This document shows, piece by piece, positions 1 to 41,668 of a stretch of 41,668 nucleotides of DNA. The notes under the pieces were generated by a model, which worked only from the letters and a program-made list of their open reading frames with translations, was not told the DNA's origin and did not search any database. The first letter of the stretch is position 1; each line of letters begins with the position of its first letter. The translations under genes and the position numbers were made by a program. Origin of the DNA: Acidaminococcus intestini DSM 21505 (GTDB taxonomy: Bacteria > Bacillota > Negativicutes > Acidaminococcales > Acidaminococcaceae); contig NZ_AULA01000023.1 in the NCBI RefSeq assembly GCF_000425045.1, forward strand, positions 1-41,668, given 5' to 3'.

Positions 1-227
1 CTTTTATGTAATCGGACAAAAGCCTGTTGGTGCAAAATGGATCCGATAGCAATCCTTTGCCAACGGTAATCCTTGATTCTATCGGTCTTCGCATGACAAT
101 TAGGGCATTGGACAACAGCTCGATTCAGTTCCATAATAAATTCAATTTGTTGCTCACTGTGGATGCATTTTTTTATTACGTTACCTTTGACATTCAAGGA
201 ATTTGCTATATAATCAAATGTGGACAT
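1..227 (-). CDS. ISL3-family transposase, N-terminal fragment (runs off left edge)
   Basis: Read on the minus strand from ATG at 227, the protein begins MSTFDYIANSLNVKGNV and contains a CPNC-type zinc-finger start (CPNCHAKTDRIKDYRW) near residues 37-52. This is the usual opening of ISL3-family DDE transposases. An AAGGAAG ribosome site (235-242) lies about 8 bases before this ATG, so I prefer it to the in-frame ATG at 245. Only about 75 codons are visible; the catalytic DDE domain lies beyond position 1. The family call rests on the N-terminal finger and its spacing, so another zinc-finger transposase family is possible but less likely. Confidence 0.72.
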   Translation of the reverse strand, partial: MSTFDYIANSLNVKGNVIKKCIHSEQQIEFIMELNRAVVQCPNCHAKTDRIKDYRWQRIAIGSILHQQAFVRLHK

Positions 228-292
228 AGGCCATCTTCCTTTCATTTAGGTTTGGCGATTTAATTGTAAGAGTGGATGCCGTCTATGTCCAC
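220..292 (-). promoter_or_regulatory. Inverted repeat enclosing the transposase start codon
   Basis: Positions 220-229 (GTGGACATAG) and 283-292 (CTATGTCCAC) are a perfect 10-base inverted repeat 53 bases apart. In a minus-strand transcript that enters from outside the IS, the first arm would pair with the arm containing the ATG at 225-227. That would occlude the start codon. This resembles, by inference only, the start-sequestering hairpins known for IS10 and IS50. Confidence 0.4.
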
Positions 293-308
293 TTTTTTAT
301 GCAAAAAT

Positions 309-337
309 GGGGTGAGGAAAGAATATTTCCTCACCCC
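309..337. repeat. Perfect 12-bp inverted repeat in the IS end
   Basis: GGGGTGAGGAAA (309-320) is followed by a 5-base loop and its exact reverse complement (326-337). It sits inside the presumed subterminal region of the ISL3-like element. No T-run follows on the plus strand, so it is not a canonical terminator. It could be a transposase-binding or secondary-structure element. Confidence 0.6.
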
Positions 338-422
338 AACATTTATTATAGAACCCTTTTTTCTATGCCCAAGAAGGCACTCTTTCCTATGGGAAAAGGT
401 ATGAAAACGAGGGATTTTTTGA

Positions 423-428
423 TATAAT
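423..428 (+). promoter_or_regulatory. Candidate -10 box upstream of the first chromosomal gene
   Basis: TATAAT at 423-428 is a consensus -10 hexamer. No good -35 is visible at 17 bases (TATGAA at 400-405). It lies 68 bases before the preferred TTG start at 497. If the IS boundary is near 356, the promoter is chromosomal and probably drives the long gene run that starts at 497. Confidence 0.4.
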
Positions 429-496
429 ATAGAATGTTTATCGTGGAAGGGAACCCATTGTTCCCTATAAGCAATTTTTATAAAGGAGAACTCCCA

Positions 497-997
497 TTGA
501 TCGAGGAAATGAAAGAATTCTCCGGTATCGGTGAAACCCGCCGGACCCTGCAGTATGTCACCCTTTTTGTCATTGCCCTTTTCTGGGTCTATGAAGGGTA
601 TCGCACCTTTGCCTTATACCGCTTCAGCCTCATGGGATGGGGCTTTAATGTTTTGTTCCTTTTGCTTTATCTGTGGCGGACCGCTTTTTCCTATACCTAT
701 GCCTTGACGCCCAGTCATTTCATTATTATCATGTATGGCTTAGGGATTGAACGGCGTCTTTCCATCTCCCTTAACGACATGGAAAGCTTCAGCAACCACT
801 ATAAGAAGAGTTTCTTTAGGAAAACGAAGATTGGCAGCTATACCCATCGTTACTCTTCACTTGATCCCAATCCCCAGCGCATCCTGGTCTATCGGAAGGG
901 AAAGAAACTTTGCGGCCTGCTCTTTAAGTGTTCAGACCGCATGATTGCCGAACTGGCTCGCCGTTACCCCAGCCAGTTTCTCGATTTCGGAGCATAA
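497..997 (+). CDS. Conserved hypothetical membrane protein
   Basis: I do not recognise a named family. The 166-residue product has two predicted membrane segments near the N-terminus (about residues 21-38 and 47-68 of the TTG-started protein). A basic, soluble C-terminal part follows, ending near RRYPSQFLDFG; this arrangement resembles small two-helix proteins with a PH-like tail, but that is a guess. The TTG at 497 is preferred because AAAGGAG (482-488) precedes it at 8 bases; the in-frame ATG at 434 lies only six bases beyond the TATAAT and has no ribosome site. It ends 10 bases before the RseC-like gene and is probably co-transcribed with it. Confidence 0.6.
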   Translation: MIEEMKEFSGIGETRRTLQYVTLFVIALFWVYEGYRTFALYRFSLMGWGFNVLFLLLYLWRTAFSYTYALTPSHFIIIMYGLGIERRLSISLNDMESFSNHYKKSFFRKTKIGSYTHRYSSLDPNPQRILVYRKGKKLCGLLFKCSDRMIAELARRYPSQFLDFGA

Positions 998-1007
998 GGA
1001 GGCCTTT

Positions 1008-1433
1008 ATGGAGCGTTATATTGGAATTGTGACAGCAGTCAGTGGACAACGAGCCAAGGTCCGTATTGAACGGGGCCTCAAAAAGGGTGAAAAACCGCGC
1101 ATCCTTGACTGCTGGAATACCTGTGAAGCGAAAAAAGGAACCTATGTGGAAGTGGAAGAACAGACCCTTGGTGAGCGGCAGGGTAAATGGATCGTTCGTG
1201 GGATTCCCTTACTGACCCTTCTTGCGGGAGCTATTTTTGGCCGTGCTGTATCCCGCTATCTGCCCTTTGACCTCGGCGTGACTATGTTCATAGGCGCTAT
1301 TGTCTGGGGGCTTTTGGGATTTCAGTATGCCCGAACCTTTAAACGGGATGTCACAAGCCGCCGCGGTAAGCAATGGGCCGTTACAGGATACTATACGGAA
1401 GGCATGCTTCCGGAAGAAAGGGTGGAAAGCTGA
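1008..1433 (+). CDS. RseC/MucC-like (SoxR-reducing system) membrane protein
   Basis: The 141-residue protein has a small beta-rich N-terminal part with two close cysteines (DCWNTC, about residues 35-40). Two hydrophobic helices (about 67-82 and 90-107) and a basic cytoplasmic tail follow. This plan matches the RseC/MucC family (PF04246), whose members act in sigma-E or SoxR redox circuits in proteobacteria and sit beside Rnf-type genes in anaerobes; no such genes are here. The start is ATG at 1008, just after AAGGAGG. The next gene starts one base after its stop. Role in this organism is unknown; the family call is moderate. Confidence 0.6.
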   Translation: MERYIGIVTAVSGQRAKVRIERGLKKGEKPRILDCWNTCEAKKGTYVEVEEQTLGERQGKWIVRGIPLLTLLAGAIFGRAVSRYLPFDLGVTMFIGAIVWGLLGFQYARTFKRDVTSRRGKQWAVTGYYTEGMLPEERVES

Positions 1434-1434
1434 T

Positions 1435-1704
1435 ATGACTTTTGGTTCCAAGGATCGCTTCTGGTTCTTCCTGTTTCTTGCGGCCGGTGCCATCATCGGC
1501 GGTCTTTTGGGAAACTTCCTTGAAGCGTCTCAATTTTTTGGGGCTGGTACGGCCTTTTTGATCCATAAGTATCAGGTCCTTAACATTCCCCCTGTCGATG
1601 TGGACCTTTATATCGCCAAGATTACCTTTGGCTTTACGTTTTCTCCCAATTTGGTGGCCATCATCGGCATGATTTTGGCCCTTGTGATCTTTCAGCATCT
1701 ATAA
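1435..1704 (+). CDS. DUF4321-type small membrane protein
   Basis: An 89-residue protein with a hydrophobic N-terminal helix (about 8-26, with a GAIIGGLLG glycine pattern) and a C-terminal helix (about 69-88), joined by a short loop containing an FTF motif. This fits the DUF4321 family of Firmicutes and Negativicutes, often found just before maf-radC-mreB. No function is established. The ATG at 1435 is one base after the preceding stop and follows GGTGG; an upstream in-frame ATG at 1300 would overlap the RseC-like gene and is rejected. Confidence 0.65.
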   Translation: MTFGSKDRFWFFLFLAAGAIIGGLLGNFLEASQFFGAGTAFLIHKYQVLNIPPVDVDLYIAKITFGFTFSPNLVAIIGMILALVIFQHL

Positions 1705-1714
1705 GGAGGCTGTC

Positions 1715-2338
1715 ATGCAGGTCATTTTGGCATCAAAGTCCCCTCGGCGCAAGGATCTTCTTGTGCAGGTCGGCATGGATCCACTTGTGATGGACAGCTA
1801 TGTGGAGGAAGTGACGGAAGCCCTTTCTCCAGAGACCCTGGTTCGTGAAAATGCCGCTCGCAAAGGGCGGAAAGTTGCGGCTGCGGTGGCACCAGATGCC
1901 CTGGTTATTGCTGCTGATACGGTTGTCGCTGATGAGCGTGGCATCCTTGGCAAACCGAAGGATCGGGAGGAGGCCGTACGCATGTTGCGGCGCCTTTCCG
2001 GTAGGACCCATAAGGTCCATACAGGTCTTTATGTGAGCCTAGGCGGCAAAGAACATCTTTCCGTGACGACAACGCAGGTTACGTTTTGCCCCCTTACGGA
2101 CAGGCTTATTCATCGCTATATTGGAACAGGAGAACCAATGGATAAGGCTGGGGCCTATGGGATCCAAGGGGCGGCCGCCCTTTTCATTCCTCACATAGAA
2201 GGCTCCTACAGCAATGTTGTTGGTCTGCCTCTTGCCACTCTTTTTACAGCACTCGATGAACTGGATGTGAAACTAGATGACACAACACTGCTCCATGCAC
2301 GAAATTGTTCGCGAGGAACGGCCTCGGGAACGGCTTAA
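1715..2338 (+). CDS. maf: Maf family nucleoside triphosphate pyrophosphatase
   Basis: Maf proteins hydrolyse non-canonical or modified nucleoside triphosphates (dTTP/UTP type) to monophosphates and can influence septum formation. The signature ASKSPRRKDLL lies at residues 6-16, followed by AADTVV, LGKPKD and the GAYGIQG...GSY.NVVGLPL block near residues 148-176. The gene has a strong AAGGAGG site before the ATG. Its last roughly 20 codons, beyond the usual Maf end, overlap the start of radC by up to 62 bases in another frame. It precedes radC and mreBCD, the classical arrangement in Firmicutes. Confidence 0.93.
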   Translation: MQVILASKSPRRKDLLVQVGMDPLVMDSYVEEVTEALSPETLVRENAARKGRKVAAAVAPDALVIAADTVVADERGILGKPKDREEAVRMLRRLSGRTHKVHTGLYVSLGGKEHLSVTTTQVTFCPLTDRLIHRYIGTGEPMDKAGAYGIQGAAALFIPHIEGSYSNVVGLPLATLFTALDELDVKLDDTTLLHARNCSRGTASGTA

Positions 2339-2966
2339 GCAAAAAGGGGCCAAGGCCCTAAGCGTAACGGAACTATTGACCATTCTCATTGGTTCGGGAA
2401 CGCGCAGTGCATCGGCCCTTGAAATCGCTTCACTTTTGACCAGTAGGGAGATGGATCTCGACCAATTGGCCCGTGTGACAAGGATTGAGGAACTCACCCA
2501 TGTGAAGGGACTTGGCCCAGCTCGGGCTTCGGTCATTGTCGCTGCCCTTGAATTGGGCCGTCGCCTTGCGGAAAAAACAAGCCGCCAAGGAGACCGGATC
2601 AGATGTCCCGGCGATGCCGCCCGTATGGTTATGGAACGGCTTCGCTATGAAGTGAAGGAACATGTCCTGACTCTTCTGCTTTCTGCCAAGGGAAAAGTAC
2701 TGGGAATCGAAGAGGTCTTTGTTGGCAGTGCCAGTCAGGCAACGGTGCATCCCCGGGAAATCTTCGAGACCGCCCTTCATCATCATGCGTCTGCCTTGAT
2801 CCTTGTCCATAACCATCCGTCCGGGGACCCAATGCCCAGTCGTCCCGATATCCGTCTGACAGAGCGCCTGGCTCAAGTGGGGGGCTTGATGGACATTCCG
2901 CTGGCGGACCATATCATTATTGGTGATGGAATCTACTACAGTTTTAAAGATGCGGATCAGTTATAA
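2277..2966 (+). CDS. radC: RadC family JAMM/MPN+ domain protein
   Basis: The 229-residue protein has an N-terminal helix-hairpin-helix-like region (about 1-95, ERPRERL and KGLGPARA) and a C-terminal JAMM metalloprotease-like domain. The metal motif HNHPSGD...SRPD is near residues 180-194. RadC was once linked to DNA repair, but its biochemical function is unclear. The start could be ATG at 2277 or ATG at 2295; the family typically begins close to EMPREERPRERL, so both fit. Either start lies inside maf, suggesting translational coupling. It precedes mreB by 17 bases. Confidence 0.92.
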   Translation: MTQHCSMHEIVREERPRERLKQKGAKALSVTELLTILIGSGTRSASALEIASLLTSREMDLDQLARVTRIEELTHVKGLGPARASVIVAALELGRRLAEKTSRQGDRIRCPGDAARMVMERLRYEVKEHVLTLLLSAKGKVLGIEEVFVGSASQATVHPREIFETALHHHASALILVHNHPSGDPMPSRPDIRLTERLAQVGGLMDIPLADHIIIGDGIYYSFKDADQL

Positions 2967-2983
2967 AGAAAGAGGGATCATGC

Positions 2984-4018
2984 GTGTTTGATTTGTTCGG
3001 CTCCCTGTCTTCCACCATGGGCGTGGACCTGGGAACAGCCAATACTTTGATTTATACAAAAGAAAATGGCATCATTGTCCGGGAACCCTCCTTGGTAGCG
3101 CGCCATAAAAAAACGGGCAGGATACTGGCTGTTGGCAGCGAAGCCAAACAGATGGAAGGCCGGACACCGGATTTTCTTGAAACCCTCCATCCCTTGCGTG
3201 ATGGGGTCATTGCTGATTTCGATGTAACTGCCGCGATGCTGCGCATCTTTCTCAAAAAAGCACTTCGTGGGCGTAAATTTGTTCAGCCCACGCTTGTTGT
3301 CAGCGTTCCCTGCGGTGTCACAGCCGTGGAACGCAGGGCTGTCATCGACGCGGCAACTCAAGCCGGCGCGCGGGACGCTTATCTTATTGAGGAACCCCTT
3401 GCTGCTGCATTGGGGGCTGATATGCCCGTCCGGGAAGCGGCGGGAAACATGGTGGTGGACCTGGGCGGCGGTACAACGGAAGTGGCGGTCATCTCCATGG
3501 GAAAGATTGTCCTTTCCCGGACGCTCCGATTGGGCGGCGATGCCCTTGATGAATCTCTGGTTCAGTATATCAGGAGACAGTACAATCTCATGATCAGTCC
3601 CGCAATGGCTGAGCGGATGAAGATGGAAATTGGTTCCCTTGCTGAAAGTACACAGCCCCAGGCCATGGAAATCCGGGGCAGGGATCTGCTTACAGGCCTT
3701 CCCAAGCCGCTTGCAATAAACCAGAATCAACTTCTGCCGGCACTTTACGAGCCCCTTCGTGAAATCATCGATGTGGTGAAGACCACCCTTGAAATGACCC
3801 CGCCGGAACTTGCCAGCGATATCATGGACCGGGGCATTGTCCTGACGGGCGGCGGAGCTCTTTTGCGCAATCTCGACCGGGTCATGGCCCGTGATACGGG
3901 CATGCCCGTACGGATTGCGCCCGATGCACCTCTTTGTGTTGTCCTCGGTACGGGTAGGGCCGCACGCAACTTTAATTCATTCCGGCGGAAGAACCATCCT
4001 GCCAAGAGTCATAAATAA
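2984..4018 (+). CDS. mreB: Rod-shape actin homologue MreB
   Basis: MreB forms membrane-associated filaments that direct lateral wall synthesis by the elongasome. Actin-fold motifs are clear: phosphate-1 GVDLGTANT (about 11-19), phosphate-2 DLGGGTTE (about 159-166) and the adenosine motif LTGGGALL near residue 288. The length of 344 residues is normal. The start is GTG at 2984, six bases after AGAGGGA; the ATG at 2980 is out of frame and leads into an early stop. It is followed by mreC, mreD, PBP2 and rodA, so a complete rod-shape module is present although acidaminococci are described as cocci. Confidence 0.96.
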   Translation: MFDLFGSLSSTMGVDLGTANTLIYTKENGIIVREPSLVARHKKTGRILAVGSEAKQMEGRTPDFLETLHPLRDGVIADFDVTAAMLRIFLKKALRGRKFVQPTLVVSVPCGVTAVERRAVIDAATQAGARDAYLIEEPLAAALGADMPVREAAGNMVVDLGGGTTEVAVISMGKIVLSRTLRLGGDALDESLVQYIRRQYNLMISPAMAERMKMEIGSLAESTQPQAMEIRGRDLLTGLPKPLAINQNQLLPALYEPLREIIDVVKTTLEMTPPELASDIMDRGIVLTGGGALLRNLDRVMARDTGMPVRIAPDAPLCVVLGTGRAARNFNSFRRKNHPAKSHK

Positions 4019-4032
4019 GGAAGAGTAGAAGC

Positions 4033-4920
4033 ATGATGCAGGAAAGAAAAATTAGGCTGGCCATTTTTGTGGTCATTGGCCTTCTCGTGGGCGGAATCAT
4101 CCTTGATGCCCTCTCACGTTTTACTGTGGTCAATTCGGCCATTGCCACCCTTGTAAGACCCATCAATTTCATAGTCGGTGGGGCCGCTTCTGGCGCCCGC
4201 AGTGTATCGGATTTTTTTACGTCGAAAGGGACGCTGCAGAAAGAAAATGCGGCACTCAAGACGGAGAACGACGACCTGCGTCAGAACAATGTGGAACTCA
4301 TTGCCATGAAGGCAGAGAACGAACGGCTCAGCAAACTTCTGAAGTTCAAGGAGCTCCATCCCAAATACGAACTCATGCCGGCCAAGGTCATCAGCCGGGA
4401 CATGGGGGATTTTAAGGATGTTATCCTCATTGATAAAGGCAGTGATGAGGGGCTGCGACTTAATATGCCTGTCGTCAATGCTTCCGGGATCATTGGCATC
4501 ATCGATGCGGTCTATCCCCATATGTCCAAGGTTCTTTTGATTACGAGTTCGCGGAGCAGCTTGGGAGGGCTTAACTTGCGCGGTGATTCCAGGGCCGCCG
4601 GGATTGTAAATGGTGTTGCCGGCCCCGATCTTTCCCTTGAAATGCGCAACCTTGCCCGGAACGCGGATGTGCTCCCTGGTGATACAATTGTTTCAAGCGG
4701 ATATACTGGCTATCATCCAGAGGGGCTTGTCATTGGCACCGTGGAAGATGTTCAGATGGATCCGGGAGGTCTGACCAAAACGGCTTCAATCATTCCCTCT
4801 GTGGACTATACCCATCTGGAAGAAGCCCTTGTCATTACGAACTATGCCGGTTTTGCTGACTTTCTCCGCGAAGAGGGAAAAGATCCTAATAAGAACATTA
4901 AAGGGGGAGCTGGCCGATGA
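4033..4920 (+). CDS. mreC: Rod shape-determining protein MreC
   Basis: A bitopic periplasmic scaffold that links MreB/MreD/RodA to PBP2. There is a short cytoplasmic N-terminus, a membrane helix at about residues 9-27, a coiled coil at about 60-105 (KENAALKTENDDLRQNN, MKAENERL), then the paired beta-barrel domain with VISRD, SSLGGL and DVLPGDTIVSSG segments. The length of 295 residues is usual. ATG at 4033 is followed directly by another ATG at 4036; either may be used. It overlaps mreD by the four bases ATGA. Confidence 0.95.
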   Translation: MMQERKIRLAIFVVIGLLVGGIILDALSRFTVVNSAIATLVRPINFIVGGAASGARSVSDFFTSKGTLQKENAALKTENDDLRQNNVELIAMKAENERLSKLLKFKELHPKYELMPAKVISRDMGDFKDVILIDKGSDEGLRLNMPVVNASGIIGIIDAVYPHMSKVLLITSSRSSLGGLNLRGDSRAAGIVNGVAGPDLSLEMRNLARNADVLPGDTIVSSGYTGYHPEGLVIGTVEDVQMDPGGLTKTASIIPSVDYTHLEEALVITNYAGFADFLREEGKDPNKNIKGGAGR

Positions 4921-5423
4921 ACACCTTCTTGTGGCTCTTCCTTAATCTCTTCCTCTTTTCCTTGAAAACCCATTGGTTCCTCCTTTTTACCACGTATGAT
5001 TCTCCTGATTTTCTTCTTCTTTTGCTTATCCTCTATGCCCTTGATCAAGGAGGCCGCAAAGGGGCCCTGTATGGAATTGGTATGGGGCTTTTCCTCGATG
5101 TGGTCTCTTTTGGCTATTTTGGCTATCATTTGGTGACACGCGCTTTGGTGGGTGCTTTTATTGGCAGCAACCGTATGAACGTCTTTGCTGATCGGATGCC
5201 TACTTATATGATTCTAACCGCACTCGTGACGCTCCTTCTGGGTGTGGTGCGGGGCCTGTTTCTCTGCGTCATGCTCCATCGCTGGATGCCTTTTGTCCCC
5301 TTTGCGCTTTGGACACTGCGTTCCATTGGCTGGAACCTCATTATGGCCCCTCTTGTTTGGGTCATCTACCAAAAGGTCAAGGAGCGCTTCTTGCGCCGCC
5401 ATTCCTATTATTATCATCTGTAA
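4917..5423 (+). CDS. mreD: Rod shape-determining protein MreD
   Basis: A 168-residue, very hydrophobic integral membrane protein with about five membrane segments, placed between mreC and PBP2 as in almost all mre clusters. The conserved early pattern of aromatic and glycine residues with the GxxxDxxSxGxxG-like stretch (GMGLFLDVVSFGYFGYH, about 57-73) is visible. Its start ATG overlaps the mreC stop. Sequence is weakly conserved in this family, so identification relies partly on context, which is decisive here. Confidence 0.92.
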   Translation: MNTFLWLFLNLFLFSLKTHWFLLFTTYDSPDFLLLLLILYALDQGGRKGALYGIGMGLFLDVVSFGYFGYHLVTRALVGAFIGSNRMNVFADRMPTYMILTALVTLLLGVVRGLFLCVMLHRWMPFVPFALWTLRSIGWNLIMAPLVWVIYQKVKERFLRRHSYYYHL

Positions 5424-5444
5424 CGAGTGAGGAAGGATACCATC

Positions 5445-7265
5445 GTGCTGAATAAAAAATATGCGTATCGCTTGGAATTCATGCTCGTCGCTTCTGCCCT
5501 CATCGTCTTTTTCTTGATTGGCCGCATGTTCTATCTGCAAATCATCAAGGGCAGTTACTACAGCCGTCAAGCCGAGGGTAATCGGACGCGCTACACGCGG
5601 ATCCTTGCGCCGCGGGGCATCATCTATGACTGTAATGGGGAGGAACTGGCCAATAATCAGCCCGGTTTCATGGTTTCCTTGGCACACCGCAACACGGGCT
5701 ACAGGGATGAAACAATCGAGCGCCTATCGGAACTGGTCCATATTCCTGTGGACAAGATCAAGGAAACCATCAATCTCCATGGCGGTTCGGCAGAACCTAT
5801 CCGTATTGTGCGCAACGCACCGCCCGACGTGGTCGCCAAAGTAGAAGAAAACCTGCGCTACCTGCCTGATGTCATGATTGAGGTCCAGCCTGTCCGAACT
5901 TATCCCAATAAGGAACTGGCTGTCCACGCCTTGGGGTATGTGGGCGAAGTCAGTGAATATGAAATCGAACAGGGTGTTTATGAAAACCTCAAAGCAGGTG
6001 ACATCATCGGTAAATTTGGCCTGGAAAGCTATTATGATAAGTACCTGCGCGGTACGGACGGCAGTTACCGAGAGGAAGTCGACGTCAATGGCCGCGTTAT
6101 CCAGGTCATGGACAAGGTGGAACCAAAGCCTGGTCAAGGGCTGGTGCTTACTATTGACGCTAAGCTCCAGCGTATCACTGAAGCCGCCGTCGACCGGCAG
6201 CTCAAAGCCATTGGAGCCCGCGGTGCCGCCGTCGTGGTCCTTGATCCCAATAACGGGGAAATCAAGGCCCTTGTTTCCCGACCTGGTTTTGATCCCAACT
6301 GGTTCGTAAACGGTATCAGTGAAAAGAACTGGAACTACATCAATACGGATCCATTTCATCCTATGACGGATAAAGCCATTGCCGGCGAATATCCGCCGGG
6401 ATCGACTTTTAAGATTGTTACGGGTTCGGCAGCCCTTGAAGAAAAGAAAGTTACTCCCGATGAACTCATCTTTGACTCTGGCCGACACTGGCTCGTCGAT
6501 ATGCGCAATGCTGGCGGTGAAGCCTTAGGATGGATCAATTTCAAACGGGCCCTATCCGCTTCGGATAACGTCTATTTCTATGAAATGGGCAATCGCCTCG
6601 GCATCGATTTGCTTGACCAATATGCCGAAAAGTTCGGTTTTGGGAAGAAAACTGGGATTGACCTTCATGGGGAGGCCTCAGGCCTTATTGCAACCCCGGC
6701 TTACAAGAAAAAGGTCTTTGAAGACGAATGGTACTTGGGCGATACGTTCAATACAGCCATTGGTCAGGGCTTTACCTTGGCAACACCCATGCAGGTTGCG
6801 GAAATGCTTGCGGCTGTGGCGACCGATGGAAAGCGCTACAAGCCCCATCTTGTGAGCAAGATCATCAACGACGACGGCAGTGTAGCCGAACGCTTTGAAC
6901 CGCAGGAAGAAGGTAGTCTGCCGGTTTCCCAGAAAACCTTGGACCTTATCCAGGACGGTCTCCGAGCGGTGACGGAAGAAGGTGGGACAGCATCGGCCCT
7001 AAAATCCCTGCCTGTTGATGTGGCCGGTAAGACCGGTACGGCAGAAAACCCCCATGGCAGGGACCATGGCTGGTTCATTGCTTATGCTCCGGCCAAGAAT
7101 CCCAGCCTTGTTGTGGTCTGCGTTGTGGAGCAGGGCAGTTATGGGTCGGTTTCAGCCGCGCCTATTGTTCAGTCTATCTTGGAATATGCCTTTACGACAC
7201 CGGGTGTCAAAAAGCCCGGCAGCGGGTCTTCGAAAGATAAAACGACCCCGAAGAAGAAAGGGTAA
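5445..7265 (+). CDS. mrdA: Penicillin-binding protein 2, elongation-specific transpeptidase
   Basis: A class B PBP that crosslinks peptidoglycan with RodA during elongation. It has one N-terminal membrane helix (about 12-31), a dimerisation/pedestal domain (APRGIIYD, TYPNKELAVHALGYVG) and a C-terminal transpeptidase domain. The active-site motifs are STFK with Ser320, SDN at 373-375 and KTG at 529-531, counted from the GTG at 5445. That start is chosen because GAGGAAGG (5429-5436) lies 8 bases upstream; the in-frame GTG at 5427 overlaps that site. The tail is lysine-rich (DKTTPKKKG). The 606-residue length is typical. Confidence 0.95.
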   Translation: MLNKKYAYRLEFMLVASALIVFFLIGRMFYLQIIKGSYYSRQAEGNRTRYTRILAPRGIIYDCNGEELANNQPGFMVSLAHRNTGYRDETIERLSELVHIPVDKIKETINLHGGSAEPIRIVRNAPPDVVAKVEENLRYLPDVMIEVQPVRTYPNKELAVHALGYVGEVSEYEIEQGVYENLKAGDIIGKFGLESYYDKYLRGTDGSYREEVDVNGRVIQVMDKVEPKPGQGLVLTIDAKLQRITEAAVDRQLKAIGARGAAVVVLDPNNGEIKALVSRPGFDPNWFVNGISEKNWNYINTDPFHPMTDKAIAGEYPPGSTFKIVTGSAALEEKKVTPDELIFDSGRHWLVDMRNAGGEALGWINFKRALSASDNVYFYEMGNRLGIDLLDQYAEKFGFGKKTGIDLHGEASGLIATPAYKKKVFEDEWYLGDTFNTAIGQGFTLATPMQVAEMLAAVATDGKRYKPHLVSKIINDDGSVAERFEPQEEGSLPVSQKTLDLIQDGLRAVTEEGGTASALKSLPVDVAGKTGTAENPHGRDHGWFIAYAPAKNPSLVVVCVVEQGSYGSVSAAPIVQSILEYAFTTPGVKKPGSGSSKDKTTPKKKG

Positions 7266-7278
7266 GTGAGGAGAAAGC

Positions 7279-8391
7279 ATGCGTCATTCCTTTAAAAAGT
7301 ATTTTCGGAACGTGGATAAGGTCCTTTTTTTGAGCGTCATGCTGCTCATTGCTATCGGCCTTGTTTTGATTGCCAGTGCTACCCATGCCAATATTCCCGG
7401 TCCCCATCGCTACCGCTTTGTTTTTCGGCAGGCTCTTTTTGTTATCGTGAACCTCATTTTGGGCGGTTACCTGATGCGTTTTGATTACCGCATCTTAAAA
7501 CATGTTGCCAAACCTCTGTATATTTTCAATCTGGTTATGCTGGTTGCCGTCATGGTTGTCGGGAAAAGTGCTTTAGGTGCGCAGCGCTGGCTCCAATTGG
7601 GCCCCATCAGCATTCAGCCCAGTGAGTTTTCCAAAGCTATCATGATTGTCTGTCTGTCCTCTTTTGTGGAATCGCGGCTGCCGACGTTAACGGACTTTCG
7701 CAGTTGGATCCCTGTTTTTCTCTATGTCTTTGTTCCTTTTCTCCTGGTTATGCGTCAGCCTGACCTAGGAACAAGCCTCGTCTTTATGGCGATTCTCTTA
7801 GGTACAATGATCATCTGCGGCTTCAGGATCCGTTATTTTCTCATCATGGGCGGTTTGGGTCTTGCTTCAGCACCTCTTATCTGGCACATGCTTCATGAGT
7901 ACCAGAAAAACCGGATCCGCGTCTTCCTCAATCCCGGACTTGAACCGTACGGGAGTGGTTACCATGTCATTCAGTCCATGATTGCTATTGGTTCCGGTCT
8001 TTTTTTTGGCCGTGGTCTTTTTAATGGAACCCAGAGCCAGCTTAACTTTCTTCCTGAAAATCACACGGACTTTATTTTCGCCGTGGCCGGCGAAGAGTTT
8101 GGGTTTGTTGGGGTGACACTGATCCTGATTCTCTACTTGATTGTCATCGTCAGGGGCATCACGATTGCCCTTCATGCAAGCGATGATTTTGGAACCCTGC
8201 TTGCTGTTGGGATTGTTTCTATGTTTACCTTTCATATCCTGGTCAATGTGGGCATGACGAGCAATGTTATGCCCGTAACAGGGGTTCCGCTGCCCTTTAT
8301 GAGCTATGGTGTCAGTTCCCTTACGACCAATATGCTCATGGTGGCTCTTTTAATGAATATCCATGCTCATCCCAAGACCTTGAGATTTTAG
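7279..8391 (+). CDS. rodA: Peptidoglycan glycosyltransferase RodA (SEDS family)
   Basis: A polytopic SEDS glycosyltransferase that polymerises lipid II together with PBP2. About ten membrane segments, GAQRWLQLGPISIQPSEFSK (about 94-113) and the C-terminal PLPFMSYGVSSL motif (about 337-348) are diagnostic for FtsW/RodA/SpoVE. Its position 13 bases after the PBP2 gene marks it as RodA rather than FtsW. The 370-residue length is normal. Start ATG at 7279 follows GTGAGGAG. Confidence 0.95.
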   Translation: MRHSFKKYFRNVDKVLFLSVMLLIAIGLVLIASATHANIPGPHRYRFVFRQALFVIVNLILGGYLMRFDYRILKHVAKPLYIFNLVMLVAVMVVGKSALGAQRWLQLGPISIQPSEFSKAIMIVCLSSFVESRLPTLTDFRSWIPVFLYVFVPFLLVMRQPDLGTSLVFMAILLGTMIICGFRIRYFLIMGGLGLASAPLIWHMLHEYQKNRIRVFLNPGLEPYGSGYHVIQSMIAIGSGLFFGRGLFNGTQSQLNFLPENHTDFIFAVAGEEFGFVGVTLILILYLIVIVRGITIALHASDDFGTLLAVGIVSMFTFHILVNVGMTSNVMPVTGVPLPFMSYGVSSLTTNMLMVALLMNIHAHPKTLRF

Positions 8392-8403
8392 TAAGGAGGC
8401 CCT

Positions 8404-10266
8404 ATGCACAAGGATTTACCGATTGATATCCTCAGTGCTGTCGAAAAACCAGCCCGTTATACGGGAATGGAATTTGGCAGCATCGTCAAACCGGAAAGCG
8501 AGGTCGAGGTTTCCTTTGCCCTCGCTTTTCCTGATACCTATGAAATTGGCATGAGTTACCTGGGGTTTAAGATCCTTTATGCCATTCTCAATAAACAGCC
8601 CTATATCCAAGCTGAACGGGTCTTTGCGCCCTGGGTGGATATGGAAGACAAGATGCGAGAGCGCGGGATTGCTTTGGAAAGCCTTGAAACGAGCCGCCGT
8701 CTTGGTAATTTTGATCTTGTAGGATTTACCCTCCTTTATGAAATGAGCTATTCCAATATCCTGAATATGATGGATCTAGGCGGGGTTCCCATTTGGGCCA
8801 AGGACCGCGGCCTTGATGATCCCTTTGTCTGTGCTGGCGGTCCCTGTGTCTTTAACAGTGAACCTTTGGCTGATTTCCTGGATTTTTGTATGCTTGGCGA
8901 TGGGGAACGCATCATTGTGGAAGTCTCCGATGCCTACCGGGCCTGGAAATCAGAAGGAAAACCCGGTGGACGGAAGGAATTCCTGCGCCGTGTGGCTAGG
9001 ATCCAGGGCGTATATGTACCGAGTTTCTACACCGTGACCTATCATGCTGACGGGACCATCAAGTCTGTGACACCCAATGAACCGGGCGTTCCGGCAACGG
9101 TCTATAAGCGGGTGGAACCGGATATCAACGATCTTGATTTTCCGACCCATCCAATTGTTCCTTATGGAGACACGGTTCATGACCGGATCATGCTGGAACT
9201 CTTCCGCGGCTGTTCCCGCGGCTGTCGGTTCTGCAATGCAGGCATCATTTACCGTCCGGTTCGGGAACGAACACCGGAGAACGTCAAGAAACTGGCCCGC
9301 GAACTGGTACCGGCAACAGGATACAACGAAATGAGCATGTTCTCCCTAAGTACGGCGGACTACTCTCAGTTGGATCCCCTGGTACGGGATCTTTTGGAAG
9401 AATTCAAGGATGACAAGGTGAGCGTTTCCCTGCCGAGTCTGCGCATTGACAGTTTTTCTGTAAAACTGGCACAGGAAGTTCAGGCCGTTCGTAAGAGTGG
9501 GCTGACCTTTGCTCCTGAAGCCGGCAGCCAGCGCATGCGTGATGTGATCAATAAAGGAGTTACAGAAGAAAATCTCATGGATGCGGTGGGCGCGGCTTTT
9601 GAAAATGGCTGGTCCCAGGTAAAACTTTATTTCATGATCGGCCTGCCGACAGAAACCGATGAGGATATCCTTGCGATTGCTCATCTTGCCCGGGCCGTGA
9701 AATGGCAGTACAAAAAGATTACGGGCCGCTTTGGGGCCCGCGTTACGGTAAGCGTGTCCAACTTTGTCCCCAAACCCTATACGCCTTTTGCTTGGGTGGG
9801 ACAGAATACAAAAACAGAATTTGACCGGAAGCATATGCTCCTTAAGGAAGTCTTCGACACGATGAAAAATGTCAATTTCCAGTATCATGATTCCCTCACA
9901 AGTCTCATGGAAGGCGTCCTTGCCAGGGGCGACCGCCGTCTTTCCAAAGCCATCTACTTGGCTTTTCGGGACGGGGCCCGTTTTGACAGCTGGTCCGAAC
10001 ATTTTTCCTTTGACCGCTGGAAAAAAGCCATTGAAGGAGCTGGACTTGATATGGCCTTCTACAACAACCGCCCGCGCGGAAAAAATGAGAAGTTTCCTTG
10101 GGAGCACACGAGCTGCGGCGTTTCCCGTGGCTTCCTGTGGAAAGAATACGAACGGGCCCAGGAAGCTGCTTTGACCCCGGATTGTCGGCGTGGAGCCTGT
10201 ACGGGCTGTCAGGTCTGTCAGCAGCTGGGGGTCAAGATCATTGATTGGAAGGGGAAGGAAGCATGA
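8404..10266 (+). CDS. Radical SAM protein, TIGR03960-like
   Basis: A 620-residue radical SAM protein of the uncharacterised TIGR03960 type. The N-terminal part resembles a B12-binding-like domain (YTGMEFGSIVKPESEVEVSF, LGFKILYAILNKQP). The radical SAM cluster motif is Cys270, Cys274 and Cys277 (CSRGCRFC), with an EAGSQRMRDVIN motif further on. The C-terminus ends in a cysteine cluster (CRRGACTGCQVC) that could bind a second iron-sulfur cluster or zinc. Its partner, a DUF2344 protein, overlaps by ATGA; in many bacteria the two are fused or adjacent, and RNase G often follows. The substrate is unknown; tRNA or rRNA modification is speculation. Confidence 0.88.
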   Translation: MHKDLPIDILSAVEKPARYTGMEFGSIVKPESEVEVSFALAFPDTYEIGMSYLGFKILYAILNKQPYIQAERVFAPWVDMEDKMRERGIALESLETSRRLGNFDLVGFTLLYEMSYSNILNMMDLGGVPIWAKDRGLDDPFVCAGGPCVFNSEPLADFLDFCMLGDGERIIVEVSDAYRAWKSEGKPGGRKEFLRRVARIQGVYVPSFYTVTYHADGTIKSVTPNEPGVPATVYKRVEPDINDLDFPTHPIVPYGDTVHDRIMLELFRGCSRGCRFCNAGIIYRPVRERTPENVKKLARELVPATGYNEMSMFSLSTADYSQLDPLVRDLLEEFKDDKVSVSLPSLRIDSFSVKLAQEVQAVRKSGLTFAPEAGSQRMRDVINKGVTEENLMDAVGAAFENGWSQVKLYFMIGLPTETDEDILAIAHLARAVKWQYKKITGRFGARVTVSVSNFVPKPYTPFAWVGQNTKTEFDRKHMLLKEVFDTMKNVNFQYHDSLTSLMEGVLARGDRRLSKAIYLAFRDGARFDSWSEHFSFDRWKKAIEGAGLDMAFYNNRPRGKNEKFPWEHTSCGVSRGFLWKEYERAQEAALTPDCRRGACTGCQVCQQLGVKIIDWKGKEA

Positions 10267-10982
10267 AACTACGGTTGCAGATCACAAAAGAATCCGGAAT
10301 CCGGTTCATTTCCCATCTGGAATATCTGAAAACCTTGGAAAAAGCCATTCGTCGGGCTCGGATTCCTGTTGCCTATTCCCAAGGCTTTAATCCCCATATG
10401 AAGTTTTCCTTGGCTTCTGCCCTGAGTGTAGGGGTGACGAGCAGGGCCGAATTTCTGGAACTATATCTGCGGGAGCCCGTTCCCCTAAAGGACCTCGTTG
10501 ATGCCCTTTCCTGTAATCTTCCCATGGGCATCCATATCGTACGTGCCGACCTAGCAGATGATAAGGCCCCGAAACTCATGGCTTCGGTTGCAGGAACGAC
10601 TTATTTGGTGAAGGTCCCCTGTGCGGCAGATCCTTCAGACGGGCTTCAGCGCTATGAAAGGGCGGAAAAGGCTCTTTATACGAAAACACATGGCAAGGGC
10701 AAGGGCAGCCCGCGCATCGTGGATGCCAAAGCTTTCGTCCCCTATGTGCAGGCTTCATATGAAGGGGGCATGCTGACGCTCCAATTTGACTGTCTGGTTT
10801 CCCAGGAAGGCAGCATGAAGGCCGCCGAGCTCTTGAAGGTCCTTCACGATGACTTCGGTCTCTCCCTTGACCTTGAAAAAGCGGATATTGCCCGTCTTGA
10901 CCTATACGCAGCAGGCCCTAATGGAGAAAAAAGGCCGCTCCTTCAGGCAGATGGTATGACGCTGGAAAGCGGCGCCCTATGA
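10263..10982 (+). CDS. Radical SAM-associated DUF2344 protein (TIGR03936-like)
   Basis: A 239-residue protein beginning MKLRLQITKESGIRFISHLE and continuing with FNPHMKFSLASALSVGVTS, hallmarks of the TIGR03936/DUF2344 family. It always accompanies the TIGR03960 radical SAM enzyme and is presumed to be its partner or substrate-binding subunit. The start is ATG at 10263 within the ATGA overlap, preceded by GGAAGG. It overlaps the next gene, RNase G, by ATGA as well. No catalytic motif is evident. Confidence 0.87.
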   Translation: MKLRLQITKESGIRFISHLEYLKTLEKAIRRARIPVAYSQGFNPHMKFSLASALSVGVTSRAEFLELYLREPVPLKDLVDALSCNLPMGIHIVRADLADDKAPKLMASVAGTTYLVKVPCAADPSDGLQRYERAEKALYTKTHGKGKGSPRIVDAKAFVPYVQASYEGGMLTLQFDCLVSQEGSMKAAELLKVLHDDFGLSLDLEKADIARLDLYAAGPNGEKRPLLQADGMTLESGAL

Positions 10983-12385
10983 CCGCCATCTTTGTCAGTG
11001 TCAAACCGGAAGAAACCCGCATGGGACTGGTATTTGACAGCAAGCTCCGCGACTTTGCCGTTGAGCGCCGTGGGGAGGGAAACCTTGTTGGCAATATTTA
11101 CCGAGGCCGTGTATCGAATGTTGTGCCTGGCATCCAGGCTGCCTTTATCGATCTTAATGTGGGGAAAAATGGGTTCCTGACACTGCATAAACAGGATCGC
11201 CTGACGGAAGGCCAGATGCTTCTTGTCCAGGTTGTCAAGGACTGTCGGGGAACCAAAGGGCCGGGTGTCACGCGAAACGTGACCTTGCCGGGCCGTTACA
11301 TCGTCCTTGAACCTTTTGGCAATCGTATTTCCCTGTCGCGGAAGATTACCTGCAAATCCCTCCGTACTCGTCTGCGGACGCTCGTCCAAAAGAGTCTTCC
11401 TGAGGGGATGGGGGTTGTCATCCGAACCGCAGCGGCTAAGGCCGCCGACGAGGAAATCGAAAATGATTTGCGTCAGCTCCTTGCCAGTTGGCAGGTCCTT
11501 CTGCGCCGAAGCAAAGTGGGGAGGGGCCCGCAGCTGCTTTATCGGGAACTGGATCTGTCCATCCGTATGATCCGGGACTATGTGACAAAAGATGTGCAAA
11601 AAATCATTGTCGATGATGAAGCGACCTATCATACGGTGGAAGAACTTCTTCAAGATATGGGCCTTACGGAAATCCGGACCGAATGGTATCAGGAAAAGGA
11701 AGATCTCTTTACCCATTATGGACTCAATGAAGAAATTGCCAGCATTTCTGACCGGGTGGTTCCCCTGCCTGGCGGTGGTTCTCTTGTCTTTGACTATACG
11801 GAGGCCATGACGGTCATTGATGTCAACAGCGGGCACTATTCAACTGGCAGTGACAGGGAGGAGACGAGCCTTGCCACGAATCGGGAAGCGGCCTTGGAAA
11901 TTGCCCGTCAGTTACGGCTGCGGGATATCGGCGGCATCATCGTTGCTGATTTCATTGATATGGAGCGCAAGGAGGAACAGGAGGAAATCCTGGACCTCTT
12001 GCGCCGGGAATTTGCGATGGACCGCATGAAGCCCCGTGTTATGGGCATGACAGCCTTGAATCTTGTGGAGATGACGCGGATGAAGGCGCGGCGCAATCTC
12101 TTTGGTACCGTCTATACGACTTGTCCCATGTGTCAGGGAAGCGGCCGTGTGGAATCGCCAGAAACGGTCTATGTGGAAATCCGGCGCCGGCTGCGCAGCC
12201 TTTATCTCGATCATGCCATGGCCCGCAGTTTGGTCCTTTCTGTTCACCCTCTGGTAGAGGAATGGATTCGCATCCATGGGATGAAAGACATGGAACAGGA
12301 ATTTGGTGCCAAGATTCGCTTGGTTTCCAATCCATCATTGGCCGTGGGTGTCTTTACGCTCCTCAATGCCCCTGATGGGGATTAA
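10979..12385 (+). CDS. rng: Ribonuclease G/E family endoribonuclease
   Basis: RNase G/E cleaves single-stranded AU-rich RNA and matures 16S rRNA. The 468-residue length matches RNase G, lacking the long scaffold tail of RNase E. An S1-like domain is at about 35-110 (GNIYRGRVSNVVPGIQAAFIDL), followed by an RNase H-like catalytic core with IDVNSGHYS and IIVADFIDM carrying the metal-binding aspartates. A CPMCQGSGR zinc-link motif lies near residues 381-389. The ATG at 10979 overlaps the DUF2344 stop, consistent with a radical SAM/DUF2344/RNase G unit. Confidence 0.93.
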   Translation: MTAIFVSVKPEETRMGLVFDSKLRDFAVERRGEGNLVGNIYRGRVSNVVPGIQAAFIDLNVGKNGFLTLHKQDRLTEGQMLLVQVVKDCRGTKGPGVTRNVTLPGRYIVLEPFGNRISLSRKITCKSLRTRLRTLVQKSLPEGMGVVIRTAAAKAADEEIENDLRQLLASWQVLLRRSKVGRGPQLLYRELDLSIRMIRDYVTKDVQKIIVDDEATYHTVEELLQDMGLTEIRTEWYQEKEDLFTHYGLNEEIASISDRVVPLPGGGSLVFDYTEAMTVIDVNSGHYSTGSDREETSLATNREAALEIARQLRLRDIGGIIVADFIDMERKEEQEEILDLLRREFAMDRMKPRVMGMTALNLVEMTRMKARRNLFGTVYTTCPMCQGSGRVESPETVYVEIRRRLRSLYLDHAMARSLVLSVHPLVEEWIRIHGMKDMEQEFGAKIRLVSNPSLAVGVFTLLNAPDGD

Positions 12386-12406
12386 GTCATGAAAGGAGGC
12401 CCCTTG

Positions 12407-13861
12407 ATGGCGGCCCTATTTCCTTCATATGTCATAACGGTTCTGGAACTGTTCCGAAAACATGGATTTGAAGCCTATGTCGTTGGCGGAGCCGTGCGCG
12501 ATCTGCTTTGCGGAAAGCATCCCCATGACTACGATATTGTCACGAGCGCCCGACCGGAAGAAACCCGCCGTCTTTGCAAAGGGGCGGGTCTTTCTGTTGT
12601 GGAAAACCTGGGCGAAAATTTCGGTGTCCTGGTCCTTCTTGTAGAAGGACGAGCCGTTGAAGTTGCTGCCTACCGCAAGGAAGTTTATGGAACGGATGCG
12701 CACCGCCCTAGCGGTGTTGCGTACTGCCAGACCCTGGAAGAAGACCTGGCACGAAGGGACTTTACGGTCAATGCCATGGCGATGGATCTTGCGGGGAACT
12801 TGACCGATCCCTATAGCGGACAGCGTGACCTTGAGCATCATGTCCTGCGTGTGGTAGGATCTCCTTCGGACCGTTTTTCTGAAGATGCCCTGCGCATGTT
12901 CAGGGCCTGCCGTTTTGTCGCACAGCTCGGCTTTCTTCCCGAGGCTGGTATCCTCCCGGCAATCAAGGCGGAGGCACCGCGTGCAAAGGGCCTCTCTCTT
13001 TCCCGTGTCAAGGCGGAGCTGCATAAACTTCTTAGGGCACCCTACGCTGGTCAGGGCATGAATCTCATGGTCCAAAGCGGTCTTGCAGGGATGTCGTGCC
13101 GAATCAAAAAAGAGGGAACCTATGAAAGCGTCCCCATTTTGCCGGAGCTTCTCGATCTTGTGGGTGTCCCTCAAAATCCTCGCTTCCATCCCTTTGATGT
13201 ATGGGGCCATATCTGGCATGCCTTGGACCACAGTGACGGTTCCCTGACTTTGGGATGGGCCATCCTGCTTCACGATGTGGGGAAGGGAAGGAAAGGTGTC
13301 AGGGGCATTCGCCCCGATGGCATGCCCAGTGACCATGGACACGACAAGGTGGGAAAAGCCATGGCGGAAAGCATTCTCCACCGTCTGGGGGAAAACGGAG
13401 CCCTAGTGAACCGTGTGGCTTTTCTTGTAGGAAACCATATGCATTTTGGACCTGCTCGATTCCTGCCGGATGCGGCACTTTGGCGCTGGCTTCGGAAGGA
13501 AGCCCGCAGCGGGGCGTTCCGCTGTACCAAGGACTTGCAGGAAGCATTCCGGGAATTGGGGACCCTTTGCCTTGCCGATATGGCAGCCACAACGGCTTCG
13601 GCAGAAAGTCAGGCGCTGGCGCGCCATTTTGCAGATCAGCTTTTTCTGATGGCCGGTACTATGCCCGTCCATACAGCAGACCTTGCCATAAGCGGGCGGG
13701 ACCTTATTGCTGCGGGAATTCCGCAAAGGGTCCTTAAAAGGCTGCTGCCCCTGCTTCTTTCCCGTGTTCAGGACCGAAATCTTTCCAATACCCCTGAAGC
13801 GCTCCAGAGAGCAGCGGACATCTGGTGGAAAAAGGAAAAAGAAAAAGGACCCACGTCTTAA
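12407..13861 (+). CDS. cca: CCA tRNA nucleotidyltransferase with HD domain
   Basis: This adds or repairs the 3' CCA end of tRNA. The nucleotidyltransferase head shows GGAVRDLL (about 28-35) and DYDIVTS (about 42-48), the metal-binding DxD, followed by RRDFTVNAMA and the flexible-loop region DRFSEDALRMFRACRF. An HD-type domain lies in the middle-to-C-terminal part (HIWHALDHS, LLHDVGKG, VGNHMHFG). The gene has a perfect AAAGGAGG at 12391-12398; ATG at 12407 fits it at 8 bases, whereas the ATG at 12389 lies before it. Some organisms split A-adding from CC-adding enzymes; which this is cannot be read here. It is the last gene before a terminator. Confidence 0.92.
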   Translation: MAALFPSYVITVLELFRKHGFEAYVVGGAVRDLLCGKHPHDYDIVTSARPEETRRLCKGAGLSVVENLGENFGVLVLLVEGRAVEVAAYRKEVYGTDAHRPSGVAYCQTLEEDLARRDFTVNAMAMDLAGNLTDPYSGQRDLEHHVLRVVGSPSDRFSEDALRMFRACRFVAQLGFLPEAGILPAIKAEAPRAKGLSLSRVKAELHKLLRAPYAGQGMNLMVQSGLAGMSCRIKKEGTYESVPILPELLDLVGVPQNPRFHPFDVWGHIWHALDHSDGSLTLGWAILLHDVGKGRKGVRGIRPDGMPSDHGHDKVGKAMAESILHRLGENGALVNRVAFLVGNHMHFGPARFLPDAALWRWLRKEARSGAFRCTKDLQEAFRELGTLCLADMAATTASAESQALARHFADQLFLMAGTMPVHTADLAISGRDLIAAGIPQRVLKRLLPLLLSRVQDRNLSNTPEALQRAADIWWKKEKEKGPTS

Positions 13862-13901
13862 CGTTTCCGTTTAAAAATATAACTACATTTTGATTGCATA
13901 C

Positions 13902-13937
13902 GGGATACCCCTTGAAAACGGGGTCCCGGTTTTTTTT
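13902..13937 (+). terminator. Intrinsic terminator after cca
   Basis: GGG(AT)ACCCC at 13902-13911 pairs with GGGGTCCC at 13920-13927 with a two-base bulge, and a run of eight T residues follows (13930-13937). It closes the long gene run from 497 to 13861. Confidence 0.85.
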
Positions 13938-14110
13938 CATATGTAACATTTTTTTATCTATTTTCGTGGAAAAAAGGAAAAAGCACGATTATTGTTATGG
14001 GGCCTATTTAGAAAAAACCTAGGAAAAATGGGCTTTTTTAGTTTTTTAATAAAAAAATTGTCCGAATTCATATAAAATTGTTAAAAAACGCATAAATCCT
14101 TGAAATTGAA

Positions 14111-14139
14111 TTTAAAAAAATAGTTATTTGTGTTATAAT
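14111..14139 (+). promoter_or_regulatory. Promoter of the glutamate fermentation operon
   Basis: A consensus -10 TATAAT at 14134-14139 is preceded at exactly 17 bases by TTTAAA (14111-14116, 4 of 6 matches to TTGACA). The 120 bases upstream are extremely AT-rich with A and T tracts, consistent with UP-element-like stimulation. This would place the transcript start near 14146, about 133 bases before gctA. Confidence 0.75.
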
Positions 14140-14145
14140 CGCTTT

Positions 14146-14278
14146 GTACTATGAAGAGTGATACCAATCGGAACCTGAATCGAGAATGTTCAAAGGGGGA
14201 TGGATGATTTAGCGGACGATGGTTCCGGAACTTCAGCATGCTTAGCCAAAGTATGGAAATTAAAAGGAGGTTTTTGCT
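14146..14278 (+). promoter_or_regulatory. Structured 5' leader of gctA
   Basis: The roughly 133-base untranslated leader contains CGGAACC (14170-14176), complementary to GGTTCCG (14221-14227). It also has a 10-base palindrome GTTCCGGAAC (14222-14231) and an 8-base palindrome AGCATGCT (14235-14242). Mutually exclusive pairings are possible. It ends in a strong AAAAGGAGG ribosome site before the TTG start. No T-run follows, so if the structures matter it would be through binding, stability or translation, not termination. Confidence 0.45.
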
Positions 14279-15238
14279 TTGAGTAAAGTAATGACGTTAA
14301 AAGACGCTATTGCAAAGTATGTCCACAGTGGTGACCATCTTGCACTGGGTGGTTTTACGACTGACCGTAAACCGTATGCAGCCGTCTATGAAATCCTGAG
14401 ACAGGGAATCACGGACCTGACCGGACTTTCCGGTGCTGCCGGCGGTGACTGGGATATGCTCATTGGCTGTGGCCGTGTCAAGGCATATATCAACTGCTAC
14501 ACGGCTAACTCTGGTGTAACGAATGTTTCCAGACGCTTCCGTAAATGGTTCGAAGCGGGCAAACTCACCATGGAAGATTATTCCCAGGATGTCATCTATA
14601 TGATGTGGCATGCCGCTGCCCTTGGCCTTCCGTTCCTTCCGGTTTCCCTGATGCAGGGCTCCAGTCTTGAAACCGAATGGGGCATCAGTAAGGAAGTCCG
14701 CAAGACCCTCGATAAGGTTCCTGATGACAAATTTGTCGAAATCAAGAACCCGTTCAACGACAAACAGCGCGTCCTCGCCATTCCTGTTCCTCAGATTGAT
14801 GTAGCCATCATCCATGCCCAGCAGGCTTCTCCGGATGGTACGGTTCGCATCTGGGGCGGCAAGTTCCAGGATGTCGATATTGCTATGGCTGCTAAGCACA
14901 CCATTGTTACGTGCGAAGAAATCATCAGCAACGAAGAAATCCGCCGCGATCCGACCCAAAACGACATCCCCTGCATGTGCGTAGATGCGGTTGTCTTGGC
15001 TCCTTATGGCGCTCATCCGTCTCAGTGCTTCGGCCTGTATGACTATGATAATCCGTTCCTGAAGGTCTACGATGTTGTTTCCAAGACCCAGGAAGATTTC
15101 GATGCATTCTGCAAGGAATGGGTCTTCGACCTGAAAGATCACGATGAATACCTGAACAAACTGGGCGCAACCCGCCTCATCAACCTGAAGGTTGTTCCTG
15201 GTCTTGGGTATCATGTTGATATGACGAAGGAGGGCTAA
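14279..15238 (+). CDS. gctA: Glutaconate CoA-transferase, subunit A
   Basis: With GctB this transfers CoA from acetyl-CoA or glutaconyl-CoA to (R)-2-hydroxyglutarate, making the CoA ester for dehydration. The 319-residue protein starts MSKVMTLKDAIAKYVHSG and shows the class I CoA-transferase fold (ALGGFTTDRKPYA; VDVAIIHAQQASPDGTVRI). It is nearly colinear with A. fermentans GctA as I recall it. The start is TTG at 14279, placed 7-8 bases after AAAAGGAGG. It is first in the operon, as reported for A. fermentans, and gctB starts 5 bases after its stop. Confidence 0.97.
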   Translation: MSKVMTLKDAIAKYVHSGDHLALGGFTTDRKPYAAVYEILRQGITDLTGLSGAAGGDWDMLIGCGRVKAYINCYTANSGVTNVSRRFRKWFEAGKLTMEDYSQDVIYMMWHAAALGLPFLPVSLMQGSSLETEWGISKEVRKTLDKVPDDKFVEIKNPFNDKQRVLAIPVPQIDVAIIHAQQASPDGTVRIWGGKFQDVDIAMAAKHTIVTCEEIISNEEIRRDPTQNDIPCMCVDAVVLAPYGAHPSQCFGLYDYDNPFLKVYDVVSKTQEDFDAFCKEWVFDLKDHDEYLNKLGATRLINLKVVPGLGYHVDMTKEG

Positions 15239-15243
15239 TTAGG

Positions 15244-16047
15244 ATGGCTGATTACACGAATTACACCAATAAAGAAATGCAGGCAGTTACCATTGCCAAG
15301 CAGATTAAAAATGGTCAAGTCGTAACCGTTGGGACCGGGCTCCCCTTGATCGGTGCCAGCGTTGCTAAGAGAGTCTATGCTCCGGACTGCCACATCATCG
15401 TAGAAAGTGGCCTCATGGACTGCTCCCCTGTTGAAGTACCTCGTTCCGTTGGTGACTTGAGATTCATGGCTCACTGCGGTACCATTTGGCCTAACGTTCG
15501 TTTCGTCGGTTTTGAAATCAACGAATACCTCCATAAGGAAAACCGTCTCATCGCTTTCATCGGCGGTGCGCAGATCGACCCCTATGGTAACGTAAACTCC
15601 ACCTCTATTGGTGACTATCATCATCCGAAGACCCGTTTCACTGGTTCTGGCGGCGCAAACGGCATTGCAACCTATTCCAATACGATCATCATGATGCAGC
15701 ATGAAAAACGCAGATTCATGGACAAGATCGACTACGTGACCAGCCCGGGTTGGATTGATGGCCCTGGCGGACGTGAAAGACTGGGCCTTCCCGGCGAAGT
15801 AGGGCCTCAAATGGTTGTTACGGACCGCGGGATCCTCAAATTCGACGAAAAGACCAAGAGAATGTACCTGGCTGGATATTATCCGACCTCTTCCCCCGAA
15901 GACGTCATTGAAAATACGGGTTTTGAAATCGACGTTTCCCGCGCTGTTGAATTGGAAGCTCCGGAACCGTCCGTTATCAAATTGATTCGTGAAGAAATTG
16001 ACCCGGGCCAAGCCTTCATCAAAGTGCCTGTGCCGGAAGCCAAATAA
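15244..16047 (+). CDS. gctB: Glutaconate CoA-transferase, subunit B (catalytic glutamate)
   Basis: The small catalytic subunit of the hetero-octameric CoA-transferase. The active-site glutamate known in A. fermentans as beta-Glu54 is visible as Glu54 in VESG (residues 53-56), where it forms the glutamyl-CoA thioester. A glycine-rich GTGLPLIGAS segment (30-39) precedes it, and GSGGAN (about 137-142) is also typical. The 267-residue length is normal. Its ribosome site GAAGGAGGG lies inside the end of gctA, which keeps the two subunits coupled. Confidence 0.97.
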   Translation: MADYTNYTNKEMQAVTIAKQIKNGQVVTVGTGLPLIGASVAKRVYAPDCHIIVESGLMDCSPVEVPRSVGDLRFMAHCGTIWPNVRFVGFEINEYLHKENRLIAFIGGAQIDPYGNVNSTSIGDYHHPKTRFTGSGGANGIATYSNTIIMMQHEKRRFMDKIDYVTSPGWIDGPGGRERLGLPGEVGPQMVVTDRGILKFDEKTKRMYLAGYYPTSSPEDVIENTGFEIDVSRAVELEAPEPSVIKLIREEIDPGQAFIKVPVPEAK

Positions 16048-16072
16048 GAGATAAGTAGGAGGAACGAAAAAC

Positions 16073-17833
16073 ATGGGTTTTTACTCTATGCCCCGTTATT
16101 TTGAACATATGCCGCAGGTCGGCAAACCGATGAAGAAAGCGAATCCGGAAAACGAAGCTCAGCTGAAAGCCATCGAAGCCGAGATCCACGAACTCATCAA
16201 AGCCGCCCAGTCTGCTGGCCGCAGTGATGAATCCCTGAATGAATCCGGTCAGCTGACTGCACTGCAGCGCGTTGAAAAACTGGTTGAACCGGGCACTTTC
16301 AGACCGCTCAACACCCTGTACAATCCCGAAGGCAACAAGAACGGTTCCGTCAGCATTGTCAAGGGCTTGGGCCGCATTAACGGCAAGTGGGCTGTTATCG
16401 TTGCTTCTGACAACAAGAAGCTTGCCGGTGCCTGGGTACCGGGCCAGGCCGAATGCCTGCTCCGTGCTTCTGACACGGCAAAGACCCTGCGCATCCCTCT
16501 TGTCTATGTCCTGAATTGCTCTGGCGTTAAGTTCGACGAACAGGAAAAGGTTTATCCGAACCGCCGTGGCGGTGGTACGCCTTTCTTCCGCAATGCTGAA
16601 CTGAACCAACTCGGTATTCCTGTTATCGTAGGCATTTATGGGACGAACCCTGCTGGCGGCGGTTACCACTCCATCAGCCCGACCATCCTCATTGCCCACG
16701 AAAAAGCCAATATGGCTGTTGGCGGCGCCGGAATCCTTGGCGGAATGAGCCCGAAAGGCTACATTGATATGGAAGGCGCTGAACAGATTGCTGAATCTGT
16801 TGCAAAAAGCGGCAAGACCGAGCCCCCTGGAGCGGTTGATATCCATTACACTGAAACGGGTTTCTTCCGTGAAGTTTATGCTTCCGAAGAAGGTGTTCTT
16901 GAAGGCATCAAAAAATATATTGGCATGCTGCCGAGCTACAATCCGGAATTCTTCCGTGTTGACGATCCGAAAGCACCGGCCCTGCCTCTGGATGACCTCT
17001 ACTCCTTGGTTCCGCTGAACGACAAGAGAGCCTATGATATGTATAACGTCATTGGCCGACTCTTTGATAACAGTGAATTCAGTGAATACAAGAAGGGTTA
17101 CGGCCCTGAAATGATTACCGGTATGGCAAAGGTCAACGGCCTTGTGGTCGGTGTTGTTGCCAACTTCATGGGCCTGTTGATGAACTATCCTGAATACAAG
17201 ACCGGTGCTGTTGGTATGGGCGGTAAGCTCTATCGGCAGGGTCTCATCAAGATGAACGAATTCGTGACGCTCTGCTCGAGAGACCGTCTGCCAATCATCT
17301 GGATCCAGGATACGTCCGGTATCGACGTTGGCAACGACGCTGAAAAAGCCGAACTGCTTGGTCTGGGTCAATCCCTGATCTATTCCATCCAGAATTCCAA
17401 CATTCCGCAATTCGAAATTACTCTGAGAAAAGGTTCTGCAGCTGCTCACTACGTACTGGGCGGGCCTCAGGGCAACGATACGAACGCGTTCTCCATTGGC
17501 ACGGCTGCCACGGAAATCTATGTCATGAACGGCGAAACCGCTGCTGTGGCTATGTATTCCAGACGTCTTGCTAAAGATAAGAAAGCCGGCAAGGACCTGC
17601 AGCCGACCATAGACAAGATGAATGCCCTAATCGAAGCTTTCCATACGAAATCTCGTCCGAAGGTTTGTGCTGAACTCGGCCTTGTCGATGAAATCGTTGA
17701 TTTCACTAACCTTCGTGGCTATGTAGAAGCCTTCGCCGAAGCTGCTTACCAGAATCCGAAATCTGTTTGCCCGTTCCATCAAATGCTGCTGCCAAGAGCC
17801 ATCAGAGAGTTCGATACCTTCACGAAGAAATAA
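16073..17833 (+). CDS. gcdA: Glutaconyl-CoA decarboxylase, alpha subunit (carboxytransferase)
   Basis: This transfers the carboxyl group of glutaconyl-CoA to the biotin of the gamma subunit, giving crotonyl-CoA; the membrane subunit GcdB then releases carbon dioxide and pumps sodium ions. The 586-residue protein has two crotonase-like carboxyltransferase halves: N-terminal with RRGGGTPFFRNAEL and GTNPAGGGYHS, and C-terminal with DTSGIDVGNDAE and GPQGNDTNAFSIGTAATE. It begins MGFYSMPRYFEHMPQVGKP, very like the A. fermentans protein. The biotin carrier, beta and delta subunits are absent from the window and must be encoded elsewhere, as reported for A. fermentans. Confidence 0.96.
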   Translation: MGFYSMPRYFEHMPQVGKPMKKANPENEAQLKAIEAEIHELIKAAQSAGRSDESLNESGQLTALQRVEKLVEPGTFRPLNTLYNPEGNKNGSVSIVKGLGRINGKWAVIVASDNKKLAGAWVPGQAECLLRASDTAKTLRIPLVYVLNCSGVKFDEQEKVYPNRRGGGTPFFRNAELNQLGIPVIVGIYGTNPAGGGYHSISPTILIAHEKANMAVGGAGILGGMSPKGYIDMEGAEQIAESVAKSGKTEPPGAVDIHYTETGFFREVYASEEGVLEGIKKYIGMLPSYNPEFFRVDDPKAPALPLDDLYSLVPLNDKRAYDMYNVIGRLFDNSEFSEYKKGYGPEMITGMAKVNGLVVGVVANFMGLLMNYPEYKTGAVGMGGKLYRQGLIKMNEFVTLCSRDRLPIIWIQDTSGIDVGNDAEKAELLGLGQSLIYSIQNSNIPQFEITLRKGSAAAHYVLGGPQGNDTNAFSIGTAATEIYVMNGETAAVAMYSRRLAKDKKAGKDLQPTIDKMNALIEAFHTKSRPKVCAELGLVDEIVDFTNLRGYVEAFAEAAYQNPKSVCPFHQMLLPRAIREFDTFTKK

Positions 17834-17857
17834 TTTCCTTAGGAGGAACTTTACTGA

Positions 17858-18640
17858 ATGAGTATCTATACCCTCGGAATTGATATTGGTTCCACTGCAT
17901 CAAAATGCATCATCCTCAAGGATGGCAAAGACATTGTCGCCAAGTCCCTCGTGGACGTTGGGGCTGGCACGACTGGACCGGCCCGTGCCATTTCCGAAGT
18001 CCTTGAGAGTGCCAACATGAAAAGAGAAGATCTGGCCTTTACCCTGGCAACAGGGTATGGCCGGAATTCCTTGGAAGGCATTGCTGATAAGCAGATGAGT
18101 GAGCTTTCCTGCCATGCCATGGGGGCCCATTTCCTCTGGCCTAATGTCCACACGGTCATTGATATCGGGGGACAGGATGCCAAGGTTATCCATATTGAAA
18201 ATGGTGCGATGACCAACTTCCAGATGAACGATAAATGTGCCGCAGGTACGGGACGTTTCCTCGATGTTATGGCCCGTGTCCTCGAAGTCAAGGTCAGTGA
18301 TCTTGCTCCGCTGGGGGCGCAGTCTACAAAACGTGTGCCTATCAGCTCAACCTGCACGGTCTTTGCGGAATCGGAAGTCATCAGTCAGCTGTCGAAAGGA
18401 ACCAATAAAATCGACATCATTGCCGGTATCCATCGTTCCGTTGCCAGCCGTGTCATTGGTCTTGTCAACCGCGTCGGGGTTTCTCCAGACGTGGCCATGA
18501 CCGGTGGGGTGGCACAAAACTACGGCATTGTCCATGCATTGGAGGAAGGCCTTGGCGTAGAAATCAAGACATCTCCCTTGGCCCAGTACAATGGGGCCTT
18601 GGGAGCGGCTCTCTATGCATATCGAAAGGCGAGCAAGTAA
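17858..18640 (+). CDS. hgdC: Activator of 2-hydroxyglutaryl-CoA dehydratase (component A)
   Basis: A homodimeric ASKHA-fold ATPase with one [4Fe-4S] cluster shared between subunits. It hydrolyses ATP to push an electron onto the dehydratase, the archerase mechanism. The cluster ligands known from A. fermentans, Cys127 and Cys166, are at exactly those positions (NDKCAAGTG and STCTVF). Phosphate-binding loops GIDIGSTASK (7-16) and DIGGQDAK (102-109) are intact. The 260-residue length is exact for the family. An AGGAGG site precedes the ATG at 11 bases. The cluster is highly oxygen-sensitive in known homologues. Confidence 0.97.
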   Translation: MSIYTLGIDIGSTASKCIILKDGKDIVAKSLVDVGAGTTGPARAISEVLESANMKREDLAFTLATGYGRNSLEGIADKQMSELSCHAMGAHFLWPNVHTVIDIGGQDAKVIHIENGAMTNFQMNDKCAAGTGRFLDVMARVLEVKVSDLAPLGAQSTKRVPISSTCTVFAESEVISQLSKGTNKIDIIAGIHRSVASRVIGLVNRVGVSPDVAMTGGVAQNYGIVHALEEGLGVEIKTSPLAQYNGALGAALYAYRKASK

Positions 18641-18674
18641 GCGCTCAACTTGATGAAAAGAAGGAAGGATCATT

Positions 18675-20108
18675 ATGGCAAAAACTGTAAGTCCTGGCGT
18701 CCAGGCATTAAGAGACGTAGTTGAAAAAGTTTATCGTGAATTGAGAGAAGCTAAAGAAGCTGGCGAACCTGTAGGCTGGTCGTCTTCCAAGTTCCCTTGC
18801 GAACTGGCTGAATCCTTTGGGCTGCATGTTGGTTACCCTGAAAACCAGGCTGCCGGTATTGCAGCTAACCGTGACGGCGAAGTTATGTGTCAGGCTGCTG
18901 AAGACCTGGGCTATGACAACGATATCTGTGGTTATTCCCGTATTTCCTTGGCTTATGCTGCTGGTTACCGTGGTGCCAACAAAATGGATAAAGATGGCAA
19001 CTATGTCATCAATCCGAACAGTGGCAAACCCCTGAAAGATGCCAATGGCAATAAAGTCCTCGATGAAAATGGTAAGCCGGTCAAGGATCCGAAGACCCTG
19101 AAACCGTATGCAACGACGGATAATATCTATGAAATTGCTGCCCTTCCGGACGGAGAAGAAAAGACCCGCCGTCAGAACGCGCTTCATAAATATCGTCAGA
19201 TGACCATGCCGATGCCGGACTTCGTTCTGTGTTGCAACAACATCTGCAACTGCATGACCAAATGGTATGAAGACATTGCCCGCCGTCATAACATTCCCCT
19301 CATCATGATCGACGTTCCTTACAATGAATTTGACCATGTCAACGAAGCCAACGTCAAATATATCCGCAGCCAGCTCGATACGGCTATCCGTCAAATGGAA
19401 GAAATTTCCGGCAAGAAGTTCGACGAAGATAAGTTTGAACAGTGCTGCCAAAACGCCAACCGTACGGCAAAAGCTTGGCTGAAGGTTTGTGACTACCTCC
19501 AGTACAAACCGTCCCCGTTCAACGGTTTTGACCTCTTCAACCATATGGCTGACGTCGTAACGGCCCGCGGCCGTGTCGAAGCTGCTGAAGCATTCGAACT
19601 GCTCGCCAGCGAACTGGAAGAACACGTCAAGAACGGCACGACGACCGCTCCTTTCAAGGAACAGCATCGTATCATGTTCGAAGGCATTCCTTGCTGGCCG
19701 AAACTGCCTGACCTCTTCAAGCCGCTCAAAGCTAACGGCCTTAACATCACGGGCGTTGTGTACGCACCGGCCTTTGGCTTTGTTTATAACAATCTTGATG
19801 AACTCGTCAAGGCTTATTGCAAGGCTCCGAACTCCGTTTCCATCGAACAAGGTGTTGCTTGGCGTGAGGGTCTTATCCGTGACAACAAAGTCGACGGCGT
19901 TCTGGTCCACTACAACCGTTCCTGCAAACCTTGGAGCGGGTACATGCCTGAAATGCAGCGCCGCTTCACGAAGGATCTGGGCATTCCGACCGCCGGCTTC
20001 GACGGTGACCAGGCTGACCCGAGAAACTTCAACGCTGCTCAGTATGAAACGCGTGTACAGGGCTTGGTCGAAGCCATGGAAGCAAATGACGCAAAGAAGG
20101 GGAATTGA
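18675..20108 (+). CDS. hgdA: (R)-2-hydroxyglutaryl-CoA dehydratase, alpha subunit
   Basis: The larger subunit of component D. It catalyses the reversible syn-elimination of water from (R)-2-hydroxyglutaryl-CoA to (E)-glutaconyl-CoA through a ketyl radical, using iron-sulfur chemistry activated by HgdC. The 477-residue protein belongs to the HgdB/FldA/BcrBC family, with a cysteine-rich segment VLCCNNICNCMTKWYEDIARR (about 176-196, shown in part) and a later HYNRSCKPWSGYMPE motif. An insertion rich in Asp, Asn and Lys lies at about residues 100-160, which is also a feature of the A. fermentans alpha subunit. It is followed after 2 bases by hgdB. Confidence 0.96.
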   Translation: MAKTVSPGVQALRDVVEKVYRELREAKEAGEPVGWSSSKFPCELAESFGLHVGYPENQAAGIAANRDGEVMCQAAEDLGYDNDICGYSRISLAYAAGYRGANKMDKDGNYVINPNSGKPLKDANGNKVLDENGKPVKDPKTLKPYATTDNIYEIAALPDGEEKTRRQNALHKYRQMTMPMPDFVLCCNNICNCMTKWYEDIARRHNIPLIMIDVPYNEFDHVNEANVKYIRSQLDTAIRQMEEISGKKFDEDKFEQCCQNANRTAKAWLKVCDYLQYKPSPFNGFDLFNHMADVVTARGRVEAAEAFELLASELEEHVKNGTTTAPFKEQHRIMFEGIPCWPKLPDLFKPLKANGLNITGVVYAPAFGFVYNNLDELVKAYCKAPNSVSIEQGVAWREGLIRDNKVDGVLVHYNRSCKPWSGYMPEMQRRFTKDLGIPTAGFDGDQADPRNFNAAQYETRVQGLVEAMEANDAKKGN

Positions 20109-20110
20109 CA

Positions 20111-21250
20111 ATGGCTATCAGTGAACTGATTGAAGAATTCAAAAAAGTATCTGCCAGCCCGAAGACCATGTTGGCCAAATATAAGGGTCAAGGCAAAAAA
20201 GTAATTGGCTGCCTGCCTTACTATGTTCCGGAAGAACTCGTCTATGCTGCTGGTATGGTTCCGATGGGAATCTGGGGCAGCAACGGCAAACAGCAGATCC
20301 GTTCCAAGGAATACTGTGCAACCTTCTACTGCACGATTGCTCAGCAGTCCCTCGAAATGCTGCTTGATGGGACCCTCGATGATATTGACGGAATCATTAC
20401 GCCGGTTCTGTGCGATACCCTGCGTCCGATGAGTCAGAACTTCAAGGTTGCCATGAAAGACAAGATGCCTGTTATCTTCCTGGCTCATCCTCAGGTCCGT
20501 CAGAATGCTGCCGGCAAGCAGTTCACCTATGACGCATACAATGAAGTCAAAGGCCATTTGGAAGAAATCTGCGGTCATGAAATCACCAATGATGCCATCC
20601 TTGATGCCATCAAAGTGTATAATCGCAGCCGTAAGGCCCGCCGCGAATTCTGCAAGCTGACGAACGCCCATCCTGACCTGATCCCTGCTTCTGTTCGTGC
20701 AGCCGTTCTGCGTGCAGCTTACTTCATGCTGAAGGATGAATATTCGGACAAACTGGAAGCCCTCAACAAAGAACTGGCCGCTGCTCCTGTTGGCAAGTTC
20801 GATGGCCATAAGGTTGTCGTTTCCGGAATTATCTACAATATGCCTGGCATCCTGAAAGCCCTTGATGACAACAAACTCGCCATTGCTGCTGATGACTGTG
20901 CTTATGAAAGCCGCAGCTTCGCTGTGGATGCTCCGGAAGACCTGGATAATGGCCTGCAGGCACTGGCTGTCCAGTTCTCCAAACAGGGCAACGATGTTCT
21001 CCTCTACGATCCTTCCTACCAGGAAGATACGAGAAATGAACATGTCTGCAGCCTTGTGAAGGAAAGCGGTGCTGAAGGCGTCATTGTCTTCATGATGCAG
21101 TTCTGCGATCCTGAGGAAATGGAATATCCTGACCTGAAGAAGGCGCTGGATCGTCACCACATTCCTCATATCAAAGTTGGCGTCGATCAAATGACCCGTG
21201 ACTTTGGTCAAGCTACGACGGCTCTCGAAGCATTTGCTGAAAGCCTCTGA
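20111..21250 (+). CDS. hgdB: (R)-2-hydroxyglutaryl-CoA dehydratase, beta subunit
   Basis: The smaller subunit of component D; family members carry one [4Fe-4S] cluster through conserved cysteines. Relevant segments include KEYCATFYCTIAQQSLEML (about 69-87), TPVLCDTLRPMSQN (about 99-112) and MMQFCDPEEMEYPDLK (about 333-348). The 379-residue length equals the A. fermentans subunit. The ATG at 20111, after AAGGGG at 7 bases, is preferred over the TTG at 20105, which overlaps the hgdA stop. It is the last gene of the operon, 7 bases before the terminator stem. Confidence 0.97.
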   Translation: MAISELIEEFKKVSASPKTMLAKYKGQGKKVIGCLPYYVPEELVYAAGMVPMGIWGSNGKQQIRSKEYCATFYCTIAQQSLEMLLDGTLDDIDGIITPVLCDTLRPMSQNFKVAMKDKMPVIFLAHPQVRQNAAGKQFTYDAYNEVKGHLEEICGHEITNDAILDAIKVYNRSRKARREFCKLTNAHPDLIPASVRAAVLRAAYFMLKDEYSDKLEALNKELAAAPVGKFDGHKVVVSGIIYNMPGILKALDDNKLAIAADDCAYESRSFAVDAPEDLDNGLQALAVQFSKQGNDVLLYDPSYQEDTRNEHVCSLVKESGAEGVIVFMMQFCDPEEMEYPDLKKALDRHHIPHIKVGVDQMTRDFGQATTALEAFAESL

Positions 21251-21257
21251 TGATTGC

Positions 21258-21289
21258 AAAAAGGCTGTCCCTTTGGGGGCAGCCTTTTT
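21258..21289 (+). terminator. Intrinsic terminator after hgdB
   Basis: AAAAAGGCTG then CCC pairs with GGG and CAGCCTTTTT, with a short loop, ending in five T residues. The A-tract on the left arm means it could also work in the opposite direction. It ends the fermentation operon. Confidence 0.9.
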
Positions 21290-21324
21290 CATATGGGGAT
21301 GTTTCTGGCTGCTTTTATCAAGAA

Positions 21325-21338
21325 GTAATAATTATTAC
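21325..21338. promoter_or_regulatory. AT-rich palindrome, possible Fur/PerR-family operator
   Basis: GTAATAATTATTAC is a perfect 14-base palindrome. It resembles Fur-superfamily boxes (ATAAT-ATTAT half sites) and the sites near perR at 34208 and 34335 in this window. It lies nearly 500 bases before nrdD and 36 bases after the hgd terminator, so the regulated gene is uncertain. Confidence 0.35.
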
Positions 21339-21447
21339 AAACATTACTAACGGATAAAGGAAGGAAAAAAATTCTCATGATATTTCAGTGGATTTTTCTC
21401 CTCTTTGTCTATTAATCGTGTTTAAAAAGTGTAATCCTGTTTCCTCC

Positions 21448-21471
21448 TGCCATTCTATGATGAGAATGGCA
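21448..21471 (+). other. 9-bp perfect hairpin in the hgdB-nrdD gap
   Basis: TGCCATTCT (21448-21456) pairs exactly with AGAATGGCA (21463-21471) around an ATGATG loop. No T-run follows, so it is not a standard terminator. The surrounding 300 bases hold no convincing reading frame. It could belong to an unannotated RNA or a long nrdD leader. Confidence 0.35.
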
Positions 21472-21611
21472 TGTTAGCGTGACTTTGTGAAGCAAAATCT
21501 TCTCATTGGAAAATTGTCCAGTCCTTTCTTTTTATGCTCAATCGTAACCTCTGTCCATGACAAATGTGCAAACTAGGTGTTGTGTAGTAGCCGTGAAAAA
21601 TTACCCAAATA

Positions 21612-21657
21612 GCACTATATGTTGATATTTTTCTTGCGCTCCGACCCAATATGGTGT
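21612..21657 (+). promoter_or_regulatory. Candidate tandem NrdR boxes upstream of nrdDG
   Basis: The core CTATATGTTG at 21615-21624, flanked by CA, matches 9 of 10 core bases of the NrdR box (acaCwAtATaTwGtgt). A weaker second site at 21642-21657 ends in ATATGGTGT. Their starts are 30 bases apart, close to the roughly 31-base spacing usual for paired NrdR boxes. They lie 160-205 bases before nrdD. NrdR control of ribonucleotide reductases is well established in bacteria; its action here is inferred. The promoter itself is unclear; TATTCT at 21657-21662 is a poor -10. Confidence 0.45.
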
Positions 21658-21661
21658 ATTC

Positions 21662-21816
21662 TATATGCGTAATCGCTCTGGGCGGATTCGCTTTTTATTC
21701 CACCGCTTTTTTAAGGAAAGGGAGCGGATGCTTTTATGTTTGGTCAGCAAAGGGCACGTTAGGACAGCGTGTTCTTTCACCTTCTATAAGAGAAAAATCA
21801 AGAAAGGATGAGTGCG
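21662..21816 (+). other. Long nrdD leader with no recognised RNA element
   Basis: About 155 bases between the putative promoter and nrdD. It includes GC-rich inverted stretches (GGCACG to CGTGTT near 21749-21775) and T-tracts. I looked for cobalamin and other riboswitch motifs and recognised none. A frame of about 70 codons crosses it but lacks a ribosome site and runs into nrdD out of frame. Confidence 0.3.
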
Positions 21817-23949
21817 ATGGGAATGCAAGTCATAAAGCGGGATGGGTCAACTGTATCCTTTGATCGGCATAAGATCGTGGTTGCCATTCAAAAGGCCAAT
21901 AAAGCAGTGGAGGAGGGAGAACGACTTCCGGAATCTGATATTGATACCATCGCCTCCTTCGTAGAAGGAAAGAAAAGGAAACGCTTCCTTGTGGAAGATA
22001 TCCAGGATATGGTCGAAAAGCAGATCATGAACCGCGGCCGTTACGAACTGGCCAAAGCCTACATTATTTATCGCTACAACCGGGCCCTTGTCCGTAAAGC
22101 CAATACGACGGATGAATCCATCCTGTCTCTGATCAGCAACAAGAACAAGGATGTCATGGAAGAAAATTCCAACAAGAACGCCGTTATGGTTTCCACCCAG
22201 CGTGACCTTATTGCCGGAGAAGTATCCCGTGATTTGACGCGCCGGATTGTGCTGCCGGAAAAGATTTCCCGTGCTCATGATGAAGGTATCCTTCACTTTC
22301 ATGATTCGGACTATTTTATCCAGCCCATGTTCAATTGCTGCCTTATCAATATTGGGGATATGCTGGATAATGGAACGGTCATGCATGGCAAACTCATTGA
22401 AAGCCCAAAGAGCTTCCAAGTTGCCTGCACGGTCATGACCCAGATCATTGCGTCTGTCGCGTCTGCCCAATATGGCGGACAGTCCGTTGATATTTCCCAC
22501 CTGGGCAAATATCTCCGCCGCAGCCGGGATAAGTTCCGTAAACGCCTTGTGGAATCCACCCAAGGTTCACTGAGTGAAAAGGAACTCAACGAAATCCTCG
22601 ATGCCCGCATGAAGGAAGAACTGGCAAGCGGTGTCCAGACAATCCAGTACCAGATCAATACCTTGATGACGACTAATGGACAGTCTCCTTTCGTAACCCT
22701 TTTCCTTCATTTGGATCCCAAGGACGAGTACATTGAAGAAAATGCTCAAATCATCGAGGAAATCCTCAAGCAACGTTTGGAAGGCATCAAGAATGAAGCC
22801 GGTGTCTACGTTACTCCGGCCTTCCCGAAACTGGTTTATGTCCTTGATGAAAATAACTGCCTCAAGGGTGGTAAGTATGATTACTTGACTGAGCTTGCTG
22901 TACGCTGCTCCATTAAACGGATGTATCCGGACTATATTTCGGCCAAGAAGATGCGCGAAAACTATGAAGGCAATGTCTTTTCCCCCATGGGATGCCGAAG
23001 CTTCCTCGTACCTTGGAAGGATAAGGATGGACACTATAAATTTGAAGGCCGCTTCAATCAAGGGGTTGTTTCCATCAACCTGCCCCAGATTGGCATCATT
23101 GCCAAGGGCGATGAGGATAAGTTCTGGAAACTCCTTGACGAACGCTTGGAACTCTGCCGTGAAGCACTTATGGTCCGTCATAATGCCCTCAAGGGGATTC
23201 GCAGCGATGTCAGCCCAATCCATTGGCAAAACGGGGCCATTGCCCGTCTAAAGAAGGGCGAAACCATTGATAAGCTCTTGGAAAATGGCTACTCCACGCT
23301 GTCGTTGGGGTATATCGGCCTTTATGAATGCACGGTGGCCATGAAGGGATGCAGCCACACGACACCGGAAGGCGAGGAATTTGCTATGCGTGTCATGAAG
23401 CACCTCAACGCGGCCTGCAAGAAGTGGCGTGCTGAATCGGGACTGGGATTCTCTCTGTATGGAACCCCGGCTGAATCCCTGTGCTACCGGTTTGCCCGCA
23501 TCGACAAGGAACGCTTCGGCACTATCAAGGATATTACGGACAAAGGATACTATACCAATTCCTATCATGTTGATGTCCGTGAACATATCGATGCTTTCAG
23601 CAAATTCAAGTTCGAAAATCAGTTCCAGCCCATTTCTACAGGAGGCTGCATCTCCTATGTCGAGATTCCTAATATGAAGAAGAATCCGACAGCTGTGGAA
23701 GACCTTGTTCGCTTTATTTACGACAATATCCAGTATGCCGAATTTAACACAAAGTCCGACTACTGCCAGGTCTGCGGATTTGACGGAGAAATCAAGGTCA
23801 ATGACAACTTGGAATGGGAATGCCCCCAATGTCATAATAAGGACCAGAGTAAGATGAATGTTGTGCGCCGGACCTGTGGCTATTTGGGCGAAAACTTCTG
23901 GAACGTCGGGAAAACGAAGGAAATCAAGTCCCGCGTCCTTCATCTGTAA
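21817..23949 (+). CDS. nrdD: Anaerobic ribonucleoside-triphosphate reductase, class III
   Basis: This makes deoxyribonucleotides without oxygen using a glycyl radical and formate as reductant in known enzymes. An N-terminal ATP-cone (VIKRDGSTVSFDRHKI, residues about 4-95) provides allosteric control. The catalytic core holds the Cys motifs around MFNCCLINIGDML and YGGQSVDISHLGKY. Near the C-terminus a CQVC...CPQC zinc site is followed by RRTCGYLG, whose glycine (about residue 688) is the radical site. I prefer ATG at 21817 because AAGGA ends 8 bases before it; ATG at 21808 overlaps that site. The length of 710 residues is normal. Confidence 0.95.
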   Translation: MGMQVIKRDGSTVSFDRHKIVVAIQKANKAVEEGERLPESDIDTIASFVEGKKRKRFLVEDIQDMVEKQIMNRGRYELAKAYIIYRYNRALVRKANTTDESILSLISNKNKDVMEENSNKNAVMVSTQRDLIAGEVSRDLTRRIVLPEKISRAHDEGILHFHDSDYFIQPMFNCCLINIGDMLDNGTVMHGKLIESPKSFQVACTVMTQIIASVASAQYGGQSVDISHLGKYLRRSRDKFRKRLVESTQGSLSEKELNEILDARMKEELASGVQTIQYQINTLMTTNGQSPFVTLFLHLDPKDEYIEENAQIIEEILKQRLEGIKNEAGVYVTPAFPKLVYVLDENNCLKGGKYDYLTELAVRCSIKRMYPDYISAKKMRENYEGNVFSPMGCRSFLVPWKDKDGHYKFEGRFNQGVVSINLPQIGIIAKGDEDKFWKLLDERLELCREALMVRHNALKGIRSDVSPIHWQNGAIARLKKGETIDKLLENGYSTLSLGYIGLYECTVAMKGCSHTTPEGEEFAMRVMKHLNAACKKWRAESGLGFSLYGTPAESLCYRFARIDKERFGTIKDITDKGYYTNSYHVDVREHIDAFSKFKFENQFQPISTGGCISYVEIPNMKKNPTAVEDLVRFIYDNIQYAEFNTKSDYCQVCGFDGEIKVNDNLEWECPQCHNKDQSKMNVVRRTCGYLGENFWNVGKTKEIKSRVLHL

Positions 23950-23961
23950 GGGGGCCGCACC

Positions 23962-24495
23962 GTGAATTATGCCGCTATCAAAAAAACAGATGTCGCCAAT
24001 GGACCGGGTGTCCGTGTCTCCCTTTTCGTAAGCGGCTGTACCCATCACTGTAAAGGCTGTTTCAATGAGGAAGCTTGGGATTTTTCTTATGGCAAGCCTT
24101 TTGACCAACATGCCGTCAAGGAAATCATGGAAGCCTTGGAACCTGACTATATCAGGGGCTTCTCCCTTTTGGGTGGGGAGCCCTTTGAACCGGAAAATCA
24201 AGCGGTTCTTGTTGGCGTCCTGCGCCATGTGCGTGAGCACTATCCTCAAAAGACCATTTGGTGCTACAGCGGCTATCTCTTTGATGAAGATATGCTGAAA
24301 GGGCGCTTGGGTGACCCATCCATTACGATGGAAATGCTGGGCTATTTGGACGTTCTTGTTGACGGGGAATTCGTCCTTTCTGAAAAGGACCTCAACCTGC
24401 GCTTCAAGGGCAGCAGGAACCAGCGAATCATTGATGTACCCCGCTCTCTCAAGGAAAAGAGGATTATCCTTTGGGACGGTGCGGAATTTGCCTAA
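23962..24495 (+). CDS. nrdG: Anaerobic ribonucleotide reductase activating protein (radical SAM)
   Basis: NrdG uses S-adenosylmethionine and a [4Fe-4S] cluster to generate the glycyl radical on NrdD. The CxxxCxxC motif is present as CTHHCKGC (about residues 30-37), followed by FNEEAWDF. A GGEPF motif (about residue 72) and a GRWSYSG-like WCYSGYLFDE segment are typical. The 177-residue length is normal. The start is GTG at 23962 after AGGGGG, 12 bases downstream of nrdD, so the two are co-expressed. Confidence 0.94.
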   Translation: MNYAAIKKTDVANGPGVRVSLFVSGCTHHCKGCFNEEAWDFSYGKPFDQHAVKEIMEALEPDYIRGFSLLGGEPFEPENQAVLVGVLRHVREHYPQKTIWCYSGYLFDEDMLKGRLGDPSITMEMLGYLDVLVDGEFVLSEKDLNLRFKGSRNQRIIDVPRSLKEKRIILWDGAEFA

Positions 24496-24503
24496 GGCAA
24501 AAC

Positions 24504-24542
24504 AGACCGTGAAGAGATGCTCCCTCTTCGCGGTCTTTTTTC
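24504..24542 (+). terminator. Intrinsic terminator after nrdG
   Basis: AGACCG, T, GAAGAG (24504-24516) pairs with CTCTTC, G, CGGTCT (24524-24536), giving 12 pairs with one internal mismatch, followed by T residues. It closes the nrdDG unit and separates it from the M20-led operon. Confidence 0.9.
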
Positions 24543-24594
24543 TATCTCCGGATGATGAAAAGCCAAAGGCGTTCTTGGAATAGGGACTTGCCTC

Positions 24595-24623
24595 TTACGC
24601 ATGGGCCCTATCCGTGATACAAT
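24595..24623 (+). promoter_or_regulatory. Candidate promoter of the five-gene M20 operon
   Basis: TACAAT at 24618-24623 (5 of 6 to the -10 consensus) lies 17 bases after TTACGC at 24595-24600, a weak -35. It is about 43 bases before the M20 start codon and directly after the nrdG terminator, so an independent unit beginning here is likely. Confidence 0.5.
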
Positions 24624-24665
24624 ACGAGTATGCGCTTCTTTTTTTATAAAGGAAGGTGGATTGAA

Positions 24666-25886
24666 ATGAACCCAGCTGCGCTGTCTGAAGAGAAAATCGT
24701 AGAAATAGGGCGGGAATGCCGTCGTTATTTTCATGCTCACCCAGAGATAAGCACCCAGGAAGCGGAAACCAGTGCCAAGATTTTTTCGCTTCTTGAAGAG
24801 TGGGGGCTCTCCCCTGTAAGGGGAACGGGCCACTATGGAGTGGCGGCGACCCTCAAAGGAAAGTCAGAGGGCCCGCTGATTGCCCTTCGCGCCGATATGG
24901 ATGCCCTGTCTGTAAGGGAAGAAACAGGGCTGCCCTTTGCTTCCCAAAATGAAGGCGTCATGCATGCCTGCGGTCACGATGTCCATATGGCAATCCTGCT
25001 TGAAACCGTCCTGCGGCTTCTGCAGCGCCGCGATGACTTGTTTGGATCGGTTCGTATCCTCTTTCAGCCCTCGGAGGAACTGTCACCTACAGGCGGCGCC
25101 CGGCTCATGATGAAGGATGGATTCCTTGACGGGGTCTCCGGTGTATTTGGCCTTCATGTCTGGCCTAGCTATCCCGTAGGTAGGATTGGCATCAAAGGTG
25201 GTCCCCTCATGGCTGCTTCTGACCGGTTCCGTGTCACCATCAAGGGGCGTACGGCCCACGCGGGGCATCCCCATGAGGGGGTTGATGCCATTTTGGCTGC
25301 CGCTGATTTTCTGCAGGAAGTCAGCCATATTGTTTCACGGCGTGTGAGCCCCCTTGATACAGCAACCATCAATGTGGGAACCATTTCCGGCGGGAGCCGT
25401 TACAATGTAGTGCCCGGTTCCTGTATCTTAGAGGGAACCATCCGGACCCTTAACGAAACAACGAGGGACCATATCCCCCAGTGGCTTGAGGGCATCCTGA
25501 AGGGACTTGAACAAAGCGCAGGCATCACTTATGAATTTAACTATTTTCGAGGTTATCCGGTCCTGATGAACTGGCCCAAGCCGGCTGAACTTGTCAGGCA
25601 GACGGCTCAGGAAACACTGGGCGAAGAGGCTGTCATGGCTCATGTGGAACCGGATCTTACGGCCGAAGACTTTGGCTTTTATCTTCAAAAAGTGCCAGGG
25701 GCCTTTTTGTGGCTAGGCTGCAGTACCCCTGGTACACCGGCTGCCGGGCTTCATAATGCTCGTTGCTGCCCTGATGAAAAGGCTCTTGAAGTGGGATCTC
25801 GGCTGATGGCTGGCGTAGTCATCAAGGCCCTCGCCGCCCTTTCAGCAGATCATGCCTTTTTCCAAAAAGATGGAAGCCTTTCTTAG
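24666..25886 (+). CDS. M20D-type amidohydrolase (N-acyl amino acid or IAA-amino acid hydrolase family)
   Basis: This family hydrolyses N-acyl amino acids with a two-metal centre. The 406-residue protein shows HAHPEIS (about 22-28), ALRADMDAL, HACGHDVHMA (about 101-110, metal ligands), FQPSEE (catalytic and metal glutamates), HVWP, GRTAHAGHPHEGVDAI and a terminal GLHNARCCPDE. The last motif usually reads LHxPxFxxDE, so it is slightly divergent. The ATG at 24666 follows AAGGAAGGTGG; the in-frame ATG at 24630 precedes that site. It heads a five-gene operon. The actual substrate (acetyl-diaminopimelate, hippurate-like or other) cannot be told from sequence alone. Confidence 0.88.
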   Translation: MNPAALSEEKIVEIGRECRRYFHAHPEISTQEAETSAKIFSLLEEWGLSPVRGTGHYGVAATLKGKSEGPLIALRADMDALSVREETGLPFASQNEGVMHACGHDVHMAILLETVLRLLQRRDDLFGSVRILFQPSEELSPTGGARLMMKDGFLDGVSGVFGLHVWPSYPVGRIGIKGGPLMAASDRFRVTIKGRTAHAGHPHEGVDAILAAADFLQEVSHIVSRRVSPLDTATINVGTISGGSRYNVVPGSCILEGTIRTLNETTRDHIPQWLEGILKGLEQSAGITYEFNYFRGYPVLMNWPKPAELVRQTAQETLGEEAVMAHVEPDLTAEDFGFYLQKVPGAFLWLGCSTPGTPAAGLHNARCCPDEKALEVGSRLMAGVVIKALAALSADHAFFQKDGSLS

Positions 25887-25922
25887 AGGCGCCGGAGTAC
25901 CAAAATGCAAAGAGGTGATTTT

Positions 25923-26855
25923 GTGAAAATATCCATTATTGGGATCGGCGGGGTCGGAGGTTACCTTGCCGGATACCTAAAAAAATATGAATCAGGGAAT
26001 CTGACCTTGATTGCTCGGAAAGATCACAAAAAGGCCCTTATTGAGCAGGGACTTTATGTGGAAAGTGATGCCTTGGGAACGCTTCATCTGCAGCTGCCTG
26101 TCGTCGAAGATGCTTCCCAGCTTCCAGCACAGGACGTCATCTTTATTTGCGTCAAGGCTGACCAATTGACGGAAGCACTGGAAAACATCAAACCCATTGT
26201 GACAGATGGAACCATCCTCGTTCCCATCATGAATGGAGCTGAGCACAAAACGTGGCTGCGCCGCATCCTTCCTGTGGGGCGTATCGTGGATACGGCCCTG
26301 TACATCAACAGTGAAATGGATGAACACTATGGAATCCATGAACGAGGCAAAGTGGTGCGTCTTTATATAGGCGGCGATGATGAAGAAGCGGTGACCGCTG
26401 TCCATAACCTGTTCATCCATCCGGGGTTTCGCTGTTATGAAACCTTGGATATCCGCCTTGAGACGTGGGAAAAGTATATTTTTAACTGTGCACTGAACCT
26501 TATTACGGCTTATTATGGAAAACCTTTGGGCAGCGTCCTTGCTGAACCAGAAAGTAAGAACCTGATCCAGGGCCTGCTTGCAGAAAGTGCGGCTGTTGCT
26601 GGCGCGATGGGTGTTATCCTGCCTAATGATCTCAAACGGGCCCATTTTGAACGTATCACCCAAAAAGAAGACCGAATGGAGACGACCTCTCTTTCCCGGG
26701 ATATCGTCTTGGGGCGAGCCGGTGAACTGGAACTGTTTTCCGGATTTCTTATTGATATGGCTAAAAAATATGCAGTTCCTGTCCCTGTGACCAAAAAAAT
26801 AGATGAAGCCATTCGTCAAAGACTTGAGACCGTCCAAAAGGAGAAAACAAGATGA
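25923..26855 (+). CDS. Ketopantoate reductase-like (ApbA/PanE family) oxidoreductase
   Basis: A 310-residue NAD(P)H-dependent reductase of the 2-dehydropantoate 2-reductase fold. There is a Rossmann motif IGIGGVGGYLAG (about 5-16), then CVKADQL (about 77-83), EKYIFNCALN carrying the presumed catalytic lysine (about 182-191) and the C-terminal TSLSRDIVLGRAGELE segment with the conserved glutamate. It could be the pantothenate enzyme, but many members act on other substrates, and no panB or panC is adjacent. The start is GTG at 25923 after AGAGGTG. It overlaps the next gene by ATGA and shares the M20 operon. Confidence 0.85.
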   Translation: MKISIIGIGGVGGYLAGYLKKYESGNLTLIARKDHKKALIEQGLYVESDALGTLHLQLPVVEDASQLPAQDVIFICVKADQLTEALENIKPIVTDGTILVPIMNGAEHKTWLRRILPVGRIVDTALYINSEMDEHYGIHERGKVVRLYIGGDDEEAVTAVHNLFIHPGFRCYETLDIRLETWEKYIFNCALNLITAYYGKPLGSVLAEPESKNLIQGLLAESAAVAGAMGVILPNDLKRAHFERITQKEDRMETTSLSRDIVLGRAGELELFSGFLIDMAKKYAVPVPVTKKIDEAIRQRLETVQKEKTR

Positions 26856-27445
26856 AAATCGTATTCGTCGGAGACAGCCTCGTCAGCTGCACCAATGTTG
26901 CCCTTGCCGCCACGTGGCCGGAAATTGCCGCCAAAAAGCTTGGCTTTACGGCTGTCAATCATGCTGCCGGCGGTCGCCTGACCATCCTTATGCGGGGGAT
27001 GTTTTGCAGCGATGCCTTGGCAGAAGCCCCGGACGGCGTCTTTATTCAATGCGGCATCAATGATGTTCTGCTTGATGAACCCCTGGAAAAGATGAAAGAA
27101 AATATCTGCGTGACCCTTGATACGGCAAAAGAAGGCGGCATCCCCCTCATTATGCTGGGAAGCCCTATCTTGGCGCGGCCGGAAAGCACGGAAAAGGGAT
27201 GGCAGCTTCCCAGTGAATTTGCTAAACATGATGCAGCCCTAAAGGCCTACCGGCAGTTCCTCAAACAAGAGGCTGCACGCCGTGACCTTCCTTTCTTTGA
27301 TATGGAGGCCGTATTTGAAGCAATCCAAGAAAAAGCCAGTGAAAATCTCCTTGTTGATGGTATCCATCCAAATGAAAAAGGATATGCCGCGCTTGCCGAT
27401 GCGTTTGTGGACTTTTTCCGTCCTCTTATGGGAGATCGTGTATGA
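26852..27445 (+). CDS. SGNH/GDSL-family hydrolase
   Basis: A 197-residue lipase/esterase-like enzyme without a signal peptide, so probably cytoplasmic. The family blocks are in order: GDSL (about 7-10, nucleophile serine), HAAGGRL (block II glycine), QCGINDVL (block III asparagine) and DGIHPNEKGY (block V Asp and His). Substrates for such small SGNH proteins range from acyl esters to thioesters and acetylated sugars. It overlaps its neighbours on both sides by four bases, which indicates translational coupling with the reductase and the thioesterase. Confidence 0.87.
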   Translation: MKIVFVGDSLVSCTNVALAATWPEIAAKKLGFTAVNHAAGGRLTILMRGMFCSDALAEAPDGVFIQCGINDVLLDEPLEKMKENICVTLDTAKEGGIPLIMLGSPILARPESTEKGWQLPSEFAKHDAALKAYRQFLKQEAARRDLPFFDMEAVFEAIQEKASENLLVDGIHPNEKGYAALADAFVDFFRPLMGDRV

Positions 27446-27834
27446 GCCGTGATGTATCCGTCATGACAAGGTCTGTCATGCTCAAGATGGCCAATTCAGC
27501 GGGTCATCTTTTTGGCGGTACCCTGATGGCCTGGATGGATGAACTTTCGGGCATAACAGCACACCGTTATGTCTGGACAAGGGTGACAACGGCTGCTGTA
27601 AAGGGCATGAATTTCTATGTGCCTATTCACTATGGCCGTGTCCTTGAACTTGAAGGCCGTGTTGTTCATGTGGGCCGCTCTTCTTTGGATGTGGAAATCA
27701 AGGCCTATCTGGAACCCGTGGAAGAAGGAGGTGAGCGGGTTCTTGCCGCTGACGCCGTTTTTGTCTATGTGTCCATCAGTGAAACGGGCCGCCCCCTTCC
27801 CATTCGGCGGCATCTGGAAGGAGAAGAACCATGA
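27442..27834 (+). CDS. Hotdog-fold acyl-CoA thioesterase (YciA/BACH type)
   Basis: A 130-residue hotdog thioesterase. The motif MANSAGHLFGGTLMAWMDELSG (about 14-35, shown in parts: NSAGHLFGG and MAWMDE) contains the asparagine and aspartate that typify the YciA/BACH clade. GRSSLDVEIKAY is the typical mid-strand. Known members hydrolyse acyl-CoA to acid and CoA. It overlaps the SGNH gene and the following ferredoxin gene by four bases each. Substrate chain length is not predictable here. Confidence 0.87.
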   Translation: MSRDVSVMTRSVMLKMANSAGHLFGGTLMAWMDELSGITAHRYVWTRVTTAAVKGMNFYVPIHYGRVLELEGRVVHVGRSSLDVEIKAYLEPVEEGGERVLAADAVFVYVSISETGRPLPIRRHLEGEEP

Positions 27835-28574
27835 TTCATTACTTTACAGGGACTGGCAATTCCTATTTTATTGCCTCCCAACTGGCAACATCCCTGAACC
27901 TTTCCCTTCACGCCCTGAAAGAGGGCCCTGTAGAGGATCGGGATCCTGTTGTGGGAATCGTCTTTCCCGTCTATTTTGGGGATGCACCGGACTTTGTGAC
28001 AGACGCGTTGGAAGGTCTCACGTTTCCCGGGACCCCTTATCTTTTTGCTGTAGCCACAAGTGGAACGAGTTTCGGTGCGGCTTTTCAGAGTATTGACAAT
28101 GCCCTGCAAAAAAAGGGGCAACACCTTGCCTTCGCTGCCCATCTTGCCATGGTGGCAAATAGTACGCCTGCCGTGCGCCAGCATATTGCCTATGCTTATG
28201 AAAAACTCGTGACGGCGGAGAAAGCCCTGCCCCAACTTGTCCAAAAGATCAAGGACAGGACCTCTGACCGGTCCCTCATCAAGGGCTCCCTCATGGCTTC
28301 CTTTTTCCGGACTTCCTTGGGGAAGTCCCTGGGCAGACGCTGGTTCCGTCTTGGTGTGGATGCGGCGCGCTGCGTCAAGTGTGGTCTTTGCGTGCGCCTT
28401 TGTCCGGTAGGGAACCTATCCTTGGGCATGGATGCGGTTCATATGGGGAAAACCTGTACGTACTGCCTTGCCTGCCTTCACGCCTGCCCCAAACAGGCCA
28501 TTACTATTCGGGAGCGGCACATCCTGAAGGAAGATCAGTACCATCATCCCAATGTCCCATTTACAGGACGGTAA
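27831..28574 (+). CDS. EFR1-type flavodoxin-like protein with two 4Fe-4S clusters
   Basis: The 247-residue protein begins MIHYFTGTGNSYFIA, an FMN-binding flavodoxin motif (TGTGNS, about 6-11), and ends with two ferredoxin-type cluster motifs, CVKCGLCVRLCP and CTYCLACLHACP (about 182-222). This EFR1 or EFR-like arrangement is common in anaerobes and probably carries electrons between a low-potential donor and an unknown partner. It is the last gene of the five-gene unit and is followed by a strong terminator. An electron-transfer protein in a set of hydrolases is unexpected. Confidence 0.88.
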   Translation: MIHYFTGTGNSYFIASQLATSLNLSLHALKEGPVEDRDPVVGIVFPVYFGDAPDFVTDALEGLTFPGTPYLFAVATSGTSFGAAFQSIDNALQKKGQHLAFAAHLAMVANSTPAVRQHIAYAYEKLVTAEKALPQLVQKIKDRTSDRSLIKGSLMASFFRTSLGKSLGRRWFRLGVDAARCVKCGLCVRLCPVGNLSLGMDAVHMGKTCTYCLACLHACPKQAITIRERHILKEDQYHHPNVPFTGR

Positions 28575-28617
28575 AAAAAGAGGATCCCTTTCCCAAAATG
28601 GAGAGAGATCCTTTTTT
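28573..28617. terminator. Bidirectional terminator between convergent genes
   Basis: AAAAAAAG, A, GGATC (28573-28586) pairs with GATCC and TTTTTT (28607-28617) around a loosely paired loop. The A-tract and T-tract allow termination from both sides. It lies between the ferredoxin gene (plus) and the NSS transporter gene (minus). Confidence 0.85.
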
Positions 28618-28624
28618 GATGTCG

Positions 28625-30100
28625 TTACTCTGTTTTGCGGCCCGTACTTCCATAGATGATGAAACCGAGGAAGCAGGCTGCCATGAAGAGCCATTTTACA
28701 AAGACGGCGAGCCCTTGGGGCATGAACATATCGTAATACCCCTTGAGGTAGATGACCAGGATAAAGAACGGCAGGCCGTACATGAGGTAATTCTTGATGC
28801 CGGAAGGGACATTCATGCCCGTTCCTTCATTGGCTTCTGCCAGGAATCGTTCCCAGCCCCAGCCATTTTTCTTTGTGCAGAAGAGGACAAAAACAAGGCT
28901 TCCTAGTGGAAGCAGGTTATTTGATACGATGAAGTCTTCTAAGTCAAGGACGCCGGATCCCGGTCCCAGAGGCTGGAAGTCCGACCAGAGGTTGAAACCC
29001 AGAACGCAGGGAAGCGATAGGGAAATAATGAGGACAATGTTGATGAGGACGCTCTTGCGACGGGTCCATCCCTTGAGGTTCATGCCAAAGGCAATGATGT
29101 TTTCGAAGACGGCAATGACGGTTGACAGTGCAGCAAAGGAGAGGAAGATGAAAAAGAGCATGCCCCAAATCTGTCCGCCGGGCATCTTTACAAAGAGGTT
29201 TGGAATGGTGAGAAAGATCAGGCTTGGTCCTGCATCAGGCTTGATGCCATAGGCAAAGCAGGCCGGGATGATGATGAATCCTGCCATGAGGGCAACAAAG
29301 GTATCAAGTGCCGTAATGGTGACCGCTTCTCCGAGGAGACTGCGGCCATGGGGAAGATAGGCCCCAAAGATCAGCATGGCTCCGATTCCGATGGAGAGGG
29401 TGAAAAATGCCTGGCTCATTGCGGCGAAGATGACATTGCCCCAGCCAATTTTTGCAAGGGCATCAATGTTCGGTACCAGATAAAAACGGATCCCCGCTTC
29501 GGCTCCCTCAAGGAAGAGGGAATGGACGGCAAGGATGACCATGAGGCCTAGGAGAAGGACCATCATAAATTTGGTAATGCGCTCCACTCCATTTTGGATT
29601 CCGAAGAAGCAGACCACAAAACCAAATAGGCAGGCAAGAATCATCCAAAACCCCATGGTCCTGGGGCTTTGGAGCATGGCTCCAAAGGTTGCGACGACGG
29701 TCTTCGGCGCGGCGCCTACAAAAGTTCCGATGAAATGGAGATAACAGTAATAGAGCATCCAACCCGTGACGGTCGTGTAGTACATCATGAGCATATAGCA
29801 TCCTATAATGCTGATCCATTTGAAATGATGCCAGCGGGTTCCCTTTGGTTCCAGGATATCAAAGCTGCGGGCCGCACTGCGCCGGCTGCCGCGGCCAATA
29901 CCGAATTCACAGATCATCACCGGAATGCCCATGATCAGCAGGAAAAAAAGATAGATGAGGATAAATGCGGCACCGCCAAACTGGCCGCAGAGATAGGGAA
30001 ATTTCCAGACATTCCCGATGCCAATGGCGCATCCAGCGGATACAAGGATGAAACCAATGCGGGTGGCAAAAGAGTCCATAGGATTATTGCTGTCGTTCAT
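28625..30100 (-). CDS. Sodium-dependent transporter, NSS (SNF) family
   Basis: A 491-residue polytopic protein with about 12 hydrophobic segments. The first helix has the NSS sodium/substrate-site signature GFILVSAGCAIGIGNVWKFPY, with unwound SAGCAIGIGN (about residues 21-30). Bacterial relatives such as LeuT and MhsT import amino acids with sodium. The short helix 6 region (GIGAMLIFGAYLP) is also typical. ATG at 30100 is preferred; GTG at 30109 belongs to the AGGTG ribosome site. It lies 33 bases downstream of the small proline-rich membrane protein and is probably co-transcribed with it. Substrate cannot be told. Confidence 0.92.
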   Translation of the reverse strand: MNDSNNPMDSFATRIGFILVSAGCAIGIGNVWKFPYLCGQFGGAAFILIYLFFLLIMGIPVMICEFGIGRGSRRSAARSFDILEPKGTRWHHFKWISIIGCYMLMMYYTTVTGWMLYYCYLHFIGTFVGAAPKTVVATFGAMLQSPRTMGFWMILACLFGFVVCFFGIQNGVERITKFMMVLLLGLMVILAVHSLFLEGAEAGIRFYLVPNIDALAKIGWGNVIFAAMSQAFFTLSIGIGAMLIFGAYLPHGRSLLGEAVTITALDTFVALMAGFIIIPACFAYGIKPDAGPSLIFLTIPNLFVKMPGGQIWGMLFFIFLSFAALSTVIAVFENIIAFGMNLKGWTRRKSVLINIVLIISLSLPCVLGFNLWSDFQPLGPGSGVLDLEDFIVSNNLLPLGSLVFVLFCTKKNGWGWERFLAEANEGTGMNVPSGIKNYLMYGLPFFILVIYLKGYYDMFMPQGLAVFVKWLFMAACFLGFIIYGSTGRKTE

Positions 30101-30133
30101 GCTAGACACCTGCTTTCTTTATAAAGAGTGGAA

Positions 30134-30514
30134 TCAGCGTGGTTTTATCGGTTTGATCGGCGTAGGCGGAGCTGCGTGAAGGGGCTGCTGCACGGGAGAC
30201 TGAGGCGGGGTAGACGGCGTGGATCCCTTGGGAAGGGATTTTTGCCCCGACTGAGGAAGGCCCGGACTCATGGGCTGACGCACGCCGGTCTCTTTTTTCG
30301 CTTTTTTCAGGGCGCGGGCCTTATCCGCCTGCTGGCGTTTGACCATTTCTTCCTGGCGGGCTTTTTCCCGTTCTTTTGCTTTTAGGGCTGTATTTTGGAA
30401 AAAGAGGCCCCCTGCAAGGAGTGCCATTAAGAAAAGAGCAATGACGGTTGTGATCCTGCCGTGGGAACGTGGGCTGTCCGTTTTTTGGGATGCCCTATGG
30501 AAAGGAAAGACCAT
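30134..30514 (-). CDS. Small single-span membrane protein with coiled coil and proline-rich tail
   Basis: I do not recognise this 126-residue protein. It has a basic N-terminus (about 1-20), one membrane helix (TTVIALFLMALLAGGLFF, about 22-39), then a charged Lys/Ala/Glu-rich, likely helical segment (about 43-77), and a tail rich in Pro, Ser and Gln ending KPIKPR. The positive-inside rule puts the tail in the periplasm, giving a TonB-like outline without the TonB C-terminal domain. An AAAAGGAGGT site lies 6-7 bases before the ATG. It is directly upstream of the NSS transporter, so it may be an accessory subunit, but this is inference. Confidence 0.7.
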   Translation of the reverse strand: MVFPFHRASQKTDSPRSHGRITTVIALFLMALLAGGLFFQNTALKAKEREKARQEEMVKRQQADKARALKKAKKETGVRQPMSPGLPQSGQKSLPKGSTPSTPPQSPVQQPLHAAPPTPIKPIKPR

Positions 30515-30797
30515 GGGGAAACCTCCTTTTTTGTTTGGAATAACATGATTCCATTATTTTACTATTCATTGAAGAAAAGTGAAATAGGAAATGTGAAAAA
30601 AGTGTGGGAAAAAGGGACGTTTTGATAACATTGCTTCTTTTGAAACAGCTCAGACTAAGGAAATGCCCTTGCTGCGGTACGTAATGCCTATTTTGAGGAC
30701 ACGATTTCTTGAAATCTGTCATTTTTAGAGGCCCTTATTTTATGTTATAATAACAGGGATTCGCTTTTATTGAAGCGGGAAGGAGCCTTTTCGACCG
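30515..30797. promoter_or_regulatory. Divergent intergenic region with promoters on both sides
   Basis: This gap separates the minus-strand transporter unit from the plus-strand HAD unit. On the plus strand TATAAT at 30746-30751 is a consensus -10 before the HAD gene (ATG 30798); the -35 is poor (TTTTAG at 30723-30728). On the minus strand a TAAAAT -10-like element lies near 30558-30563, before the small membrane protein. The middle part (30640-30720) shows no structure I can name. Confidence 0.45.
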
Positions 30798-31583
30798 ATG
30801 CATAAAAAATACTTCTTCTTTGATATCGATCAGACCTTGGGGGTAGGCATTACTAAAGTGGTTCCTCCTGATACACAGTACTGCCTTGATGAACTTCAGC
30901 GATGCGGTCATTTTGTGGCCCTTGCTACGGGACGGCTCCAGTATGATGCGGCGCAGTTTGCTTCTGCTCATGGTATTGGCAGTCTCGTTGCCGATGGCGG
31001 GAACAGCCTTACTGTAGACGGCAGGCTCCTCCAGATGGAAGGCCTTCCCCTTGAGCCGGTAAAGGCCCTTCTTCGCGATTTGGAGCAGCGCCGTCAGCCT
31101 TGGGCGGTGGTGATTGACAACACCTATGACCGTTATACGCCCTATGCGGATTATCCGCGGGATGATCCGCACAACTATATGAATACTCTTGTTGGGCCGG
31201 TAGATATCGAGTCCCTGCAGAACGTCTATAAAGTGACTTATGCGCGGGAAAAGGCAGGAAAGTCCCCTGCGCCAACCCATGGCTTGCCTCATTTACCTTT
31301 TATCGACGATACCTATCTTGTGGAACCTGTTGATAAGGGGAAGGGGATTGAGAAAATGATGGCCCTGCTGCATGCCAATCCGCATGATGCCGTGGTTTTT
31401 GGTGATGGCCTCAATGATCTTGCCATGTTCCGTAAGCCTTTTTTTTCCATAGCTATGGGGAATGCTCGCCCAATCCTCAAAAAGCGAGCTGATTATATCA
31501 CCAAAGACGTTGACAAAGGGGGCATCCTCTATGCCTGCCGCCATTTTGGCTGGCTGCCGGAGGATCCTGCTGCACCGTTTTAG
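30798..31583 (+). CDS. HAD-superfamily hydrolase, Cof-like phosphatase
   Basis: A 261-residue Cof-type HAD phosphatase. Motif I is FDIDQT (about 8-13, catalytic aspartates), motif II is LATGR (about 42-46), the motif III lysine is in DKGKGIEKM (about 178-186), and motif IV is FGDGLNDLAMF (about 197-207). Cof enzymes dephosphorylate sugar phosphates, flavin precursors or cofactor intermediates; the substrate is not predictable. A C2-type cap lies between motifs II and III. It is first in a unit with a DUF441 protein (13 bases later) and an L,D-transpeptidase. Confidence 0.9.
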   Translation: MHKKYFFFDIDQTLGVGITKVVPPDTQYCLDELQRCGHFVALATGRLQYDAAQFASAHGIGSLVADGGNSLTVDGRLLQMEGLPLEPVKALLRDLEQRRQPWAVVIDNTYDRYTPYADYPRDDPHNYMNTLVGPVDIESLQNVYKVTYAREKAGKSPAPTHGLPHLPFIDDTYLVEPVDKGKGIEKMMALLHANPHDAVVFGDGLNDLAMFRKPFFSIAMGNARPILKKRADYITKDVDKGGILYACRHFGWLPEDPAAPF

Positions 31584-31596
31584 GAAAGGAGTCGTT

Positions 31597-32061
31597 ATGC
31601 TCGGAATTGGTCTCATCCTTGCACTTTTGGCTGTAAGCTTCATTGGTCATAATATGAGCATGGTCTATTCCTGCCTGATCCTATTGGCCCTGCGTTTCCT
31701 GCTGCCCCACAGCGCTCTTGAGTATGTCGCTGGTCACGGGATCAACTGGGGAGTGATTATCCTTACTGTTGCCATCTTGGTTCCTATTATTGACGGCCGG
31801 ATCGGTCCGGCGGAAATGAAAGCCAGTCTTTCAGGCGGCGTTGCTATCTTGGCGCTTTTTATTGGTCTGCTTGTCGCCCTACTGGGTCGGTGGGGAATCG
31901 CCATGATGACGACCGATCCCCAGATTACCCTGACCCTTATGATTGGAACTGTCCTTGGCGTTATTTTCTTCAAGGGAGTTGCCGTAGGACCTCTGATTGC
32001 CGGGGGTATAACCTATGTGATCCTGACCGTCTTGAAGATGCTGGGATTCATGGGTTCCTAA
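31597..32061 (+). CDS. DUF441 (UPF0756, YeaL-like) membrane protein
   Basis: A 154-residue integral membrane protein with about four to five hydrophobic segments and the DUF441 features GINWGVIILTVAILVPII, TDPQITLTLMIGTVLGV and FFKGVAVGPLIAGG. The family has no assigned function. The ATG at 31597 follows GGAAAGGAG; the longer frame from 31462 would overlap the HAD gene and is not used. It lies 17 bases before the L,D-transpeptidase gene. Confidence 0.85.
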   Translation: MLGIGLILALLAVSFIGHNMSMVYSCLILLALRFLLPHSALEYVAGHGINWGVIILTVAILVPIIDGRIGPAEMKASLSGGVAILALFIGLLVALLGRWGIAMMTTDPQITLTLMIGTVLGVIFFKGVAVGPLIAGGITYVILTVLKMLGFMGS

Positions 32062-32078
32062 GAAAGGAAGTCTTAAAT

Positions 32079-32753
32079 ATGAATAAGCAGAACCGGTTCT
32101 TTCGCCATAAGGGACTTGCAGGGGCACTTGCCATGGTTGCTGTCATTCTTGCTGTGGCCTTTGCTGCGGGCTATCATTTGCCTGATGCGGCAGCTAAAAA
32201 AGGAAAGGAAACCGCAGCCCTGACGGAGACACAAAAACAAATGCCTCAAAAGGCACCGGAACCGGCTATTTCCCCGGAAAAGGCAAAGGAAGCCGACCGC
32301 AAGGAGTCTATTAGCCTTGACGCGTCAAAAAGCTACCATATTATAGTCGAAAAGAAGGCCCATCGACTGTCCCTTCTGTTGGGGGATACCGTGGTCCGTT
32401 CCTATGGCTGTGCCATTGGTAAGGGCGGCCTCGGACAGAAACAGCGGCGCGGTGACAATATGACCCCCGTTGGGACTTTTACGGTTGATGAAATTGATGA
32501 TGCTTCTTCCTGGCCCCATGACTTTGGCGATGGACGGGGTGAAATTGCCGGGGCTTATGGCCCTTGGTTCATCAGCCTCGATACAGAGGCCCTTAGCGGA
32601 GGCGCTTGGGATGGCATTGGGATCCATGGAACCCATGATCCTCAAAGTATTGGGACGGATGCATCTGAAGGATGTATCCGTCTTCACAACGAAGACCTTC
32701 AGGAATTGCGTTCCGTCGTCAAGGTGGGCACTGTCGTTGAAATTAAAGACTAA
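32079..32753 (+). CDS. L,D-transpeptidase, YkuD domain, membrane-anchored
   Basis: YkuD enzymes form 3-3 peptidoglycan crosslinks or attach proteins to peptidoglycan in the periplasm. The 224-residue protein has an N-terminal membrane anchor or signal helix (about 12-29), a linker rich in Ala, Glu and Lys, and the YkuD domain from about residue 85. The active-site motif is intact: His183 in IHGTHD and Cys199 in SEGCIRL. The ATG at 32079 follows AGAAAGGAAG. A long hairpin separates it from the MATE gene downstream. Confidence 0.9.
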   Translation: MNKQNRFFRHKGLAGALAMVAVILAVAFAAGYHLPDAAAKKGKETAALTETQKQMPQKAPEPAISPEKAKEADRKESISLDASKSYHIIVEKKAHRLSLLLGDTVVRSYGCAIGKGGLGQKQRRGDNMTPVGTFTVDEIDDASSWPHDFGDGRGEIAGAYGPWFISLDTEALSGGAWDGIGIHGTHDPQSIGTDASEGCIRLHNEDLQELRSVVKVGTVVEIKD

Positions 32754-32772
32754 GGATTGCGCTTTGTTGCTG

Positions 32773-32806
32773 GCAAGGCAGATTCCCTGAAAGGAATCTG
32801 CCTTGC
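32773..32806 (+). other. 14-bp perfect hairpin without T-tract
   Basis: GCAAGGCAGATTCC (32773-32786) pairs perfectly with GGAATCTGCCTTGC (32793-32806) around a CTGAAA loop. It lies 20 bases after the L,D-transpeptidase stop and 31 bases before the MATE start. Neither side has a T-run, so it is not a classical intrinsic terminator. It may be an atypical terminator, an RNA-processing or stability stem, or a protein site. Confidence 0.7.
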
Positions 32807-32836
32807 GGTCATTTCAAAGGGAAAGGAGAAACTCAT

Positions 32837-34210
32837 ATGGCAGAAACTTCACAGCAGAATATTTTGGGCTATGCTCCCATTGGAAAACTTCTTAAATCGT
32901 TTGCTTGGCCTGCCATCATATCCATGGTGGCCAATGCTTTATATAATGTGGTCGATCAGATCTTCATTGGCAATGCCGTTGGTTATCAAGGCATTACGGC
33001 AGCGACCGTTACTTTCCCCATTGTGACCATCAGCATTGCAGTCAGCGGTCTTATCGGGATTGGGTCTTCCGCTTACGCGGCGATTCTCTTGGGTGAGGGC
33101 CGTCGTGAGGACGCGGAAACGGTTCTCAATACCCAAACGACAGCTGGTCTTTTTGTGGGAATCGTTCTTATGGTTTTGGGACTTTTTTATCTGGACCCGC
33201 TGCTGCGCGTTTTTGGTGCTACTGATGCTACGCTTGCTTATAGCCGTGATCTGGGTGGGGTCTATATCTTGGGCCTTCCTGTGACGATGCTCATGATTGG
33301 ATGGTCCAATATGGCCCGTACAGATGGTGCACCTTTATTTTCCATGAAGGCCCTGCTTTCAGGGGTCTTTTTGAACTGCATCCTTGATCCGGTCATGATT
33401 TTCCTGCTTGGATGGGGCGTCCTTGGTGCCGGGATTGCCACCGTGACCGGACAGATTGTTTCAGCGCTGCTGCTTTTCCAATATTTTTGGCACCATGGCA
33501 CGCTGCGCTTAAAAAAAGCAAAGCTCTGTCATCCGGATTTTTTAAAACTGCGCCGTGCTGTCGCCATTGGCGCTTCCAGCTGCCTGGTCCAGGTGAGTGC
33601 CACCATCATGCAGATTATCCTCAACAATTCCCTCCTTTACTATGGCAATCAGGCGGCTGTCGGTGGGGATGCAGCCATTGGAGCCATGGGGATTGTCATG
33701 AAGGTCAATATGATCTTTATCTCCATTTCTGTCGGCATTGGGATTGGGGCTGGGCCCATTATCGGGTTCAATACAGGTGCGAAACACTACGACCGCGTGC
33801 GCAAGGCATATTTTCTGGCCGTCCGATATGCCCTTTTGGTAACGACTGTAGGCTGGATTGCGTGCGAAACCATTCCTCATGTGCTGCTTCAGTTCTTTGG
33901 GAGCTCGGATGCGCCGCTTTTCCTCCACTTTGCCCAGGATGCCATGCGGATTTTCTTGGGTGGCGTCTTTACGGCAGGATTCCAGATTATTTCAACAAGC
34001 TATTTCCAGGCGACCGGTCAGCCGCTTAAAGCGTCCATCCTTTCCATGCTGCGTCAATTTTTCCTGCTCGTTCCTTTAACGCTGATTATGCCTCTTTACT
34101 ATGGGCTGTATGGAATCCTTTATGCCGGACTTGCTGCTGATTTCATTTCCACCTTGGTCATCATCCTGTTTGTATGGAAAGAAGCTAAACGACTTGACTC
34201 ACGAGCCTAA
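32837..34210 (+). CDS. MATE-family multidrug/metabolite efflux transporter
   Basis: A 457-residue, 12-segment protein of the MATE family, which exports cationic drugs or metabolites with sodium or proton antiport. The N-terminal block LLKSFAWPAIISMVANALYNVVDQ (about 15-38, part shown: SMVANALYNVVDQIFIG) and the second-half repeat SLVQVSATIMQIILNN-like segment are typical. The pattern NMARTDGAP (about 156-164) is characteristic of the DinF/NorM-like clade. ATG at 32837 follows AAAGGAGAA. Its stop codon is embedded in an 18-base palindrome, and perR lies downstream. Confidence 0.92.
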   Translation: MAETSQQNILGYAPIGKLLKSFAWPAIISMVANALYNVVDQIFIGNAVGYQGITAATVTFPIVTISIAVSGLIGIGSSAYAAILLGEGRREDAETVLNTQTTAGLFVGIVLMVLGLFYLDPLLRVFGATDATLAYSRDLGGVYILGLPVTMLMIGWSNMARTDGAPLFSMKALLSGVFLNCILDPVMIFLLGWGVLGAGIATVTGQIVSALLLFQYFWHHGTLRLKKAKLCHPDFLKLRRAVAIGASSCLVQVSATIMQIILNNSLLYYGNQAAVGGDAAIGAMGIVMKVNMIFISISVGIGIGAGPIIGFNTGAKHYDRVRKAYFLAVRYALLVTTVGWIACETIPHVLLQFFGSSDAPLFLHFAQDAMRIFLGGVFTAGFQIISTSYFQATGQPLKASILSMLRQFFLLVPLTLIMPLYYGLYGILYAGLAADFISTLVIILFVWKEAKRLDSRA

Positions 34211-34225
34211 TAATCGCGATTATTA
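34208..34225. promoter_or_regulatory. Perfect 18-bp palindrome over the MATE stop codon
   Basis: TAATAATCGCGATTATTA is a perfect palindrome starting with the TAA stop of the MATE gene. The ATAAT/ATTAT half sites recall Fur-family operators, but the CGCG centre is atypical. It is 75 bases before the perR -35 element. No T-run follows, so a terminator role is doubtful. Confidence 0.4.
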
Positions 34226-34299
34226 ATTCTAATAATACTTATTAAAAATAAATCAAAGCTTTAATGTGGCATGGCGCCTAGTACTTTAAAAAAATAACC

Positions 34300-34328
34300 T
34301 TGACTAATTTAAAGGTAATGATTAAAAT
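34300..34328 (+). promoter_or_regulatory. perR promoter
   Basis: TTGACT (34300-34305, 5 of 6) and TAAAAT (34323-34328, 5 of 6) are separated by exactly 17 bases. The candidate PerR box starts 6 bases after the -10, at the expected transcript start. This is one of the best sigma-A promoters in the window. Confidence 0.75.
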
Positions 34329-34334
34329 ATAGTC

Positions 34335-34349
34335 AGATAATCATTATTA
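34335..34349 (+). promoter_or_regulatory. PerR/Fur-like box in the perR leader
   Basis: AGATAATCATTATTA matches 11 of 14 defined bases of the PerR consensus TTATAATNATTATAA. It overlaps the expected start of the perR transcript, which would allow autorepression as known for Bacillus subtilis perR. Binding is inferred. Confidence 0.6.
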
Positions 34350-34430
34350 ACTATTAAAATGGGTTTAGTGATGAGCGCATCTTTTGGAGGAAAGGGCGCA
34401 GACGATATTTTTTACGGGAGATGATTGATT

Positions 34431-34853
34431 ATGTATACTGCCTCCGAACTTGCCAAGATCCTTCGGGATAATGGGTGCAAGGTCACGCCGCAGCGACTGG
34501 CTGTGTATGACATGCTTTCCCATACGACGGAGCATCCGACCGCAGAAATGATTTACCAGAAGGTCAAGGAACAATATCCGACGATGAGTTTTGCTACAGT
34601 TTATAAATCTGTAGAAATCTTCAGCAAGCTTGGTGTTATCCAAGTGCTCAACACAGGGGAGGACAGCTTCCGCTACGATGCCAAGACGAGTGAACATCCT
34701 CACATCAAATGCACGAAATGTGGACGCGTCAACGACGTTTCCCATCTGGATGCAAGAGCTGTGGAAAGCCTTGTTGAAAATGAGACGGGCTTCAAAGTCA
34801 ATGGTCATCAGTTCTATTTCTACGGAATCTGCCCGGATTGTCAGAAGAAATAA
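34431..34853 (+). CDS. perR: Peroxide-responsive repressor PerR (Fur family)
   Basis: PerR senses peroxide by iron-catalysed histidine oxidation. Counting from ATG 34431, the regulatory-site residues of B. subtilis PerR are all present with an offset of two: His35, Asp83, His89, His91 and Asp102. The structural zinc cysteines are 94, 97, 134 and 137. Asp102 corresponds to PerR Asp104, where Fur has glutamate, so PerR fits better than Fur. The winged-helix motif lies at about 15-70. The start could also be TTG at 34425; the GGGAG site is 10 bases from the ATG and 4 from the TTG. The gene has its own promoter and box. Confidence 0.88.
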   Translation: MYTASELAKILRDNGCKVTPQRLAVYDMLSHTTEHPTAEMIYQKVKEQYPTMSFATVYKSVEIFSKLGVIQVLNTGEDSFRYDAKTSEHPHIKCTKCGRVNDVSHLDARAVESLVENETGFKVNGHQFYFYGICPDCQKK

Positions 34854-34863
34854 GGGTGATGAG

Positions 34864-34897
34864 AAAACACCGGACTGTTAAAGTTCGGTGTTTTTTT
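34864..34897 (+). terminator. Intrinsic terminator after perR
   Basis: AAACACCG (34865-34872) pairs with CGGTGTTT (34886-34893), with further pairing of ACT and AGT inside, followed by seven T residues (34891-34897). It separates perR from the walJ unit. Confidence 0.9.
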
Positions 34898-34924
34898 ACA
34901 TCTCCGCCACGAATTTGTTATAAT
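34894..34924 (+). promoter_or_regulatory. Promoter of the walJ-htrA-rlmH unit
   Basis: TATAAT at 34919-34924 is preceded by TTTACA (34895-34900, 5 of 6) with an 18-base spacer. The -35 overlaps the T-run of the perR terminator. The leader to the walJ ATG is about 105 bases. Confidence 0.6.
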
Positions 34925-35036
34925 TAGGCGTATACTGTTGGGGTAAGACCCATTTTTATCAAGGCTGCTTCCAATGGTGATACATAAGGCCTAGGACATG
35001 ATCCTGGGTCAATTGAGAGAAAACCAGGTATTTTCT

Positions 35037-35825
35037 ATGAAAACATCGTTCAAAATTTCTGTTCTTGCCAGTGGAAGTAGGGGGAATGCCGCCCTTATCC
35101 AAGTTGGCCCGACGGCAATCCTCATCGATGCCGGGATTTCCTGCCGGCGGATTGTCCAAGGACTCAAAGAGAGGAACCTTTCGCCGCGTGACCTCGGCGG
35201 GATTTTTCTCACTCATGAGCATAAGGACCATATTGCAGGTCTTGAGGTTTTTGCACGGACCTATGGAGAGGTTCCCATCTTTGCTAGCGAAAAAACCTGG
35301 ACCCGCCTTCCTTTTCGGCGTACCATGAACCGTGACCAGATGCGTGTCCTTCCTAGAAGCTGCGTGGTAGGCGGCCTCCGGATCCAACCTTTTTCAATTC
35401 CCCATGATGCCATTGACCCTGTCGGTTATGAGATTTTCTATAATGAACGCAAATGCACTTATCTTACAGACTGCGGCTTTGTGACAAAGACCTGTGAACA
35501 GGCCGTTGATGGAGCAGAAGCCTTGATCCTTGAGGCAAACCATGATGAGGATATGGTGCGGGGTGGTCCTTATCCAGCACCGTTAAAGGCCCGAATCCTC
35601 GGGCAGGAAGGCCATTTATCAAATCGTGCCGCGGCAGATCTCCTGGAGAAGGTGGATGTGCCGCCTGAGGTTGTCTTTTTGGCTCATCTGAGCGAAATGA
35701 ATAACTCACCGCGCCTTGCCTATGATACGGTGAAAAGCGTCTTGGAAGACAATCCCAGGACGCGGGATGTGACCCTATATGTAGCCAGTCAAAAAGAGGC
35801 GGTCAGCAATTTTTCCTTGAAATAA
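35037..35825 (+). CDS. walJ: WalJ/YycJ-like MBL-fold hydrolase
   Basis: A 262-residue metallo-beta-lactamase-fold protein of the YycJ/WalJ (VicX) type, thought to act as a nuclease or in DNA-wall coordination in Firmicutes. It starts MKTSFKISVLASGSRGNA and has the metal motif THEHKDH (about 58-64), then SIPHDA and FLAHLSEMNNSP, where the later histidines sit. The start is ATG at 35037; a longer frame from 34998 exists but family members begin here. Ribosome site is weak. In Bacillus this gene follows walRKHI, but here no two-component genes precede it. Confidence 0.88.
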   Translation: MKTSFKISVLASGSRGNAALIQVGPTAILIDAGISCRRIVQGLKERNLSPRDLGGIFLTHEHKDHIAGLEVFARTYGEVPIFASEKTWTRLPFRRTMNRDQMRVLPRSCVVGGLRIQPFSIPHDAIDPVGYEIFYNERKCTYLTDCGFVTKTCEQAVDGAEALILEANHDEDMVRGGPYPAPLKARILGQEGHLSNRAAADLLEKVDVPPEVVFLAHLSEMNNSPRLAYDTVKSVLEDNPRTRDVTLYVASQKEAVSNFSLK

Positions 35826-35834
35826 GGTGAATCC

Positions 35835-36557
35835 ATGAAAAAGAAGTACTTGTTTCTCAGCGGCTTACTTTCGGCCCTGCTCTTAGTGGGGGTATCCCCA
35901 GTCCAAGCCGCGCCGGAGGTATACCAAACAAAACAAGAGGCAGAGGCCGCCCTTAAGGCTCATGCCAAGGAAATCCACGAAAATACACTGCGCTATGGCG
36001 TCAGCGTAACAGAAGGCAGTAAGCTCGTCGAAGACAATCGTCTCTATAAAGATGGCAAGATGCCTCCCCTTACGGAGAAAATGGATGTTCTCAACGCTCT
36101 TTTTAGCAGTATGCTGAAAAAGGAGAATCTTGACTTGAAGGTCCGTACCCTTCGCGTAGCAAAAGATGAGGGAAAGGTTACCATTGGGAATCCGACCCTC
36201 TTTTTCCGAGCGGTCGACCTGTCGGATTATAAGATTGTTGAGCTTGGAAAGAATCGGCGCGTTGCTATACCCGTGGAGTTCATCGTTCTTCATCGAAAGG
36301 ATGCGGAAAAGGCTTTGAGCCTCGTTCCGCTTGGCTATCTGGAAGAAGATAGGAATGGGAAGAAAACCTATGCTCTGCTTGATTTTGAACATTACAGTAC
36401 AAAGGAACTCGGCGCCCTCAAGGAAACGAAGGACCTAGTGAAAGCGCGTCGGACAAAAATTGCTAAGGAAAGCCGTGATGAGGCCATCGCAGGCCTTCTA
36501 TTTGCAATGAAGCAAGAATCTGCAGCAGCTCCTTCCAAGGCAGCTGCTCTGCAATAA
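35835..36557 (+). CDS. Secreted hypothetical protein
   Basis: I do not recognise this 240-residue protein. It has a clear Sec signal peptide (basic MKKKY, hydrophobic to about 20, likely cleavage after VQA, about residue 25). The mature part is mostly helical and charged, with a beta segment around residues 95-155, and an Ala/Ser-rich C-terminus. It contains no cysteine in the mature part and no catalytic motif that I can see. It lies between walJ and htrA, 9 and 21 bases away, in an otherwise conserved cluster, so it may be a lineage-specific envelope factor or a protease substrate. Confidence 0.7.
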   Translation: MKKKYLFLSGLLSALLLVGVSPVQAAPEVYQTKQEAEAALKAHAKEIHENTLRYGVSVTEGSKLVEDNRLYKDGKMPPLTEKMDVLNALFSSMLKKENLDLKVRTLRVAKDEGKVTIGNPTLFFRAVDLSDYKIVELGKNRRVAIPVEFIVLHRKDAEKALSLVPLGYLEEDRNGKKTYALLDFEHYSTKELGALKETKDLVKARRTKIAKESRDEAIAGLLFAMKQESAAAPSKAAALQ

Positions 36558-36578
36558 CAATAGAGGGGGAAGCCATCT

Positions 36579-37721
36579 ATGAAAAAGCATATTACTGAGA
36601 AAACCCTGATGAAAAAGACCTTGCTTGCCCTTGCTGCCATGAGTGTCAGCATGAGCATCTTTGCTGCCGGCTGCGGCTTTGCGGGAAAAGCTCCGGAAAA
36701 GGAGAACTCGACGTCCAAGCCCGCTGTCACGCAAGAACAGAAAATGCAGGAAGTCGAAAAGAATATGAGCTCGGCGCGCAATACGCCGATTGTGAAGGCC
36801 GCCAAGAAGGTTGGTCCTACGGTTGTTGGAATCACAAACAAGGCCTTGGTACGGGATTATTTCAACAGGACCCAGCTTGTTGAAAAGGGCGTCGGGTCAG
36901 GTGTCATCTACAGTAAGGATGGGCTTATCGCGACCAATAACCATGTCGTCGAAGGCGCCAAGGAACTTGTCGTCAGTCTGCCGGACGGAAGGACTTATCC
37001 GGGCCGCGTGTTGGGGACGGATCCAACGACGGATCTTGCTGTTGTAAAGATTGATGCCAAGGAAGATCTGCCTGTTGCTGAATTTGGCGATTCCGACAGT
37101 CTGATGGTCGGTGAGCCTGCCATTGCCATTGGCAATCCCCTGGGTCTTGAATTCCGCGGTTCGGTTACAACGGGCGTCATCAGTGCTCTCAACCGTTCTG
37201 TCGATGTGGGGGAACGAAATTTTAAATTGATCCAGACCGATGCTGCCATTAATCCGGGCAATTCAGGCGGAGCCCTTGTCAACGCCGATGGGCAGGTCAT
37301 TGGAATCAACAGTGCCAAAGTCGCCGTAAGCGGTGTTGAAGGCATTGGTTTTGCCATTCCCATCAACGAAGCAAAGCCAATCCTGGAAGCGCTGGCAAAA
37401 AATGGGCGGGTTGCCCGTCCCTTTCTCGGTGCCAGCCTCATCGATGAAGAAACAGCTCAGCGACTGGGGTTTGGACTCGATCTTCGGGGCGGTCTCTTTG
37501 TTGCGAAACTGGTGGCCGGCGGACCTGCTTATCAAGGCGGGATCAGACCTAATGACATTATTCTTAAGTTTAATGGAAAGGCTGTGAAGACCGTGGCCGC
37601 CCTTCGGGATGCCCTGAATGCCTGCAAGGTCGGTGACACGGTGCCTGTCACGATCCTTCGCGGCGATGATGAAGTGGATAAATCCGTGACGCTGACGGAA
37701 ATCCCGAGGACCAACTCGTGA
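36579..37721 (+). CDS. htrA: HtrA/DegP-type serine protease with one PDZ domain, possible lipoprotein
   Basis: A periplasmic chaperone-protease family member. The trypsin-like triad is His122 (NNHVVEGA), Asp152 (DLAVVKID) and Ser229 (GNSGG). A single PDZ domain occupies about residues 280-375. The N-terminus is basic and hydrophobic with AAGC ending at Cys32, a lipobox-like site, followed by a flexible Lys/Ser/Pro-rich linker; a lipoprotein is therefore possible though the -3 residue is Ala. ATG at 36579 has GAGGGGGA at 8 bases. It overlaps rlmH by GTGA, the walJ-htrA-rlmH order being known in Firmicutes. Confidence 0.93.
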   Translation: MKKHITEKTLMKKTLLALAAMSVSMSIFAAGCGFAGKAPEKENSTSKPAVTQEQKMQEVEKNMSSARNTPIVKAAKKVGPTVVGITNKALVRDYFNRTQLVEKGVGSGVIYSKDGLIATNNHVVEGAKELVVSLPDGRTYPGRVLGTDPTTDLAVVKIDAKEDLPVAEFGDSDSLMVGEPAIAIGNPLGLEFRGSVTTGVISALNRSVDVGERNFKLIQTDAAINPGNSGGALVNADGQVIGINSAKVAVSGVEGIGFAIPINEAKPILEALAKNGRVARPFLGASLIDEETAQRLGFGLDLRGGLFVAKLVAGGPAYQGGIRPNDIILKFNGKAVKTVAALRDALNACKVGDTVPVTILRGDDEVDKSVTLTEIPRTNS

Positions 37722-38200
37722 TTCGCATCACCCTTGCCTGTGTAGGGCGCCTCAAGGAAGACTATCTAAAACGTGCCGAAGCGGAGTTTGTAAAACGTCT
37801 CGGCGCCTATTGTCAGCTTGAGACCAAAGTCATCATGGAGGAAAAGATGCCGGATCGGGTATCTTCCCAAGAAGAAAGGCAGATCCTTCAAAAGGAAACA
37901 GACCGTCTTTTACGGATCATCCCGGAGCATTCTTTCGTCATTCTCCTTGATCTTAGGGGAAAGGAACTTTCTTCCCCTCAGTTTTCGCAGAAATTGGAAG
38001 CTCTTATGGTCCAAGGTGTCAGCCACCTGACTTTTGTCATTGGCGGTCCTTTTGGGTATACCGATGAACTGCGGAAAAGGGCCGATTTTCGTTGGTCCTT
38101 TTCACCGCTTACTTTTACCCATCAAATGATTCGTATCCTTCTTTTGGAGCAGGTTTATCGTGCCTTCAAGATTATGCGAAACGAAAAATATCATCACTAA
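37718..38200 (+). CDS. rlmH: 23S rRNA (pseudouridine-1915-N3)-methyltransferase RlmH
   Basis: A 160-residue SPOUT methyltransferase that modifies helix 69 of the large ribosomal subunit. The trefoil-knot signature FVIGGPFGYTDELRKRAD and the C-terminal LTFTHQMIRILLLEQVYRA and NEKYHH ends are diagnostic (part shown). The start is GTG at 37718, overlapping the htrA stop TGA in GTGA. Length is exact for the family. Confidence 0.95.
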   Translation: MIRITLACVGRLKEDYLKRAEAEFVKRLGAYCQLETKVIMEEKMPDRVSSQEERQILQKETDRLLRIIPEHSFVILLDLRGKELSSPQFSQKLEALMVQGVSHLTFVIGGPFGYTDELRKRADFRWSFSPLTFTHQMIRILLLEQVYRAFKIMRNEKYHH

Positions 38201-38212
38201 GGAACCTACCGT

Positions 38213-39025
38213 ATGAATCGAAAAGTTGACCTACATCTTCATACCATTGCGTCGGATGGTAGCTGGACGCCCCGGGAAGCGGTTCTTGCCGCCAAAAAGG
38301 CAGGACTCGGAATCATGGCTGTGACCGATCATGATTCTCTTGGAAGCGTGGCTCCTGTCATGAAACTTGCCCCCAAAGAGGGCATCGAGGTGATTGCCGG
38401 CGTTGAGATGTGCAGTACTTATGAAGGGCGCTGCTTTCATATCCTAGGCTATGGGTTTGATTGCTCGAACCCTATTCTTCTAGCACATCTTGCCCATAAC
38501 TGCCGTCTTTTGGAAGAAACGGATGAAAGGGCCATTGGAATCCTATCTGAAGAAGGCTGGCCCGTTTCCATCAAGGAGTATCGGGCCTATGTCTATGATC
38601 CGCGCCGCGGCGGTTTCAAGGCCCTCTTTTATCTCATCGATAAGGGGCTATGCCGGGATGTAAAGGACTTTTTCAGCCGCATCTTCATTAAGAAGCGGGG
38701 CCTTGATTTTCCTGTTTTTCCCTCTATCGAAGAGACCGTGGCGACCCTTCACAAAGCTGGCGGGGTGGCCCTTTTGGCCCATGCGGCAAGCCACTTTCAT
38801 GGCCCGGGGCTTGCTAGGACTTTGGAGGCAGTAGGGGAAAAGCCTCTTGATGGCTTTGAATGCTGTCATCCTGCCCACAGCAAGGAAGATACAAAGACCC
38901 TCCTTGCCTACTGTCAGCAGCACCATAAGCTCATCAGCGGCGGCAGCGACTGTCACGGCCGTTTTGTTGACGGGCGCATCATCGGTCATCCGGATATCCA
39001 TGAATCGGAAATCCGCCTCTTCTAA
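38213..39025 (+). CDS. PHP-domain phosphoesterase (RNase AM/TrpH-like)
   Basis: A 270-residue PHP-fold protein with metal motifs DLHLHT (about 6-11), AVTDHDS (about 36-42), GVEM and GGSDCHG (about 243-249). YciV/TrpH relatives hydrolyse 3',5'-bisphosphates or trim RNA 5' ends. Insertions around residues 95-160 carry few recognisable features. ATG at 38213 lies 12 bases after rlmH, so it is co-transcribed. Substrate is uncertain. Confidence 0.88.
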   Translation: MNRKVDLHLHTIASDGSWTPREAVLAAKKAGLGIMAVTDHDSLGSVAPVMKLAPKEGIEVIAGVEMCSTYEGRCFHILGYGFDCSNPILLAHLAHNCRLLEETDERAIGILSEEGWPVSIKEYRAYVYDPRRGGFKALFYLIDKGLCRDVKDFFSRIFIKKRGLDFPVFPSIEETVATLHKAGGVALLAHAASHFHGPGLARTLEAVGEKPLDGFECCHPAHSKEDTKTLLAYCQQHHKLISGGSDCHGRFVDGRIIGHPDIHESEIRLF

Positions 39026-39064
39026 AGAGGAACGGACCTATGGTAAAATAATTAGAGCGGACAT

Positions 39065-39091
39065 GGCGCGCCTTTTGTGGAGCGCCTTTTT
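39065..39091 (+). terminator. Intrinsic terminator between PHP and DUF362 genes
   Basis: GGCGC, G, CC (39065-39072) pairs with GG, A, GCGCC (39079-39086) with one mismatch, followed by five T residues. A TAAAAT -10-like element at 39044-39049 lies just upstream, so an attenuated leader for the DUF362 gene is possible rather than a simple end. Confidence 0.75.
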
Positions 39092-39123
39092 CTTTAGCAC
39101 TGTCAAGAAAAGGGGAGAACAAC

Positions 39124-40251
39124 ATGACAAAAGCTAAGGTTTATATGACGGATTTTCGTGTTCCTGTGGGACTTAGCCTGCCGGAAAAGCTCAAGCGCCT
39201 GTGTCGTCGTGCGGGTATGGAAAAGGAAATTGATTTTGAAGGAAAGTATACGGCCATTAAGATGCATTTTGGGGAACTGGGCAATCTGGCATCCCTGAGA
39301 CCCCAGGACGTCCATGCGCTGGCAGACCTTGTAAAGGAAGCCGGCGGCCTGCCCTTTTTGACAGACTGCAATACCCTGTATCCCGGCAGCCGTAAAAATG
39401 CGCTGGAACATCTTGAATGTGCAGCCCTAAATGGCTACAACCCGATTACAACGGGCTGTCAGGTCCTCATTGGTGATGGGCTGCGAGGCACCGATGAAGT
39501 GGAGGTCCCGGTTCCAGGAGGGGAGTATATCAAGAAGGCAAAGATCGGCCGCGCTATCATGGATGCTGACGTCTTCATCAGTTTGGCGCATTTCAAGGGC
39601 CACGAATCAACGGGTTTTGGCGGTGCCATCAAGAATATCGGCATGGGCTGCGGAAGCCGGGCCGGCAAGATGGAGCAGCACTCTTCTGGAAAACCTGTTG
39701 TCGATGAGTCGCTCTGCCGTGACTGCAAACGCTGCGCCAAGGAATGCGGTTCGGATGCCATCACTTACGAAAAGGGCAAGGCCCACATCGATAAGACGCG
39801 ATGCACTGGCTGCGGCCGCTGTATCGGGGCGTGTTCCTTTGATGCCATTGAAACCGTGGAGTGGGATGCCAACGAGCTGCTTGACCGTAAGATGGCGGAA
39901 TATGCCTTGGCCGTCGTTCATGGTCGGCCTGCTTTCCATGTGAACCTCATTGTCGACGTGTCGCCCAATTGTGACTGCCATGGGGAAAATGACGCGCCTA
40001 TCCTGCCTAACCTCGGCATGTTTGCGTCCTTTGATCCTGTCGCCTTGGATCAGGCCTGTGCGGACGCCTGCCTTGCCGCTTCTCCCTTGATGAACAGTCA
40101 ACTTTCTGATCATCTGGCCGAGAAGGGATGGGAGAACCATCAAGATCATTTTCTTGACAGCAATCCCCGTGTCGATTGGAAAACGACGCTGGAGCATGCA
40201 GAAAAGATCGGTCTTGGTACCCGCGACTATGAACTTGTGGTCATGAAATAA
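39124..40251 (+). CDS. DUF362 protein with two 4Fe-4S ferredoxin motifs
   Basis: A 375-residue protein with an N-terminal DUF362 domain (KMHFGELGNLASLRPQ, DADVFISLAHFKGHESTGFGGAIKNIGMG in part) and two ferredoxin cluster motifs, CRDCKRCAKECG and CTGCGRCIGACS (about 198-238). The C-terminal part, with CDCHGENDAPILPNLG, continues the DUF362 fold. The family is common in anaerobes and is suspected of electron transfer, with no established reaction. ATG at 39124 follows AAGGGGAG. It lies 9 bases before citC. Confidence 0.9.
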   Translation: MTKAKVYMTDFRVPVGLSLPEKLKRLCRRAGMEKEIDFEGKYTAIKMHFGELGNLASLRPQDVHALADLVKEAGGLPFLTDCNTLYPGSRKNALEHLECAALNGYNPITTGCQVLIGDGLRGTDEVEVPVPGGEYIKKAKIGRAIMDADVFISLAHFKGHESTGFGGAIKNIGMGCGSRAGKMEQHSSGKPVVDESLCRDCKRCAKECGSDAITYEKGKAHIDKTRCTGCGRCIGACSFDAIETVEWDANELLDRKMAEYALAVVHGRPAFHVNLIVDVSPNCDCHGENDAPILPNLGMFASFDPVALDQACADACLAASPLMNSQLSDHLAEKGWENHQDHFLDSNPRVDWKTTLEHAEKIGLGTRDYELVVMK

Positions 40252-40260
40252 GGAGAAGTT

Positions 40261-41313
40261 ATGTCCGATTATCAAATCAGCCCCGTCTATCCCGGCGATA
40301 CCCGTACCTTGGCAGATGTTAAGGCTTTGCTGCAGCAGGAAGGAATTCGCCTTGATTCCCATGTGGATTACACTTGCGTCATGTACGATGAAGAGTACCA
40401 TGCTATCGCCACGGGCAGCTGCTTTGGCAATACCCTGCGCTGCCTGGCTGTTAGCCATGACCATCAGGGTGAAAGCCTCATGAATGAGATTGTGTCCCAT
40501 CTCATCCAGTATGAATATGACCGAGGAATCATCCACCTCTTCCTTTATACAAAATGTTCATCAGCCCTCTTTTTTGGAGATCTGGGTTTCCATGAAGTTG
40601 CCCGGGTGCCAGATCAGGTTGTTTTTATGGAAAAGGACCCGAATGGCTTTACCTGCTATTTGGATCACCTGGCGGAAAAAAAGACGCCCCAAGGGCGCAT
40701 TGCTGCTATTGTAATGAATGCCAATCCCTTTACCTTGGGACACCGTTATTTGGTGGAGCAGGCCTGTAAGGAAAATGATTGGCTCCATCTTTTCATGGTC
40801 AGTGAAGATGCCAGCTATTTTCCCTATGCGGTCCGTAAGCGGCTCATCAAAGAGGGGACTGCCGACCTTAAGAATATCATTTATCATGACAGCGGTCCCT
40901 ATATTATCAGCAGTGCCACGTTCCCCAGCTACTTTCAAAAAGATGATTTGGCGGTCATAGAAAGTCATGCCAACCTGGACCTTGCTATTTTTGTAAAGAT
41001 TGCCGAGCGGCTCGGCATCAAGGCTCGCTATGTGGGGGAGGAACCGACAAGTACCGTCACGCGACGCTATAATGAAATCATGGCCCAGCGCCTTCCTGAA
41101 GCGGGTATCTGCTGCCGCATCATTCCCCGCAATGTAAAAGACGGGGAAACAGTGAGTGCCTCAACGGTCCGCCGAGCCCTGCATGACGGGGATTGGGAGA
41201 CCGTGGCCCGCATGGTTCCGGAAGTCACCCTTGCATTTCTACAAAGTGACGAAGCTCGTCCCATCCTAGCCCGCATCTGCAAGGATGACCTCAAAAATAT
41301 TGTTCATTACTGA
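40261..41313 (+). CDS. citC: [Citrate (pro-3S)-lyase] ligase
   Basis: CitC acetylates the prosthetic group of the acyl carrier protein of citrate lyase, activating the enzyme. The 350-residue protein has an N-terminal GNAT-like domain (about 1-130) and a C-terminal nucleotidyltransferase domain with NPFTLGHRYLVE (about 156-167), the TxGH adenylylation motif, and SASTVRRAL near residue 300. No citD, citE or citF is in the window; the gene is apparently an orphan next to a DUF362 protein, so either the lyase is elsewhere or the protein serves another acyl carrier. It ends 38 bases before the IS3-like element. Confidence 0.88.
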   Translation: MSDYQISPVYPGDTRTLADVKALLQQEGIRLDSHVDYTCVMYDEEYHAIATGSCFGNTLRCLAVSHDHQGESLMNEIVSHLIQYEYDRGIIHLFLYTKCSSALFFGDLGFHEVARVPDQVVFMEKDPNGFTCYLDHLAEKKTPQGRIAAIVMNANPFTLGHRYLVEQACKENDWLHLFMVSEDASYFPYAVRKRLIKEGTADLKNIIYHDSGPYIISSATFPSYFQKDDLAVIESHANLDLAIFVKIAERLGIKARYVGEEPTSTVTRRYNEIMAQRLPEAGICCRIIPRNVKDGETVSASTVRRALHDGDWETVARMVPEVTLAFLQSDEARPILARICKDDLKNIVHY

Positions 41314-41351
41314 TATCAAAGAGGCTGTGAAGAAATGATGGATTCATGATG

Positions 41352-41668
41352 TGTACCCCAAAAACTGGACGCATATAAATTAGTTAAATGGCATTAGTGG
41401 ATGTTTCCCGATATATTTCGGGAGGCATCCATTTTGTTTTTTTCTGAATCCTTTCCTTGTTGAAATAATGAATGTATTCTTTCACTGCTTTAGCAAATAC
41501 CTTGAACGAGGTGTATTCTTTTTCGCTTCCGTAATACATTTCATTTTTCATCCGACCAAAAAAGGTCTCCATAATACTGTTGTCATAGCAGTTGCCCTTA
41601 CGCGACATTGACTGTATAATTCCATGCTTTTTCAATTCACTTCTGTAATATTCATGCTGATACTGCCA
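41352..41668 (-). mobile_element. Partial IS3-family insertion sequence (3' end)
   Basis: The terminal repeat starts at 41352 with TGTACCCCAAAAACTGGACG, the typical outer end of IS3-family elements. The transposase reads in from the right edge, on the minus strand, and stops at 41384. The other end and any target duplication are outside the window. The insertion lies 38 bases after citC, in a stretch (AAAGAGGCTGTGAAG) that looks like the left arm of a terminator, so the IS may have split it. Confidence 0.85.
41384..41668 (-). CDS. IS3-family transposase OrfB, C-terminal fragment (runs off right edge)
   Basis: Read on the minus strand from the edge, the frame is open through WQYQHEYY, then SMSRKGNCYDNSIMETFFG (part of the DDE integrase core, with the catalytic glutamate in MET) and a C-terminal KERIQKKTKWMPPE motif. 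This is the classic end of an IS3-group transposase. The frame has no stop up to position 41668, so the apparent TTG start at 41635 is not real. Only the last 94 residues are visible. Confidence 0.9.
   Translation of the reverse strand, partial: WQYQHEYYRSELKKHGIIQSMSRKGNCYDNSIMETFFGRMKNEMYYGSEKEYTSFKVFAKAVKEYIHYFNKERIQKKTKWMPPEIYRETSTNAI

Follow-up and report, generated by a model that had tools for sequence, protein, structure and literature searches.

A putative metabolic operon of three hydrolases and two optional redox genes in Acidaminococcus

Results

Gene content and borders of the locus

The window (the whole stretch of DNA that was analysed, 41,668 nucleotides of Acidaminococcus intestini DSM 21505) includes what looks like a real but undescribed, otherwise ordinary metabolic operon. 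Five intact open reading frames on the forward strand, between positions 24666 and 28574, encode an M20D amidohydrolase, a PanE-like reductase, an SGNH hydrolase, a thioesterase (TE) and an EFR1 family protein (Table 1). The unit lies downstream of nrdDG and upstream of a convergent symporter gene. Genes for glutamate fermentation through 2-hydroxyglutaryl-CoA dehydratase are found, with nrdDG, directly upstream of it. The names hgd, gct and gcd were assigned in the window from gene order and size, and this order agrees with the operon described in an excerpt of PMC3035267.

Table 1 Features of the locus, with positions numbered from the first letter of the window.
Feature	Coordinates	Strand	Basis or remark
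Intrinsic terminator after nrdG, upstream border	24504..24536	+	13-pair stem and T run
Extended -10 element TGATACAAT	24615..24623	+	42 nt 5' of the M20D ATG
M20D amidohydrolase (TIGR01891), 406 aa from corrected start	24666..25886	+	family profile, PDB matches, motifs
PanE/ApbA-type 2-oxoacid reductase, optional member	25923..26855	+	GTG start; family profile
SGNH/GDSL hydrolase	26852..27445	+	GDSL, GG, GIND and DGIHP blocks; SGNH fold matches
Hot-dog (4HBT) acyl-CoA thioesterase, nearest YciA/BACH types	27442..27834	+	family profile, MDE motif
EFR1 family protein, flavodoxin-like part and two ferredoxin 4Cys motifs	27831..28574	+	NF038196
Terminator-like hairpin, downstream border	28576..28617		folds on either strand: z -4.5 on +, -2.8 on -

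Family profile matches bear out the five families named in an earlier sequence-only reading of this DNA. The amidohydrolase scores 369.6 bits against TIGR01891 (cut-off 153.75), the reductase 184.1 bits against TIGR00745 (cut-off 141.35) and EFR1 168.1 bits against NF038196 (cut-off 75). The thioesterase exceeds the cut-off of the general 4HBT Pfam family (62.3 bits, cut-off 20.6) and falls below that of the YciA equivalog NF007970 (61.9 bits, cut-off 162). Two start positions were corrected: the amidohydrolase better starts at 24666, where the alignments of its homologues begin and which is preceded by GGAAGGTGG, and the reductase starts with the GTG at 25923.

As far as the DNA itself can tell, there is good support for a discrete operon, from terminators on both sides and from a recurring extended -10 element that would give the unit a promoter of its own. 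The region around the strong upstream terminator (24490-24545) folds with a z score of -6.0; no Rfam match was found in the window. TGNTANAAT is present upstream of the M20D gene in eight of nine Acidaminococcus genomes, whereas 300 segment-swap shuffles had it in 0.10 genomes on average and in one at most; the motif was picked post hoc, after inspecting the sequences. No convincing -35 element was visible by eye in the window genome. A hexamer scan listed no promoter 5' of the unit and gave four promoters in the region versus 5.1 in shuffles, so no excess.

Overlaps between the genes

The last four genes of the unit do overlap by four bases each, at 26852-26855, 27442-27445 and 27831-27834, which had been read as a sign of stoichiometric co-translation. 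Such overlaps are found in six of 30 listed same-strand junctions of the window, three of them outside the unit; the list omits genes with uncertain starts and the junction at 10979, and includes some pairs that are not true neighbours. Across the genus the SGNH/TE junction is -4 in seven of nine genomes, -1 in G005 (it would be -4 from an ATG that lies three bases further upstream) and +5 in G007. The TE/EFR1 overlap occurs in the window only, the spacing being +17 to +73 in the other five genomes measured (G006, with a contig break, was left out). Since -4 overlaps are also seen at other junctions of the window, and since the TE/EFR1 overlap is present only here, fixed stoichiometry is not implied and we rejected the overlaps as evidence of it.

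Conservation within and beyond the genus

The unit was compared in nine Acidaminococcus species genomes. The M20D, SGNH and TE genes form a single cluster in all nine, and it is kept though flanking genes changed and though SGNH is only 53–65% identical to the window copy. The dN/dS ratios of these three core genes (0.03–0.21 in four close pairs) indicate purifying selection.

The other two genes are optional. The PanE-like reductase is found at the locus in four genomes (the window, G005, G006 and G007); a relative in G008 lies elsewhere in the genome and is only 27% identical, and G001–G004 gave no match at E ≤ 0.001 anywhere. EFR1 follows TE in seven genomes, one of them inferred across a contig break, lies 14 kb off in G008 and is absent from the locus in G002. 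Of the five genes it is also the one with the lowest conservation (45–47% between the window and G007), with a dN/dS of about 0.2 in three close pairs. All five genes are thus together in the window, G005, G007 and, across the contig break, G006.

Genes outside the unit are kept as well: nrdG lies upstream in nine of nine genomes (with a 1.7 kb gap in G003) and an SNF symporter gene at or near the far end in eight. Since these neighbours are equally conserved, the clustering seen within the genus says little about a joint function.

In the order, 54 genomes outside the genus gave no SGNH match. In the class we read 15 SGNH loci, from 102 non-genus genomes with a match, and inspected co-location by eye in 350 genomes (thresholds 1e-6, 1e-18 and 1e-105; listed places, with at most five M20D candidates scored per genome). 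Among the matches listed, no pair of the three hydrolases lies within 5 kb outside the genus; the nearest are an M20D in G100 with a weak, partial match to SGNH at a distance of 5.6 kb, and a pair 11 kb apart in G102. The functional link had been said to fail if relatives carried the genes scattered, and on this point the outcome is mixed: within the genus three of the five genes are always clustered, and outside it no such clustering appeared among the listed matches.

The reductase

The PanE-type enzyme is probably a reductase of 2-oxoacids to 2-hydroxyacids. The W-x-K...N, NG and S...D...E positions are present, which we take to be the catalytic Lys/Asn/Glu of PanE. PanB (PF02548) had no match in any of the nine genus genomes, compared with 11 of 14 control genomes; the enzyme hardly serves pantothenate synthesis, a role that we rejected, and the PanE label is misleading in Acidaminococcus genomes. 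Because G001–G004 gave no match to it, we also rejected the idea that Acidaminococcus generally uses this enzyme as its 2-hydroxyglutarate dehydrogenase.

A more restricted role, as an (R)-2-hydroxyacid dehydrogenase that supplies a 2-hydroxyacyl-CoA dehydratase system, would agree with the missing PanB. The PDB matches include 3wfi, 3wfj and 5x20, named 2-dehydropantoate 2-reductase in the PDB listing and presumably a D-mandelate dehydrogenase. We surveyed 12 loci out of 55 class genomes with a match, several neighbours being named by eye. Relatives of 35–41% identity adjoin hgdCAB-like clusters in three of them (L217, L219 and L220), and G029 has the order hgdCAB, a 225 aa open reading frame on the other strand, MATE, M20D and PanE. 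However, the other nine loci have no such cluster, and in four loci of the family the neighbour is a gene of 636–669 aa, alike by eye. Moreover, the fermentation operon is reported, in an excerpt of PMC3035267, for A. fermentans VR4, apparently our G001, which has no PanE match. We regard this role as unlikely.

The EFR1 protein

EFR1 is likely a low-potential electron carrier. Its TGNS flavodoxin-type loop and all eight cysteines are invariant in nine aligned sequences. Its structure model is poor (mean pLDDT 52.1), and when genome contigs were scanned with EFR1, the hits were a single record from Acidaminococcus and a weak match over 48 residues. EFR1 could be the key part of the unit, closing a hydrolase operon while donating low-potential electrons to the radical enzymes encoded upstream, either the NrdG activase or the activator of 2-hydroxyglutaryl-CoA dehydratase. 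Flavodoxin is one of the donors for the A. fermentans dehydratase, and the genes for the dehydratase stand, together with nrdDG, immediately 5' of the unit. We consider this improbable: EFR1 is the least conserved member and does not sit with the other genes in two of nine genomes, whereas NrdG is 76–84% identical to the window copy across the genus.

The three hydrolases

The HACGHD, QPSEE and GLH motifs of the amidohydrolase are invariant or nearly so in ten aligned sequences. Its best PDB match is YxeP (288 bits), followed by 4ewt (248 bits), and N-alpha-acyl-glutamine aminoacylase and IAA-amino acid hydrolase score 181 bits each. A homologue in G062 (47%) has an AbgT-family permease next to it. 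Given the YxeP and aminoacylase relatives and this permease, the M20D step may serve acyl-amino-acid salvage. With 12 M20-type matches in the window genome, the M20D enzyme of the operon need not be special.

The Ser/Gly/Asn/His blocks of the SGNH hydrolase are found in the window and in seven of eight homologues; the block-III Asn is replaced by Arg in G002. No leader peptide was visible by eye. The structure model (pLDDT 71.2) matched only the general SGNH fold. The MDE motif of the thioesterase is invariant in seven aligned sequences.

Discussion

The sequence-only reading had combined all five activities in a single pathway, in which an N-acyl unit is freed, an ester or thioester is cut and a reduction follows through PanE and EFR1. 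The four genomes with the full set agree with this. The three hydrolases persist, however, without PanE in G001–G004, G008 has only the distant PanE relative, and EFR1 does not adjoin the hydrolases in G008 and G002; PanE-family enzymes, moreover, take NAD(P)H and are not known to take ferredoxin. A pathway of this kind is most unlikely and, since PanE and EFR1 are optional, need not be sought in Acidaminococcus.

We tentatively favour a genus-specific cytosolic deacylation operon that would act on amide, ester and thioester acyl bonds. The M20D amidohydrolase would cut N-acyl (amide) bonds, the SGNH hydrolase O-acyl (ester, perhaps thioester) bonds, and the YciA/BACH-like thioesterase would act on acyl-CoA. 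Together they may turn acylated amino acids or small acyl conjugates into amino acids and free carboxylic acids, the PanE-type reductase and EFR1 being add-ons in some species and dispensable in others. The conjugates would be either food that is taken up or products made inside the cell during glutamate fermentation, which passes, according to an excerpt of PMC5861303, through glutaconyl-, crotonyl- and butyryl-CoA. In favour of such a module are the genus-wide core cluster, kept despite SGNH divergence, the mostly retained SGNH/TE overlap, the recurring extended -10 element, the low dN/dS of the core genes and the intact family motifs of the window copies. Against it stand the lack of core pairs within 5 kb outside the genus, among the matches listed, and the Arg of the G002 SGNH.

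It is also quite possible, if somewhat doubtful, that the locus is a loose housekeeping operon of unrelated enzymes, with a promoter common by history and a synteny in which genes drift in and out. PanE in only four genomes, EFR1 beside TE in seven, neighbours outside the unit that are about equally conserved, hydrolases that do not pair elsewhere among the listed class matches and -4 junctions elsewhere in the window all fit this; the constant core of three, with its promoter element and overlap, and the acyl-bond hydrolysis chemistry common to all three core families speak against it. Very improbable, in our estimate, is a dedicated metabolite-repair operon, in which the three folds would clear amide, ester and thioester acyl adducts, with redox add-ons in some species; such adducts would form on amino acids and small molecules from the reactive glutaconyl-, crotonyl- and butyryl-CoA of 2-hydroxyglutarate fermentation.

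Literature searches found no paper joining Acidaminococcus with amidohydrolase and N-acyl, and none on an operon with SGNH, acyl-CoA thioesterase and amidohydrolase. If the hydrolases do cooperate, the operon would let a gut glutamate fermenter either feed on acylated amino acids or clean up acyl-CoA damage.

Comparison with known systems

The reductase has the family score and the residues of ketopantoate reductase PanE, but a role in the de novo pantothenate pathway fails, as PanB had no match in the nine genus genomes. The SGNH hydrolase has its catalytic blocks in common with TesA/GDSL esterases and its fold matches include E. coli thioesterase I, yet it scores only 19.1 bits against TesA (cut-off 270) and is 14–23% identical to the solved structures listed. 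The thioesterase has the 4HBT hot-dog fold and the GG...MDE motif of the YciA/BACH acyl-CoA thioesterases, but lies under the YciA cut-off. The AbgA/AbgB/AbgT system for p-aminobenzoyl-glutamate utilisation resembles the M20D gene beside an AbgT-family permease gene in G062, whereas the five genes of the window include no permease and the window M20D is much nearer to YxeP than to 3io1 (124 bits), a structure from aminobenzoyl-glutamate utilisation.

The Bacillus subtilis N-acetylcysteine deacetylases ScmP, YhaA and YtnL are, as is predicted for M20D, metal-dependent enzymes that release a free amino acid from its N-acyl form, as described in an excerpt of PMC12757645. YxeP appears to be this ScmP, an N-acetylcysteine deacetylase, since the same excerpt speaks of the 'formerly yxe gene cluster'. 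One of these deacetylases is encoded in an operon, as is the window M20D; in the scm cluster, however, as the excerpt presents it, ScmP is accompanied by the acetyltransferase ScmL and the monooxygenase ScmK, and neither kind of enzyme is among the five genes of the window.

Conservation of the unit within Acidaminococcus

Each of the five proteins was searched against 63 genomes of the order, and the corresponding regions of all eight other Acidaminococcus genomes were read. The M20D, SGNH and thioesterase (TE) genes are clustered, in that order, in all nine genomes of the genus (in genome G006 the contig ends within TE). PanE lies between M20D and SGNH in four of them (the window's own genome G000, G005, G006 and G007); in the five with no PanE at the locus, 12–16 bases separate M20D from SGNH. 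EFR1 directly follows TE in seven of nine, counting G006, where two contig ends hold consecutive TE parts, then EFR1, and adjacency was inferred. G008 carries EFR1 beside symporters some 14 kb away, and the best G002 match (39% identity) is not at the locus but on a different contig. The same locus occurs in a record of uncultured Acidaminococcus RUG14209.

What stays constant is a set of three acyl hydrolases, each of a different fold, predicted to act on amide, ester and thioester bonds; both redox genes, PanE and EFR1, are optional. All five open reading frames are intact in the window and belong to the families predicted by the sequence-only reading (M20D amidohydrolase, PanE/ApbA reductase, SGNH hydrolase, 4HBT thioesterase and EFR1). 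Given the optional redox genes, the suggested five-step pathway through all five activities is unlikely. We tentatively favour a putative cytosolic deacylation module. Pairwise dN/dS for four close pairs was 0.03–0.21 for M20D, SGNH and TE, and about 0.2 for EFR1 (three pairs compared); more distant pairs were near or at saturation.

A loosely assembled operon is the main rival, itself somewhat doubtful. nrdG lies upstream of the unit in all nine genomes (spacer 1.7 kb in G003), and an SNF-family symporter at or near its far end in eight, G005 being the exception. Because these flanking genes are also conserved and local synteny is strong in general, synteny alone says little about function.

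Several side observations concern these regions. The symporter is present in two copies in four of the eight genomes. A transporter-sized gene and an M20-like gene precede nrdD in several other Acidaminococcus genomes, in loci L011 and L013 and, judged by similar sizes, L014, L016 and L018; in L011, the only one scanned, the former is of the DcuC family. The hgdB–nrdD gap in the window and G006 is too short for both. In the G002 SGNH homologue the block-III Asn is Arg (GMRD for GMND), combined with no EFR1 at the locus. In G000 (2.28 Mb) the window M20D has 12 M20-type matches, the nine genomes ranging from 8 to 15.

Coordinates of features in the window and in fetched loci
Feature	Sequence	Position	Remark
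Five unit reading frames	window	24630-28574	+ strand
M20D start	window	24666	placed by homologues and ribosome-binding sites
PanE start	window	25923	GTG; placed likewise
SNF-family sodium symporter	window	28625-30109	convergent neighbour
Transporter-sized and M20-like genes	L011	1089-3765	ahead of nrdD
Transporter-sized and M20-like genes	L013	1908-4540	ahead of nrdD
SGNH homologue	L018 (G002)	10158-10754	
PanE relative and neighbours	L215 (G132)	8716-13577	same strand

Borders, promoter and gene junctions

Upstream lie genes that we named gctAB, gcdA and hgdCAB, arranged like the 2-hydroxyglutarate operon described in PMC3035267, then nrdDG. Terminators on both sides were borne out: a strong one forms the 5' border and a hairpin that folds on both strands the 3' border. 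The promoter claim fared less evenly, as a generic scan found none ahead of the unit and no excess in the region (4 versus 5.1 in shuffles), but an extended −10 (TGNTANAAT) recurs 34–69 nt upstream of the M20D ATG in eight of nine genomes, absent only from G007. In 300 segment-swap shuffles it occurred in a mean of 0.10 genomes (maximum 1). The element is probably the unit's own promoter; the evidence is good, though short of a formal test, since the motif was chosen after viewing the sequences and some of the genomes are closely related.

The 4-base overlaps of the last four genes are present at three window junctions but do not hold across the genus. SGNH/TE overlaps by 4 bases in seven of nine genomes (1 base in G005, where an ATG three bases earlier would give 4; a 5-base spacer in G007) and PanE/SGNH in three of four (1 base in G005), whereas TE/EFR1 does so in the window only, the other five measured being spaced by 17, 37, 37, 37 and 73 bases. 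Six of 30 listed same-strand window junctions are of this kind, three outside the unit, hgdA/hgdB among them. Such 4- and 1-base overlaps are common in prokaryotes and couple translation, according to PMC6728339 and PMC10666635.

Distribution outside the genus

At E ≤ 0.001, SGNH matched in none of the order's 54 other genomes; at E ≤ 1e-6 it matched in 111 of 350 class genomes, 102 of these outside the genus. In all 15 class loci fetched (11–14 kb read each), SGNH lacked the other four genes as neighbours. TE and M20D matches from a same-sized class sample (350) were compared with these by eye: the clustering of the three core genes within the genus did not extend beyond it, no two of the three lying within 5 kb among the matches listed. 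The nearest listed pairs were in G100, where 5.6 kb separates an M20D from an SGNH match that is weak and partial, and in G102, 11 kb apart. The M20D–PanE pairing was seen once more, in G029 (different genus, 63% complete), in the order hgdCAB, a 225 aa ORF on the opposite strand, a MATE protein, M20D (56%) and PanE (39%).

Comparison with characterized proteins

A term search of the open literature, outside which most subscription papers lie, found no published description of this gene set. In SGNH the catalytic blocks are present and the fold is of general esterase type, TE is close to BACH/YciA-type acyl-CoA thioesterases, and EFR1 retains both its flavodoxin-type loop and its eight cluster cysteines. 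PanE keeps the family's catalytic residues. PanB had no match in any genus genome (control matches, 11 of 14), which makes some other 2-oxoacid reductase the better reading of PanE. Of 12 class loci fetched for its relatives, 3 have a 2-hydroxyacyl-CoA dehydratase-like cluster alongside, a lead rather than a finding.

In these three loci, L217 (G225), L219 (G185) and L220 (G162), the PanE-like reductase adjoins hgdCAB-like genes together with a CoA-transferase-sized gene; PanE forms a tandem pair in five genomes of that family. A PanE relative in G132 adjoins RraA-type aldolase-like, transporter-like and aconitase-like subunit genes, identified by eye.

An M20D homologue in G062 is followed by an AbgT-family permease. 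M20D itself resembles acyl-glutamine aminoacylase and YxeP, which appears to be ScmP, the N-acetylcysteine deacetylase described in PMC12757645.
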